Assembly: GCA_902728285.1 (NCBI GenBank)
Contig: CACVBU010000532.1
Coordinates: 1,266,059-1,330,058, forward strand
Source of the DNA: Clytia hemisphaerica
Taxonomy: Eukaryota; Cnidaria; Hydrozoa; Leptothecata; Clytiidae
DNA: 64,000 bases
Direction: 5' to 3'
Shown here: in pieces, positions 1-64,000 of the stretch
Numbering within the stretch: position 1 is the stretch's first letter
Layout: every line of letters begins with the position of its first letter
The notes under the pieces: model-generated
Told to the model about the DNA's origin: nothing
What the model saw: the letters and a program-made list of their open reading frames with translations, nothing else
Database searches by the model: none
Position numbers and translations under genes: made by a program

Positions 1-271
1 TCTAACTTTTATATTTTTGTAAACATTCGAAAACCTCCTTTTTTTCTTTTGTTTAAAAAGAAAACATTGCAGTGTAATTTTTCTTTGTTTTCAATTAAAA
101 GAAGCTATTGTAACGTAAAATTTCTTTGTTCTTTTTTATATTGAAGAAAAAAAATGTCTTTGTTTTTTATTATATAGTAAAAAAAAGTCTCTGACACAGG
201 ACTTGGGAGAGAAAAGAATAAGGGGACAAAAGTGTCCCCCCGCCGAATAGTGCAAAAAGTGGTAATAGTGC

Positions 272-418
272 AATTCATGATATGCACCATTGCAATGTCT
301 TCCGTTCCACCCAGTAGCTGATTGGTTGAAAGTGACGTATAGTCAGTTATTACGTCACTTTCAACCAATGAGCTACTGGGTGGAACGGAAGACATTGCAA
401 TGGTGCATATCATGAATT
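272..418. mobile_element. Foldback MITE, near-perfect palindrome
   Basis: Two 68-bp arms (272-339 and 351-418) are inverted copies with about one mismatch around an 11-bp centre. It lies in the TM9SF4 intron left of the exon at 515. No coding capacity and no clear target duplication. The rest of 1-514 is T-rich intron without other recognisable content. Confidence 0.8.
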
Positions 419-514
419 AACGATTAATCGCACTCCTCTAAACCAATCAGATTCGAGTAATTTTGCACGGCTGACGATTATATTAATAATGACTATCGTT
501 TTACTTTTTTTCAG

Positions 515-3500
515 GTGAAAATGAAGTGCAATTCTCATATGAAGTACATTGGGAAGTAAGTGATTTATTGAAAAAAGCAGTTTTACATTTTTGTCTTGTG
601 AAAGTTCTGATAAAATGGCAGTTTTCCTGGGGTAGAAACATTTTGCGAAAAGTAGTGGTAGTCATTAAGGGGCAGACTTATTATTCTCCTTTTGCTTTTT
701 CAGGAAAGTGAGATTCGTTGGTCAACACGATGGGACACTTACCTTCAGATGAGCAATGTACAAGTTCATTGGTTTGCTATCATTAACTCTATTGTCATCG
801 TTCTTTTCTTAACTGGTATGTCGTAAGGCTCATTCATCTTTTCTAATATATTTATTTTCATTGTTTCTTGAAAGTCAATTTTATATGTTTGTATTTATAT
901 TTTGTTTACTCAGGTCTTTTGGCTATGATCATCATTCGAACGTTACGGAGGGATATCGCAAACTATAACAAAGACGATGATTTAGTAAGCATCTAACTTC
1001 CTAAGTATTCATTCCTATTTTTTGAAGTTTTGAATTTCAATTTACTTTCATTTTAAATTTTGCTCACAATAAGAGACGTGTGTTATTTTAATTTTACTTC
1101 TCTTTTGTAGGAAGAGGCCTTGGAAGAGACTGGATGGAAATTAGTCCACGGTGATGTCTTCCGTCCACCACGCTATCCCATGATTTTATCAGCTCTCATT
1201 GGTTCTGGTGTTCAAGTCTTTTGCATGGTCCTTATCACTATTGGTATATTTCTTTTCTTTCTCCAAAAAAGCAACATCTTTAGAAGAACTGTTTAGCTTT
1301 TACTCATAGTTTTTACAATGATTATTGATCAAATACTATCCCTCAATATAAATCTTCTGAATTCGTTCTTGGCTGTCTGTGTATTGAACTTGATTTTGTA
1401 GTAAATTTATTGATTATCGGAATAATACATAACAGTCTCTTAAACTGGAACCTATATGACTCGAATGTCTCCTTAACTGGGACAAGTTTTATCGTCCCAT
1501 CAGTTAGCCCTTAACACCCTATAAACCTTGCTCTATATCACAAATTTGTTTTCCCCGTGTGTGCTCGAGTTATGGAGTCTTCACTGTACTTTGTATTTCT
1601 AACACTATTTTTTTGTTACTTTAGTATTTGCCATGTTGGGTATGTTATCACCAGCGAGTCGTGGAAGCCTGGCGACTGCCATCATCTTCCTCTACGTCTT
1701 CATGGGGTAAGTGGTCCATAACTTAACCCAAGGGAAACTGATGCATAAATGGTGCCGGGTGGATGCAACCAATAATGGTTCTTTTCCAAACTTTTTAAAT
1801 ATCCTCAAAGTCACAAAAGTTCATCTTGTCATTGTAAGGGCTCAAAAATCTCGAGAGTAGTAATTCAATGCAATTTCTTGAATATGGACGAACATTTGAA
1901 ATTCAATGATACAAACATTCTTTTTGTTCTTCACTTTAGAACTTTTGCTGGATATTATTCTGCACGTTTGTATAAAACATTGAAGGGACTTCACTGGAAA
2001 CGCGCTGCTTTTACTGTGAGTATTTTATTTTGAACTCCCCTTTATCATCATATGTCGATGGAAGTTCTCCTATACACATGGACCTTTATTGGTTTTGAAA
2101 CTGTTTATTATTTACTGTGTGTGTCATTGGTACAATACAGCAATAGAAGTGTACAGCAATCTAAAGACACTCGTACTGATTAACCGATCTTTTCCACCTA
2201 TAGACTGGTTTATTGTTCCCTGGAATCGTCTTCTCCATCGCGTTCTTCCTGAACTTCTTCTTATGGGGAAAACAATCATCGGGTGCTGTAAGTTCACTAT
2301 AACTCCTCAAAGCAAAGAATGCAAAAACATATTGAGTGCGTTTTATATATTTTTCTTTCACTATACACCTTTTAACTGAGTTTTCAGTGGGGACTTTTCA
2401 TGTGAATCTCAAATCAGTCTCAAGTCTACTATGAAAATAATATTAAACGGTTATTCAAAAAAAGAATGAAAGTCGTCACTTTTCTTGGCCATTCAATGGA
2501 TAATGTGTAACCCCTTTCTATTCCACGGTTGACTAATGATTTATTTTGTTCTTTCAGATACCATTTACCACGATGATTGCTTTATTTTGCTTGTGGTTCG
2601 GCATTTCCATCCCTCTTGTTTATCTTGGCTACTTCTTTGGATACAGAAAAGCTGTAAGTTCGCCCAGAAAGAAGACTTTTGATAAATTTCTTTCTCTTGT
2701 AATAGTAGCTCGATCTTGATTGTTGGATGATTTTATCTTTTTCAGCCATACACACATTCCGTACGAACCAATCAAATTCCAAGACAAGTGCCCGATCAAG
2801 TTTGGTACATGCACCCTTTTATTGGGTAAGTTGAATCCTATGTTCTTGAAGACGAATTTTCGTGCGCTTCGGTTACCTTGTTTGGACCAAAGATTAGCAC
2901 TTACTCTGTAAACAACAACAAATTTACTGCCTTCACTGCAACACATAATTAATATTATTTAATTGTTGCTTTTCCTTTCTTCTCCGTAGAGTTCTGATGG
3001 CTGGCATTTTACCGTTCGGAGCTGTCTTCATTGAACTGTTCTTTATTTTAACGGTAAGTTTTTTTTTGGACCTACCCCGGTGGGGTGGGGGTCCTATAAA
3101 TTAACCTTTGTCCGTTCGTCCGTTCGTTCGTTCGTTCGTTCGTTCGTTCGTTCGTTCGTTCGTTCGTTCGTTCGTTCGTTCGTTCGTTCGTTCGTTCGTT
3201 CGTTCGTTCGTTCGTTCGTTCGTTCGTTCGTTCGTTCGTTCGTTCGTTCGTTCGTTCGTTCGTTCGTTATTAGCTTTCCTCGTGATTGGCTCATTAGTTT
3301 TTCTGATTTTTTGCACAAAGATGTGTAACTATAAACCCTCGAATGTGACGGAGCCCGATTTTCGGAAAAAAAAATTTTGGATAAATTTGGGCCAAAAAAC
3401 GGCTAAAAACGGGTTTTTTGGACTTTGTGAAAAATTGGATCATTAATTTTTTCTGATTTTTTGAATAAAAGTAGGGTACCATCATAGATAAAAGATGGCT

Positions 3501-5626
3501 CAAGCAGATTTTTTCAAAAAAATTTTGTTGGCTTAAAAAACGCATGTTTATCTATAAGAATCACTATTAAGAAGCATACATCAATGTTCTTAGTTAAATT
3601 ACTCAATTTTTTTATGAGATAGATGTTTTATTTGCTCATGACGGCTTACTTTTGAAGAATGTGTGTGTTTAGACATGATTTTGGTTGCTTGGCGTGTTTT
3701 TATAGAATAAGTTGCCAAATTCGATATTTTTTATAAGCACATTATCAATTACTTAGGTATTAGCTTTTCTCGAGATTAGCTCTTTGATTCTTTATGATTT
3801 TTTGCACAAAGATGCATAACTATAAACCCTCGAATGTGACGGAGCCCGTTTTTCGAAAAAAAAAATTTTAGGCAAATTTTGGGCTAAAAAACGGCTAAAA
3901 AACGGGTTTTTGGACTTTGTGAAAAATTGGATCATTAACTTTTTCGGATTTTTTTCATGAAAGTAGGGTACCATTATAGGTAAAAGATGGCTCAAGCAGA
4001 TTTTTTCAAAAAAATTTTGTTGGCTCAAAAAACGCATGTTTATCTATAAGAATCACTATTAATAAGCATACATCAATGTTCTTAGGCAAATTACTCAATT
4101 TTTTGATGAGATAGATGTTTTTTTTTGCTCACGAAGTCTTTTTTTGCTCACGAAGTCTTGAATATGAAAGAATATTTCAAGAGCATGAAATTTTGGTTTC
4201 TAAACGTTTTTTTTATAAGAAACAAACGACTAATTTTAATAGATCGTCACTATTTGTGTTCTGAATGATTGTTTAATGGTCACGCTCACGTAGATATCAA
4301 TTATATATGTGTTAAATGCATAACCAGGTAGGTCCATAAAAGTATCACTTGTTTTCCATTTTAACCAGTTATTTCTTATGTGTTTCATTGTTTCAATGTT
4401 CATTGATTAGTTTGATAACCAGGTAGGTCCATAAAAGTATCACTTGTTCCTTTTTAAATGACCAATGTTCATCAGATTTTCTGTTTAGGGGTTAATTACT
4501 TTAAGAGAAGATTTTTCTTCCCGCCAAAATTAGTTTTATCTTTCATCCGCCAAAAATGAATACTCGTCAGATTTCTCCATTCGCCAATTGGGATTTGGAG
4601 GGTGAAAGCGACGAGTTTGAGAGAAACTTATTTAACCTTATAACATTGACGATGAGGTGTAAAAAAAATTCTTCCATTATTGAAGTATTGGTATAATGGT
4701 ATCAATTTTTCTCGTTTTAGGCGATTTGGGAGAATCAATTTTATTATTTGTTTGGTTTCTTGTTTTTGGTATTTGTCATTCTTGGAATCTGTTGCTCAGA
4801 AATTGCCATCGTCATGGTGTACTTCCAACTCTGTGGTGAGGTAAGTGATCTTTTCTTTGGTTTGGAAAGATTCTTAGCTGGTCTTTTTCTTTAAAAAATA
4901 TGCCTTCTTTTTGAGAGAAATGGACGAGATACAATAAAAGAAATTGAAAAAGAAAAGGCCAGGGAATATTTTATTGAACATAAGCCGTAAAGGACTTTTA
5001 CCCTCTAGGTGTGAAAGTTAATGACTGCTTTCTTTTGAGAAATTTTCATGTGTGAAACCTCTTAAACTACATCAATAAAATAGCTCTGTCCTTTACACAC
5101 AGGATTACCACTGGTGGTGGAGATCGTTCATGATGTCTGGCGCATGTGCTGTTTATGTTTTCTTATACGCCATCTTCTATTTCGTCACCAAGGTAAACTT
5201 TATTCTATTCCTCAATGTAGAAAACATGGAATTATCGAATTATTTCCTTGATAACCTCGGGCTCGTTAAACTTCGATTTATACATTGATTTCCCAAAAAG
5301 CAAATATAAATGAAAGATATGGCCACAATCTTATGTTTCACAACGATACCTCATCTCGATTCAATGGGTAGATTATCTTTTGAAATTTATTTAAGAACGA
5401 GGCTGAAATAATGTGAGGTTTTTCTTTAAAAGCAGATGCTGCTATAATGATTTTGTTTTACTCTTTCTTTTTTCAGTTGGAGATAGTGAGCGTTGTATCA
5501 GGTTTGATATATTTCGGTTATTCCGCCATCATGGTGTTCGCCTTCTGGATCATCACTGGAACGATCGGCTTCTTCGCTACTTATGCTTTCGTTCGAACAA
5601 TCTACTCTGCTGTCAAAATCGATTGA
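515..5626 (+). CDS. TM9SF4: Transmembrane 9 superfamily member 4, 3' part (13 exons)
   Basis: Exons: 515-555, 704-815, 914-984, 1111-1243, 1625-1706, 1940-2015, 2204-2287, 2558-2653, 2746-2825, 2990-3053, 4721-4840, 5103-5192, 5477-5626 (stop TGA). All introns are GT-AG and phases are consistent, giving about 398 residues, the C-terminal two thirds of a roughly 640-residue family member; the 5' exons lie left of the window. The protein is the nonaspanin multi-membrane domain. Recognisable blocks are [81 protein letters not shown] and [10 protein letters not shown], ending TIYSAVKID. The ending and the [10 protein letters not shown] block favour TM9SF4 over TM9SF2. Family knowledge: Golgi/endosomal membrane protein involved in sorting of membrane proteins and adhesion; the C-terminal KxD-type tail is thought to aid Golgi retention. 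The intron at 3054-4720 is swollen by repeats. Confidence 0.95.
3066..3350. repeat. Terminal hairpin plus (TTCG)n microsatellite, repeat family copy 1
   Basis: In TM9SF4 intron 10, a hairpin (GGACCTACCCC ... GGGGGTCC) is followed by a tetranucleotide TTCG array at about 3109-3268. After it comes a family sequence containing TGACGGAGCCCG. The apparent proteins (RSFV repeats, or NERT on the other strand) are only translations of the microsatellite. The same unit recurs inverted at about 23700-23850 and 45440-45610. Confidence 0.8.
3272..4110. repeat. Direct duplication of a roughly 330-bp repeat segment
   Basis: Segments at about 3272-3620 and 3762-4110 are closely similar direct copies, both with the TGACGGAGCCCG motif and ACGGCTAAAAA runs. 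A second short direct repeat, ACCAGGTAGGTCCATAAAAG, occurs at about 4324 and 4420. Together they account for most of the long TM9SF4 intron 10. No coding signal was seen. Confidence 0.75.
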
Positions 5627-6561
5627 GCCCGATTCAATGATATTTTCATCAATTACTGACATAGTCATCTTATTTTTTAAATTAACTTCTATTTTTTCAC
5701 CATATCTGACATGTTATGTTTATAAATGAATTTCTCCAATAAGTAGATCAAAATAATCACAGTCGACTTTTCCAAAGCTCGAACGGTGGCTCCTGGGAAA
5801 ACCGTCTTTTGTGGTTCTCTTTAACAATTAAGATTACTGGTTTGCTCTTAACCTGACTCGTGCACTTGCGAGTCTAATAATGGACGAGACAACAGAAATT
5901 GTGGTGTGAACATCGGCTTTTTCCCTTTGTTCCTAATTTTGAATAGGAAATGGCAATATGTTAAACATAGGAAGAATATCTTCCAGTTTTTACAAAGTTG
6001 GACCCAATACTGACCTTCAAAAAGAGTGGTGCTGAAGCTTGGTTTCGTTAAGGCTCTTTTTGCTGTTGTTGTGTTTCTGAGTGAATGATGTTTGTGAGGA
6101 GATTTATGGTAAAAGAATATTTTCAATAACAATGACTTTTTATTAGGGTGTAGGAATTTTTCATACTATTTTAGCCGCATTGTTTTTTGTAGAAGTATAT
6201 ACTGTAGGTTTTACTCTGTAATTTATTATATTTATGCACAACCCGTTTAACAACACAGAGAAAAGAAACCTAAAACAATGTCCCAAACATTTATTTTGGA
6301 AATTCTCATCCCTGAATATAGTTTTAACAAGCTACATGCTGAATGGATCTACCTGCAGGCTAATGTAATAAGAAAACAGAAAAGTAAAATGGCAACAATA
6401 GTGAGAAAAAAGCAAAATAATAACAAATCAGAAAAAAACACCAAGCCAATGGCGAGAATTGCTCATTTTCCCTAAAACTGACAAAAGAGAACTTCCCGAA
6501 CAAGAAATCCGATTTTTACTGCCAAAAATAAAAAACAGCGTCAGCCACTTTTTAAGGCTAC

Positions 6562-6799
6562 AAAAACGTCAAAAAGTTTTCGCTCATGTCGCGCGAAAGT
6601 GGAGACCAAAATGTGACGGAGCCGGATTTTTGAGAAGACAATTTTCGGCAAATCTGGGCCCAAAACTGCCTAAAAATAGGGTTTTTTGGCACGAGTTGCG
6701 ACGAATGTCATTTTTGTCGTAGCTCGGGCTTTCCGACCCTTTCTAAAGGCCGGTCTCCACTTTCGCGCGACATAAGACTTAAAACTTTTTGACGTTTTT
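6562..6799. mobile_element. MITE with GC-rich inverted ends
   Basis: Inverted ends begin AAAAACGTCAAAAAGTTTT and include GTCGCGCGAAAGTGGAGACC. The left copy is at about 6562-6607 and the right at about 6752-6799. It sits directly upstream of the retrotransposon (left end 6808). The 5627-6561 stretch holds only AT-rich intergenic sequence after the TM9SF4 stop. Confidence 0.7.
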
Positions 6800-6807
6800 A
6801 TCAAGTT

Positions 6808-6964
6808 AAATGAAGTTTCCGACGGACGAAGGGAGTTGGAAACGGATTTCCTTACGGTTTGGGAACGAGTTTGTCATGTGTAGCGTGTGTCAATAAAAAT
6901 GGTAGCATTTTTCATTATCGCCCTCGGCTCACTTGAACATCTGTGCAGTTTTCATCATCAAAAA
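6808..6964 (+). repeat. Split direct repeat A1 (5' end of retrotransposon)
   Basis: A 157-bp segment matching A2 at 11215-11371. It starts at AAATGAAGTTTCCGACGG and ends in the CATCATCAAAAA run. It overlaps the first potential gag ATG at 6899. Confidence 0.93.
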
Positions 6965-6985
6965 GGCATCATCTATCACAACAAA

Positions 6986-7633
6986 ATGTCTATTACAGAA
7001 CAGATTAATACAGCGATCAAAGATGCATTGGCTCAATCTTTAGGGACGATCGTTGAAGAAACTACGAAAGAAGTCAAAAGATCCATGCAAGACGATGTAA
7101 CAGATACAATCGTCAAAAAAGTAAGACAAGAACAAGTGCCGACTTTCAAGAAAAAATTTAACTCTGATCAGTACAAGCATACTAAAGTCATGGAAAAGAT
7201 TATGTCAAGAATCAACAGCAATTTAGAAGCAAACGACATTACAAAGGCCAAAGAGAGCACCTCAGAAGGTATGAAAGAAATTTATAAAAGACAAAAGTTG
7301 ATACAAATAGCAGATAGGGAAGAGGATGGCTGGGAGGTTATTAAATGCTATCAGTCAGATAATTTAGCATCTGATTCTGAGGATGAAAAGAGACTAAATA
7401 AATCGAGAAGACAAGCCAAACAAAACAAAAAGGAAGCAAGAAGTAGGAGGCTCAATTACAGAAAAAAGTTTGATCAAAATGGCTCAAGAGATTCCTCAAG
7501 AGATTACACGTCAAACTCATTTTATTCTACTAGATACCCACCCAAAGACAGATCATGTTATTACTGTGGGAAGGAAGGACACTTTCAGTACAACTGCCCA
7601 GTCAAAAGATCAGACCTCAATAAAGGACACTAG
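6986..7633 (+). CDS. Gag-like protein of the retrotransposon
   Basis: An uninterrupted frame with a C-terminal CCHC zinc knuckle (CYYCGKEGHFQYNC, pattern C-x2-C-x4-H-x4-C) and a basic, lysine/arginine-rich region before it. The N-terminal half is a charged, probably helical coiled stretch. The frame is open from 6887. The first ATG (6899) is inside repeat A1, and the ATG at 6986 just after A1 is the more likely start, giving 215 residues. Expected role: nucleocapsid/RNA packaging. The following RT frame overlaps the last 164 nt in another phase, so RT would need a frameshift or reinitiation. Confidence 0.8.
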   Translation: MSITEQINTAIKDALAQSLGTIVEETTKEVKRSMQDDVTDTIVKKVRQEQVPTFKKKFNSDQYKHTKVMEKIMSRINSNLEANDITKAKESTSEGMKEIYKRQKLIQIADREEDGWEVIKCYQSDNLASDSEDEKRLNKSRRQAKQNKKEARSRRLNYRKKFDQNGSRDSSRDYTSNSFYSTRYPPKDRSCYYCGKEGHFQYNCPVKRSDLNKGH

Positions 7634-9551
7634 GGATTACGATTTTAAAGAAAAATGTAACGAAATTTCAGTATTTGGTCGTCTAAAGACATGTTCAATT
7701 TTTTGGAAAAATAATTTACACGTTTCAAATTTTATTCAAAAGATTATCGACGAAGGCTATTTGATTCCATTTAAGAGTGTTCCACCTGCATTTTTTGCCA
7801 AAAATAACAAGTCCAGTCTCGATAATTCAAATTTCGTCCAAGACGCAATCAAATCGCTATTGTCAAAAGGATGTATTTCTGAAGTTTCCGATATCCCCAA
7901 GTGTTGTAATCCATTAACAGTTGCAGAAAGAGATTCCAAGTTACGTTTGGTACTAGACTTGCGTCACGTTAACCAATTTGTTGATAACCAAAAATTCAAA
8001 TACGAAGATCTGAAAACTTTTGCAGAGCTTTTCGATCAAGACGATTTCTTTATCACTTTCGACTTAACCTCTGGATACCACCACGTTGATATTCATCCTG
8101 AACATAAAAAAATATTTAGGTTTTCACTGGCTCTTTCCTGACGGACAAACTAAGTATTTCATATTTAATGTTTTGCCATTCGGACTAAGCTCGGCATGCT
8201 ACATTTTTACAAAAATATTGAGACCGTTTATTAAAAAATGGAGATCAGAAGGGATTAAAAGTATAATTTTTATAGACGATGGTATTTGTGGGGGAAGAGG
8301 TTTGCAGTTCGTTGAATCCATAGCCCTTAGAATTTTAGAAGACTTAAAGAACGGGGGATGGCTTGTCAACTTCGAAAAAAGTTCATTGATTCCAACGCAA
8401 ATAGGAAAGTGGCTAGGGACTATCATAAATACAAGAACTATGACCTTTCACGTACCAAAAGAAAAAATCGATAAACTTTTGAGAAGGATTAAACTAGTTC
8501 TAAAACAAACCTTTTGCTCAGCCAAGCAACTTTCACGAATTGCAGGTCAACTAGCAGCGATGCATCTTGCTCTCGGTCCAATCGTAAGGCTTTTTACTCG
8601 ATACATTTATCAACTGATCGAATCACGCGTATCATGGTATCATCCAATTTCACTGTCTCAAGGTGCCCTCAACGAATTAAAATTTTGGCTCAAAAACATT
8701 GATTCCAAAAACGGTTTCTCTTTCAAGCCACATCCAACCACATCAAAAATGGTCTTCACAGATGCAAGCAATTTCGGCTATGGAGGTTTTATCGCTGAGC
8801 GTCTAAACAAAGTCATCTGTGTAGGAAAGTTCAGCAAATTCGAAAAAGCAACCAGTTCCACAGCCAGAGAACTTTCAGCGGTAGATTACGTCTTGAAAAG
8901 TTTCGGTCCAAAACTTGCAAACGAAAGTATCCAAATTAACATTGATAATCAAAACGCGTGTCACATCCTTTCTGTTGGAAGTACCAAACCACACTTACAA
9001 TCTTTAGCTCTTGAAATCTTTTACCACTGTATGAAATTCAACATTTCTATGCAACCTACATGGGTCCCTAGAGAGAAAAAAATAAAATTGCAGATCACTA
9101 TAGTAAATACAATGATACAGACGATTGGTCAATAGACAATAAGAGTTTTATTACCGTTTCAAAAAGATATGGACCTTTCACAGTTGATCGATTTGCTGAC
9201 AATTGTAACAGAAAAACAAAGAGATTTAATTCAAAATTCTATTGTCCTGAAACTGAATCAGTGAATTGTTTTACAAACGATTGGAATGGTGAAAATAATT
9301 ATCTTTGTCCACCAACCAACCTGATTGGCTCAACGATAAGACATCTTAAAGTTTGTAATGCTTCTGGGACTCTTATCGTACCAGTTTGGCCATCAGCTTA
9401 CTACTGGCCAATCATTTTTCCACGACAAATCATCGCAAGTTTCGTAAAAGACATTTTTATTTTTGAACCTTTTTATACTTCAATCTGTAAGGACTCTGTA
9501 TTTAATGGCTATGCAAAATTTAAGACAATGGCTTTAAAGATCAAATTTTAA
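7470..9551 (+). pseudogene. Reverse transcriptase-RNase H polyprotein, two frameshifts
   Basis: Three consecutive frames (7470-8141, 8086-9135, 9261-9551 with upstream extension) together make one DIRS/Ngaro-type pol. RT motifs: RLVLDLRHVNQFV, FDLTSGYHHVDIH, LPFGLSSACYIFTK and the active-site variant FIDD. RNase H motifs: FTDASNFGYGG and, after the second shift, an ADHYSK end. The last part (TVDRFADN, NYLCPP, VPVWPSAYYW) is the C-terminal block typical of this clade. Shift 1 lies in the A7 run near 8105-8111 and shift 2 in the A-run near 9075-9083. Both homopolymer shifts may be real mutation, sequencing error or, less likely, recoding. As read, the protein is not translatable in one frame. 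Confidence 0.85.
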
Positions 9552-9675
9552 GAAGGAAAGAACGTCAAATTTAATTTCTATTTTATCTTCAAGTTTTTCA
9601 GTATGTTTAAACAGGTAAAAAGTAACTTAACATTTCATTTGAGATGCATACAGGCATTTTATTTATCTAATAAGT

Positions 9676-9872
9676 AGACACCCCTGAACGGAGGGCTTTC
9701 TTAGCCGACAAAGTAGACACTCCAGGACGGAGGGCTTTTTAAGCCAACAAAGTAGACACTCCTGTACCCTGTACGGAGGGCTTTTTTAGCCAGTAAAGTA
9801 GATACTTCTGTGAAGGAAGGGCTTATCTAGCCGATAAAGTGGATACTCCTAAAGGGAGGGCTTTCAGCCAGA
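9676..9872 (+). repeat. Minisatellite inside the retrotransposon
   Basis: Five imperfect units of about 37-46 bp start near 9676, 9713, 9752, 9798 and 9839. Each has the pattern GTAGACACTCC ... GGAGGGCTTT ... AGCC. It lies in the noncoding gap between the RT/RNase H block and the recombinase. Confidence 0.85.
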
Positions 9873-10021
9873 AGATCATTTTTATTTTTCTTCGATTGAA
9901 ATTCCTTTTCAGTAATTAAGGAAAATCGAAAATATTTTAGAACCAAAGTAACCAGTCTTCTGCGTTTGGTTTTCTCCAGCAAATTAATATTTTAGGCTCA
10001 ATATGGTCAACCGTTGCAAAC

Positions 10022-10993
10022 GTGAAAGACGACAGTATTAGAGAGCTCGCTGTATCTCTTCCCGACGTAGTTATTGCAGCAAGAGCAAAGTCAACCACAT
10101 CGAAATACCAACGAGCATGGTCAAACTGGTTGGATTGGTGTAAAGATAAAGAAGAAATCATGCCATTTCCAGCAAACCCCTTTTACGTAGCAATCTACCT
10201 GAACTTCGTATTGAAAACTTCGAAGAAGAGTGGTACATTAACAACAGCCTTCTACGGCATCAGATGGGGTCATCACGTCAACGGACTATACTCTCCTACC
10301 GACCACCCATTCGTGAGTATGACATACGAAGGTACGTTACGACTTTGTGAAAAGAAGCCGAAGAATCCTAAAGAACCTATAACGCCAGAAATCCTCAAAC
10401 ACTTAATTAAGACTTTCGATTCAGAATCATTAATGAGCTTACGTTTTCTTTTGATTTGCTCCTTGGGCTTTTTTGGCTTCTGCAGAATAGATGAACTATT
10501 AACCGTACAGTTGAAGGACGTAACAATAAAATCAGCCCACCTCGAAATTTTTCTAGAAATCTCCAAAAGTGATCAGCATCGTGATGGTAATACAATTTAC
10601 GTTTCAAGAAATGAGAACACCAAATTTTGCCCCGTGAACTTAGCAGAAAGATTTTTATCGCTTTCAAACGTATCCTTAACATCCAACCCTGAATGTTTTT
10701 TAGTTCCAAGATTGATTAAAATCAAACAAGGTCACAAGATCCATTTATCCGAAGGAATTTCTTACACGAGAGCAAGGGAAATATTTAAAGAGAAAATGGA
10801 GGAGGCTGAAATTAAAGGCAATTTTGGTTTACATAGTCTTAGATCAGGTGGTGCATCTGCTGCCGCTCAAAACAACGTCAACGAAAGACTGATTTCAAAA
10901 CATGGTCGTTGGGCGTCCGACAGGGCTAGAAATTCATACATAAAAGACTCTATCGAGTACAGGTTAACAATTAGTCGCCAATTGGGAATCTAA
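10022..10993 (+). CDS. Tyrosine recombinase of the retrotransposon
   Basis: An intact frame of 323 residues with a SAM-like N-terminal domain and a phage-integrase-type catalytic domain. Catalytic residues can be placed: Arg in GFCRIDELL, His-x-x-Arg in HSLRSGG, the His/Trp of KHGRW, and the nucleophile Tyr in NSYIKD. Expected role: integration of the circular DNA copy by site-specific recombination at a short core. The frame is open from about 9943 with no in-frame ATG before the domain. Position 10022 is a GTG, so the true start (spliced, shifted or upstream) is unresolved. Unlike RT, this gene shows no break. Confidence 0.9.
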   Translation: MKDDSIRELAVSLPDVVIAARAKSTTSKYQRAWSNWLDWCKDKEEIMPFPANPFYVAIYLNFVLKTSKKSGTLTTAFYGIRWGHHVNGLYSPTDHPFVSMTYEGTLRLCEKKPKNPKEPITPEILKHLIKTFDSESLMSLRFLLICSLGFFGFCRIDELLTVQLKDVTIKSAHLEIFLEISKSDQHRDGNTIYVSRNENTKFCPVNLAERFLSLSNVSLTSNPECFLVPRLIKIKQGHKIHLSEGISYTRAREIFKEKMEEAEIKGNFGLHSLRSGGASAAAQNNVNERLISKHGRWASDRARNSYIKDSIEYRLTISRQLGI

Positions 10994-11104
10994 TTAACTT
11001 TGAAGTATCTTTAAATTATCATCGCGTCGATATGTGATTAAAAATTTTTTTTTTTTCTATATCTATTTTTCTTCGACAATCAACTTTCTTTTTAACCCTC
11101 GAGA

Positions 11105-11218
11105 TACACTGTTCACGCCAGCCAAAGACCAAATGCTCAGAGAAAACAAATATGTGTATTTCAATGTGTTTTGAACCCTTTGAGTAAGATAAGTAGGAGT
11201 GGAAAATAGGAAGGAAAT
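11105..11218 (+). repeat. Split direct repeat B1
   Basis: A 114-bp segment nearly identical to B2 at 11838-11951, abutting and overlapping A2 by AAAT. Confidence 0.93.
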
Positions 11219-11371
11219 GAAGTTTCCGACGGACGAAGGGAGTTGGAAACGGATTTCCTTACGGTTTGGGAACGAGTTTGTCATGTGTAGCGTGTGTCAA
11301 TAAAAATGGTAGCATTTTTCATTATCGCCCTCGGCTCACTTGAACATCTGTGCAGTTTTCATCATCAAAAA
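11215..11371 (+). repeat. Split direct repeat A2
   Basis: A near-identical copy of A1. It runs into an 18-20 nt poly(A) tract where A1 has only five A's before GGCATC. Confidence 0.93.
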
Positions 11372-11581
11372 AAAAAAAAAAAAAATTTAATCTAATGCAA
11401 GCTTTAAACATTATTTTTCCGGTATCACTGGTCAATCGAGACTTCAAAAGAAGAAAGAACGATGGTTAGAGCGTGTCAATCGGGTCGAACGGAAAGTTTA
11501 GTGGCGCTAAGGAAAAGACAACAAACAAACGACAAAGATAAACGTTTTTGAATTGTATTAATATTTTTAGTTTATTGCTGG

Positions 11582-11737
11582 CTTTCGGATAAACGGTAGC
11601 TCAAAGGTTCTCCCTGTCAAAATACTCATACTTGGTATGTACTTCCGTAGTTCGGGAAGAGACTGAGGGTTTAGTCCATGAGGAATTGGGGCCCATCTAG
11701 CCTTCGGGGCCCCTATTCAGCCCTATCCGAAAGTTAG
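11582..11737. ncRNA. Structured RNA-like segment between A2 and B2
   Basis: The 5' CTTTCGGATA (about 11582) pairs with TATCCGAAAG (about 11726) as a closing stem. Inside are a GGGGCCC/GGGCCCC hairpin (about 11688-11714) and a smaller CTTCC ... GGAAG hairpin. It is GC-richer than its surroundings. No known RNA family was recognised; it may serve replication or packaging of the retrotransposon. Confidence 0.4.
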
Positions 11738-11837
11738 TCTGATTCGTCAACCTTGAGAACACGACAAAGAGAAGTACGTCTCACAATGTTGCAACCAGGC
11801 TAACACCTAGGTAGGAAGTAAGATATGTAATATACTG

Positions 11838-11951
11838 TACACTGTTCACGCCAGCCAAAGACCAAATGCTCAGAGAAAACAAATATGTGTATTTCAATGT
11901 GTTTTGAACCCTTTGAGTAAGATAAGTAGGAGTGGAAAATAGGAAGGAAAT
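11838..11951 (+). repeat. Split direct repeat B2 (3' end of retrotransposon)
   Basis: A copy of B1. The element ends at AAAT, and the following CCAAAGCG is not shared with B1. Confidence 0.93.
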
Positions 11952-13393
11952 CCAAAGCGTTTCTGGCATCATATGAGATGTTGAGGTCTGAGTCGGGGAA
12001 AGCCGTGATCCATGCCGCCCTGTTTGTTCACCTAGTCCTAGTAAAAAATGGGAGGGAAAATCCTTTAGTACCTGATCAGCTCTTTTACGCTTGTCTTTAT
12101 CAAAGATGGTGTTTTTTTTTGACACTGCGGCCACTGATTTCAAAGCACCAGGGAAAAATCTATGAGGTAAACTAGATCCTTAGAAGCATCTCCATCGTTT
12201 CAATTTTTCGAAAATTTTTGTCAAGGCTAAATGAAGTCAGGTAAATGTTAATTTAGCGTCAAACATCTCCCCTCCCGATAAAGCATTCGAAACTCCAGAT
12301 TACATGAACAAATGGATGGGGCGGCGGAAGTAAGCATTTAAATTAATTTTGAAGTTTGTATTTCTTGAGCATAAAATTAAAATGCATGTACAAAAACTTT
12401 CTATACATTTTGATTTCTAACAACATCTAAAAATTGAGTTTCAGGGACCTCCATCAATGAGACCTTGAAACGTTGTACGTGTGGAAATTCGACTGAAATG
12501 TTTGTCTTCGAAGACTTTCTTAAAAAATTGAATTAAAAGCCATGAAATAAAAATTTCTCTACTAATGTAATATTACATCTAAAAAATTGACAAAAAATTT
12601 ATGATACAATACGCGCATTTACACAAAAACATCAAAATAGATTTCTCTACTGAGTATAATTTAACTTAAATATTTTCAATTTTCTCCCCTTTATTTTCTG
12701 TTAAAATCATTTTAAGTCAAGACCCTAACTCTGGTTGAAAAAGACTAAATTCGAAGTAAAATGTCGCAGATAAAGACTTTACAAAAATGTTTCAAAGAAA
12801 ACTAAGAATCTTACGAAGAATCGTCAATTTTAAGGTTCTGACAATAAAGGGTGGACTTAATATTCTCGTACTCATTGACTTTTCGGAAGAAGTTTTCCGT
12901 TTCATTTCAATAAGTGCATTATAATAGATTGTTTGTCATTATTTCAACAGCCCTATTTGATTGACAGTCCATGGATTGCATCCAGTGTACTTTTACTGAC
13001 AGAGGCGTGACTTTGCGTGTAACTTGACATGGTTAGACCTGACGTTGCCTGCGTTGAAGAGGGCTTTTTGCCGGCCACTCGTTGAACCTTCGGAGAAGAA
13101 TATTGTCCTGGTCTCTGGTGCGCCACCTAATGAAAACAAAAAAGTTATTCAGATCGAAAAGTTTCACACTCGAATGAGTAAATCCATACTGACTGTTAGA
13201 GCCTTATACCATGGAAAACTGACTTGCAAGAATTATGAAAAGAGGCTTTGAGGAGTTTGATGAATCCATTAAACAAAAGGATGGCAAATTGTTCTGGTCT
13301 TTCCTTTACACATAAGTGTCAGCCGTCATAAAACATTGTCGATGACATGGGGAGGATGGGTGAATTGGAACAAGGGTTGTGAAAGGGAAGGAA
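11952..13393. other. Intergenic stretch, no gene recognised
   Basis: Lies between the retrotransposon and the MAPK15 stop codon. It is AT-rich, with short frames on both strands (for example 13024-13251) that show no family similarity I recognise. It should contain the MAPK15 3' untranslated region. Confidence 0.6.
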
Positions 13394-16300
13394 TTACAAA
13401 AAATGTCTTACTTTGGAGGTACTGGTAATCTGTAAATTGTTATCTGGGCGCGTCAGGATATTATTATTAGCTTTTCTATCATACTGTGATGAGATAGGAC
13501 GAGAACGCATGTTGGAAGGGCTGGATTTGTAAGTCTACAAAAGGAAAAGAGAGAAGGGTCAATTTTATTAGAAATGTGTGTGGACGGAAAAGGTGGAATG
13601 TATGAGGTTGTGAACAGTAATCATGTATGGATGTCTGATGGTGATGGATCATTAAATGTTGAAAGTGCATTGAATTCAAGGTTTTAGAGGAAGACCATAA
13701 ATACCTGTTGATCGGCCGGTGTACGTGCATTCTTTGTTGGTGCAGATTTGGTGGTTCGAACAGCTTTATGACTCGGCGAGGAGGACGAAGCTTTAGCAAG
13801 AGCGGCTTGTGAGCGGACCGCACCAACCTTTGGTGAACCCACCCCGCCTGAAGCTGAGGCAGGTTTTTCTTCACTTTCCAGCGTTCGTCGCTGCCTTCGA
13901 ATGTCCAACTTCTTTTGCATGATGCTCTGAAAATAGACAAGAGTTGTGTGAATTATTTACTTTATGGAGATTCGAAACTTGCTCAAACTCAACTCATCTT
14001 TTCTAAAAGCAAAATCGAAATCATCAAAAAGCCAAGATGAATAGAATTAAGTTTCTTGTCTTCACTTTTATTAGTAAATTATTCTGGCAAACTCAAAATT
14101 TCTCATAGTTTTAGAAACAACATAATCATACATACATCGTATAGTTTGGTTCGATATTCAGCGACAGACAGTTGAACATCGTCATCAACTGGTGGGACTA
14201 CGTCATACGTCAGACTATGCTCTTCTGCAGGGTTATGGAATTTCGCTAGGTACGGATGTGCTAAAGCTTCTTCCGCTGTCATTCGTTTGTCCGGATTAAA
14301 TTGTAAAAGTGATTGAACCATATCAAGTGCATCATTGGGTGCATCCGGGAAAAGGTCCGGTAGATTTTTACGCGATCTCATGGTTGCTTTGTCGAGTAGT
14401 GAGGTGCTGTATGATGATTTGATACTATCGATGTCTAAAGGGAGATAAATGTTGCATTATAATCTCTATTAAAAACTATTGATCAATGGAATTGAGAGTA
14501 TTTCAGTCTTTGAGCTCAGTGCTACATACACTATACAACATGTAAACTTTCTAAGTTTATAAACTACCAGATACAAATGATATCAAAGGAAATACCAACC
14601 TTGTCTACTTGGGGTTGGTATAACGGCCATAATTCGTTCGATTTGGTTGAGAGTTGAGGATCCAGGGAAGAGGGGTTTCCCGAGCAACATTTCACCCAGG
14701 ATACACCCCATCGACCACATGTCCACTCCTTTCGTATATCTAGACGATAATAAGAGAAATTATAATATTTTGGTGATATTTGATTGCTCTTCCCAACTAT
14801 CATGGTGGGCCCTTTCAATATCAGCAATTTTTACCTATTTCTGCTGATTTCTGCAACCTTCTAAACACATTTTGAAGCAAACTCATCAGTCTTATTAGTT
14901 CAAAACAATTGCATTTTTACAACATTTTATACATAAATATTTCCAAAAAGGGTCTTGTTAGTTAGTTAGTTAACCTCATAGGTTTCAGTCAAGATAGTAA
15001 ACTAATGACTTTGGGTGAAATAGATCCCCTTACTTTGGTGAAGCTAGGAGGATTTCGGGTGCTCGGTACCAACGTGTTGCAACGTAATCTGTCAAACTTG
15101 GATCCCCATGTTCCAGGGTTAAACATTGTACAGAACGCGCAAGTCCAAAGTCGCATACCTTTAACAGAATAAAATGTTAATAAAGTGTGTAGGAAAGGAT
15201 GTGCGAGTTTCAATCACTTAAATAGACAAGGCGAAGAACCTAGGCAGCCTAAAACTTGGGGTGAAGCGTGAGAAACCTAGGGGCATTTTTGTTGTGCTAA
15301 GTATAGCACTAATCGGAAGGGGGTCACGCCCCAATGTTATTTTCATTTTTAAAGAAATGGAAACGTTTCAGATATTTCTTCCGAAAAGAATTTCAAGGAA
15401 CTTTAGGGAAATCCGTCACAAAAAGTGTAATTCTTACACTCTTGTTTTTAAGAAATATTTACAGATCATGGAATTTTTGCAGAAGTTTGCAACAAGGAAG
15501 AGTTGGGTTTGAATTGAATGGAATAAAAAAATTTGCTCTTACTTTAATAAAACATTCTCTATCCAGTAAAACGTTGCTTGGCTGAAAGTAAATAAATAAA
15601 TAAACAGTACGGTTTATTTCCACTCAATCGACTATTCAGTACATTTTTGTATGTGAGAAAAATACTTGCAAAATTGATCAATTGACGTCATATTTTATTG
15701 ATAGTTTGTTGAATCAGATAAATAATTGAAAAATCATTTTTTTATTATACACATTTAAAAGAAACCGACAGGAAAAATGCGAAAAGACCTTAGAAAAAAG
15801 TATACCTTCAGATCCCTGTGGATTACATTGCCAGAGTGAATGAAATTGATTGCTTTCATTAGCTAGAAAAAATGAGCATAAAACATGAACATAAACATGA
15901 ACATAAACCCATCATTTTGAAACATGACTTGTATAAGATTGAGATCCCATTAATAACATGTCCTTCCCTTATATTTTGGAAACGTTCAGATGAGATTTAC
16001 ATACCTGATACATAATGTACCGTTTGTGCACATCTTTCAGAATGTTGCCTTTCTTGATAACATTATGCAAGTCAGTGTCTGAGAAATGAAAAATTAAAAA
16101 TATCAAAAACCAAATTTCATACAGGGCCAAATTTATCAAAACAAAAAATATACATGGTCGATTGATAAAATTATTGATAATCAATGAAAGCACTTACCCA
16201 TAAATTCGAACACCAAGTAAATGTCTTTATCATTGTCAGCTTTTATCACATTCAACAGTTTAATAACATTGTCATGACTTCCAAATTCCTAAACAGAACA

Positions 16301-19300
16301 ACAATGTTTTAATATTGAGTAGCAATATCGAGCAAATCTTCTAGACATCCAAGTAAATGTAATGTAATGTAATGCATGTAATGAAGTTTGATATATACCA
16401 CAATTCGATCGTAATGATGGTTTTGAAAAAAGATTCAACAACAAATTAAAAATACTACTAACTACATATGTTTCAAAATGCAGAAAAGCTACTAATTATG
16501 AAATAGAAATAGAAATTAACTTACCTGCAAGAAGCATATCTCTCTAAATGTTCTCTGTGAAAAGAAAACAATGACAGAACTGTGAAATAGGATTGAAACA
16601 AAATAAAGCTGGTGCCAATTACTTGGATACCTTCAGAATTAACAGCCTAATAAAATACAGAATATGCAGAAGATGAAAAGTAAAACGAACCTGTGCATCC
16701 GTTTGATTTCGAAAAGCATCAAAAATCTTTTTTAATGCAACTATTTCACCAGTTTTTCTGTCAATACCTTTCCAAACAATACCATACGCCTGAAAAAGAA
16801 TTGTAACAAATTGGTGAACATCAACGACCAGACAGACTGAGATTACCAGGAAGGATTGAGATTGAATGCCTGAAGTAGTTGTATGGATTTTCTTACAGAT
16901 ATAGACATTTGACGTCATACCTTCCTGGTAAATTCTAAACAAGTTCTTTATGGGGTTATTTGTGTATACAAGTTAATGTGCTTTGAATGTAAAAAATACA
17001 TTATTACAAACAAAATAAAAAATGCTATCAGTCAACAAACAAGATAAAGGTAATTTCAGGAAATTATTAGATTTATCAAAAAATGAATCCAATACTATCA
17101 GGTCCGCTGGAGGATTTAAAAAAATGTGAAAACATGATGGCCATTTTTTCACAACTTAAAGTTTAAAATTTTGCCAATAATCTTAGTGGTTTCAAGAGAG
17201 GAAACATACAGTGAATTCCCCCTTTCAAATCAAAGGGATACAAAATTGTTTGGGTACATCAAGATGTGTAATTTTACATTATTATATGGCTGAGGTAATT
17301 TTTTTTTTAATTTTGAGACTCGGATATTATGCCATGCAGAAGACAAGACAGAAAATTTTTTAATGAGGCGCACTAATTTGCTAAATATATTTGACACTAT
17401 GACAGGAATTAGAGAATTTATTGTTGCAGCTAAATAAAGCTCAGTTTTACTTTTGCCAAATATCCAAGGTTTATTGCTAAGAAATTAAAAATTGCAATGT
17501 TTATTAAGCATTTGCTTACATGACTTAATTGTACTAGCAGCTGTGAGGATAGGCTGAACAACCTGCTGTAAATCAACCAAATATATGAGATAGATGCGAA
17601 TAAATATCAATTACAATTGTTACCTTTGTTCTATTTGCAAAACATTGACAAAATTGGAAATCAACACAAGTGTCCTTAGTATGTTCACGATTTGTTCAAA
17701 GTTCATAGCTTTTAACGTTAAAGGGAAATCCACCCAGATGGCTCTTTTGTTTTCTTAGTTAGCAGCTAAAAAACTCTGTGAATGGGCATTTTAAAATTGT
17801 GAATAGCATTTTAGATGTCCAATTTAATTTGGTATTTCTGTATTAAAACCTTATTGTTATCATATTATTTGTTTAATCTGTGTACTCTTTACTTGAGAAA
17901 TTGATTGACAGATTAAAATTTGTCAACCTTTAAGGCTGTTTGCTGGTGTTTTTGTGGGTGTGGCTTTATTTAATGGGATCAATCCTGGAACAGCGCATAC
18001 CGGGTGCGCCACAAAAAAGTTTCTCTCTTTAAAACTAATTTTCTCAAAATCTAAAACTTTCAAAAGAGCCATTCCTATTTCATTGGAAAGAAGAAAGATA
18101 GACTTAAACTTTCATGGGTCATTTATTAAATTTGATTCATTAGATCAAAAGTTATGCTCAATTGGATAAGAAAATGTTAAAAATCGACCTATCAATTTTT
18201 TATTTTAAATCTGGCAATCGCAATAGCCTTTACATGATTAAGAGCATTTCTCAGTAAATAAACACATAAATTTTGAAACTGAAGGGTCGAAAGGGTTTAA
18301 AACTGTTTAAAATCTTCATCAAAATCAATTTAATTTACTTTTACCGAAATTTTCCTCAGATTTTTGGTTCTCGACTGGATGAAGTCTAAGTAAGACTGGA
18401 TCTACCTTAAAACCAGGGGGGGTGAAGCAGTTAGTACAAGACATCATGCCAATTAGTACCGTGGTGGTGTGCCATATGAATTGGATAAAATCACTTAGTA
18501 CTCAGATGTACTAACTGCAAAAAAGGGTGGTCCCCTGCTAAAAATTTGCCAAATTTTGGTACTAACTGTGTAAAAAATAGGATTTTGTGAGAAAATTAAA
18601 AAAAAAGACCATATTTTACCAAAAAAATTTTTTGGGAAGTAGATTTTTTTTTCAAATTTTCGAAATATTTTTTTAAAATCTTAAAAACAATTTGCTGGTT
18701 GCAATAGAAATTTGATTTTCTAAAATGTTGTTTTTTCCTATTGAAAGCTATGGAAAATTGAATCATTTTTAAGATATTTTATTTTATTAGATTTTATTGA
18801 ATTTATGAAGGTCAAAAGCCTTTTTCAAGGCTAAATTCAGTTAGTACTAACTGTACTAAGTGTACCAAGGTGGTGGTGTTACTAACTTCTTCCGAGAAAG
18901 CAGTTAGTAGGCATGATGTCTTGTACTAACTGCTTCACCCCCCCCCCCCCCTGTCGAAACCCATATTTGATGTATTTTTATGAATTTTACCAGATTTTTT
19001 GGCCTTTTTTGACAAATGTTCTTCCTTTCATTGAAATTCAACCTTCCTTTATATAACAAAAGGTCATTTAGACAGCTTATTATCATTTTTAATGACTGAA
19101 ACGAAAGTACTGATGTATCATGTAATTATGCTTCTGTTTAATTTGATAAGTCGATTTTCAACGTTTTTGAGCACATCCCGAAAGTAAGTTTTTCATTCAA
19201 TTGAGCATAACTTTTGATCTAGTGAATCGAATTTAATAAATGACCCATCAAAATTTATGTTTATCTTTCTTCTTTCCAATGAAATAGGAATGGCTCTTTT

Positions 19301-21037
19301 AAAATTTTTAGATTTCTTGAAAATTAGTTTCAAAGAGAGAAAATTTTTTGTGGCGCACCTGGTATGTTTGTTAAATGGTAGCATTTTGATTTAGCTACAA
19401 CAGATAATCTTTATGGAATTTGTTTGAATGTTTACAAGATTCTTGACAGAAAATCTTCTGTTCGATTATCAAATAATGACAGTTCCTTTATTAAATTTTG
19501 TACCATCTGTCATCAATTGATGTTTGAGAGTGCACATTACAGTTTTCATTACTATAGTTAATATTTATAGAAGATCCGCATTCTGGTTTTCTATTACCGT
19601 CAACTGCTCTAACTTGGGACTATCTGACAAAACATGGGATGGCAATTCAGCCACCATTTCACTGAACCTCCAAAGTCATTTGATTTGAGTTAATGAACCG
19701 CGTATTAAAAAATACACGATTTCTCTTCCGCACCGAGTAGGCTTTTAAATTGAAATATGAAATAAATTCTATAGTTAAACACGCGCCAGTGTACACGCGC
19801 TCACTCGCGCTCTACAACACAGATATCTGCATCTAAAATCTAGCGTCGTATTTTCAGATCTGTTAGCTTTACACGGGGGTGATTTCTGTGCGATTATTGA
19901 GCGATTCAAGTTTACCATAGCTTAACTTTGTACCATCCCCGCCTGAAGTAAATAGCCGCTGGTCATTCTGAAGCTTACCGTAAGTTGGTCTAATGTTGAC
20001 ATCCCTCTTCTAATTTTGTCACCCTTCTTTAGAGATAGGAATGATAGGATGGTCCGAAATCGCTGATTAAACTAATTTTCTTTGCTTAGCAATCAGTTGA
20101 GGAGTCATCATTGATCCCAACTTTTCTATCATTCCTATCTCTAAAAAAGGATGTTGAAATTAGACTAACTTACGGTACTTTTAACTTGGTCAGGGTAAAA
20201 CTTGAAGGCTATACCAACTTGCATCAGTGGAGGCTAACATGTTACCCGACTTCACGGTAGGCTTTATAGGCTTTTTAAGTATTTTTACATTTCTTTAGTT
20301 GTTTTTCATTAAATCAAAACAGGTGTTTAGCAAAGTTTAGGGTCATTTCAGACTCCAAAATTTTGTAAGAGAGCGCTGCGCTGGGCCCTGAACTCCCACT
20401 TGTTAGGCCTTAAAATTCCCCCAAACCTCCTGCTCAAAGTCATTCTTGCACTACGCTCACAAAATTACTGGTCTACAATGTAGTTAGAGTTATTTTTTTA
20501 ACCAGCTTACTCAGAAGGTCTTACTGATAAACATTTAAAGGACCAGATATTGTCTGGAAATCACCTTACTGTCAAAAGTAACACAACAAAAATATACCGT
20601 AACTTGGTCTAATGTCGACACCCCTCCTCTAATTCTGACACCCTATTTATCAGCTGAAATTGATTGAAAGGTTGAAACTGTTTTTCCTTGCTTAGTGGGT
20701 CAGAGAGGAATAATCCTTTTTCAATCAGCAATGCAGTGATTCAAGCTTTCATATAATTCCTGTCTCTAAACTAAAGAAGGGTGTCGGAATTAGACGAGGG
20801 ATGTCGATATTAGACCAACTTACGGTAATGATCAGTCAGAAAGAAAAAGAAATAACTTAGTGAAAACAAACGAGAAAAAAGTTTGGTGTCCTAAAATTCA
20901 ATACAAGATCAAAGATAAACAAAGCTAGAAAAAAAAGGTAAATATGAAGGCTTCAGCAGAGAAAAACGTACCCCTTTTCCAAGTCTTTTCTTTATTTCAT
21001 ACCTCACCAAAATGTGTTGATCGATATCTGTGTTCAT
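13394..21037 (-). CDS. MAPK15: Mitogen-activated protein kinase 15 (ERK7/ERK8), complete
   Basis: Twelve exons in transcript order: 21037-20972, 16789-16691, 16554-16525, 16288-16198, 16078-16005, 15862-15806, 15581-15543, 15158-15034, 14739-14600, 14434-14136, 13926-13705, 13534-13394. They sum to 1383 nt (460 residues plus stop) with all phases matching. Kinase features: P-loop GKGAYG split across exons 1/2, Lys in VALKKI, HRDLKPSN across exons 6/7, [16 protein letters not shown], and D-x-W-S-x-G-C in VDMWSMGC. The post-kinase stretch [12 protein letters not shown] is diagnostic of ERK7/8. The C-tail (exons 11-12) is basic and Ser/Ala-rich. Family role: atypical MAPK acting in ciliogenesis and autophagy, autoactivating. 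Oddity: the activation motif reads TDY rather than TEY. Exon 12 is inferred from acceptor and phase, with no similarity to confirm it. Intron 1 (4.2 kb) is filled with foldback elements. Confidence 0.93.
17997..19366. mobile_element. Foldback element with a second element nested inside
   Basis: Inverted ends of about 170 bp (about 17997-18170 and 19195-19366) start near CATACCGGGTGCGCCACAAA. Inside, a second inverted pair (GGTGAAGCAGTTAGTACAAG at about 18420 and its reverse complement ending near 18940, followed by a C-run) marks another element at about 18414-18951. Both are noncoding and lie in MAPK15 intron 1. Confidence 0.8.
19978..20175. mobile_element. TA-flanked MITE, copy 1
   Basis: The inverted ends begin CCGTAAGTTGGTCTAAT and the element is flanked by TA on both sides. 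It lies in MAPK15 intron 1. The same family recurs at 20597, 32961 and 33347. Confidence 0.88.
20597..20825. mobile_element. TA-flanked MITE, copy 2
   Basis: Same ends as copy 1 (left CCGTAACTTGGTCTAATG, right ending CCAACTTACGG), TA on both sides. Lies just upstream (gene sense: downstream) of MAPK15 exon 1. Confidence 0.88.
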
Positions 21038-21282
21038 CTCTGTGTTATCTTCACTTGCAATTAGACTGTGATTTCTCCATTACCATCAAATCATTACAAA
21101 TTGCGAGATTTTATGACATCTTGTCTGTCTAATATTTTGCAAAGTGATGTCAGACATTTTGAATCAAGCACAAATCAAAACATGCGCGTGCGCAGTAGAG
21201 ATTTAGAATATCGGGAATGTAAATAAATGCCCCGTTGTCATGACAGTGAAATATTAATTTCGTTTCAGTGTAGTAGTTCAAG

Positions 21283-21574
21283 CCATTGAGTTTCAAGCCC
21301 GAAGGGCTAGAGGTCAATCTCTAACCTTTCTCAGGGAAGAAAAATTGAAGCCTTAAAATATGCGCCGTATTTTTGATGACGGATTGAATCTAGCAATTCC
21401 TTTGTCTTCGAGTGATATATTTTTCGAAATTAAGCGGTAAATTTTAGTTTCAATCTGTCATTTGTGTAAAAACCAGGCGGGTCGCTCAAGGCCGCGCAAC
21501 TTTGGTAGGATTTGTTGGCTTCAAATCCTACCAAAGAGATTGACCTCTAGCCCTTCGGGCTTGAAACTCAATGG
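21283..21574. mobile_element. Foldback element with 6-bp target duplication
   Basis: About 40-bp inverted ends (CCATTGAGTTTCAAGCCCGA ... and its reverse complement) are flanked by TTCAAG at 21277-21282 and 21575-21580. It lies about 250 bp upstream of the MAPK15 start codon. It could affect the promoter, but that is inference only. Confidence 0.82.
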
Positions 21575-22088
21575 TTCAAGCTCGACTAAATTTTGAGAAA
21601 AGAACAGGATTAAAAATTAAAATTAATTCATATGATTCAAATTCAGCATAATTAAATATTTCCTCTATAAATAAAAAGGCTGAGGAACACTCCATGACTT
21701 GAGGACCCTTCTTGAGCGCTTTAAAAACGGCGGGGGGGCTGATGAGAAATACAGGAAATACATGTTTCTTTATATAAGCATAACGACGATAACGAGTATT
21801 ATGCTAAACAACCTGAGAGTTGAGGGAGGGTATTTATTATCTTTTTATTTCATTGGTCAAATTATGGAAAATTTCGATCCCCCCCCCCATATTTTTTTTT
21901 TCTTTTTTTTTTTCCTTCTCTTTAATCACCAGTAAACCGGTATATCTAAAAAACACGTTACAACTTTTGTTTTGATGAAATATATTATAATGAACATAAA
22001 AAAAAAAAAAAAACTAGTTTTCTCTGGAAAATAGGTAAGCGGAGAAGAATTACGTAGGGCTTGCTCAAATGGGTTACAAGAAATACGA

Positions 22089-22290
22089 TGATTCCCCGGG
22101 GCAGACTGTGTTTCCGCTACGGGGCCTATCCGTATGGAAAAGTAGTCTGACCAAGGGAATGATCGCTCCTCCCAATAACCCGCGACTGCAAAGATGGAAT
22201 CGCCTTCGAGGGGATGAACTCGTGGTGAAAAAACCTATCTAGAGAACTTGAAAGTGGCGATTCCCTGAGTTAAGAAAAGATCTCAGGTAA
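22089..22290. ncRNA. GC-rich structured segment, possible RNA gene
   Basis: Consecutive stems can be drawn. First, ATTCCC/GGGAAT encloses CAGACT/AGTCTG, TTTCC/GGAAA and TACGG/CCGTA in one extended hairpin (about 22091-22166). Then come GGAATCGCC/GGCGATTCC (22197-22205 with 22257-22265) and CCTGAG/CTCAGG (about 22267-22290). It stands out from AT-rich surroundings between RPS7 and MAPK15. It does not match U1, U2, U4, U5, U6, U3, RNase P/MRP or 7SL as far as I can tell by eye. Confidence 0.35.
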
Positions 22291-22461
22291 GTTATGGCAT
22301 GTCTCAAAAACCTGAAAATTACCATAATTTTTGAAGGCCATTAGCCGGCAGAAAATGAGGAAACCAATGATTTACAACGAAGGATACCATGATGAAGTTT
22401 CGCTGTAGGGTTGTTACCTAATTGTTTACGCCCTTATTTTCGCGAAAAACCGCAAAAACCA

Positions 22462-22779
22462 AAAAGTGCTGACGTCAGCAAAACTGAATAACTCCAGTTT
22501 GGCCAAAGATAGAAACATGAAACTTTGACTGAAGTTAGACATCATTTAAAGGATCATTTGGCAAAATAAAAATTTTGAAAATTTGCTGACATCAGCACTT
22601 CATTGCAAAATTTCGTATTTTGCTGATTTCTGCTGACGATAGCAAAATTTCGAATTTTTTTTTTTTGCAAAATGACCCTTTTAATAATATTCAACGTTGG
22701 TCCAAATTTCATGTTTCTACCATTAGCCAAACTGGAGATATTTAAAAAACAAGTTTTGCTGACGTCAGCAGTTTTCTTT
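22462..22779. mobile_element. Foldback element with GCTGACGTCAGC ends
   Basis: Inverted arms of roughly 100 bp (about 22468-22565 and 22672-22779), each ending in the self-complementary GCTGACGTCAGC, diverged but clear. Intergenic between RPS7 and MAPK15. Confidence 0.65.
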
Positions 22780-23049
22780 TTTTCTTTTTTCAACGATCAG
22801 AAAGCAAGCCAATCAAAGATATTGCGCGAGAAAGACATGCCTATCAAATTGCGTATATGTACGGCATTCGGGATGTCTCAAGGACGTATATGTACGGCAT
22901 TCGGGTTCAAAAGGTTAAGGCTTAATATTTTCAGTTTCAGTTAAGCTTTTTTTCTAAAATTTTCACAGTTTATTCCATACATGAATGGAACTATTTTCAA
23001 AAGAGATTTGTTTTCAAAAACTTGATTAAGACGTTGTTAAATCAAAATG

Positions 23050-23850
23050 GTCATTTTGTAACTACACCTCCGTTTTGGGGGCCCCAAACCTGTATTTTGA
23101 CAACCAGGGGTATACCGTAAAAATTTTATCAAACAAATTTATGGTGAGCATTGTTATCAATAATGTTTTTGTGTGAAAAAGATCGAAATAGAATGAGAAT
23201 TCCGGTTATTTCAACGTTTTTCAAGATTTTAAGTTCTGGCGAGAAAGTCGATTTTGAGCTATCTCTTTAACTTAATCGAATATTTCAATTTGGGAGGGGT
23301 TGGCAGACTTGCAGGCTATATTCTGAGCCTTATTGGACTATTTTCTGAGATCCTAAGGTCGTAAGTCTTAATTCTAGTGTTAACACTCAGAGTTAAAACT
23401 CTACCCTTAAAACCTACTTTAGAGCACTTACAAATCGATTGCGGTTTCAAAACTTCCCAGTGGATTTCCCTTTTTTCTCAAATATTACGACCATGATTGT
23501 GTACAAGGAAAAAAATGTAATGAAAATCTGCGAAAACGGCGATTTCTGGCATTTTCGACCAGAAAATATTTTTTCTCAAAAATCAGACTCGGCCAAGTTT
23601 TGCTTTCTGCAAAAAATCAGAAAAAACTAATGATGAAATCTTGAGAAAATGCCAAAAATTCGGTTTTCCGGCATTTTCGGCCGGAAAAGAATTTTTTTCG
23701 AAAATCGGGCTCCGTCACATTTGAGGGTTTATAGTTACACATCTTTGTGCAAAAAATCAGAAAAAACTAATGAGCCAATCTCGAGAAAAGTTGGTAACGA
23801 ACGAACGAACAGAGGTTAATTTATATGACCTCCACCGGGGTAGGTCCAGA
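23050..23850. repeat. Dispersed repeat family, copy 2 (GGACCTACC-hairpin family)
   Basis: Contains GAGATCCTAAGGTCGTAAGT (shared with about 62240), a TTATCAATAATGTTTTTGTG block (shared with about 45260), and CGGGCTCCGTCACATTTGAG plus an AACGAACGAACG remnant, ending near GGGGTAGGTCC. It is the reverse-orientation relative of the sequence at 3066-3350. Noncoding, between RPS7 and the structured segment at 22089. Confidence 0.7.
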
Positions 23851-24033
23851 AAAACGAAAGTAAATGGTAGACAAAAAGTAATGAGTGAAGGCAAAACGAG
23901 ATTAGCGTACCACTATGAAAGAAACCGCCTCCGGAGGTCGAAAAGGGCAATTTTTGGTAGATTTGTGAACTATAGGCACTACAATAAATGTAAACGAAAG
24001 TTTGTTTGTTTTCCATTTTTTCTTCATTTTAAT

Positions 24034-27000
24034 TTATAATTCAAAACTAAAATGTGTGTCTTTACCAGTCAACCTCTTGTAAACCGCAGCAAATGTATCG
24101 AGCTAAAACAAAAAGACATAGCATGTTTTTAACATATTCACACTGACAAATTCATTTGGTTCCGAAAATGTGGATTTAATGACTCAGAACGATTGCCTGT
24201 CACCATAAAATGTAAGACTGGGGCGGCAATACGATTCATCATCGGGCAAAGACTGCAAGAATTATCTCGCAAAACCAACCCCTCCCCTGGTTGAAGAACA
24301 AAGCATAAGACTCAGAGCGATTGCCTGTCACCATAAAATGTAAGACTGGGGCGGCAATACAATTCATCATCGGGCAAAGACTGCAAGAAGTTTCTCGTAA
24401 GACCCCTCCCTAGTTAAAAACAAAGCAAAGGACTCAGAACGATTGCCTGTCACCATAAAATGTAAGACTGGGGCGGCAATACGATTCATCATCGGGCAAA
24501 GACTACAAGAAGTTTCTTGTAAGACCCCTCCCTAGTTAAAAACAAAGCAAAGACTCAGAGCGATTGCCTGTCACCATAAAATGTAAGACTGGGGCGGCAA
24601 TACGATTCATCATCGGGCAAAGACTGCAAGAATTATCTCGCAAAACCAACCCCTCCCCTGGTTGAAGAACAAAGCAAAAGACTCAGAGCGATTGCCTGTC
24701 ACCATAAAATGTAAGACTGGGGCGGCAATACAATTCATCATCGGGCAAAGACTACAAGAAGTTTCTTGTAAGACCCCTCCCTAGTTAAAAACAAAGCAAA
24801 GGACTCAGAACGATTGCCTGTCACCATAAAATGTAAGACTGGGGCGGCAATACGATTCATCATCGGGCAAAGACTGCAAGAATTATCTCGCAAAACCAAC
24901 CCCTCCCCTGGTTGAAGAACAAAGCAAAAGACTCAGAGCGATTGCCTGTCACCATAAAATGTAAGACTGGGGCGGCAATACGATTCATCATCGGGCAAAG
25001 ACTGCAAGAATTATCTCGCAAAACCAACCCCTCCCCTGGTTGAAGAACAAAGCAAAAGACTCAGAGCGATTGCCTGTCACCATAAAATGTAAGACTGGGG
25101 CGGCAATACAATTCATCATCGGGCAAAGACTACAAGAAGTTTCTTGTAAGACCCCTCCCTAGTTAAAAACAAAGCAAAGGACTCAGAACGATTGCCTGTC
25201 ACCATAAAATGTAAGACTGGGGCGACAATACAATTCATCATCGGGCAAAGACTGCAAGAAGTTTCTCGTAAGACCCCTCCCTAGTTAAAAACAAAGCAAA
25301 GGACTCAGAACGATTGCCTGTCACCATAAAATGTAAGACTGGGGCGGCAATACAATTCATCATCGGGCAAAGACTACAAGAAGTTTCTTGTAAGACCCCT
25401 CCCTAGTTAAAAACAAAGCAAAGGACTCAGAACGATTGCCTGTCACCATAAATAAAGTCTGGGTGGCAATAGAATTTATCATAGCAAGAAAAAAGATCTT
25501 GCAATGAAATCTGATTCATTGTATCAACCTTGCAATTGTCAGAACGATTGCCTGTCACCATAAAATGTAAGACTGGGGCGGCAAAAGAATTCATCATTAT
25601 TGAAAGGCATGACAAGATTTTAGTGTTTTACAATTTCCTCTCTTTTACCTGATTTTTGACGTAATCTTTGTTCGTAATTTATAAGAACAGAAATCTTGTC
25701 TGTAGTCTAAAGTTCTGTATTTAAACAACTTTTGATAAGAACATTTTAATTCAAACTTCTAATTTCGATGATTTTTCCAGTTCATAACTATGTAAATATT
25801 TCAGTTTTCTATGAAGATGTTGGAGTAAGCTTTCATTGACAAAATGTTGGGAAAAAGATGTTTTAACGACTTTAAATGCTCTTGCACATCTCTGACTTAC
25901 TTAAAATTTTCTTATAAAAATGCCAGCTGCACAGAAAGAGGAGTTAATCTTGTTTACTTGAAAGAACATAGAAAACATATCACACAAGCTACGATATAAA
26001 TTTTGAAAAAGAGGGCTTTTTTAAATGGCCATAGAAAGTGATTGAAAAAAATCTCTTGAAGTGAGATAGCTCATTTTAATCTCCCTGGAATAATTTTTCC
26101 AAAAATTAAAAAAAAAACAATACCTAAAATCAGACCAGACGTCCCCTTTAAATGTCCAAAATGTTTTCAGCTGTAAAATAGAGAAGTCTTTTTTTGCCCT
26201 AGGTAACCTCATTTTAATATATTGCAGTGTATTGTTCTAACCCTAAGTTTTTATTATCTGGCACCCCACAGTATTGTGTACTTCAGAATTTATTGCCTCT
26301 CACCACAAGTTTAAAGCTATCTGACTGGGGCGGCAATATAATTCATCACCAGTAACACCTGAGCAATACCGGAGACGAATTGTTGGGCAGCTTCATCTAC
26401 AGCACTTTGACTTAATTATTTAAGAAGTTACCACCCAAATCTAAAACATTTCTATCACATATTTACCTTGTGTTCAACATTAGTTTGTTGGGCTTTTTCT
26501 AAAACAACTTTGACCAATCTGGAGGCATCCAACTTGACACGTACGCTTTTACCGACAATTTCTGATGGGTAAACTAAATCTTCAAGGATTGAATCATGTA
26601 CCGCAGTCAAAGTGCGACTAAATGCAAGAAAGTGAATTTTATGCTATATCAATAGCAAGGAAAAATGAACCAGTAAACTTTCAATTTATAATTCAATCCC
26701 TGATTCTTTTGTTGACAATTTAGACGAGACCAAGTTAATCTATTCCCCAACAACACCTGTTTTTTTCCAAAATCGGAAAAAACTAATTTTGAAATTGCAA
26801 AGCTGAAGAACGGACTTGAAGTTTTTTGCAGATATTTAAAAAAAGTTAGAAAAGTGAACAAATTTATGGAAATGACTCACTCAATGATAAAGACGAAAAA
26901 ACAAAATGTCAAATCGTTTAGGTCGTGACCCATATTTTTCTGAAGGTCTTCCCATAGAACAAATTAAATTTGTCATGAAAGTTTTTTTCAATCCAATTTC

Positions 27001-30000
27001 AGCTAAATTCTGTACACTAATATACAAACTAAATTTTTCTAAAACAGTACTAAACACGAAGATTTATCTTTACCTTCTTGGCCTCATTTGTTTCTGAGAT
27101 CTGGTTTTTCTTGTTGGTTTTGGAAGAATACGTCTCTAAAAAAGAAATAATTGAATGCATTAAGTGTTACCACATGTAACAATTTCAACTTATTTATTAA
27201 GGTTAAGAAAGGAATTAAATTTTGCTTGCATGACTCAAGATTTGATTTGTCCTTTCTTCCTTGCTTAAAGCAAAAATCCCACTCTTTGAGTAGAAATCAT
27301 ATCAAAAATAGAACTTCAGCTCTAGTTTTACTATTCTTAGTGGGGGATAACTAATTTCAACCTTTAGGAGAGCTTTTAGATCACAAGTCAAGAGTAAAAC
27401 CTAAAGCTGTATATCGTGTAGACAAAAAAGCCTAAATTAGTGCCTGAAAAGTTGCAGATAATCAAATTGTTTTAATTTTTATGAAAACTTACTTGAGCAA
27501 CAACTACAACATGTTTTCCAGAGAATTTCTTTTCCAATTCACGGACTAATCGAACCTATAATAGAACAATGGAAAACTTAATAAAACATTGCCTGATAAT
27601 AATTAGCAGTGTTGTAACCAAAAGCTGGACATGACTTTGAGCTGAAACTTACAAAACACTTCCAGAGAAAAGATAATGTAACAACACGCTTATAGAATTT
27701 GTAATATGATGTACAAAATCATAGGCAGTTGAACAATTTATGTTGCATGCTACTTATTCTGAGGAGAAATACCGAAGCTTCTCAACAGCGATTAAAACAT
27801 GCTTTAAAAAAATATTTTGCCTAAGATAAGATTATGTTTAGTAGTTATTACAAAGTTTCTAGAGTGTTCAAGACTCCCTTTTATGAAAATATGACATTTG
27901 AATTTGCAACGTGACCTGTCAACAATCTAGAGAACACTGTTGTAACCGGGACAAATTCTCTTACAGAGTCATGGCCTCTTTTAAATCTCATTTACAGTAA
28001 AATCTCAAAGACACCTCCAATTAATGAACAGTTCTATTTTCCCCTGCCATTTTTAGTCAAATCCTCATAAAAAAGTTCAAATGCAGAAACTCAATTAGTA
28101 AACAGTCTTGCACGAAATGACCAAAAACCTAGTTTTTCCTCCCTAATTAGCGGACATTGATGGTCAAACTGGCTAGAGACTTAAGAAAATTAGACAAGAC
28201 TGGACAAGATTGATTTTTCCAAACTATTTCTCAAACACTTCAAATCTTCATTTGACAAATTGCTTATAGACGTTGGAGTGCTCCCTTTATCCAGTCGATA
28301 ATTTTGATTTTGTCATAAAACGATAAAAGAACTTCAGACCAAAATTTTTACTTACTTAACCCTTTTAATAGTACTTAGTAGTAAAAAAAATGATAGTCTG
28401 AAAATCAATATTTTCACTAAATCTCTGTGGTGTCACACTATTCAACACCTACCCAGATCATATCTGCAGAATGATGTTAGTTATTAATGTACAATTGACT
28501 CCTAATGGTGAATCAACAATTTTTTTAAATTTTGGCTAGAACTTATTTTAGCGCAAATATGTTCTATTTAGACTTACTTGAAGCTTTTTTGTGAACTCAA
28601 GAAGTTATTTACGCGTGCGTTTGGTTTGGGAACGCGAAAATTTGCAAAGACAAAATAAATCTGGAGCACCAAAAATGCTTTTTTAAACACTTTTTTCCAC
28701 CGAAAAACAAATAACTTTTACAGACTTACCTTCCCCAAACATTGAAGAAGCCTCTACTAATTAAAGTAAATGAGATAAGATAAGATAAAACCTTAAAATC
28801 AACCAGAATTTACAACCTTTCGGGTGTTTTCATCCTGTTATGGACGTGGAGCATGCAGGTCTGGAGTGCTATTTCTGGCTATTGATACCTTGCTCAACCC
28901 CGACTAAGCAGTGTTTTAGATTGAGAATTATTTTTGGTTCCAGTTCCCATGGTCTTTTTTTCATCCAATCAGATTGCGTGATTTCACTTTCGCTTTCTCT
29001 AGTCCAATAAGACTGCGGTATTTTGAGTCATGTGACATCTCTATTGAAAAACCCGCGCAGAATAAAATAGAAATACAGGGGGTCACACTACTGGCTACAG
29101 GAACTGAAAGTAAGCAATTAAGGCCAATATTTTTGGTTTTTCTGAAGGACAAAAGGTATAGGAAGCTTCACTGAAGGAGGGATAAGGCTGGGACTATCTA
29201 TTCAAAAGATATGGACAAAAAAGGCACTTTTTTGGGTGATAATTAAGATTTTACTTAGAAACTTTAATTCTCTTACCGCGGCTCGGCCCCCCCTGATATT
29301 AGCAAGGGAACTATGTTGGCCACCCCTACTGAAAATTTCAGATCAAAACAAACAAGGAATTAATTCCTGTAACTCGAAGAAAATTGGAAAAAGCTGGTTT
29401 TTGACTGTTTCTTATCCTAAAGTTCTATTTTTGTTAAAAACTATGCAATTTATGCTTGGATTTCTAGAAAGCTTACCCATTCATTGTCAATATATTTTTT
29501 ATTTGAAAGTAATCTCCTCATGGAATAAAAAGATATAGTCAAATCTTGTAGGGTCATTTTTCAAAAAAAATTTGCCAATATTGATTTTCGCATTTCGCAA
29601 TTTTACCCTACGCAAACGCACGTGTTTAGGCAAAATACTAAAATTTTTAATTTTAGTGAGAAACTTATTTTGGTGAATGACCTAAAAAATTAATTATGAT
29701 GGGAACTAAATTTGGCAAATTTTGAATTCACTCGTCAATTTCGCCAGAATAAGTTCCCTCAAGGTGACATCTGTAGGACTCAGCTAAAAGACGTGAATGA
29801 ATTTCATTGCCATCATCTAACAAGCAAGATGTAAAACGAGCAACCAATGATACTTCTCCTTCAAAATATTGAGCTGTAACTCCAAAGTAAAGATAGCACT
29901 GGATAGCATAGGTTAGGCGATGGGAATTTGATGTTCTGTTTACCGTCGACCGCTCGCATGCTCTTGAGCCGCTGCTGAAAAAAGTTCATCATTTCTTAAA

Positions 30001-31781
30001 AACTCATTATTTTTTCTTTTCCTGTGCTAAGCTATCCAAAACACTCAAAGTGAATCAAAAATAACATCTTCGCTAACAAAATGTGCGCCTCGAGTAAAAA
30101 ACATGGTTCCAATCACGTCCGCGAATGGGGCAGGCATTTTTTTAAGCAGTGGACGGCGTCATGGGGGTTTTAGAAATTTGCATTTTAGATGCGTCTTGAA
30201 CGGGTTTCAGTTTTCGCGCATGTCATTTTGATTCCGAAAGTGAAAGCAGCTCTATTTCATGGTGGAATTCAACTTCGTTGGAGATTGGAAGCACCAGGTA
30301 GGAATAATGAAGTTTTGCCGCATCAAATATTTTTTGAAACTAGACGGTAAACAGAAGATCAAATTCCCCTCGCCTTAGCAAACAGTTTTCAGATCAATAT
30401 CTTTTCTGTTTCCAACACAAATTGAACAAAATACCCTGAGATCGGGTAACTTGCATTAGAGGAGGCTAACATGCACAGTCCTCAAATGAATGAACTGGCT
30501 GGTCATTAAAATACAAAGTTAAATCAAAACAAAAATGGTAGAGTCGTAGATCATTTGTTTTGAATTTTGCTGCTTTGATTGGTCAGTTATTAACCTGAAA
30601 TCAGATTGTGATTGTTTTCTGCACACCACGCTGAAGCTCTAAAGGGATGTGTGAAAACATAACAATCTGACAAATATTCAATCTCAAAATCATAAGGACT
30701 ATGTTTTTCTAAAAGACTAAATGACATCAAAGTTGCGTGATTATGCTTGTGAATAGGGCACTGTATTAGTATTTGACTTTTTAATGCACAACAAGATTTA
30801 TCTATTTTCCTCAGATATATAATTTTCAAGCGCCTTCAGAGCTTTACAGGACCCTGCCGACGCACACCGGACCGCAAAAGTCCGGTGTAAAATGAGAATT
30901 TTTTTACCACTAGACAATCTCTACAGCGGACTTAAGGAAGTCGGATGTCCGGTGTCGATAAGGCGGCAATCACAAATGTCTTCATTTCGCGTCCTCGTTG
31001 GGTCTAAAAAGTGAGTCGGTCGGTCGGTCGTAAAAAATTTCGGGTTTCCATTTTTCCATCCATTTTTGGAGTCCTGTAGGAAACTGCCAGCCGGCCAGCA
31101 TCCAAAACAACCGCGTGTAATGGGTGGTTTAAAATTATGACCTTTGAACACTGTGACCTCCGACCCCAAAATGGCGCATGTAGTGATAAACAAAGTCAAA
31201 ATGCTGCGAATGCGCTAGAAATCGCTCGCAAAAAATCGGCAATAATAAAATTTTTGAACGAAGGAAAGGTCATTGACAGAAAAAGTCAGACACATTTACC
31301 GACTCGCCGACTCAATTCTACTCAATTTTTGAGAGTCGGTCGGGCGACGCGAAAGGAAGATATTTGTGATTGCCACCTAAAGGATATTTTTTTCCACCGG
31401 ACAATCAAAACACTGGACATGACCAGTCCGGTGCGTCCAGTGTTTCTTAATTTTTTGTTTAATAAATGTCCGGCGTCCAAAATTCCCTGTATGCAACACC
31501 GGACTGACACCAGAATTCATCCAGAATTATCAACAAAACAACCAAAACTTCCAAATCAGTACCTGGATCTTTTGAAATTGCTTCAGTAATGGAACAGGTA
31601 CAAAGATGATGAGACATTTCTTTTTGTCCCCAACGTCCAATTCTTTGGCACCAGTAATATATAACTCTCGGAGTTGTGTTTTGAGGTCAGAATTGACCTC
31701 CAAGTCAAGAAGAGCTTCTCCAATGGATTTCTCTAACTCATCTGGTGTACCATTGTTTGGTTTCACGACTTTGCCGAACAT
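24034..31781 (-). CDS. RPS7: Small-subunit ribosomal protein eS7, complete
   Basis: Five coding exons: 31781-31563, 27555-27493, 27135-27074, 26617-26467, 24102-24034. They total 564 nt, 187 residues plus stop (human 194). Recognisable blocks: [98 protein letters not shown] and [13 protein letters not shown]. It starts MFGKVVKPN and ends HFSFEL. A splice acceptor eight bases upstream of the ATG implies a noncoding first exon, as in other animals. The protein is a structural part of the 40S subunit needed for 18S processing. Intron 4 (24103-26466) hosts snoRNA-like sequences on the same strand. The gene shares a short 5' region with RNASEH1. Confidence 0.97.
24181..25423 (-). ncRNA. Tandem array of ten box C/D snoRNA-like units in RPS7 intron 4
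   Basis: Units begin at 24181, 24309, 24431, 24552, 24680, 24802, 24930, 25058, 25180 and 25302, with spacing of 121-128 bp. On the minus strand (RPS7 sense) each reads: C box ATGATGA, guide-like TTGCCGCCCCAGT, a degenerate D' (CTTA), a C'-like TGGTGAC, a second guide-like GGCAATCGTT (or CGCT), D box CTGA. The C-to-D span is about 60-65 nt. Spacers come in two types: 128-bp units with ACCCCTCCCCTGGTTG and 121-122-bp units with GACCCCTCCCTAGTT. Array copies show no obvious terminal stem next to the boxes, so processing could depend on the spacer or on the host intron. Expected class role: 2'-O-methylation guide. Identity with a named snoRNA is not claimed. Confidence 0.75.
25424..25500 (-). 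pseudogene. Degenerate eleventh snoRNA-like copy
   Basis: Follows the array in register. The D box and second guide are kept, but the C box reads TGATAA and the guide is altered (TTGCCACCCAGACT), so it is probably a decayed copy. Confidence 0.65.
25528..25607 (-). ncRNA. Solitary box C/D snoRNA copy with terminal stem
   Basis: Minus strand: stem CCTTTCAAT, C box ATGATGA, guide TTGCCGCCCCAGT, D' CTTA, C' TGGTGAC, second guide GGCAATCGTT, D box CTGA, stem ATTGCAAGG. The stem pairs with one mismatch, so all parts of a normal intronic box C/D RNA (80 nt) are present. It may be the founder of the array next to it. Confidence 0.75.
26276..26358 (-). ncRNA. Diverged box C/D snoRNA paralogue
   Basis: Minus strand: GTGT(T)ACT pairs with AGTACAC as a terminal stem. 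C box GTGATGA, guide TTGCCGCCCCAGT followed at once by D'-like CAGA, C'-like TGGTGAG, D box CTGA. Only the guide and the boxes are conserved with the array, which supports function of the guide. It lies about 110 bp from RPS7 exon 4. Confidence 0.72.
27556..31562. other. RPS7 intron 1, mostly repeats
   Basis: Four kilobases without coding signal. The 3' (low-coordinate) part is AT-rich. About 30430-30600 carries a fragment of the TA-flanked CCTGAGATCGGGTAACTTGC family. About 30959-31379 is an inverted repeat (GGCAATCACAAAT ... ATTTGTGATTGCC) with GTCGGTCGGTCGG runs near its ends. Confidence 0.6.
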
Positions 31782-32206
31782 GACTGGGTCTAAAACGAGC
31801 GAAATAGCGGGACTTTAGTAAATTTTACCAACAAATTACTCTGTCGTATTCTAGCAAAATGAGTAAAACACTGATGGCATCTTCTTTTAATCTTTGAAAA
31901 TCTGGTAATTCAATATTTTAGGAAAGTTAGTTGAACCATTGATTTGCGAAATACGGCCAAGAATAAGTGATAAATGGCTTCCAAAAAGTTGTACCTTGGC
32001 AATAAGCCTTCCACTTAGTATCGACTTTAAAAAGACATTTTGAATGTCCTTGTAGAAAGTTGAGCGAGTCTGGTTTGTCTCGATTACAGCTTTTTAGGTA
32101 GGTTCGAAAGTTTGGCAAAGCGAGACAAAAACAATAATAAATATGGCTACCATGCTCCTCACGCGTGTCTATATCGTATCAAAAAAAATTATTTTTCAAT
32201 TCTCTT
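31782..32206. promoter_or_regulatory. Shared head-to-head 5' region of RPS7 and RNASEH1
   Basis: Only 425 bp separate the RPS7 ATG (minus) from the upstream RNASEH1 ATG (plus). Both promoters and the noncoding RPS7 first exon must lie here or overlap the neighbouring gene. No TATA box was obvious to me. Bidirectional control is inference. Confidence 0.55.
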
Positions 32207-35200
32207 ATGAATCGAACCTTCTTCAATAAGATTTTCGACCTTCTTTGTTCTTCCTTTATGGCTCGTAGTAAAGGAGGTGGATTTTATGCTGTTAAGCGTG
32301 GCAGGAATATTGGAATTTACATGACATGGTAAGGAATTTTCTATTGGTTATCCTACTACAGTCTTAGATTAAGAAGGAGGTAGGCTACGTCCATATCTTC
32401 CTTCGTTTTTTCAAAAACTCCTACTCTTTGAGAGTAAGGCCTAAAAGCCTGGAGCTGTCTATTGTGTAGAATAAGAAGGAGGGAGATCAGAGATAAATAA
32501 GTGTTTGGTTAATACCGTGAGATCGGGTAACTTGCATCAGTGGAGGAGGCTAACATGCATAGGGCCATTCCAGAATTTGTCTATAACAGAGGGCGGCGAA
32601 CGACACAGGATTTCCGAGGGCAAAAGTTTTCACCAAAATTCAAAATTTCTAAGGCGAGAGAAGAAAATGTATGAATTTCCTAGGCAATTGAATTAGAAAA
32701 GGCAAAAAAGAGTGGAATTTCCGATGCATTTTGCAAAAGTATATGGATTTTTATCGGAATTTCTGACCACCACTGGAAAAGAAAAGTTATTTCCAAGGCT
32801 AGAAAAAATTTAAAAATGCACGTCGTCCGACGGGGGGTAACAAAAATTTTCTGGAATGGCCCATAATAGCCCTCAAATGAATGACCTGTCTGTTCATTAA
32901 AATACAAAAGTTAACATCAAAACAAAAATATTAGAGCAGAGCCGCGAGCGGAGCTGCGTACCGTAAGTTGGTCTAATGTCGACATCCGTCTTCTAATAGG
33001 ATGATAGGAACAATAGAAACTGAGGAAGGTCGGAATAGCTGATTGACTTTTTTGACTAGCGAGCGCGATGAGAGGAAAAATCTTTAGTCTATCAGTGATT
33101 TCGACCTTCTTATTATTCCTATCTATAAAGAAGGATGTCGAAATTAGAAGACGGATGTCGACATTAGACCAACTTACGGTAGTTCATTTGTTTTAAAATT
33201 TTGCTGCTTTGATTGGTCAGTCATTTGATCCGGCTATGCATGTTTCTCTCCACTGATTCAAGTTACCTTACTTCACGGTAAGATTGTCTGATTTTGTATG
33301 TGAAGTTTGGCTATTCAATATATTTTTCAACCATAACAGGTATATACCGTAAGTTGGTCTAATATCGACATCCCTCGTCTAATTTCGACACCATTCTTTA
33401 GAGACAGGAATAATATGAAAGCTTGAATCACTGATTGAAAAAGGATTATTCCTCCCTGACTACTAAGCAAAGAAAAACAGTTTCAACCTTTCTATCAATT
33501 TCAGCTGATAAAAAGGGTGTCAGAATTAGAGGAGGGGTGTCGACATTAGACCAAGTTACGGTAGCCTATTGACCTTACTTTTTCTCATCAATAACCCTCT
33601 GGAGATTAAGAACAGTCAGGGAACTCCCTCAATTGCGGTATACTTCAATTACAGTATACTGCAATAATTGCAGTAGTTTTCATTTGTGGTTAGCCTACAA
33701 AGGCTTAGGCAGCCATCGAAAAATTGTTCTGCTCCCGCGCGCGTCATCGTATTGGTTGTAAAAAATACATGTGGGCGGGCAGGCGGTTGGTCAGAAAGAT
33801 TTCAGGGTTTTTGAAAAACTTCTTCTGATCAGTCTTTTTTGTGTGATTTCTTCCTACTTCTCTGCATTGGAAAGTCAATGGAAAATATGATGCAGGTCGG
33901 TTGACATGAACACTCGGGTAACTTAATGCATGTCCCAGAATTGCATTAATTTTTCCGCCCCAGTTCCAGTCCCTAAACCATAACAAACTATACATTTTCG
34001 CAAGCGTATTTGGATGTAGAATACCGTATTCGGTGTAACTTAAATTCCTTCTCAGTATAATTAGAGATATGTTAAAAAAACCTGATTATGACGTCATGAT
34101 TAATGACGTCATAAATACAAAAAGTTGAATATCTCGAGAAATATAAATCAAAACTTTATGAAATTTGGACCAGTGATAAAGTACATTGAGATGTTTCAAA
34201 AACTTTTAAAAGTATTTCCCAAAATTAATGACGTCAGCAAAAATTGCAAGAATTCGAATTTTTGCGATAAAATGCTGACATCAGCAAATTTTCAAATTTT
34301 TTAAAAATAATTCTCCTCCTCTTGATGAGTTCTATCATTGGTCAAAATTTCATAAAGCTTTGAGTATTAGTTCTTGAGATATTCAATTTTTAAAAATTAT
34401 GACGTCATAAATAGTGACGTCATAATCATGTTTTCTTAAAAAAACTCAAATTCTGTTGAGAAAGAATTTAAGTTACACCAAATACGGTATTCTACATCCA
34501 AATACGCTTCCAAAAATGTATAGTTTGTTATGGTTTAGGGACTGGAACTGGGGCGGAAAAATTAATGCAATTCTGGGACATGCATTAAGTTACCCGAGCA
34601 GAAAAATATTTTAATGGCCGCCTTATGACGGGTACATATAGTGCTGAGTCGACAAAGATAAACAAAGATCAACTGTAAAAAAACTTATAAGAAGAAAGCT
34701 TGTCTTTTTAAAAAGAATCTGATCTGAGTACTTGCTACAAAAAATAAGAGGGTGATGGAAGCAATAAAATTATAAAAAAATAAGAAATACAGAGGCCCCA
34801 TAGTGCCATTCAAATTCACATTCATTATTCTAAAAATAGGAAACCAACAAATTGACTATGAAATTAAAAAAGGCAAGCCAGGTTTTCGGAGGCAAAAATC
34901 CAAAATTTTGTGGCTTGAACTTAGCTCGATCATCAATGTTGGGCTAAGATAATGTTTTGCTATTTCCAGACGGTACTAATCGATAAATTCGATTATCGAA
35001 GTAATCGAACGACCACTTATCGATTAACAATCAAATGTCAAGTACCAAAATTTCAAAAAAATTGTGAGTATTCGATCAATTTCTTAACAACCCTTCGAAC
35101 ACTCGATAACCGTTTGAAGACTTTATATGTTATTGATTACTTTCGATAACTTTGACAACTTTGATAACCAATTACTATGATATATCTTTAAGAAAAACCA

Positions 35201-38200
35201 AAAAAAATGACCTAAATTTTCGCCCTGGGTTTCCTCAAGTAACTCATATTGCGCGTTCTGATTGGTCGGAGAAAACGAAAGTGGTTTTCGCGCATGAATC
35301 GAGTGTTTTAATTAGCCGAAATAAACTTGGTTTCAGATTATTATGACACGGTGCTACTGGAAACATATTTGATAAAATCGAAGGCTGGAAGGTACTCAAT
35401 ACAATCGAAGGTATTCAATATGATTGAAGGTTATCAAAAAGTAATCGAAATGATTGAACAAATCGAAAAATGGTCGAAGAAAATGCCATAACCTGGAGTC
35501 GAGTGAGTATTCGATCACCGATAAAATCGATAGGTGGTCACTGACTACCTTCGATTATTATCGATCATTATTGATTACTTCGATCACAATCGAACGTTCG
35601 ATTAGTACCGTCTGTTTATTTTGGCCCAAACATGACCCCGAAATGTTCAGGGTATGTTTGGGCAAAATTGTAGGTTGTGAGTCATCTTATATTATTTTTT
35701 GAACTTTTGATTATTTTTCCTATTTCTATAAATTAATCCAAAGGCTACATATGTACATTTTCCTAGATACTAAAAAATAAAATAAAAAATAGCACTAGCC
35801 GGTACCAGGCGTTGCACGCCGGTTAAGCTGTAGCTGAACGCACTAAAAGTCCTTTGGGTGTTGAAGCTGGCTTAAAAAAACGATCAAATAAAAAATAGAA
35901 ATCTCTAGAACATTTAACTCTAACCTTCCCCGCGTGTCTTATCTTTTAACCATATTTGGATCGTGTCCCCCGTGACATAATTTTTTGTTTAGGTCAAAAG
36001 TTATCAGAAAGAGCATCGTTTACTGTACCAGTGTCGTTTGAAACGACTCAGCAGGTAGTTATTTTTCTCGCTTCGCTCGCGTTAAATATGCCGTCCAGTT
36101 TAAATGACAATTTTTCAGGAAAAAGTGGGAAGGTCAGAAAGAATATTGCAACTCTTTGTTTTTATCAGATCGAAAAAAAAGAAGACAATTCTAAGTTGCT
36201 TTTTTAAACCCTTGTCATAACTTTTCGAATTTAAACATAAAAAATGACGTACACACTTTTTAACAGTAACAACGACTTGAATATTTTTATAAGAAGAAAG
36301 AAGTTAACTAATTTTTTCTTATGCTTTATATCACCCTTTGAAGTTTTGAATGCTGTTGTTGTCCACAAACTTTTTGATTTTTGGCCCAGCTAGCTTTAGC
36401 GTACTGGGCCTTTCATTAGCATTCTGCCCGGTGTCAGTGTGTAACAATTTACTAGGCGATACGCGTTTTCATATATGGCGTTTTCAAGCACAGGCTAATT
36501 CAGATTGTGAAGGATTTGATTGGCTGTTAGAACATGATTGACAGAATAAAAAACAATTGAAATCGTCTTTATTGGTTAAAAACATAAAAGGAGAAAATTT
36601 AATTAACTATTAAAACTATAAGAACATAACAGATGTAGTGTGTTTTAAGAAAAACAATGTAACAAACCGTAACAAACCTTCTTCTCTTTAGGAAGATGTT
36701 CTTTTAAAAAGTTGTTTTTACATTTCTCTATCATGTGAACAGTTCAGTTGTTCACGTGTTAGGAAAAAAACATCTCTGTATATAAGATTTAAATATTATG
36801 AATTATTTCTTATTGTTGTAAATAAGAGATAGCCGAATGGTTTAAGGCGTCTATGGCTTGTATTAGCGACTCCAGGTTCAACTCCCCTCTGCTACTCAAG
36901 TCTTGTTCAGTTCATACTTTTATTCGCTGGGCCTTCATGCCCTCTGGGCTTCTTGTTATGTTTTGATTTACTTTTGAAATATTCTTTTCTATGAAATGAA
37001 ATTGTTTTGTTTTGGAAAGAATTCGAATGACATTAATAAATACGATCGTTAAATACATTCGAAAACATTTAAAACAAAAGAAGAGAGAAAAAGGCAAGTC
37101 TTGGCACAAATTGAAATTACTAAATGTAGATGGGCCTTAAATTTCAAAACAAAGGCTGTATAAAGTCTAAACCAAGCTCTATCCGATCTTTTGCAAATGG
37201 CGCGAATCCAAAAGAACAAATTTGTGGAGCAAGGGACTAAAAGTCATAATTTTAAAACACAAACAAAGCGAAAACGAAAGTGGTGACACACAGACACACA
37301 AAGCACCGCTATTAATATATAGAATCTAAAAACACTGATAAAAAACAACATAACTAATTATATATATTTTAAGATTATCCAGAGACATCTTGGACAATCT
37401 TGCCTGAGGGTAACACCAATGATTCATGTTCACATACTTGACTGACTTTAGGCTCAAAATATTTGTATATTGCTGTTTGGATGACATCAGGTAGAATGGC
37501 TACCTGATGTCATCCAAACAGCAATATACAAATATTTTGAGATTCGTTGTTGTAGCATTTTTTTTTCTTTCACTGTCAATTTTTTGTTTTGCCATTGAAA
37601 TAAGGAGGATTTGAAAAATTATCAAAGATGCTTATGAATGCTGAGAAAGCACTTTATCGTTTATTTCACTCTCAGGCAAAAGAATGCGCTCCAAAACTTC
37701 TAAAGGGATTTATGAAAAAATATGAAAAACTGGTGCTTTTTAATGAAATTTAAACATATATATTCGAAAACTATGAAAAATTACCTAAATTTTGAGCCAT
37801 AGATGAAAAAATTTGACCTGACCCAACCTGAACCAACCTTGAAAACTAATTTGAAGAACAGCTTCCAAAGAAAAAGATCAATGAGAGAACACCCATTTAT
37901 ATGTGTGGGAATTTTTTTTACTTTACGTGTAATTAAAGCCTAACAAATCAAAGCGCTATCTTGGGAATCAAAATGACAAATTTTGGTTGGTTGATTTTGG
38001 CTGCTGCACAAATATTTTGTTTCAAGCTTTCAAGTTTTAATTATATATAACTGTCTTTGGAACTTGATTGAGGTAACTCTCTTCTTTGATGCTGCAAATA
38101 AATCCTGTAGATGACTGATGTTGTTTTTATTGATAGCTTGATTTCCTAGTTTGACTAACTGACAAGTAGTCATTATCTTTTGTTGGCAAAGGAAGGTCGA

Positions 38201-41200
38201 CGTTTGAAAATACTTTATCATGCAGACTGAAGACACTTCTCCTATGGACAAAAAACATGTTGTAAGAGACATTGTAAGGCTACATATCGGTGTCAGACAC
38301 AAAGAACTTACTTAAAAATAATAGAGATGCTCAAAATTGAGACACAGGTAAATTCCAAAAGAAATAACCATCATTGCTCTGAAAATGATCATAAAATAAA
38401 TTGGGGGTTGAAAAAAATTAAAAGATGTTAAATCTCTCTAATGTAGCTAAACATAAATCTTGCAATCCAAGCCACAATAATCTTCCAACGTGAATATCAC
38501 TGAGTCAATAAACACAACAATTTATTTAGATATTATATGAACTTTTTAAAACACTTTAAACTTTAGAGTTAAGGAAAAATCACCTACAATTAAAATAATT
38601 CTTTCCTTTTTTAGGGCAGAATGTGAAAGTCAAGTAAAGGGTTTTCATGGCGCAAGGTACAAAAAGTTTGGCTCAGAACAAGAAGCACAAAGTTTCATAG
38701 ATGAGGTGACGAATTAAACTAAAACCTCTTTTTATCAGGGAGGCTCTTGATATTTTTTAAATTATAACTGACTACTTGATAATTGAGTTGCTATTAGTGG
38801 GGTTACAGGTTTTGAACTTGTTTTGAAGGTTGTGGAGAGGAACAAGGGGTTATTTAAAGCTCAAAGGAATTCTTTATTTTAAATAGATTTAAAAAGATAT
38901 GTCATATTAAATTACTCCTTTTCAAAGGTTTCATCCAGCAATTCTTCACTTGGTGTTAGAAGAACACAGACTTTTAAAGCAAAGTCACAAAACACTGGTA
39001 AGAATTTTCTCCTCCATACATCTGTTGATAGTTCTGTTGGTATGCTCAAGAGAAACATTGTAGCAAAGGTTTGGCATGCTATCTTCTCAAAAATATTAGA
39101 AAGTTATATCTTGATGGGTTAAAATCAACCTTCTTCCCAAATATAATTTTCGCTGTCGAAGAATTCTTATTCAGTTGCTCTTCATAACTTTCTGTTTACG
39201 ATAGCGGCTTCCTGTCACTTTCAAAACTTTTCAAAGTCTTCCAAAGTCACACTCGAATGTCCAGCCACGATGGCCAGCCACGATGGCTAAATAGATCTTA
39301 TTTATAATTCTTCTAAGCCATTTACTTAATTGTGGTTAAAAATTGCAATACAATGTTATCTTCTTTCTCCTTTCTTTCATAGAATGAAAATCGTATCATT
39401 ATTTCGGCAGCTATCTTTTTTCCTTTAGAGTTTTTTATATGTATAGTGATTCGCTGGATTGGGACATGCAGCGTGCAACACTGCGCATACGGCTATAGAT
39501 AATGCTTCTTTCAAATTCAATTTGTGTTCTACACCATTATATGTAATGTCTTTACAATAGTACATAATATTATGAATTGAAAGAAAAATAATCACAATCA
39601 AATTTTATTTTTTAGCCTTTCCAGGATCTGTTACAGCTCTATCTAAAAGAACCAAATGTAGGTACTCAAAAAATTTGCATTCCCTATAAGGATACCCTTA
39701 TTAAGCTCGACCAATATATATAAAAATAAAAATTAGAAAATATTTAGATGTTGGAATATTTGAATATTTAGTTGGGATTTCTTCGTTCATGACTATACAA
39801 TAAGTAGCTAATTTTAAAGCTATTTTCTCCTTTCAGTGATAGAAGCTAGAAGTTTGTCAACACAAGCCTCGTCCAGCTCCACATCCTCCAAGCCCGTTGT
39901 TTATACAGATGGTTGCTGCCGTGGTAACGGTAGAAGTGGAGCCATCGGTGGAATCGGTGTTTATTGGGGACCAGATCATCCTAGGTACGCAATAATGTGA
40001 TAATATTTTGGTTGAATGTATCCAGGAGTTGATTCTTTGCGTTTGTTTTGTTACCATATCGTGTTTTGTGTTGACATTTAAAAATAAACTATTTCCTTTT
40101 CTTAGGGGTTTCCTTTTTTGATTTTTTTCAGGAATATAAGTGAACCGTTACTAGTAGACGAGCCAACTAACCAGAAAGCTGAACTGGAGGTTAGATGAGT
40201 ACTGACATTATTTAATTCACGAATAGACCTTGTTCTCCACGTCAATGTGTAGAAATCATTATTTCAATGGATATGGCGATGTCAATATTTTTTATAGGGG
40301 TCAGTAGCGTAGACAGGCGTGAAGGAACAATTGCTTAGGAGAGCAGATTTTTACGACGAAGCACTTACCTACCACTTACTTGTGGTATAAAAACATAGTT
40401 ACTGTGCTGTTTAAATCTCCTCTCCTAAACAAATATTCCTTCATCCCTGTCTACGCTACTAGGGGTAATTAATTGTTTGATTGCATGATAAATTGCGTGG
40501 TGGATTTTAATCGTAGCTGTTTAGAACATGCGGATCTTCACACTCCCCTGTATGTATGAGAAAGGAGTTGTCAGCCCAAGTCCGCCATAACTTTTCAGGC
40601 TTTAAGCTTTTAGGGGGTTAACAAAGTTTAAGTTAAAACATGTAGTATATCTGATATTGGTTACAGAATGTGGTATCTTCTAACATAAATGTCAATGCAA
40701 TGAGTCGGGGGTTTTTATAGGGAGATTAGGGAGGCTTTTCACACTATGGCTGTTATATAATATTCCATTACTTTGTATCCTTCTTTTGCAATATCCAGGC
40801 CGCCATCAGAGCGATTGATTGTGCGATAGGAATGGGTCTGGATGATCTTGAATTACGAACAGATAGTACATACACCATCAAATGTAAGAAAATCTCATCA
40901 TATTTATGACAGTGAAAGTCCTTATGAATTGCTTCAAACTCATCAAAACTCAATCTCAAATTGTTGCTGCTAAATTGTACCACGTTGATCTCGACATCAT
41001 AAGGTAGTATGAAACACCTTAAGATATTGATAATTTGATAAGCTGTAGACCTTTGGTTTAACAAATGGTATAGACTTCTTCAAAAGTACAAAGGTTTTGT
41101 ATCTCTTCTTTCCAGCAATGACGGAATGGATTCCACGTTGGGAGCGGAACGGATGGAAAACTTCCAAAGGAACTGATGTTCTGAACAAAGAACAAATGAT

Positions 41201-41644
41201 CCGGTTGAACGATTTATGTAAACGGATTGATATAAAATGGGTGAGGAGTTTTGCATAAAAACAATTATTCTACAAAAATTCAAAATTCCAAAGGGGTTTA
41301 AACCTGCATTTCCAGCCACACAGGGATGGACCTCATCAACAGGGGGTATACGGTTTTTTTCTGGAAAAGCCCAAGTTGAAAAATTGAAAGAACCAGGACT
41401 CTTGGCATGATGCTTGGGTTCAGTTGCACACCCTTTCGATTTCCTTTTTTTTAATCAAAAAGCCCTGACCAGGACTTATTAGGACCTCCTATTAGCTAAC
41501 TTTGAAGCAGATTCACACTATTTTTATGGTTCGTTTGCTGACTTTAATACACCGTTCATTTAGACGCACGTTCGCGGACACAAAGGTATCCATGGCAACG
41601 AAGAAGCAGATCGATTGGCCAATGAAGGAGCAATGAAAACTTGA
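32207..41644 (+). CDS. RNASEH1: Ribonuclease H1, complete, with two in-frame starts
   Basis: Nine exons: 32207(or 32258)-32328, 38615-38705, 38928-38997, 39625-39657, 39837-39984, 40132-40189, 40799-40883, 41116-41240, 41564-41644. From the second ATG (32258) the protein is 253 residues; from the first (32207) it gains 17 residues. The N-terminal hybrid-binding domain has [25 protein letters not shown] and [13 protein letters not shown] serine-rich linker is followed by the RNase H fold. Catalytic acidic residues sit in [10 protein letters not shown] (Asp), QKAELEA (Glu), RTDSTYT (Asp) and [10 protein letters not shown] (Asp). It cleaves RNA in RNA-DNA hybrids, in nucleus and mitochondria. 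The short extension ([14 protein letters not shown] start) resembles a mitochondrial targeting peptide. Intron 1 is 6.3 kb and loaded with foldback elements. Confidence 0.95.
32515..33278. mobile_element. TA-flanked element with CCGTGA ends, hosting a nested MITE
   Basis: The left end (CCGTGAGATCGGGTAACTTG) is inverted at the right end (ending CTTCACGG), with TA on both sides. A member of another family (32961-33179) is inserted inside. Related fragments occur near 20213-20265 and 30434-30480. Lies in RNASEH1 intron 1. Confidence 0.8.
32961..33179. mobile_element. TA-flanked MITE, copy 3 (nested)
   Basis: CCGTAAGTTGGTCTAATG ends, TA on both sides, inserted into the older element 32515-33278. 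Confidence 0.88.
33347..33561. mobile_element. TA-flanked MITE, copy 4
   Basis: Same inverted ends, TA flanks at 33345-33346 and 33562-33563; RNASEH1 intron 1. Confidence 0.88.
33913..34598. mobile_element. Long palindromic foldback element
   Basis: Arms of about 275 bp run inward from CTCGGGTAACTTAATGCATG at both ends and include a TGACGTCAT pair near each inner end. The apparent minus-strand frame through the left arm is only a by-product. RNASEH1 intron 1. Confidence 0.82.
34967..35614. mobile_element. Inverted-repeat element rich in TCGAT motifs
   Basis: Ends CAGACGGTACTAATCGA and its reverse complement (ATTAGTACCGTCTG). The interior is packed with ATCGAT/TCGAT-type words. CAG ends recall hAT-type elements, but a clear 8-bp duplication was not seen. 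Confidence 0.65.
36823..36897 (+). pseudogene. Degenerate tRNA-like sequence (possible SINE head)
   Basis: A-box-like TAGCCGAATGG (36830-36840) continuing TTTAAGGCG as in Leu/Ser tRNAs, and a B-box GGTTCAACTCC (36875-36885) at normal spacing. Acceptor and T stems do not pair well, so this is not a working tRNA; it may be a relic or the head of a tRNA-derived SINE. RNASEH1 intron 1. Confidence 0.4.
37453..37541. ncRNA. Perfect 42-bp hairpin with 5-nt loop
   Basis: Arms 37453-37494 and 37500-37541 are perfectly complementary, with AATGG between them. It lies in RNASEH1 intron 1. It could be a young microRNA/siRNA precursor, a small MITE, or an assembly artefact; sequence alone does not decide. 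Confidence 0.5.
40303..40460. mobile_element. MITE with AGTAGCGTAGACAGG ends
   Basis: Inverted ends of about 45 bp with AGGGGT on both outer sides (one extra C on the left), suggesting a 6-bp target duplication. RNASEH1 intron 6. Confidence 0.78.
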
Positions 41645-42428
41645 AAACGAAGCGTGGTTGTAAAACGGCGACTAACGAACGTGGGATTTTCCTTAGTGTC
41701 ACTCATGGTGTAATGTTGGAAATTCTGTCAAATTCCAAATAAATAAATGAAGAAGGACTCGCCTACTTTCAGTTATGTTACCTGACAGCTTCAAATGACA
41801 ATGTTAAAGACAATTTAAACAGTATTACTTGTAAAAGGACATTACAGTGTGCCCGAAAGAAAATGGGACGGATTTTATAAATTTAGTATCTTTATTTATT
41901 TAAATTTTGTTCGACTTACCTACCTAGAAACACTGTAGTTTTTGTTAATGTTTACCATTTGCAATACGGTGTTTTGTCCTCGTTGTGGACAATTGTATAT
42001 CATCCACAAATGCTCTGCTGAGAAAGAAAAACTTTTAAATAACAATAATATAGGAACTTTAGCATCATCGTTTCATACTCATGAAATTTTCCATCATTAG
42101 AGAATTTTTTTATCCCTTTTTGGTAATTTTAAAGTTTTTGCCTCGTTTTGGTGAAAAACTCGTCCCCAGGCCCCAAAGATCTAAATTTTACAGATAGAAA
42201 TTATACCCTCAAAAAACTTTAAATTTGGCAGGGATTTAGCCTATTTAATGTGACGAATGGTCGATTTTAAAACTTTTTTGGTGATTTTTGAAATTCTGCA
42301 AATTCTGCAAATTGACCAAATTTAATCCCCGTTGAAATTAATCGTAGCTTTCACTAAATGCCCCCACAGAAAGGTCATCTCATGCACTTATAAAGCTTTT
42401 AATGCTTTAAAAATTAAAGCATAAAAAA

Positions 42429-42792
42429 TACACTCATTTTGTTTTATAAGCATAACGTTTATAAGCATACTAAAGCTCAAATTTCCAGAAAAATTAAGCA
42501 TATGCTAAGCATACCTTGAGGCTCAGCCAAAGAAATTTTTAGAATTATAATTTCCAAAACTTCAGAAAATAACAGAAGAAATCATATGGTAAACATTCGA
42601 AAACAATGTAAAATGTCTTCATTTCTCTCAAGATTAAAGATAGGGGAAAATGCGCGAAAATTTTTACCACCCTTCATAATTTTTTTACCAAGCATAGGGT
42701 TAAGCATAGTCGAGGCTCAAAATTGAGCTTTACTTAAGCATAGTGAGCTTCAGCCGAAATTTACCGTATGCTTATAAAACAAAATGAGTGTA
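42429..42792. mobile_element. MITE with TACACTCATTTTGTTTTATA ends
   Basis: Inverted ends of about 26 bp enclosing AT-rich sequence with several AAGCATA words; noncoding. Confidence 0.72.
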
Positions 42793-43651
42793 ATCAGGAA
42801 TAATTGATTGATTTAATTATTTATTGATTGATTGAAAAAAAAATTATATTCCATTAACAAAATACTTGAAGAATTCATGCAGCTTAACAATTAAATAAAA
42901 TTCAAAGAAAAGCTGGAAAAGCTTCTCAAAAACATATTTCGAAAATCATGGTATCATTATCTTACTGACTTTCACATCTCCTTGTTTGTTTGTTTTTTCT
43001 TACAACAATATATGTCATGATCATTCACTAAATAGACCTTTTCCGATAATGCTGCAGACATCTTAGATTGTAGGCAAAATATATAGCGGTGAATAAATCA
43101 ACAAGGTAACCAATCAGAATTAGCTTGTTTATTTTTCATTGGCTGCTATATATTTCAACAATTCTCTATTGCTACTTTGCCTAATAAACAATAGTAAGAT
43201 GATAAGATGATACTGCGTATAAAATTTATCAAAAAGTTCTGCGCCATCTGAAATAGACCAATCCTAGTTAAGGCCCGGGCTCCACTTGCTTACGCTGTGA
43301 TTGCAGGCAAAAGAAAAATAAAGGAATGTCATTGTGGTCCATTCAGACGTACCAGTCAAAAAGTTGAAATTTGCCTAATTTTTTTTCAAGTGCATAGTAC
43401 TTTTTCATGATGCGATCTTTTCTCCAAGCTGAAAGGATTGAAGCCATTAAGATATGATTGCAGCGCAGACAATGAAGAGACGGGCCTTCAGGAAACTAGA
43501 CTTTTTGAGCTTTTAGCTATATACTCTCACTTTATGGTGTTCCTGTATGACTGTCTGTGTGCCTAGTCTAACCACCGTTAAATGCCTTAACTTGGAAAGT
43601 TAGAATTGGAGCTATTTCACCAAACCCTAGAGCGTAAGTTATTTAGGCTAT

Positions 43652-43817
43652 GGGGCCATCCATATAGTACGTACGCAGTGAAGGGGGAGAGGGGGGTTTA
43701 GCAAAAGCTTACATCTATTGTTTAAATGACATCATTTCTATTGTTCTCTGCGTACAAGGGGGGCGGGGGTATCAAATTTTTGGAAAATCTTTGCGTACGT
43801 ACTATATGGACGGCCCC
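43652..43817. mobile_element. MITE with GGGGCC...TATAGTACGTACGC ends
   Basis: 26-bp inverted ends, one mismatch, with TAT directly outside both ends (a possible 3-bp duplication). The interior holds purine-rich GGGGGAGAGG sequence. Confidence 0.75.
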
Positions 43818-44879
43818 TATCACAACTGCATGAAAAAGTGGAACGTGCGCATGCAAAGTTAAACGAATGTAAACAAACTTTTTTCAGGTTTTTAAAATAG
43901 ATTTACCACACTGAACAAACAGTGAAAACACTCTAAGTGAGGTAAATCTATTTTGAAGACCAAAAAAAAAAATCATTGATTGACATTCAACACATTCAAC
44001 CACTTTTGGATTCAACTTTACTTATGTGTACATTCAACTTTTTTGTACTTTGCTGGTATCTTGCTTTACCAAGTTAAGAAGGACTTTCTCGAGTTACGAC
44101 CATATGATGGTCTTTAAAGTTCAAGAAGCTCTATAAACAATAAAGCTAGTTATTAATATAATAACAGAGAAAGATAAATTACAGTTTGAACAAAAATATC
44201 AAATGTACATTTGAAAACTTGAGCAAACTTCTTTAAAGATTCCAGAAAAAGAATTGAAATCATTGCTGAAATGAACTTCTGACTAAATTACAGTATTTAG
44301 TATTCAGTTTCAAAGACAAGAAACAAAATTTGACATACAAAACACTTTTTCCAGTCAATGAATCAGCTCATCATCATAACCAGTCTGCCATTTTGTTTGT
44401 TTTGATGATTTGCACGCAAGTAATATTGTAATTCGTGTTATATCATACACGGTTATAATTTGCATTTATAACACTCGCTTCAGCTTTTCAAAGCTAAATC
44501 AAAACTAATAGATTGTAATATGTAATAATGGTAATAGCATATAACGTAATATGAAAATATGCAAAACCGAACATTTACGGAAGAGACTAACTACGGGGAT
44601 GCTTGCGCGACAAAACACAAAAAAACAACAAAATTTCGAGATTCCAGTCCAATATCTATGCGTGAAACTATGAGTGCCTCCTCGTCGCTACGCTCCTGCG
44701 GGGGCAATAACCGTATAGTATAAATAGAAACAAGCTAGATGTTGAATGGACCTACCTGATGATGAAATTTAAATAGCAATAAGGAGAAAAATGAGAAAAC
44801 AATCAGTCAGAAAATATAGCGTTTAGCAAAAATGCATAACGCATTAAAAATTTCATCATTGATTGTTGATAGGGGGAGG

Positions 44880-45610
44880 GGAGGGGAGTAGGGGAAAAAA
44901 TAGGAAGTTTCGGCTTCAAATATCAGTTTCATTGACAATTGAATCATGCTTGATGGTGGGCATTGCTATTAATAATGTTTTTGTTTGTAAAACAAAGAAA
45001 TATAAAGAAAAAGTCCAATGAAAACCTGCAAATAGGCGATTTCCGGCATATTTCCGTCATTTTCGGTCGGAAATTTACGTTTATTCAAAATCGCGCCATG
45101 TCACATGGTAACTGGCAAGAGAAAATATAAAGAACAGCTCGAGAATTTCAAGAAAAATCGTTTTTCCGGCGATTCTCGGCTGTTCCAGCGAGTTTTAGAA
45201 CATTACGGCTTCAAAAATCAGTTTTTTTGACAATTGAATCATGCTTGACGATGGTGGGCATTGTTATCAATAATGTTTTTGTGTCAAAAAACAAAGAAAT
45301 ATTAGGGGAAAGTTCTCAAAATTCGGACTCGGCCATGTTTTGAACATTGCTAATACGCATCTTTGTGCAAGAAATTAAAAAAAAACTAATGATGAAATCT
45401 CGAGAAAATGCCAAAAAAAAGTTTTTCAAGCATATTTCCGGTATTTTCGGCCGGAAAAATCGGGCTCCGTCCTATTTTGGGCATCACCATTTAGCATCTT
45501 TGTGCCAAAATCGGAAAAAACTAATGAGCCAATCTTGAGAAAAGCTTGTAACAGACGAACGGACAAAGGTTAATTTATAGGACCTCTACCCCACTGTGGT
45601 AGGTCCAAAA
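44880..45610. repeat. Dispersed repeat family, copy 3 (GGACCTACC-hairpin family)
   Basis: Shares the TCAATAATGTTTTTGTGT block, CGGGCTCCGTC, AACTAATGAGCCAATCT and the terminal GGTAGGTCC hairpin with 23050-23850, in the same orientation. A short GACGAACGGAC remnant replaces the microsatellite. Confidence 0.7.
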
Positions 45611-45953
45611 ATTAAAAAAATCAAATTTATAAGAATAAAAAGAAGCAACAAGATAATTTCGAATACTGTATTACCACTAACGACATTTATTTTCCAGTTT
45701 TATCATTATTCAAGTATATACAAAATTAACTGAAGGGAAAAAGTTAAAAATTTGACGACAAACATAGAATTATATTACAGTAAACAATATTTATAAATGT
45801 ACCCAATAAATTAATATCATATTTGCACCGTGAAAAGAATCTCTACAATTTTCTACAAGTCACTAGAATCTGATCTACATGTTGATTGATCTACATGTTG
45901 TGAACATATTGTTTTGAGAATTGAGCCCAGCTCATGTTGTTGTTATTTAGACG

Positions 45954-48900
45954 TTACCCAAACGAGAAGGCTTGGTTTCCAGACGTTCCACACCATAAGG
46001 AAAGAAAGCGTAAGACGTCTTGACAATCTGCACTGTGTGACACCTGGAATTTGAAATTGATCAAATTGAGAAGTTCTTAGAGATCATACTTTTTGAGAAG
46101 TTCTTAGAGTCTATGGCTTTGAGTGTGCTTTTTTGGCTGCCATGAGGAAATGTAGGAAAACCATGTTTGTTTGCGTGATAGACAAATCTCCTACAGAGTG
46201 GTTTCCAGAAAGAGTAAAAGCGAATGAACATTAGGAGGAAGTCATGAATGATGATAGACATACTTTCATCGAATCAAAAATATTCCTCAAGTCTAAGTTT
46301 CGTAAAAGTTGGGAATGAAGACCCCTTTCACCCACTCCTCTCGCTAAGATCAACCTTCTCAATGGTTTTTCCAGAAAAAATGATAGATGAAGGAGAATCT
46401 TCCATACAATTCCCTCTATAATATCATTTATTAATAAACTATATTTACCTTGGTTGCCATGGCAAACTTGTTCCAGTCCTCTTTGTTGGCAGCTTTGCCC
46501 GTTTTGTTGAATTCCATTTTATTTCGAAGAACGGGATAACCTGAATAGTCAGATTAGAAAATGGAAATGTTTAAGGCGTTATATGACTTTTCAAACTCCC
46601 TACTGAATTACATAAACCAAGATTTCTTCTCTTTCGGGCTGTAAAGTATCTTGGTTGTTATTTTCCAAGTTTAGACGTACAAAAAAAATCCATCTAAAAC
46701 CCATTATAAAATACGATTGAAAACGATGTGTGACAATAAAATTCTCATCGATCAAAGTTGCATCTAGTCTGATAACAGATCGCCCACTCTGCAAATACCA
46801 CGCTCTGCTCTAAACCCTTGGCGAATGTGACGATCTGATCTGGTTGTTTAGCCAAAAAAAAACCGCGTAACCGAAAACGACTGGGTTCTAGTGTTAATGT
46901 TTTTAATTTGCGCTTGATTTTGGTGCCATTGTTTCATTTAATATTCATCCGAAATCTGGATGAAAAAGATCAAAGCGGTGCGCCAATCTCGGCAGATTAT
47001 TTTACGGAACCTTGGCCTTTAGTGTGAATACGTGCTATTCACGGAGTATCATAATTTGCTCGGAGATTAAGTTACATCATTTTAAGATGTTCGGAGAAAC
47101 GTTAACACTGACACAAACTGAATGAAAGAGAAACCTTACCTGTGACAACGCATGGCAAACAGACCACGTCACTCTCCGGTGAAGTTAAAGAAGCTTCGTA
47201 TACATTTCGTTCGTCAAAACTTAAAGTTTGCTCTACACGTTGATCCATGGAAACAGCCAACACCCATTCTTTGACCTCTTCTCGTTGCTCCTCCTGTTAT
47301 ATTATAGATCAGAATTTTCTGTATGAATAATTTCAATCTTTTCACCCGTCATCCTTTAACAAATTCGAAGATTAGTCTTCTTTCGGCGCACAAGCTCATT
47401 AAGCATTTTTTATCACTTTATTGGTCTGTAACATTGATTTACAGGCTTTATTTTACATTGAAATACAGTTCCTGAAAATATTTCTGTGAAAAGTCTTGAA
47501 ATCAAAAGTGACAATAATCTCCCTCATTTCTGAGTGGGTAAAAGGTTACAGACGAAACGGTGCTGAAAAATACCCCGTTTGGCACAGGCTAAAAATGTCA
47601 GAGTGAGATATCTTAAAGGGGCTTTATTATCTAGATTTTTGGAAGCGTTAATTGGAAAGGGTTCACGTTTATGTCGCTTGTAAAATGAAAATATTGCAAA
47701 AATAAAGAACGTACATTGAGATATTGTGTTTCAGGGAGAGGAACCTCTAACGGAATATCTGTGTCCATGATATCTGTGTTGTCAATCGCATCAAGGTTAC
47801 CATCTTCGATGCCCTGTGGAGAAAATAACGTTAGACATTAAGTAAAAAAGTTCATGCTTATTTGTTAGACCTAAGTTTTGCTTCGGTTTTTACTTCACTC
47901 TTGAAGATAATTTGGTAGAAAGGAGTCTCTTATGCTACCAAAGCAGCATCAAAAGAATTTATAAAGATTTGTGCTCACTCAGCGCGGAAAGGAGAGTTTG
48001 TCAATATTGGTTAGACAGAAGGAAAGAATTTTTTTTGTTTATTCAGCACGAAATCGAGCACAAAATAACAATAGCAGACACCGGCCTGATATGAAACATG
48101 TGTCTGATATGAAACGGGAACACTCATGAAAAACCAAAACCTTTTTTCGCAGCGCTGCTTTGTCCTATGTATATGACCTATAACAAATCAAGTGATCAAA
48201 TACGGCGCCAGTGGAATTTGGAGGGCTAGGCCAAACTAATCTTTCTTCTTTCATTTTCTCCTATTATCACAGTCTAGCATGCTATGTTTAGAGACTGTTT
48301 TTGTTTAAAAATACCGCAAGTTTATAAACATTTAAAGATATTTCACTGAAGTTTCTTGGTAAATAACATTTGAAGTACCTCACTCAAGTCCAGATATCTG
48401 TTGAGGAAGACGAAAGCCATGTTTTCCCATCCAACACCCTAAAATATGTTAAAAGAAAAAAATGCTATGGGGTGGACATAAGTAAATTTGTTGTTAAAGC
48501 TTCCATATAAACCATCAAAGTCAATTTTTTTCACCTTTTGGTATTTTAGGGCCAAAAAACAACAAATAAAATTGTTCTTGCACCTAAAGATAACAAACAG
48601 AAGGACGACTGGGTATACTAATTTGATTATAGATCCCCAAAACACAAAAGGTAAGTGGGTAGACTGTCTTTTCAGAGGAAAGCAAATCCCAAAAATCGAA
48701 AACAAGAAAAACTGTCTTGCTGTGTGTACAAGTCACATGGAAACAAAAGTGAAACAAATCCAATGTTATTAATTATTCATATCCACAGGTAGGGTAGTAT
48801 AAAGAAGAGGGCAATTGCAAGTTTTGGTAAAAAAAGCACAGAAGGTTGAAGACACCATAAGGTATACGAAGCAGGGTGAGAACAGAAGTCGTTGTTATCC

Positions 48901-51900
48901 AATCACAACGTTGAGGATTTGGAAATTAAGTTCAGCATAAGGTCATCAAGTATCTCCTCTTCATTCATAATCATGTAAGTCATTCATTATTCGTTGAGTG
49001 GCTTCGAAAGCTTTGATGATTCCATAAGAAGTAATTAAGGTGTTAAGTTTTCCAAAAATAGCTCAACATTCTATCCAAAGGTAATTCCAAGGGAACTTTC
49101 ACTAATTATTTAATAACTGACTCATCGTAGCCTACACGCATGATTATTTGGTACAGTCGGTATGAACTGGCTGCTTTTTTCATCTTTCACCACTTTTTCA
49201 CATTATTTCTAAATTTAGTAAATTAAGTGTTTCTTTTTCTTTCATATTTTATGGCAACATTATTGTAAAATGATCGTTGAAATTTTAGATTCTTCAAAGC
49301 AACAGTGAACAACGAGTGGATAGGAGGAGAGATGTCATTGGTCATCCAAGGCACGTGTTTCTTACTCAACATCATGGCCTTCATTTTGCTCATCCTCATT
49401 TGCGTCATCATACACAAAGCCGGTCTCCGTGACAACCAGTACTACTTGATCCGCTTCCTCACCATCGCTGATACATTGTTCTCGTTGAATGTTATCTTAT
49501 TTGTGATACTGGTCTTCGTAATGAAGATAGAGGTCGAAATTCTCACCAAATTGTTGGGAGGTACAGGCTACTGGGTCCATTGGTTCTCCCTAACTATCAC
49601 TATCTTCCTCACACTTGATCGCCTGATAGCCGTCAAACACGCTATCTATTACCAAACCTATGTTACTAAAAGAAGGATCAACAAATTGCTACTGCTTTCC
49701 GCCTTTCTCTTAGCAGCTACAGTGTCAAGCATTTATATTTTTGATGATTCGAAACGAGAAATAAACACTGTGTGGCATTCCAAATATAATGTTGTTATCT
49801 GTACCACGTGTATTCGTCTCTTGACCGGTGTTTGTATCATCGTTTTCGGTAAGATCACACGAGACGTGCGTAATAGAAATGAAGCTAGACTAGCAGCAAG
49901 ATATAGCTCAGTAATGAAGAGAGAGGAGTTGCAGAAATCAAAAAAGTTGAGACGTAGCATCAAGGATATCATCCATTTGAACTTTTGGACATGCATGTTC
50001 ATCATACCTTCTTCCATCAGCTCCATATTGATGTTGATGGACATCGGAGAACATAAAGAATTATGGATTTTCTCCATTTTTGCTTTCACAGCGTTATCTG
50101 TATCGAATCCCATTATATACATTTTCAGCTTCAACAAGATCAGAAAATTCATCTTCAAACGAAGACGAACAAACACTTCACAATGAACGAACAATTCCTT
50201 TCAACATCGTTTTAGATTCAATTTCTTTTCATTGTAAATATCTTATTTATGTTGGTCAATAGTTTGTTACATACATTGTAAACTAATACAATTTCTGATT
50301 TATTGAAGAGCCCCCCCCCCCCTCACCCTAAGGCCAATCTCACCCATTAAAATCCAGAAAAAAACTTAAAATGAGAAATCGCATTTGACATACCTTGCAG
50401 TGAATGCCAGCTTCATAAAAAGCTTTATCGCACGGTATAAGATCACAATATCTCAATAAGGAAACTGAAATCTTGGCATGTAGAACCTCCTGAAAATGAA
50501 AAAAAAGTGGAAAAATTATTTCTGAAGATTTAACCAAGTATAACTGATTGAAATAGTATAGGAATGCTAGTATCCTTAGAATGATGATTTTAATTTCGGT
50601 AGAATCAGGTTTTATGATGATGTTAATTTTCGGTACAAAATCCTTCAAACATAACTTTAAAATGTTTTTGAAAAAAAGTCGTCCCTTTCATCTAAAAATT
50701 TATGGAAATGGAGTCGTTTTTGAAATTCAGTCAAATCAAGACGTCATCTGCTACCTTGTAAGATTTTGCCGATTTTCGATGGCTAGATCATGAGATATTC
50801 AGGTTTTATAATCAATGATGCACAATGAGTCGCCACATTTTACTTCATTCTTTCTGAGTCAGCAAAATTTTAAAACTTGAGTTTTGAACTGAAAATGACG
50901 TCATCATAAAATGCCCCAAAAAGGGTCCGAAATTTTTCGAATTGATTGCAGGTTAAATTTTGGTTTTGAGACCCATAAGGAACATTTCTTCAGAATCTCA
51001 GCAATATATATATTTTTTTTCAAAGTTAGGGCCTTTTTAGACTATGCTATAGTCTAAGACGAGTTTCATCTAAGAGGAACAAACGTGAAGACGGGAATTT
51101 TTTACGGGAGTAGCTGTTGTCTTAAACACAGACTCTATCCGCCGCGAAACATATTACGTTTTATAGTATACAAACTATGTTATATCATAATATTATATTG
51201 TACGGACGATAGCATCGTCTAGGCCTTTTTAAGCTCATTCTACTATAAGTAGAAAATATCACGATAAAAAGTTTCAATTACGGAGGATAATTCCAATTTC
51301 TTTTCTATTTACGATCAAATTTGATTTACGTGACTGTAGTTTGATGTATTTGATTCAAAACATACGATTCTAATAGGAATGCTAATTCAAATAAAAGAAT
51401 TCTCCTTAAGATTTAAGCCTAAATTCGTGCAGGATGGATTACAAACCAATTGGCTGTTTTTGGTGATAGCAGACCGGATGGCGTAATAGTGAGCCACGAG
51501 AAGCATCCTGTTGAAGATATCCATGACTGCAGGGTTGGTCGGCTTCTTGTTGAACCCATCACACTGTTATTGAATGAAAAAAGGAAAATACGTGGTGATA
51601 TGTAAATAGTACCTATTTTTACGATTGATCTATTTGAGAGAACAACCCACTCTCTTGTTGAAACGTCCGGATATTACAAGAAAAGGGAAGGAAAGTAAAC
51701 AGGACGATAATGAAAATGTATTCATAAGAAGTGATAACAAGAAAGGAAACATTTGCAAATATTCCCAAGAAAGTGAAAACGTTCCTTTGTCGCAAGTCCC
51801 ACAAGTAAATCCTTTTGTCACCAAAGATGCTACTTTTGGATTAAGGCGAAAACTCCATCCCGTGAAGGGAAAATTTTTCATCATAGCTATAGCGTTGAAA

Positions 51901-54900
51901 AGTAATTTTTTTGCTGTTTAAGGGTAAAAAACTCTTCTCGCTTCTAAAATACTTTCTACGTAAAATGCTTTAAGAGGTTTCACAGGAACCAAAGGCTATC
52001 GCGCTGCATGAATGAACTTGTAGAACTCCTTATAGGGGCATATCTTTGGTAACGAAGCACTTACCAGATCATAAAGCATTGTTCTGAGATCTGCCCATAC
52101 TTTATATGCATTCTCACCACTTAATCCTTGCTTGGCGAATAAATCTTCAACTAAACGTTTGTAGATGTTGAAATTCTAAAAGAGAAACAATGATTATTGA
52201 CGTGAGAAAAAATTCATCGTTTTCAATTAAAGCTTTATGAATCTCCAATGGAGAATAGCAGTAGGGGGCCATTCTTTAGGGCCCGTGACAACAATTTCCG
52301 GAGTGTAATTTTTTTTGATCATTCGAAAGAAGAATGTATTTATAAAACTTTTTTGAGAGGGAGTAAATTAATTAGGTCCAGCATTTTTTTATGGGGAAAA
52401 GACTGACGTCACAAGCAAAAACCCTTGGGACCCGAAATTTGACGAAACCAATTATACCATTGGAAAGCTCTCGAAAAACGACATAGAGGACATGGTCAAT
52501 TTTGTGTTTTAGCGACTTTGAAACTTCGTTCAAAAAATTTCAAAAAAAATTCCATTCCGGAAATTGTTGTCACGGGCCCTAAAGAATGGCCCCCTACTAT
52601 ACATCATATTTTCATTACTTTCTTGACGTAGACAAACCTGTGGATTGGCAGGTGCGCCATGTTCGACGAACAAACGCAAGGCTTTCACTTGATCACCATC
52701 TTTGATCAAATTCGCTGCATACAAAGCCACATACTTTGATAAAACTTCGAAACTCTGAAGAAAAATAAACATTGGGAAAAGTTGAGTAAAAAACATCATT
52801 GATATGATATTCCTATTCCTTGCGTTTTTAACCAAATAATCAAATCACAGTATTATGTTTAAAGGTCGGACAGGGTTAGGAAGCAAAACAAAAGCTCCTG
52901 GTTCTACTAGGGTAAAACTCGCCACACTTTACAGCTAGCCAGATGAAGAAGAAACAATAATACTTGGAATAGGGTAGATCGTCAACTACCATTTTTAGCA
53001 TGATGTCAAAAAATTCAAAGTGTAATATTTTTTGTGAAAATTTAATCTATTGTAAGACATTTTGCGCAATTTTTAACCTCCTAGGTCAAAAATCCAGCAT
53101 TCCCCAGGGGGGTCTTTGATTCGCACTAAAGCGAAAAATGAGTAAAATGGCACTTTTTGCCCATTTATAAGACTATGAAAGCCCAGTAAAGGGTCAAAAT
53201 GGTTTCTAAATGGTGTCTTGTACTAATATTCAACATAAAAAGACAAAATAACCCCAGCGAGATTGCTCAATGTTTCAATTTCAAGCTGAAAAGGCTGATT
53301 TTCTCCGATTCTGGGTAGCAAAATACATGAAAGCAGCATTTTTGAGGACCCACAACTTTTAAACTTTTTAAGGTACACACTTGAAATTTTCAGTAATTAA
53401 ACACTTCAGAGAAAGCTCCAGGAAAAATCAAACTTAAGTTTTCAAAAACTTCCTATAAATCCATAATGGCGCCCTAGAAATTGAGTTTTCATGCTAAATG
53501 CCAATATTTCAAGCTAAAACTTGGTTTTCTTGGGTTAAAATCTCAAAAATGGTTTCAAATGGTGTCCTGAAATCTTTGGGTGTTGAAAGTATTCTGGAAA
53601 AACTCTGGGAGAATCAAAATGGTTTAGGTTAGAAATCTACCAAAGTCCGCCATTATGGAATTGCTTTTCCACTTAAAACGCGATATTTAGAGTTGAAAGT
53701 CTAATTTTCTCAGGCTAAAATCTCAAAAATGGTTTCAAATGGTGTCCTGAAATTTTTTGGTGTTGAAAGTATTCTGAAAATACTCTGGGAGAAACAAAAT
53801 GTTTTGGGTCAGAAATTTGCCCAAGTCTGCCATTATGGTATTGCATTTCCCACTAAAACGCGATATTTAGAGTTAAAGTCTGATTTTCTCAGGCTAAAAT
53901 CTCAAAAATGGTTTCAAATAGGGTCCTGAAATTTTTTGGTGTTGAAAGTATTCTGGATATACTCTGGGAAAACCAAAATGGTTTGGGTCAGAAATTTGCC
54001 AAAGTCTGCCAATATGGTATTGCTTTTCCTACTAAAACGTGATATTTATTGTTAAAGTCTAATTTTCTCAGGCTTAAATCTAAAAAATGGTTTCAAATAG
54101 GGTCCTGAAATCTTTAGGTGTCGAAAGTATTCTTGGAACAATCAAGGAAAATCACAGTGGTTTACAATGGACATATATATGCCAGTCTGCCATTATGAAT
54201 TTTATTTCTTTAGGAAGAACACTCAAGCTTACTCAAAACATTGTGTTTTAGAATGAAATACAATTCCATAATAGCAGACTTTGGCAAATTTCTGACCCAA
54301 ACCATTTTGGTTTTCCCAGAGTATTTCCAGAATACTTTCAACACCAAAAGATTTCAGGACACCATTGGAAACCATTTTTGAGATTTTAGCCTGAGAAAAT
54401 TAGACTAACTCTAAATATCCCGTTTTAGTTGGAAATGCAATGCCATAGTGGCAGACTAGGGCAAATTTCTGACCCAAACCATTTAGATTCTCCCAGAGTA
54501 TTTTCAGAATACTTTCAACACCAAAAAATTTCAGGACACCATTTGAAACCATTTTTGAGATTTTAGCCTGAGAAAATTAGACTTTAACTCTAAATATCGC
54601 GTTTTAGTTGGAAATGCAATGCCATAATGGCAGACTAGGGCAAATTTCTGACCCAAACCATTTAGATTCTCCCAGAGTATTTTCAGAATACTTTCAACAC
54701 CAAAAAATTTCAGGACACCATTTGAAACCATTTTTGAGATTTTAGCCTGAGAAAATTAGACTTTCAACTCTAAATATCGCGTTTTAAGTGGAAAAGCAAT
54801 TCCATAATGGCGGATTTGGTAGATTTCTAACCCAAACCATTTTGATTCTCCAAGAGTTTTTCCAGAATACTTTCAACACCCAAAGATTTCAGGACACCAT

Positions 54901-57900
54901 TTGAAACCATTTTTGAGATTTTAGCCCAAGAAAACCAAGTTTTAGCTTGAAATATTGGCATTTAGCATGAAAACTCAATTTCTAGGGCGCCATTATGGAT
55001 TTATAGGAAGTTTTTGAAAACTTAAGTTTGATTTTTCCTGGAGCTTTCTCCGAAGTGTTTAATTACTGAAAATTTCAAGTGTGTACCTTAAAAAGTTTAA
55101 AAGTTGTGGGTCCTCAAAAATGCTGCTTTCATGTATTTTGCTACCCAGAATCGGAGAAAATCAGCCTTTTTAGCTTGAAATTGAAACATTGAGCAATCTC
55201 GCTGGGGTTATTTTGTCTTTTTATGTTGAATATTAGTACAAGACACCATTTAGAAACCATTTTGACCCTTTACTGGGCTTTCATAGTCTTATAAATGGGC
55301 AAAAAGTGCCATTTTACTCATTTTTCGCTTTAGTGCGAATCAAAGACCACCCTGGGGAATGCTGGATTTTTGACCTAGGAGGTTAAAAATTGCGCAAAAT
55401 GTCTTACAATAGATTAAATTTTCACAAAAAAATATTACACTTTGAATTTTTTGACTTTGCCATTTGACGATCTACCCTACTTGGAAAATCGAACATCATT
55501 GTAATGGTAAGATGAGTAGGGGTAATACCTGTTGCTCAGCTTCTTGGATACATTTATCCCACAAGCCTTGCTCCACATACATGTCAAGTGCTGCGATCAC
55601 ATCCACGTTGATCAGCTACAGAAAAAAAGAGGGGAAAAGAAATTTTAAAAAAGGGAGGCAAGAGAAGTCATACGCAAAACATATCAATAATGTGCTATCT
55701 TTTGGAATTTTTTTTTCACGATATCAAATTATATTTGGTCTTTGATGAAATCGTTTTTCTGGCAACCATGATATTGAATATTATGATGTAACAGATGGTG
55801 ACAATTGCATAACATGTTAAAAGATATGAAGTGAAGAGACCTCGTCAGTCTTATTCTTCTTCTTGAGATATTTCACATATTCTTCTTCTACGTGTTCTTC
55901 GTACCTTTTGAAAAGAAGAGGAAATTGTTCAAATGAAAATCTTATGAAAGACAAAACGAATAAAAAAATTTACAATTTATTCATGATATGTTACCCATTT
56001 TACGAAATATTCATCTCAAAGCAAGGTGTGTCATTCAAATATCTCAAAAGTGATAAATCGAGAACATTTTACCAGTGATTAAGCGAAGGGGACGTTGGCA
56101 GATTTGGAAAAGAATTTCTTCAGTTTTAAAAGTTCTATTTTGAGCGATTTCGCCTGTACGAACAAAATAGTTTTTACTTTGGAGCGTAATCCCTTGCGAT
56201 GCTTCTTGCTTGCGTCCATAAATCTCCTTTAACACATGCACTTATTGCTTCACGGTATAATTTGACTGCTTGATACAAATCTGATGCCTGGGTGAAAAAA
56301 ATTGGAAAAAAAATTCATAATTGTAGAGGTGGAAAAGACGTTATTTCAATCCTATCATCGATATACTCATCGAGAATAATTTTCATAACCCTATCTAAGC
56401 TATAGAAGATAGCTATTTCTCAAGAAAGAATTACGAATGTTTTTTTTTTTCCATTCGAGAAGAGAAAATGAAAAAAAACATCGCAAAACTCACAGTTTCG
56501 TAAGCTTGCATTTCCAATAAGCGTTTACAGACTTCGTGGGCAACACTGAGCGCGCGATCTTTTGAGAATTTGATGGCCAGTTCAAGAGCTTTGGTATAGA
56601 CTTCTTCAATGACTGCACTATTCCCTGCCATGTCTTGTGTAATGCGCATGTACAGATCGATTGCACGGTTATACTCGGCCCTAGTCTCCCAATCACGAGC
56701 TTGTGCGATGATACCTTCTGCACCTCTGAAATGAGAAAGGGAATCATTTTATTTTAAAGGTTTGAAAATCGAGCAGAGCAGGTTGCGTAATAAATAATTC
56801 TTTATTTGACCATTTCATACAAAGTGTTTCTATCTGTACCACGGTGGAGCTCTCAATCATTTGAATCTCTTTAACTCTATTGACTCTCTTTCCAACAACC
56901 ATCGCTCGGAAATGAATTAACGTGTACTTACTTATCACCACCACTCTGAGTAGCAATGCGATCGTATTCGTCTTGTAAGGCTGCCAACTACGAAAAGTAA
57001 AGGATCGTTTATTATTGATTGATACAACAGGCATAGACTACGTATTTTACAAAGAAATCTGTTACTGTAATCTTTGAATGCATTTGAGTATACCTGGTGT
57101 GGAACATATTCTTTTGCTATACGAAGTACATCAGGCCAGCGTTGACACTCCTGAAAATAAAATAGTCAAATTTATGAGATGCGTTTGCCGAATGAAAGAA
57201 ATGCTTAACAGATGGCTTAAAATGATTAAGTTTAAACATCATCAGTTCATTGCTTACCTTGTAAAATTTGATGGCTAATTCTGGACGTTGTGCTCTCAAC
57301 AAGAAGCTTTCACCTTCCGTATAATCTTTCTTTTCGAAAGACAAACGGGCTTGACCAATCAGGACGTCGACAAGACTTTCTGGGTCGTAACTCTCTGCCA
57401 CTCTTCTTGCTTCGTCCCAATCTGATTGGTGGATATACCTAATCAACAAAGATTTCAAATCATCGTTTATTTTCTACTAAGATAATGATTTGCAATCATA
57501 AAATTAGAAAACTCACTCAATGCAATGACTTCCCGATTAAAAAAACACGAGCTTTTTACAAATTCATCCCGGTTTTCGCTCGCGTTTTGCTTTAGACTGT
57601 TTAGAGGTTTAATGTCCATGTCGATTCCAATCTATATATTTTGTTCCCTTCAAAGATACAAGACCTACATAAGAACAGCTTCTTTTGGTTTTTCAGCTTT
57701 GATGAATTCGTCTTCGGCATCATTGAAGCGACCTTCATCTTCCAAAAACATGGCTTTCTTTAAGTGGATTTCCATCACCTTCTCCCGCTTAAGCGTTCGC
57801 GCGAGATCAAAAGCAAAGTCGAACGATCTAAGGTGGAAGAGATTTGAAAATTAGTTCAAATGATCCTCTTAGCAGCTATCGAGATAAATAACTTACACTA

Positions 57901-60900
57901 ATGACACAACTATCCTTAATTAAAAGGCTCTAAAGAAGTTGATTTAGTACAAGTTTTACCAGGTGGCACGACGTCAAAAAAATGTCGTCGCATCGGTCCA
58001 TAATTAGGAATTTGACGTCATTCTATTCAACTAAACTGTGTTTCTCTGGAGCTGGGTTTTATAGGACCATTGATCTTATGGAACATATACTCACGTTGTG
58101 TCAATAGCATAATCAATACATGCTTCCAACAAACCAAGTTTTTGCAACAACTTGATGGCAGAATCGCCACCAAGACTTTTCGCCCATAAATAAGCCACTT
58201 GTTTGCCCGAGCCTGGTGTACCACTTTGTTTGGCGATCTGAAAATATGCGAAGTATTCAAGTCCAAATAATTTCTAGAAGAGCAATTCAAATGCCATTGA
58301 CTTCTGTTTTGGGGGCCAGGACGCCACGAGATAGTAAGATAAAGATGAACTAGTAAGATTGATTAGCACTTTGGAAATGTTAGTCAACCGAAACGGACGA
58401 CTTATTGTTGTTGGCATTTGTTAACCAAATAACCCTTCAATCTTGACTAATGGATGACGATAGCGGGCAATCAAACTTGATACTAATAAAGATGAAATAT
58501 TACCCTGTACGCATCTTCCCATAATTCATTGCTTCGATACATGTTGACACAGGCTTTCCAATCGCCCACTTCCAAATAGTGATGTTCGGCTGTACTCAAT
58601 TGCCCTTCTGATTCCAATTCCTGGAACGCGAAATTGATGATATAATGAAATATACGCAATGAAATCTCCAGTCGAGTTTTATCCTTTCACGATCTTATTT
58701 TAAATACTTCAAGGGAATCGTGAGATGTATGAAATGCAAAATTGTTTGATTATGACTGATTATGATCTTCATTTAAAAGCAGATGTTACGGAAATTCCAA
58801 TTACAGATTCAATCCATTTGACTTAAGAACTTTTGTGACATAGAAGGGATAATGAAGACAATTACGGTGGAGTTTATTGAGATTCCACTGAATACGCGCG
58901 AAGAACACAAATTTGTTCGAGTTAAGAAAATTTTGAGCTATAGAGGTTTAAGTTAAAGAATCCACTCTAGTACGGTTTCTACTACGAATCTGAGTGTGTT
59001 TATTTTACCTTAGCAAGGTGTAGATGAGTATCTGTGATCAAGTCTCCGTGGTATTCTTTCACCAGTTTAATCATTTGGTCGTACTGAAAATAAAAAGCGA
59101 ATTATATTAGTTTCTATTGGGAAGCACAAATACTTCAATCAATAACCAGCCAGACAACTATTACGGAGTCACAAATGAGGCTTTTAAGATAATTAATAAG
59201 ATTAAACTTTGCCATTTTTCTACATTTTCGGTCCGATATATAAGCAACGTTTAAGTCAATGCCTATATCATCCAAAAAAGTCTTTAAAATGTCTGCTCTT
59301 ACCATCTTTGCTCGTTTATACATATTGATAGCAAGGTCACCTTCTTCGATCATGATATATAACCTGTGTAAAAAATAATGATACTTTCTTTTGAATATTT
59401 CGAATCAGTTAGAAGAATACAAAAGAAGCCTCAAGCCAATCAGATTATAGATTCCTTGTATATTTTATCAGTGTAAAGGAAGCACAAATTACTTGGAGTT
59501 ATGAATACTTCGAGTTATAGAGGTTAGAGTTATGGAGACTCAACTGTAGATTCGAAGATTCGAATAGATTGATTTCGTTTAGAATTGCGTTGTTGTATAG
59601 CCCTAAAATCTTCTGTTTTAATGCATGACTTTGAACTCATAAATTAACAAGATCGTTATTCTTGTATCTTTGTCAATCAAGTCTTTAATACAACCAAAAG
59701 TATGTGGAAACAGTTGACTTACTTTTCAGCTTCTTTGAATCTCCCTTGTGCTTCTAACTGTTCAGCCTGTGCAATGTATAGTTTGGAGACGTCATCGGAA
59801 TCCATGCAACGTACTGCGAGCTGTGAAAGTAAAAGAGATTTACAAGAAGGTTAGGCGTGGCTTGATGAGTATTGTACTGGGGTGTACTCTGGCAAAAGTA
59901 GGTGACAATTTTTTTACCTTACCAAGTCTCTTTGAATAAATTTGTCGTCGTTTATTGTCGTTTGTCGTGTTTGTTATCGTTATTTGTCGTTCTTTCTCGT
60001 TTTTAATAGTCTCTACACAGTGGTCTCCAATTGGAGCTTACACTGTTAACATTAAAATGATGGCAACATTATACCTTGTAAGCGGCTTCGTATTTATTGA
60101 CTTTGGTGTACATTTCCACAGCTGTACGTGGCATGTTACCTCGAACATAAAATCGTTCGGCCATCTAAAAATATTCACAGGGAAAAATATTATACTTTCG
60201 CGGGCAAAAACTTTCGCGGGCAGAAACTTTCGCGTTTTTTGCGATTTTGATCATTTTTCGCGGAAGTTTCTGCCAGGTAAGAATTTGAACCTGAAAAACA
60301 CGAAAGTTTTTTTCGAGAAAAATAAACTTTCCTACTCAGTTTTGCACTGTTTGCTAAATTTTTGCGTGTTTTATGAGTTTTTGTTACCAAAAAAGGTAAA
60401 TTTTATATGGATTCGCGAAAGTAATATCTGTGAAATTTCGGCTAAAACCAAAATTCGCGAAACTTCCTGCCCGCGAAACTTTCTGCCCTTAAAGTAACTA
60501 GTATGGGACTTTGCAGGAAATTCTCCCTTGTGAGAGGAAATGTTTTGGTTTTTGAATAATTATGAATAACCATAGGGCCATTTCAAGAAATTGTCAACCA
60601 TGATTGGAGACCGATTAGGAACCGCCCTCAATGGGTGTTATCAAATGTTGCATGAGTCGTAATGGCGGTATCCATTCAAAAATTATCGTGACTTAACTAT
60701 CCCTTACTTTGAAATGGCCGCCTATCACTTTTCGTGGAAAATCTTACATAAACTCGTAGAAAATGATTTCTCATACAGCACAAGTGAGTAAAAAAGAAAA
60801 GTTAGTAAGAAAGAAAAGTTAGTAAGGCAGAAAACTTTCCAGGAAAGAGCCTGACCATTTACCTGGTATTCACCAACTTGAGCATAATGTTCTGCCAAGA

Positions 60901-63733
60901 TTTTGTAATATCTGCAAAAAATAGAAGCAAATGAGATTTCGGTTATGTAAAAATTTTATCGGTTCTTATTCGTAGGCTACCTTTTAGAAAAGACCTTTTT
61001 GCGTGGCTTGAATAAAGCTACCGATCCTCCTACGGAACTAAAGATACACATTGTCCGAAGGCATTCTAACACAAAAAATGGGTGGCAGATAAGATGTCTT
61101 ACTTTTCAACAACATCTTCATCTTGCAACTCGACGATTTGAACAGCTTTGTTCCATTGTCGTGCTTGGATGGCAGCGTCGATGGCTTTTTGTGAAGAACT
61201 GAAAAGAGAGAAGATGGAATATTGCGTATTAGCGTATTGCATGTTCGGGTTTAAACCTTGGTGAGGGTCTCACCTACGCACGTGAAAAAATATTTCGTTA
61301 TTTATGCAAATAGAGCCGTTCGATGCTACCTGCATGAGACATGTAAAGAGGTTCTCTCACCCAGCTTCAATGAAATGGTTGATAGCAGCGTCCAATTGTT
61401 TATGGAGCACTAAATGGTTTCCCCATTCTTCTTCAAGTTTGACAACTTCTCGTGGGAAGGAGGAGCGTGCTAACTCCACCGCTCGTCGATATGCTTTCCC
61501 TTTACGATACGCATCTAGTGCACGCTGGTCGGAACCGACTCTTTGGAACAGTTCGCCAGCCTGTAAAAAACATACTTGAATATTATAGAACTGAACGTAA
61601 CTTGTTTATGGGTTACGAAGGCGTGAACAAAGGAGTCTTATGATTGAGACTTCTCAAAGGGGAAATCCTTCCGGAGAAAAAGACATTCAATTATTTGTAG
61701 AAATAAGAGGGTTCCTTTTCTTGAGATCTATGGTTTTGATGATTTAGCATTTTATTTTGACTTCAAAGAATAAAATTAAAGCAGCTTTTTAATAGAACAT
61801 AACCAAAATCATTTCATGTCAATTAATAACATTAAACCATTAAAAATGAATTCCTTCATGACACACAGCACACAGCAAGCAATTTCTAAGAAAATCATGC
61901 GAAAACACATGATCATCAAGAAAATAATAATACTTTATATTTTACCTTTTCATAAAAGGATCCTTTCAGTAGAGCAGCAGCTATTCGTTCCAGAAGACCT
62001 TGGTCATTGGCAAGACTCTACAATCAAAGGTAAGAAGTTAATAATTTTAAACCTACAATCACCTTCGAAATATATTGAGATTTTAGTGTATTTTAACGTT
62101 TTTCAGAATTTAAAGTTCGGGCGAGAATTGCTATTTTAGCACTTCCACTTTCTTCCATTGAATATTTCGATTTTAGAGGGGTTTGGTGGCTTCTAAGCTA
62201 TATTCCAAGCCTCATTCGAGCAAATTTGATCTTTTAAATCCTGAGATCCTAAGGTCGTAAGTCTTAAGTCTCACGTTAAAACTTAGAGTTAAAACTTTTT
62301 ATTTTCAACTGTAGTTTAAGGCGCTTAAAAATCAATTGTGGTGTTCAAAATTACACCGGGAACTCCCCTTTGTCTCAAATATTTAGTGGATGATTCTAAG
62401 TTTGATCATCAAGATCCGGCTATCTATCTCTTTCATTTTATTGAACATTTGTTTATTAGTGAGAATTATGACAAGTTTGACTGAAATAGATTATTTGAGT
62501 GGTTAACAAGAATCTTGCGTTTGAAAAGGATTACCTGTACTCTGAGCGCCAGTCTTGCAGCACGTACGGGAAGGTTGGCTTTCATATACATATTGATGGC
62601 TTCCATGTATTCTCCATTGTTCTCTTTGACCTGCATTCAACAAAAGAAAAGATCGCCATTAAAAATAATATAAACAAAGAGAAACAGAGAGGATATATGT
62701 TTGTTAGACTTATAAAAAGAAAAAGTCATAAACTTTTGACTATATGACATTTTTCCAACCAATCATTTAAAAGATCCGCTCTGTTAACTAAATTTAAGGT
62801 TTTAACCTCTCCAGCTTTTTCTTCTTGGCCTGACTTCATCAAATATTGCAAGTAATAGCTTCTAAGGTTCTCTAGTTCTGGATGTCTTTTGGCTTCGGCG
62901 ATGGCCAAAGATTCATCCCACTTGTGAACTTCTTGGTACATCTCCATCGCTTCATCAACTTGTCCTTGTTCCAAGTAAATACTTTCTGCAAGTTTGAATT
63001 GTTTCTCAAAAATGGCCAGTTTGGCGCGAATAGTCGGATGATACATAGGATCTCCATAACTTGGGTTCAGTTCATCGATCAAGTCGTTGATTCCACGTAA
63101 ATAGCGAGCTTTAGAAACATCTCCTAGTGCAGCAAAACACCTACAAAGCAAAAATATATTTTGAAAAGTTTAAGAACCCCATTACAGAATCCTCTTAAAA
63201 GAGCCTTTGTAGAAAAAATGTTTCGGACTATGCATTGAATCATGATTGTTGGATCATATTTATGTCTTACCTTTCGGCGATGAAAAGCTCTTTATTCTCC
63301 ATGGCAACCTTGCTGAGAGTCTTCCACATAGCTTCTGTTTCAGGTGACATCTCCAATCCTTCCAGAAACGAAACAGCCCTGAACAAAATACAATTTTATA
63401 TCAGATTTCTGAGCAAAAAAAAGTAATACAACGAAGAAAAGACGACAGGTAAAATCTCTCAGTTGAAGCATTTTGAGAAGAAAATCTCAATAAAAAATAA
63501 CCCTTATCTTAATAAGTTTGTTTATGTTAAAAAATTTGCTGCAGCATTAGAAGATCAATGTCTTAAAATCTAATTAAAATAACCAATAAGACAAACCTAG
63601 CATAATCACCATCTTCCATAGCAGTTCCAAACTCGATTAGCCCTTCGTCTAATGTGTAATTGATCGATTGTACACCTTCTTGTACGATCACGTTTGTTTT
63701 ACCCTCGATCTTCTCAAGGTCTGTGATGTCACC
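45954..63733 (-). CDS. IFT172: Intraflagellar transport protein 172, C-terminal 1185 residues (5' part outside window)
   Basis: Exons: 63733-63597, 63378-63271, 63140-62807, 62630-62535, 62017-61946, 61560-61361, 61198-61103, 60911-60863, 60164-60075, 59820-59723, 59363-59303, 59083-59009, 58620-58504, 58237-58095, 57827-57669, 57438-57258, 57150-57094, 56987-56932, 56725-56494, 56287-56178, 55904-55841, 55615-55529, 52754-52638, 52175-52065, 51563-51447, 50489-50394, 48438-48379, 47813-47715, 47293-47140, 46540-46449, 46043-45954. All phases agree: 3558 nt including the stop. This is the TPR-like helical half of IFT172 without the N-terminal WD repeats. Landmarks: [97 protein letters not shown], ending NQAFSFG. 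It is an IFT-B peripheral subunit that acts at the ciliary tip. The intron at 52755-55528 holds a 2.5 kb foldback. Confidence 0.97.
49305..50186 (+). CDS. Intronless rhodopsin-like G protein-coupled receptor, nested in an IFT172 intron
   Basis: A single 293-codon frame with seven hydrophobic segments, near residues 12-36, 45-70, 85-108, 126-148, 165-185, 222-245 and 253-275. The segment-3 end reads TLDRLIAV (E/DRY variant, DRL) and segment 7 reads NPIIYIF (NPxxY). The third inner loop is long and basic ([19 protein letters not shown]), as expected for G-protein contact. No Cys is seen at the top of segment 3, so the usual extracellular disulphide appears absent. The C-tail is short and basic. 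Ligand unknown; it resembles lineage-expanded class A receptors of invertebrates. It lies antisense within IFT172 intron 50393-48439. Confidence 0.9.
   Translation: MNNEWIGGEMSLVIQGTCFLLNIMAFILLILICVIIHKAGLRDNQYYLIRFLTIADTLFSLNVILFVILVFVMKIEVEILTKLLGGTGYWVHWFSLTITIFLTLDRLIAVKHAIYYQTYVTKRRINKLLLLSAFLLAATVSSIYIFDDSKREINTVWHSKYNVVICTTCIRLLTGVCIIVFGKITRDVRNRNEARLAARYSSVMKREELQKSKKLRRSIKDIIHLNFWTCMFIIPSSISSILMLMDIGEHKELWIFSIFAFTALSVSNPIIYIFSFNKIRKFIFKRRRTNTSQ
52261..52597. mobile_element. MITE with GTAGGGGGCCATTCTTTAGG ends
   Basis: About 42-bp inverted ends, almost perfect; IFT172 intron between exons 52754-52638 and 52175-52065. No coding content. Confidence 0.82.
52973..55477. mobile_element. 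2.5 kb foldback element with internal tandem repeats
   Basis: Two arms of about 1.2 kb (52973-54200 and 54250-55477) are inverted copies meeting near 54225. Ends read GGGTAGATCGTCAA. Each arm includes about four tandem units of roughly 178 bp with the phrase CTCAAAAATGGTTTCAAATG. Flanks 52962-52972 and 55478-55488 match at 10 of 11 bases (TACTTGGAAxA), a likely target duplication. Size of duplication and long arms suggest a non-autonomous Mutator-like element; that is inference. Lies in an IFT172 intron. Confidence 0.88.
60189..60497. mobile_element. Inverted-repeat element with TTTCGCGGGCA motifs
   Basis: Ends carry two copies each of a CGCGGGCAGAAACTTTCGCG-like word in opposite orientation. 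The long plus frame over it (59955-60497) is not a gene. Lies in an IFT172 intron. Confidence 0.65.
62090..62370. repeat. Dispersed repeat shared with 23211-23440
   Basis: Shares GAGATCCTAAGGTCGTAAGT and neighbouring words with the block near 23350, in the same orientation; in an IFT172 intron. Confidence 0.7.
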
Positions 63734-64000
63734 CTAAACATGCAAGGAAAGTTTAACTTAACATTCCAAACCAGTGTCTTTTCAACTTTGATTTGAAATT
63801 CGAATAACAAATCCAGAATAAGGGTGCCTCGATCGTAGGCTAAACCGTGTAAAACAAGGGTCACAAAGTCAATTAATGTAATTTTTTATCATGAGAAAAT
63901 AATATAAAATCGATTTGCCAAGTCTTCATATTTGATTGAAGCTTTCATTGATCAAGGGTCTGGAATTGCAAATTTGTGAGTTGCTCCCAGATTTCTTGTT

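Follow-up and report, generated by a model that had tools for sequence, protein, structure and literature searches.

How the last intron of a ribosomal protein gene came to hold thirteen copies of one box C/D snoRNA, which of the copies are likely to be processed and what the resulting RNA would guide are the questions raised by a locus within the window (the whole 64,000-nucleotide stretch of Clytia hemisphaerica DNA that was analysed). Guide-type snoRNAs of animals typically occur one per intron.

Host intron and snoRNA copies

The exons of RPS7 were located on the minus strand of the window by tblastn with human RPS7, and the last intron of the gene was found to contain twelve intact copies, made up of ten tandem units and two solitary paralogues, as well as a decayed one. 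The features of the gene and of its intron are as follows.

26467..26617, minus strand: RPS7 exon 5' of the host intron (tblastn with human RPS7, 82.7% over 52 amino acids; splice sites read)
24103..26466, minus strand: host intron, the last of RPS7, 2364 nt, GTAAAT...TTTTAG (GT...AG)
24034..24102, minus strand: last RPS7 coding exon, with the stop codon (tblastn with human RPS7; splice sites read)
26283..26349, minus strand: core of solitary copy 2, with C box GTGATGA, guide GCCGCCCCAGT, D' box CAGA, C' box GTGGTGA and D box CTGA
25539..25597, minus strand: core of solitary copy 1, with perfect C and D boxes, the guide of the array, D' box CTTA and C' box ATGGTGA
25427..25482, minus strand: core of the decayed copy, with C box ATGATAA, a guide that is changed and 1 base short, and an intact 3' half
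24181..25423, minus strand: array of ten units of 121-128 bp, start-to-start spacing 121, 122 or 128, no terminal stem in any unit
24184, 24312, 24434, 24555, 24683, 24805, 24933, 25061, 25183 and 25305, minus strand: starts (plus-strand numbering) of the array cores of units 1 to 10, 59 nt each from C to D box
24184..24242, minus strand: core of unit 1, the array unit closest to the 3' splice site, its D box ending 81 nt before the exon

In the direction of transcription the order is solitary copy 2, solitary copy 1, the decayed copy, array units 10 to 1 and then the last exon. All of the copies are on the minus strand, which is the sense strand of RPS7. The initial annotation, which had placed ten tandem 121-128 bp units, one decayed copy and two solitary paralogues in an RPS7 intron on the sense strand of the gene, was thus borne out, as was its view of the ten tandem units at 24181-25423 as a local amplification. 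Tandem Repeats Finder described the array as 10.5 copies of 122 bp with 91% matches, the copy number being that of the genome assembly (contig C373, 1,506,789 bases), and solitary copy 1 is identical to array unit 10 at 57 of 59 letters.

Assignment to the box C/D class also held. The C box (RTGATGA; RUGAUGA in RNA) and the D box (CTGA; CUGA in RNA) were found without mismatch in 12 of the 13 copies, the decayed copy having one mismatch in its C box, and internal D' and C' boxes are present in every copy in degenerate form (2 mismatches in total over the pair). The guide is common to the same 12 copies and is broken in the decayed one, so that the earlier claim of a C box, a D box and a shared guide in all copies stands for the 12 intact copies and fails for the thirteenth. 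A pattern of TGATGA followed after 4-14 nt by CGCCCCAGTC has 12 occurrences in the window, whereas 100 shuffles contained none. The folding stability of whole copies is ordinary (z from -0.96 to 1.76).

When the exact pattern of C box plus guide was sought throughout the 417 Mb genome, 13 places were recovered, of which all but one lie in this intron; reversing the pattern gave a single occurrence. The single place outside the intron lies in coding sequence, presumably of a retrotransposon, and has no Rfam match. DNA similarity searches of the genome were less sensitive, with solitary copy 1 as query missing solitary copy 2, and solitary copy 2 recovering itself alone. By the exact pattern, the last RPS7 intron is the only putative SNORD31 locus found in the genome.

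Family assignment and predicted 28S target

A snoRNA covariance search, which had been suggested as a check, gave a divided answer, with significant matches to SNORD31 and snoU31b whose scores all fall under the gathering cut-offs. In a focused Rfam search space of 2.4 kb, the best scores were 31.0 bits for SNORD31 (RF00089; cut-off 40, E 0.00023) and 33.0 bits for snoU31b (RF01285; cut-off 37, E 0.00067), and all twelve intact copies had a match to at least one of these two models (28.6 bits for solitary copy 2 with SNORD31). No Rfam family reached its curated gathering cut-off in the window. The copies resemble SNORD31/U31 and snoU31b in the guide core CGCCCCAGUC, the C box, the register of D' and the C' and D boxes, the D' box CUGA of Rfam aligning exactly onto the CTTA or CAGA of the intron copies; they differ in their scores below the gathering cut-offs and in the presence of 13 copies in a single intron. 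On the grounds of sequence, the intron copies are assigned to the SNORD31/U31 box C/D family, with Rfam scores that are significant but below cut-off. A plus-strand match to snR51 at 24116-24190 (32.9 bits, cut-off 44, E 0.32) was treated as chance.

The guide is complementary to GGCUGGGGCGGCA of 28S, adjoining D', over 13 bp (-30.0 kcal/mol). Duplex energies were computed with yeast-like 28S letters, which are identical to those of a 28S fragment in the genome itself, where the target site reads GTTTGGCTGGGGCGGCACATCTG. They amount to -30.0 kcal/mol for the guides of the array and of solitary copy 1, -32.5 for solitary copy 2, -27.3 for the U9 guide variant and -16.3 for the decayed copy. The fragment (L037, 1107-2240; Rfam LSU 514.7 bits, model positions 1891-3399 of 3401) is a partial, interrupted copy and may not be a working rDNA unit. 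Dozens of short 28S pieces (at least 40 matches, 78-100% alike) are also scattered in the assembly. At the position of ACC in the Rfam consensus the guide carries GCC, and since this GCC faces GGC in the genome's own 28S fragment, the guide fits the rRNA of its own genome; vertebrate 28S has GGU at this place.

By the rule of five nucleotides upstream of D', methylation is expected at the second G of CUGGGGCGG in 28S, a predicted site for which the CTTA and CAGA forms of D' keep an identical register. Its counterparts among known SNORD31 sites we take to be G4166 of human 28S and G2619 of yeast, the latter served by snR67. As for a possible further guide next to the D box, on its upstream side, its target letters were absent from the 10 kb partial-28S locus at up to 3 mismatches (0 versus 0.85 expected).

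Terminal stems, intron position and array history

Terminal stems are common in box C/D snoRNAs without being universal. They were measured here by cofolding 15 nt of flank with 5 internal nt on each side (PMC10234308), with the mature ends assumed to lie 5 nt outside the boxes. Such a stem is possible in the two solitary copies only (-12.0 kcal/mol for solitary copy 1 and -8.1 for solitary copy 2) and is absent from the decayed copy and from all ten array copies, which have 0 to 4 inter-strand pairs at energies of -1.1 to -3.3 kcal/mol, in agreement with the initial annotation, which had noted this division between array and solitary copies. Among 2000 random placements in another RPS7 intron (mean -4.8 kcal/mol), the share that was equally stable was 68 to 98% for the array copies, 1.5% for solitary copy 1 and 10.9% for solitary copy 2, whose stem is by itself unexceptional. 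The product of stem length score and energy was -132 for solitary copy 1, -40.5 for solitary copy 2 and 0 to -13.2 for the array; among the low-confidence predictions of SnoBIRD, a product of -25 or lower counts as one indication that a copy is expressed (PMC12309372). Pairing of adjacent spacers into external stems did not reach significance, 33 to 177 of 200 shuffles doing equally well.

The best branch-point-like A downstream of unit 1 lies 55 nt from its D box, or about 50 nt from the assumed mature end. According to work cited in PMC10234308, some C/D snoRNAs without a stem need a distance of 40-50 nt to the branch point, and distance can be offset by a terminal stem. The layout of the intron fits this rule, with stems on the distant copies and none on those close by. 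Against such a rule, that paper places branch-point distance only 23rd of 34 features in human data, and most of its expressed C/D snoRNAs are 100 nt or more away from the branch point. It also describes some expressed snoRNAs without a stable stem, and by this and the low rank of distance the inner units could be expressed.

The spacers of the array are of two types, A (n=4) and B (n=6), in the order A B B A B A A B B B from unit 1 to unit 10. Identity between the types is 0.771 in the spacer and 0.975 in the core. With all units taken together, variable columns number 16 of 63 in the spacer compared with 3 of 59 in the core (Fisher p 0.0023), and 13/63 spacer columns versus 0/59 core columns are fixed between A and B (p = 0.00013), or 2/59 core columns if two type-linked core sites are counted (p 0.0047). 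The A and B spacers show an additional length difference of 6 nt, where the alignment is not unique. Within types, core and spacer are almost equally uniform (identity 0.989 and 0.993 in A, 0.979 and 0.983 in B), with 4/63 spacer and 3/59 core columns variable (p = 1.0).

The conservation of the core during A/B divergence could be due to an old constraint or to gene conversion; if it was constraint, copies without a stem would once have worked, since neither A nor B has one. The evenness within types may be read as recent amplification or as homogenisation. Together, these patterns speak for past function followed by recent, neutral-looking growth.

Two further ideas on the array were tried and rejected. 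Pairing of spacer and guide as a built-in decoy gave duplex energies without significance, since 71 to 177 of 500 shuffles did equally well. An origin of solitary copy 1 by retroposition of a mature RNA is unlikely, because its likeness to the array starts exactly where the C box begins and stops exactly where the D box ends, and the flanks expected of a copied mature RNA are missing. A short hairpin was also observed upstream of each C box (e.g., 24371-24433), in which one pair is G-C, A-C or A-T across units; with z values of -1.58 and -2.18 for A-type and -1.23, -1.14 and 0.64 for B-type spacers, it is a weak lead.

Proposed working of the locus and its known relatives

We propose, with a probability of roughly 0.6, that the intron is a SNORD31 locus whose main producers are the two solitary copies, perhaps joined by unit 1, and whose inner units are recent and poorly processed. 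RPS7 pre-mRNA would be spliced and the intron trimmed, copies bound by core proteins would persist as SNORD31, and the released snoRNA would guide 2'-O-methylation of 28S at the site predicted above. Solitary copies 1 and 2 would be the likeliest producers because they are able to form a terminal stem. Unit 1 may also be productive because it is sited where stem-less snoRNAs reportedly assemble near the branch point. Units 2-10, which have neither stem nor branch-point position, would probably be processed poorly. They would require endonuclease cuts between neighbours or remain in a longer remnant; their origin would be unequal crossing-over that started from two diverged unit types.

The array may instead have been selected for a higher output of SNORD31 per RPS7 transcript, most or all of the twelve intact copies being processed. 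Such a dose effect would suit the perfect C and D boxes and pairing guide in 12 of 12 intact copies, the sole guide change (U9), which still pairs via wobble, a core that stayed 97.5% alike while the A and B spacers fell to 77%, and the lack of any other genomic source by exact pattern. We nevertheless consider it rather unlikely, as the terminal stem is missing in all ten array copies, whose values fall below those of random placements within an intron of the gene, external stems between neighbouring spacers are not significant, and the equal variability of core and spacer within types leaves no present selection on the core visible. The near identity of the units, their mixed A/B order and the decayed unit at the array edge, which fit unequal crossing-over, would also suit growth of a satellite kind, with all array units functionless and the solitary copies alone of importance; however, the A/B split spared the core, which points to ancestors that looked functional unless conversion is responsible, and we regard this reading as improbable.

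That the array copy number was inflated in assembly is scarcely credible: the units are highly alike, but they carry type-specific spacers and scattered single changes and are not exact copies, and unique intron sequence flanks the array on both sides. Another outcome, which we regard as very unlikely, is a sno-lncRNA of some 2.1 kb made from the intron, its 5' end protected by solitary copy 2 and its 3' end by unit 1, bearing up to a dozen SNORD31 snoRNPs. The layout of two snoRNAs as potential ends within one intron is present in solitary copy 2 and unit 1, and sno-lncRNAs arise from introns holding two snoRNAs (PMC11028025). If such an RNA were formed, it would act as a store or trap for snoRNP proteins or for 28S precursors, coupling ribosomal-protein splicing to rRNA modification.

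The locus presents a familiar snoRNA whose arrangement is unusual. There are precedents for snoRNAs repeated in ribosomal-protein genes, for clusters in single introns and for large mammalian tandem arrays. To our knowledge, each mammalian copy of SNORD113/114 and SNORD115/116 lies in its own intron. These eutherian arrays are likewise locally amplified C/D families with subfamilies and homogenisation, but they are large, imprinted and in noncoding hosts, whereas here a housekeeping rRNA guide is repeated within one intron of a protein gene (PMC11028025). The H/ACA-type U17 is likewise repeated in ribosomal-protein genes (Xenopus rpS8 and, reportedly, Fugu rpS7), with one copy per intron over six introns in Xenopus rpS8 as opposed to many in one intron here (PMC7601244). 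More than one snoRNA per intron is likewise described for the Plasmodium RPS27a intron (PFS15 and PFS16, with a common target) and for plant intronic clusters, the former having two copies compared with the twelve intact ones here (PMC2656528). Judged by titles and the beginnings of abstracts, the open-licence literature searched contains no comparable array, with ten units of one rRNA guide sharing an intron, and the portion of a paper on sponge ribosomal-protein introns that was available (PMC3412847) makes no mention of RPS7, U31 or SNORD31. One review expects new snoRNA tandem repeats in understudied genomes (PMC11028025). With twelve intact copies, with and without stems, at varied distances from the splice site and carrying marker variants, the intron offers a natural experiment on the processing of intronic C/D snoRNAs. 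As the sole source found for an rRNA guide inside a ribosomal-protein gene, it also raises a question of dosage.

Elsewhere in the window, a large inverted repeat occupies 53300-55159, with outer arms (53300-53644 and 54815-55159) that are 99% complementary and hold 179-bp tandem repeats; the scan started at 53300, so that the arms may extend beyond. Its sequence suggests an element whose inverted repeats are terminal and whose tandem repeats are subterminal. At 6887-10993, a reverse transcriptase with RNase H (Pfam above cut-off) precedes an ORF whose phage-integrase-type match scores 26.0 of 27.1 bits; the predicted layout is as in DIRS-like elements. The window also contains 39 repeats of CGTT at 3113-3268.
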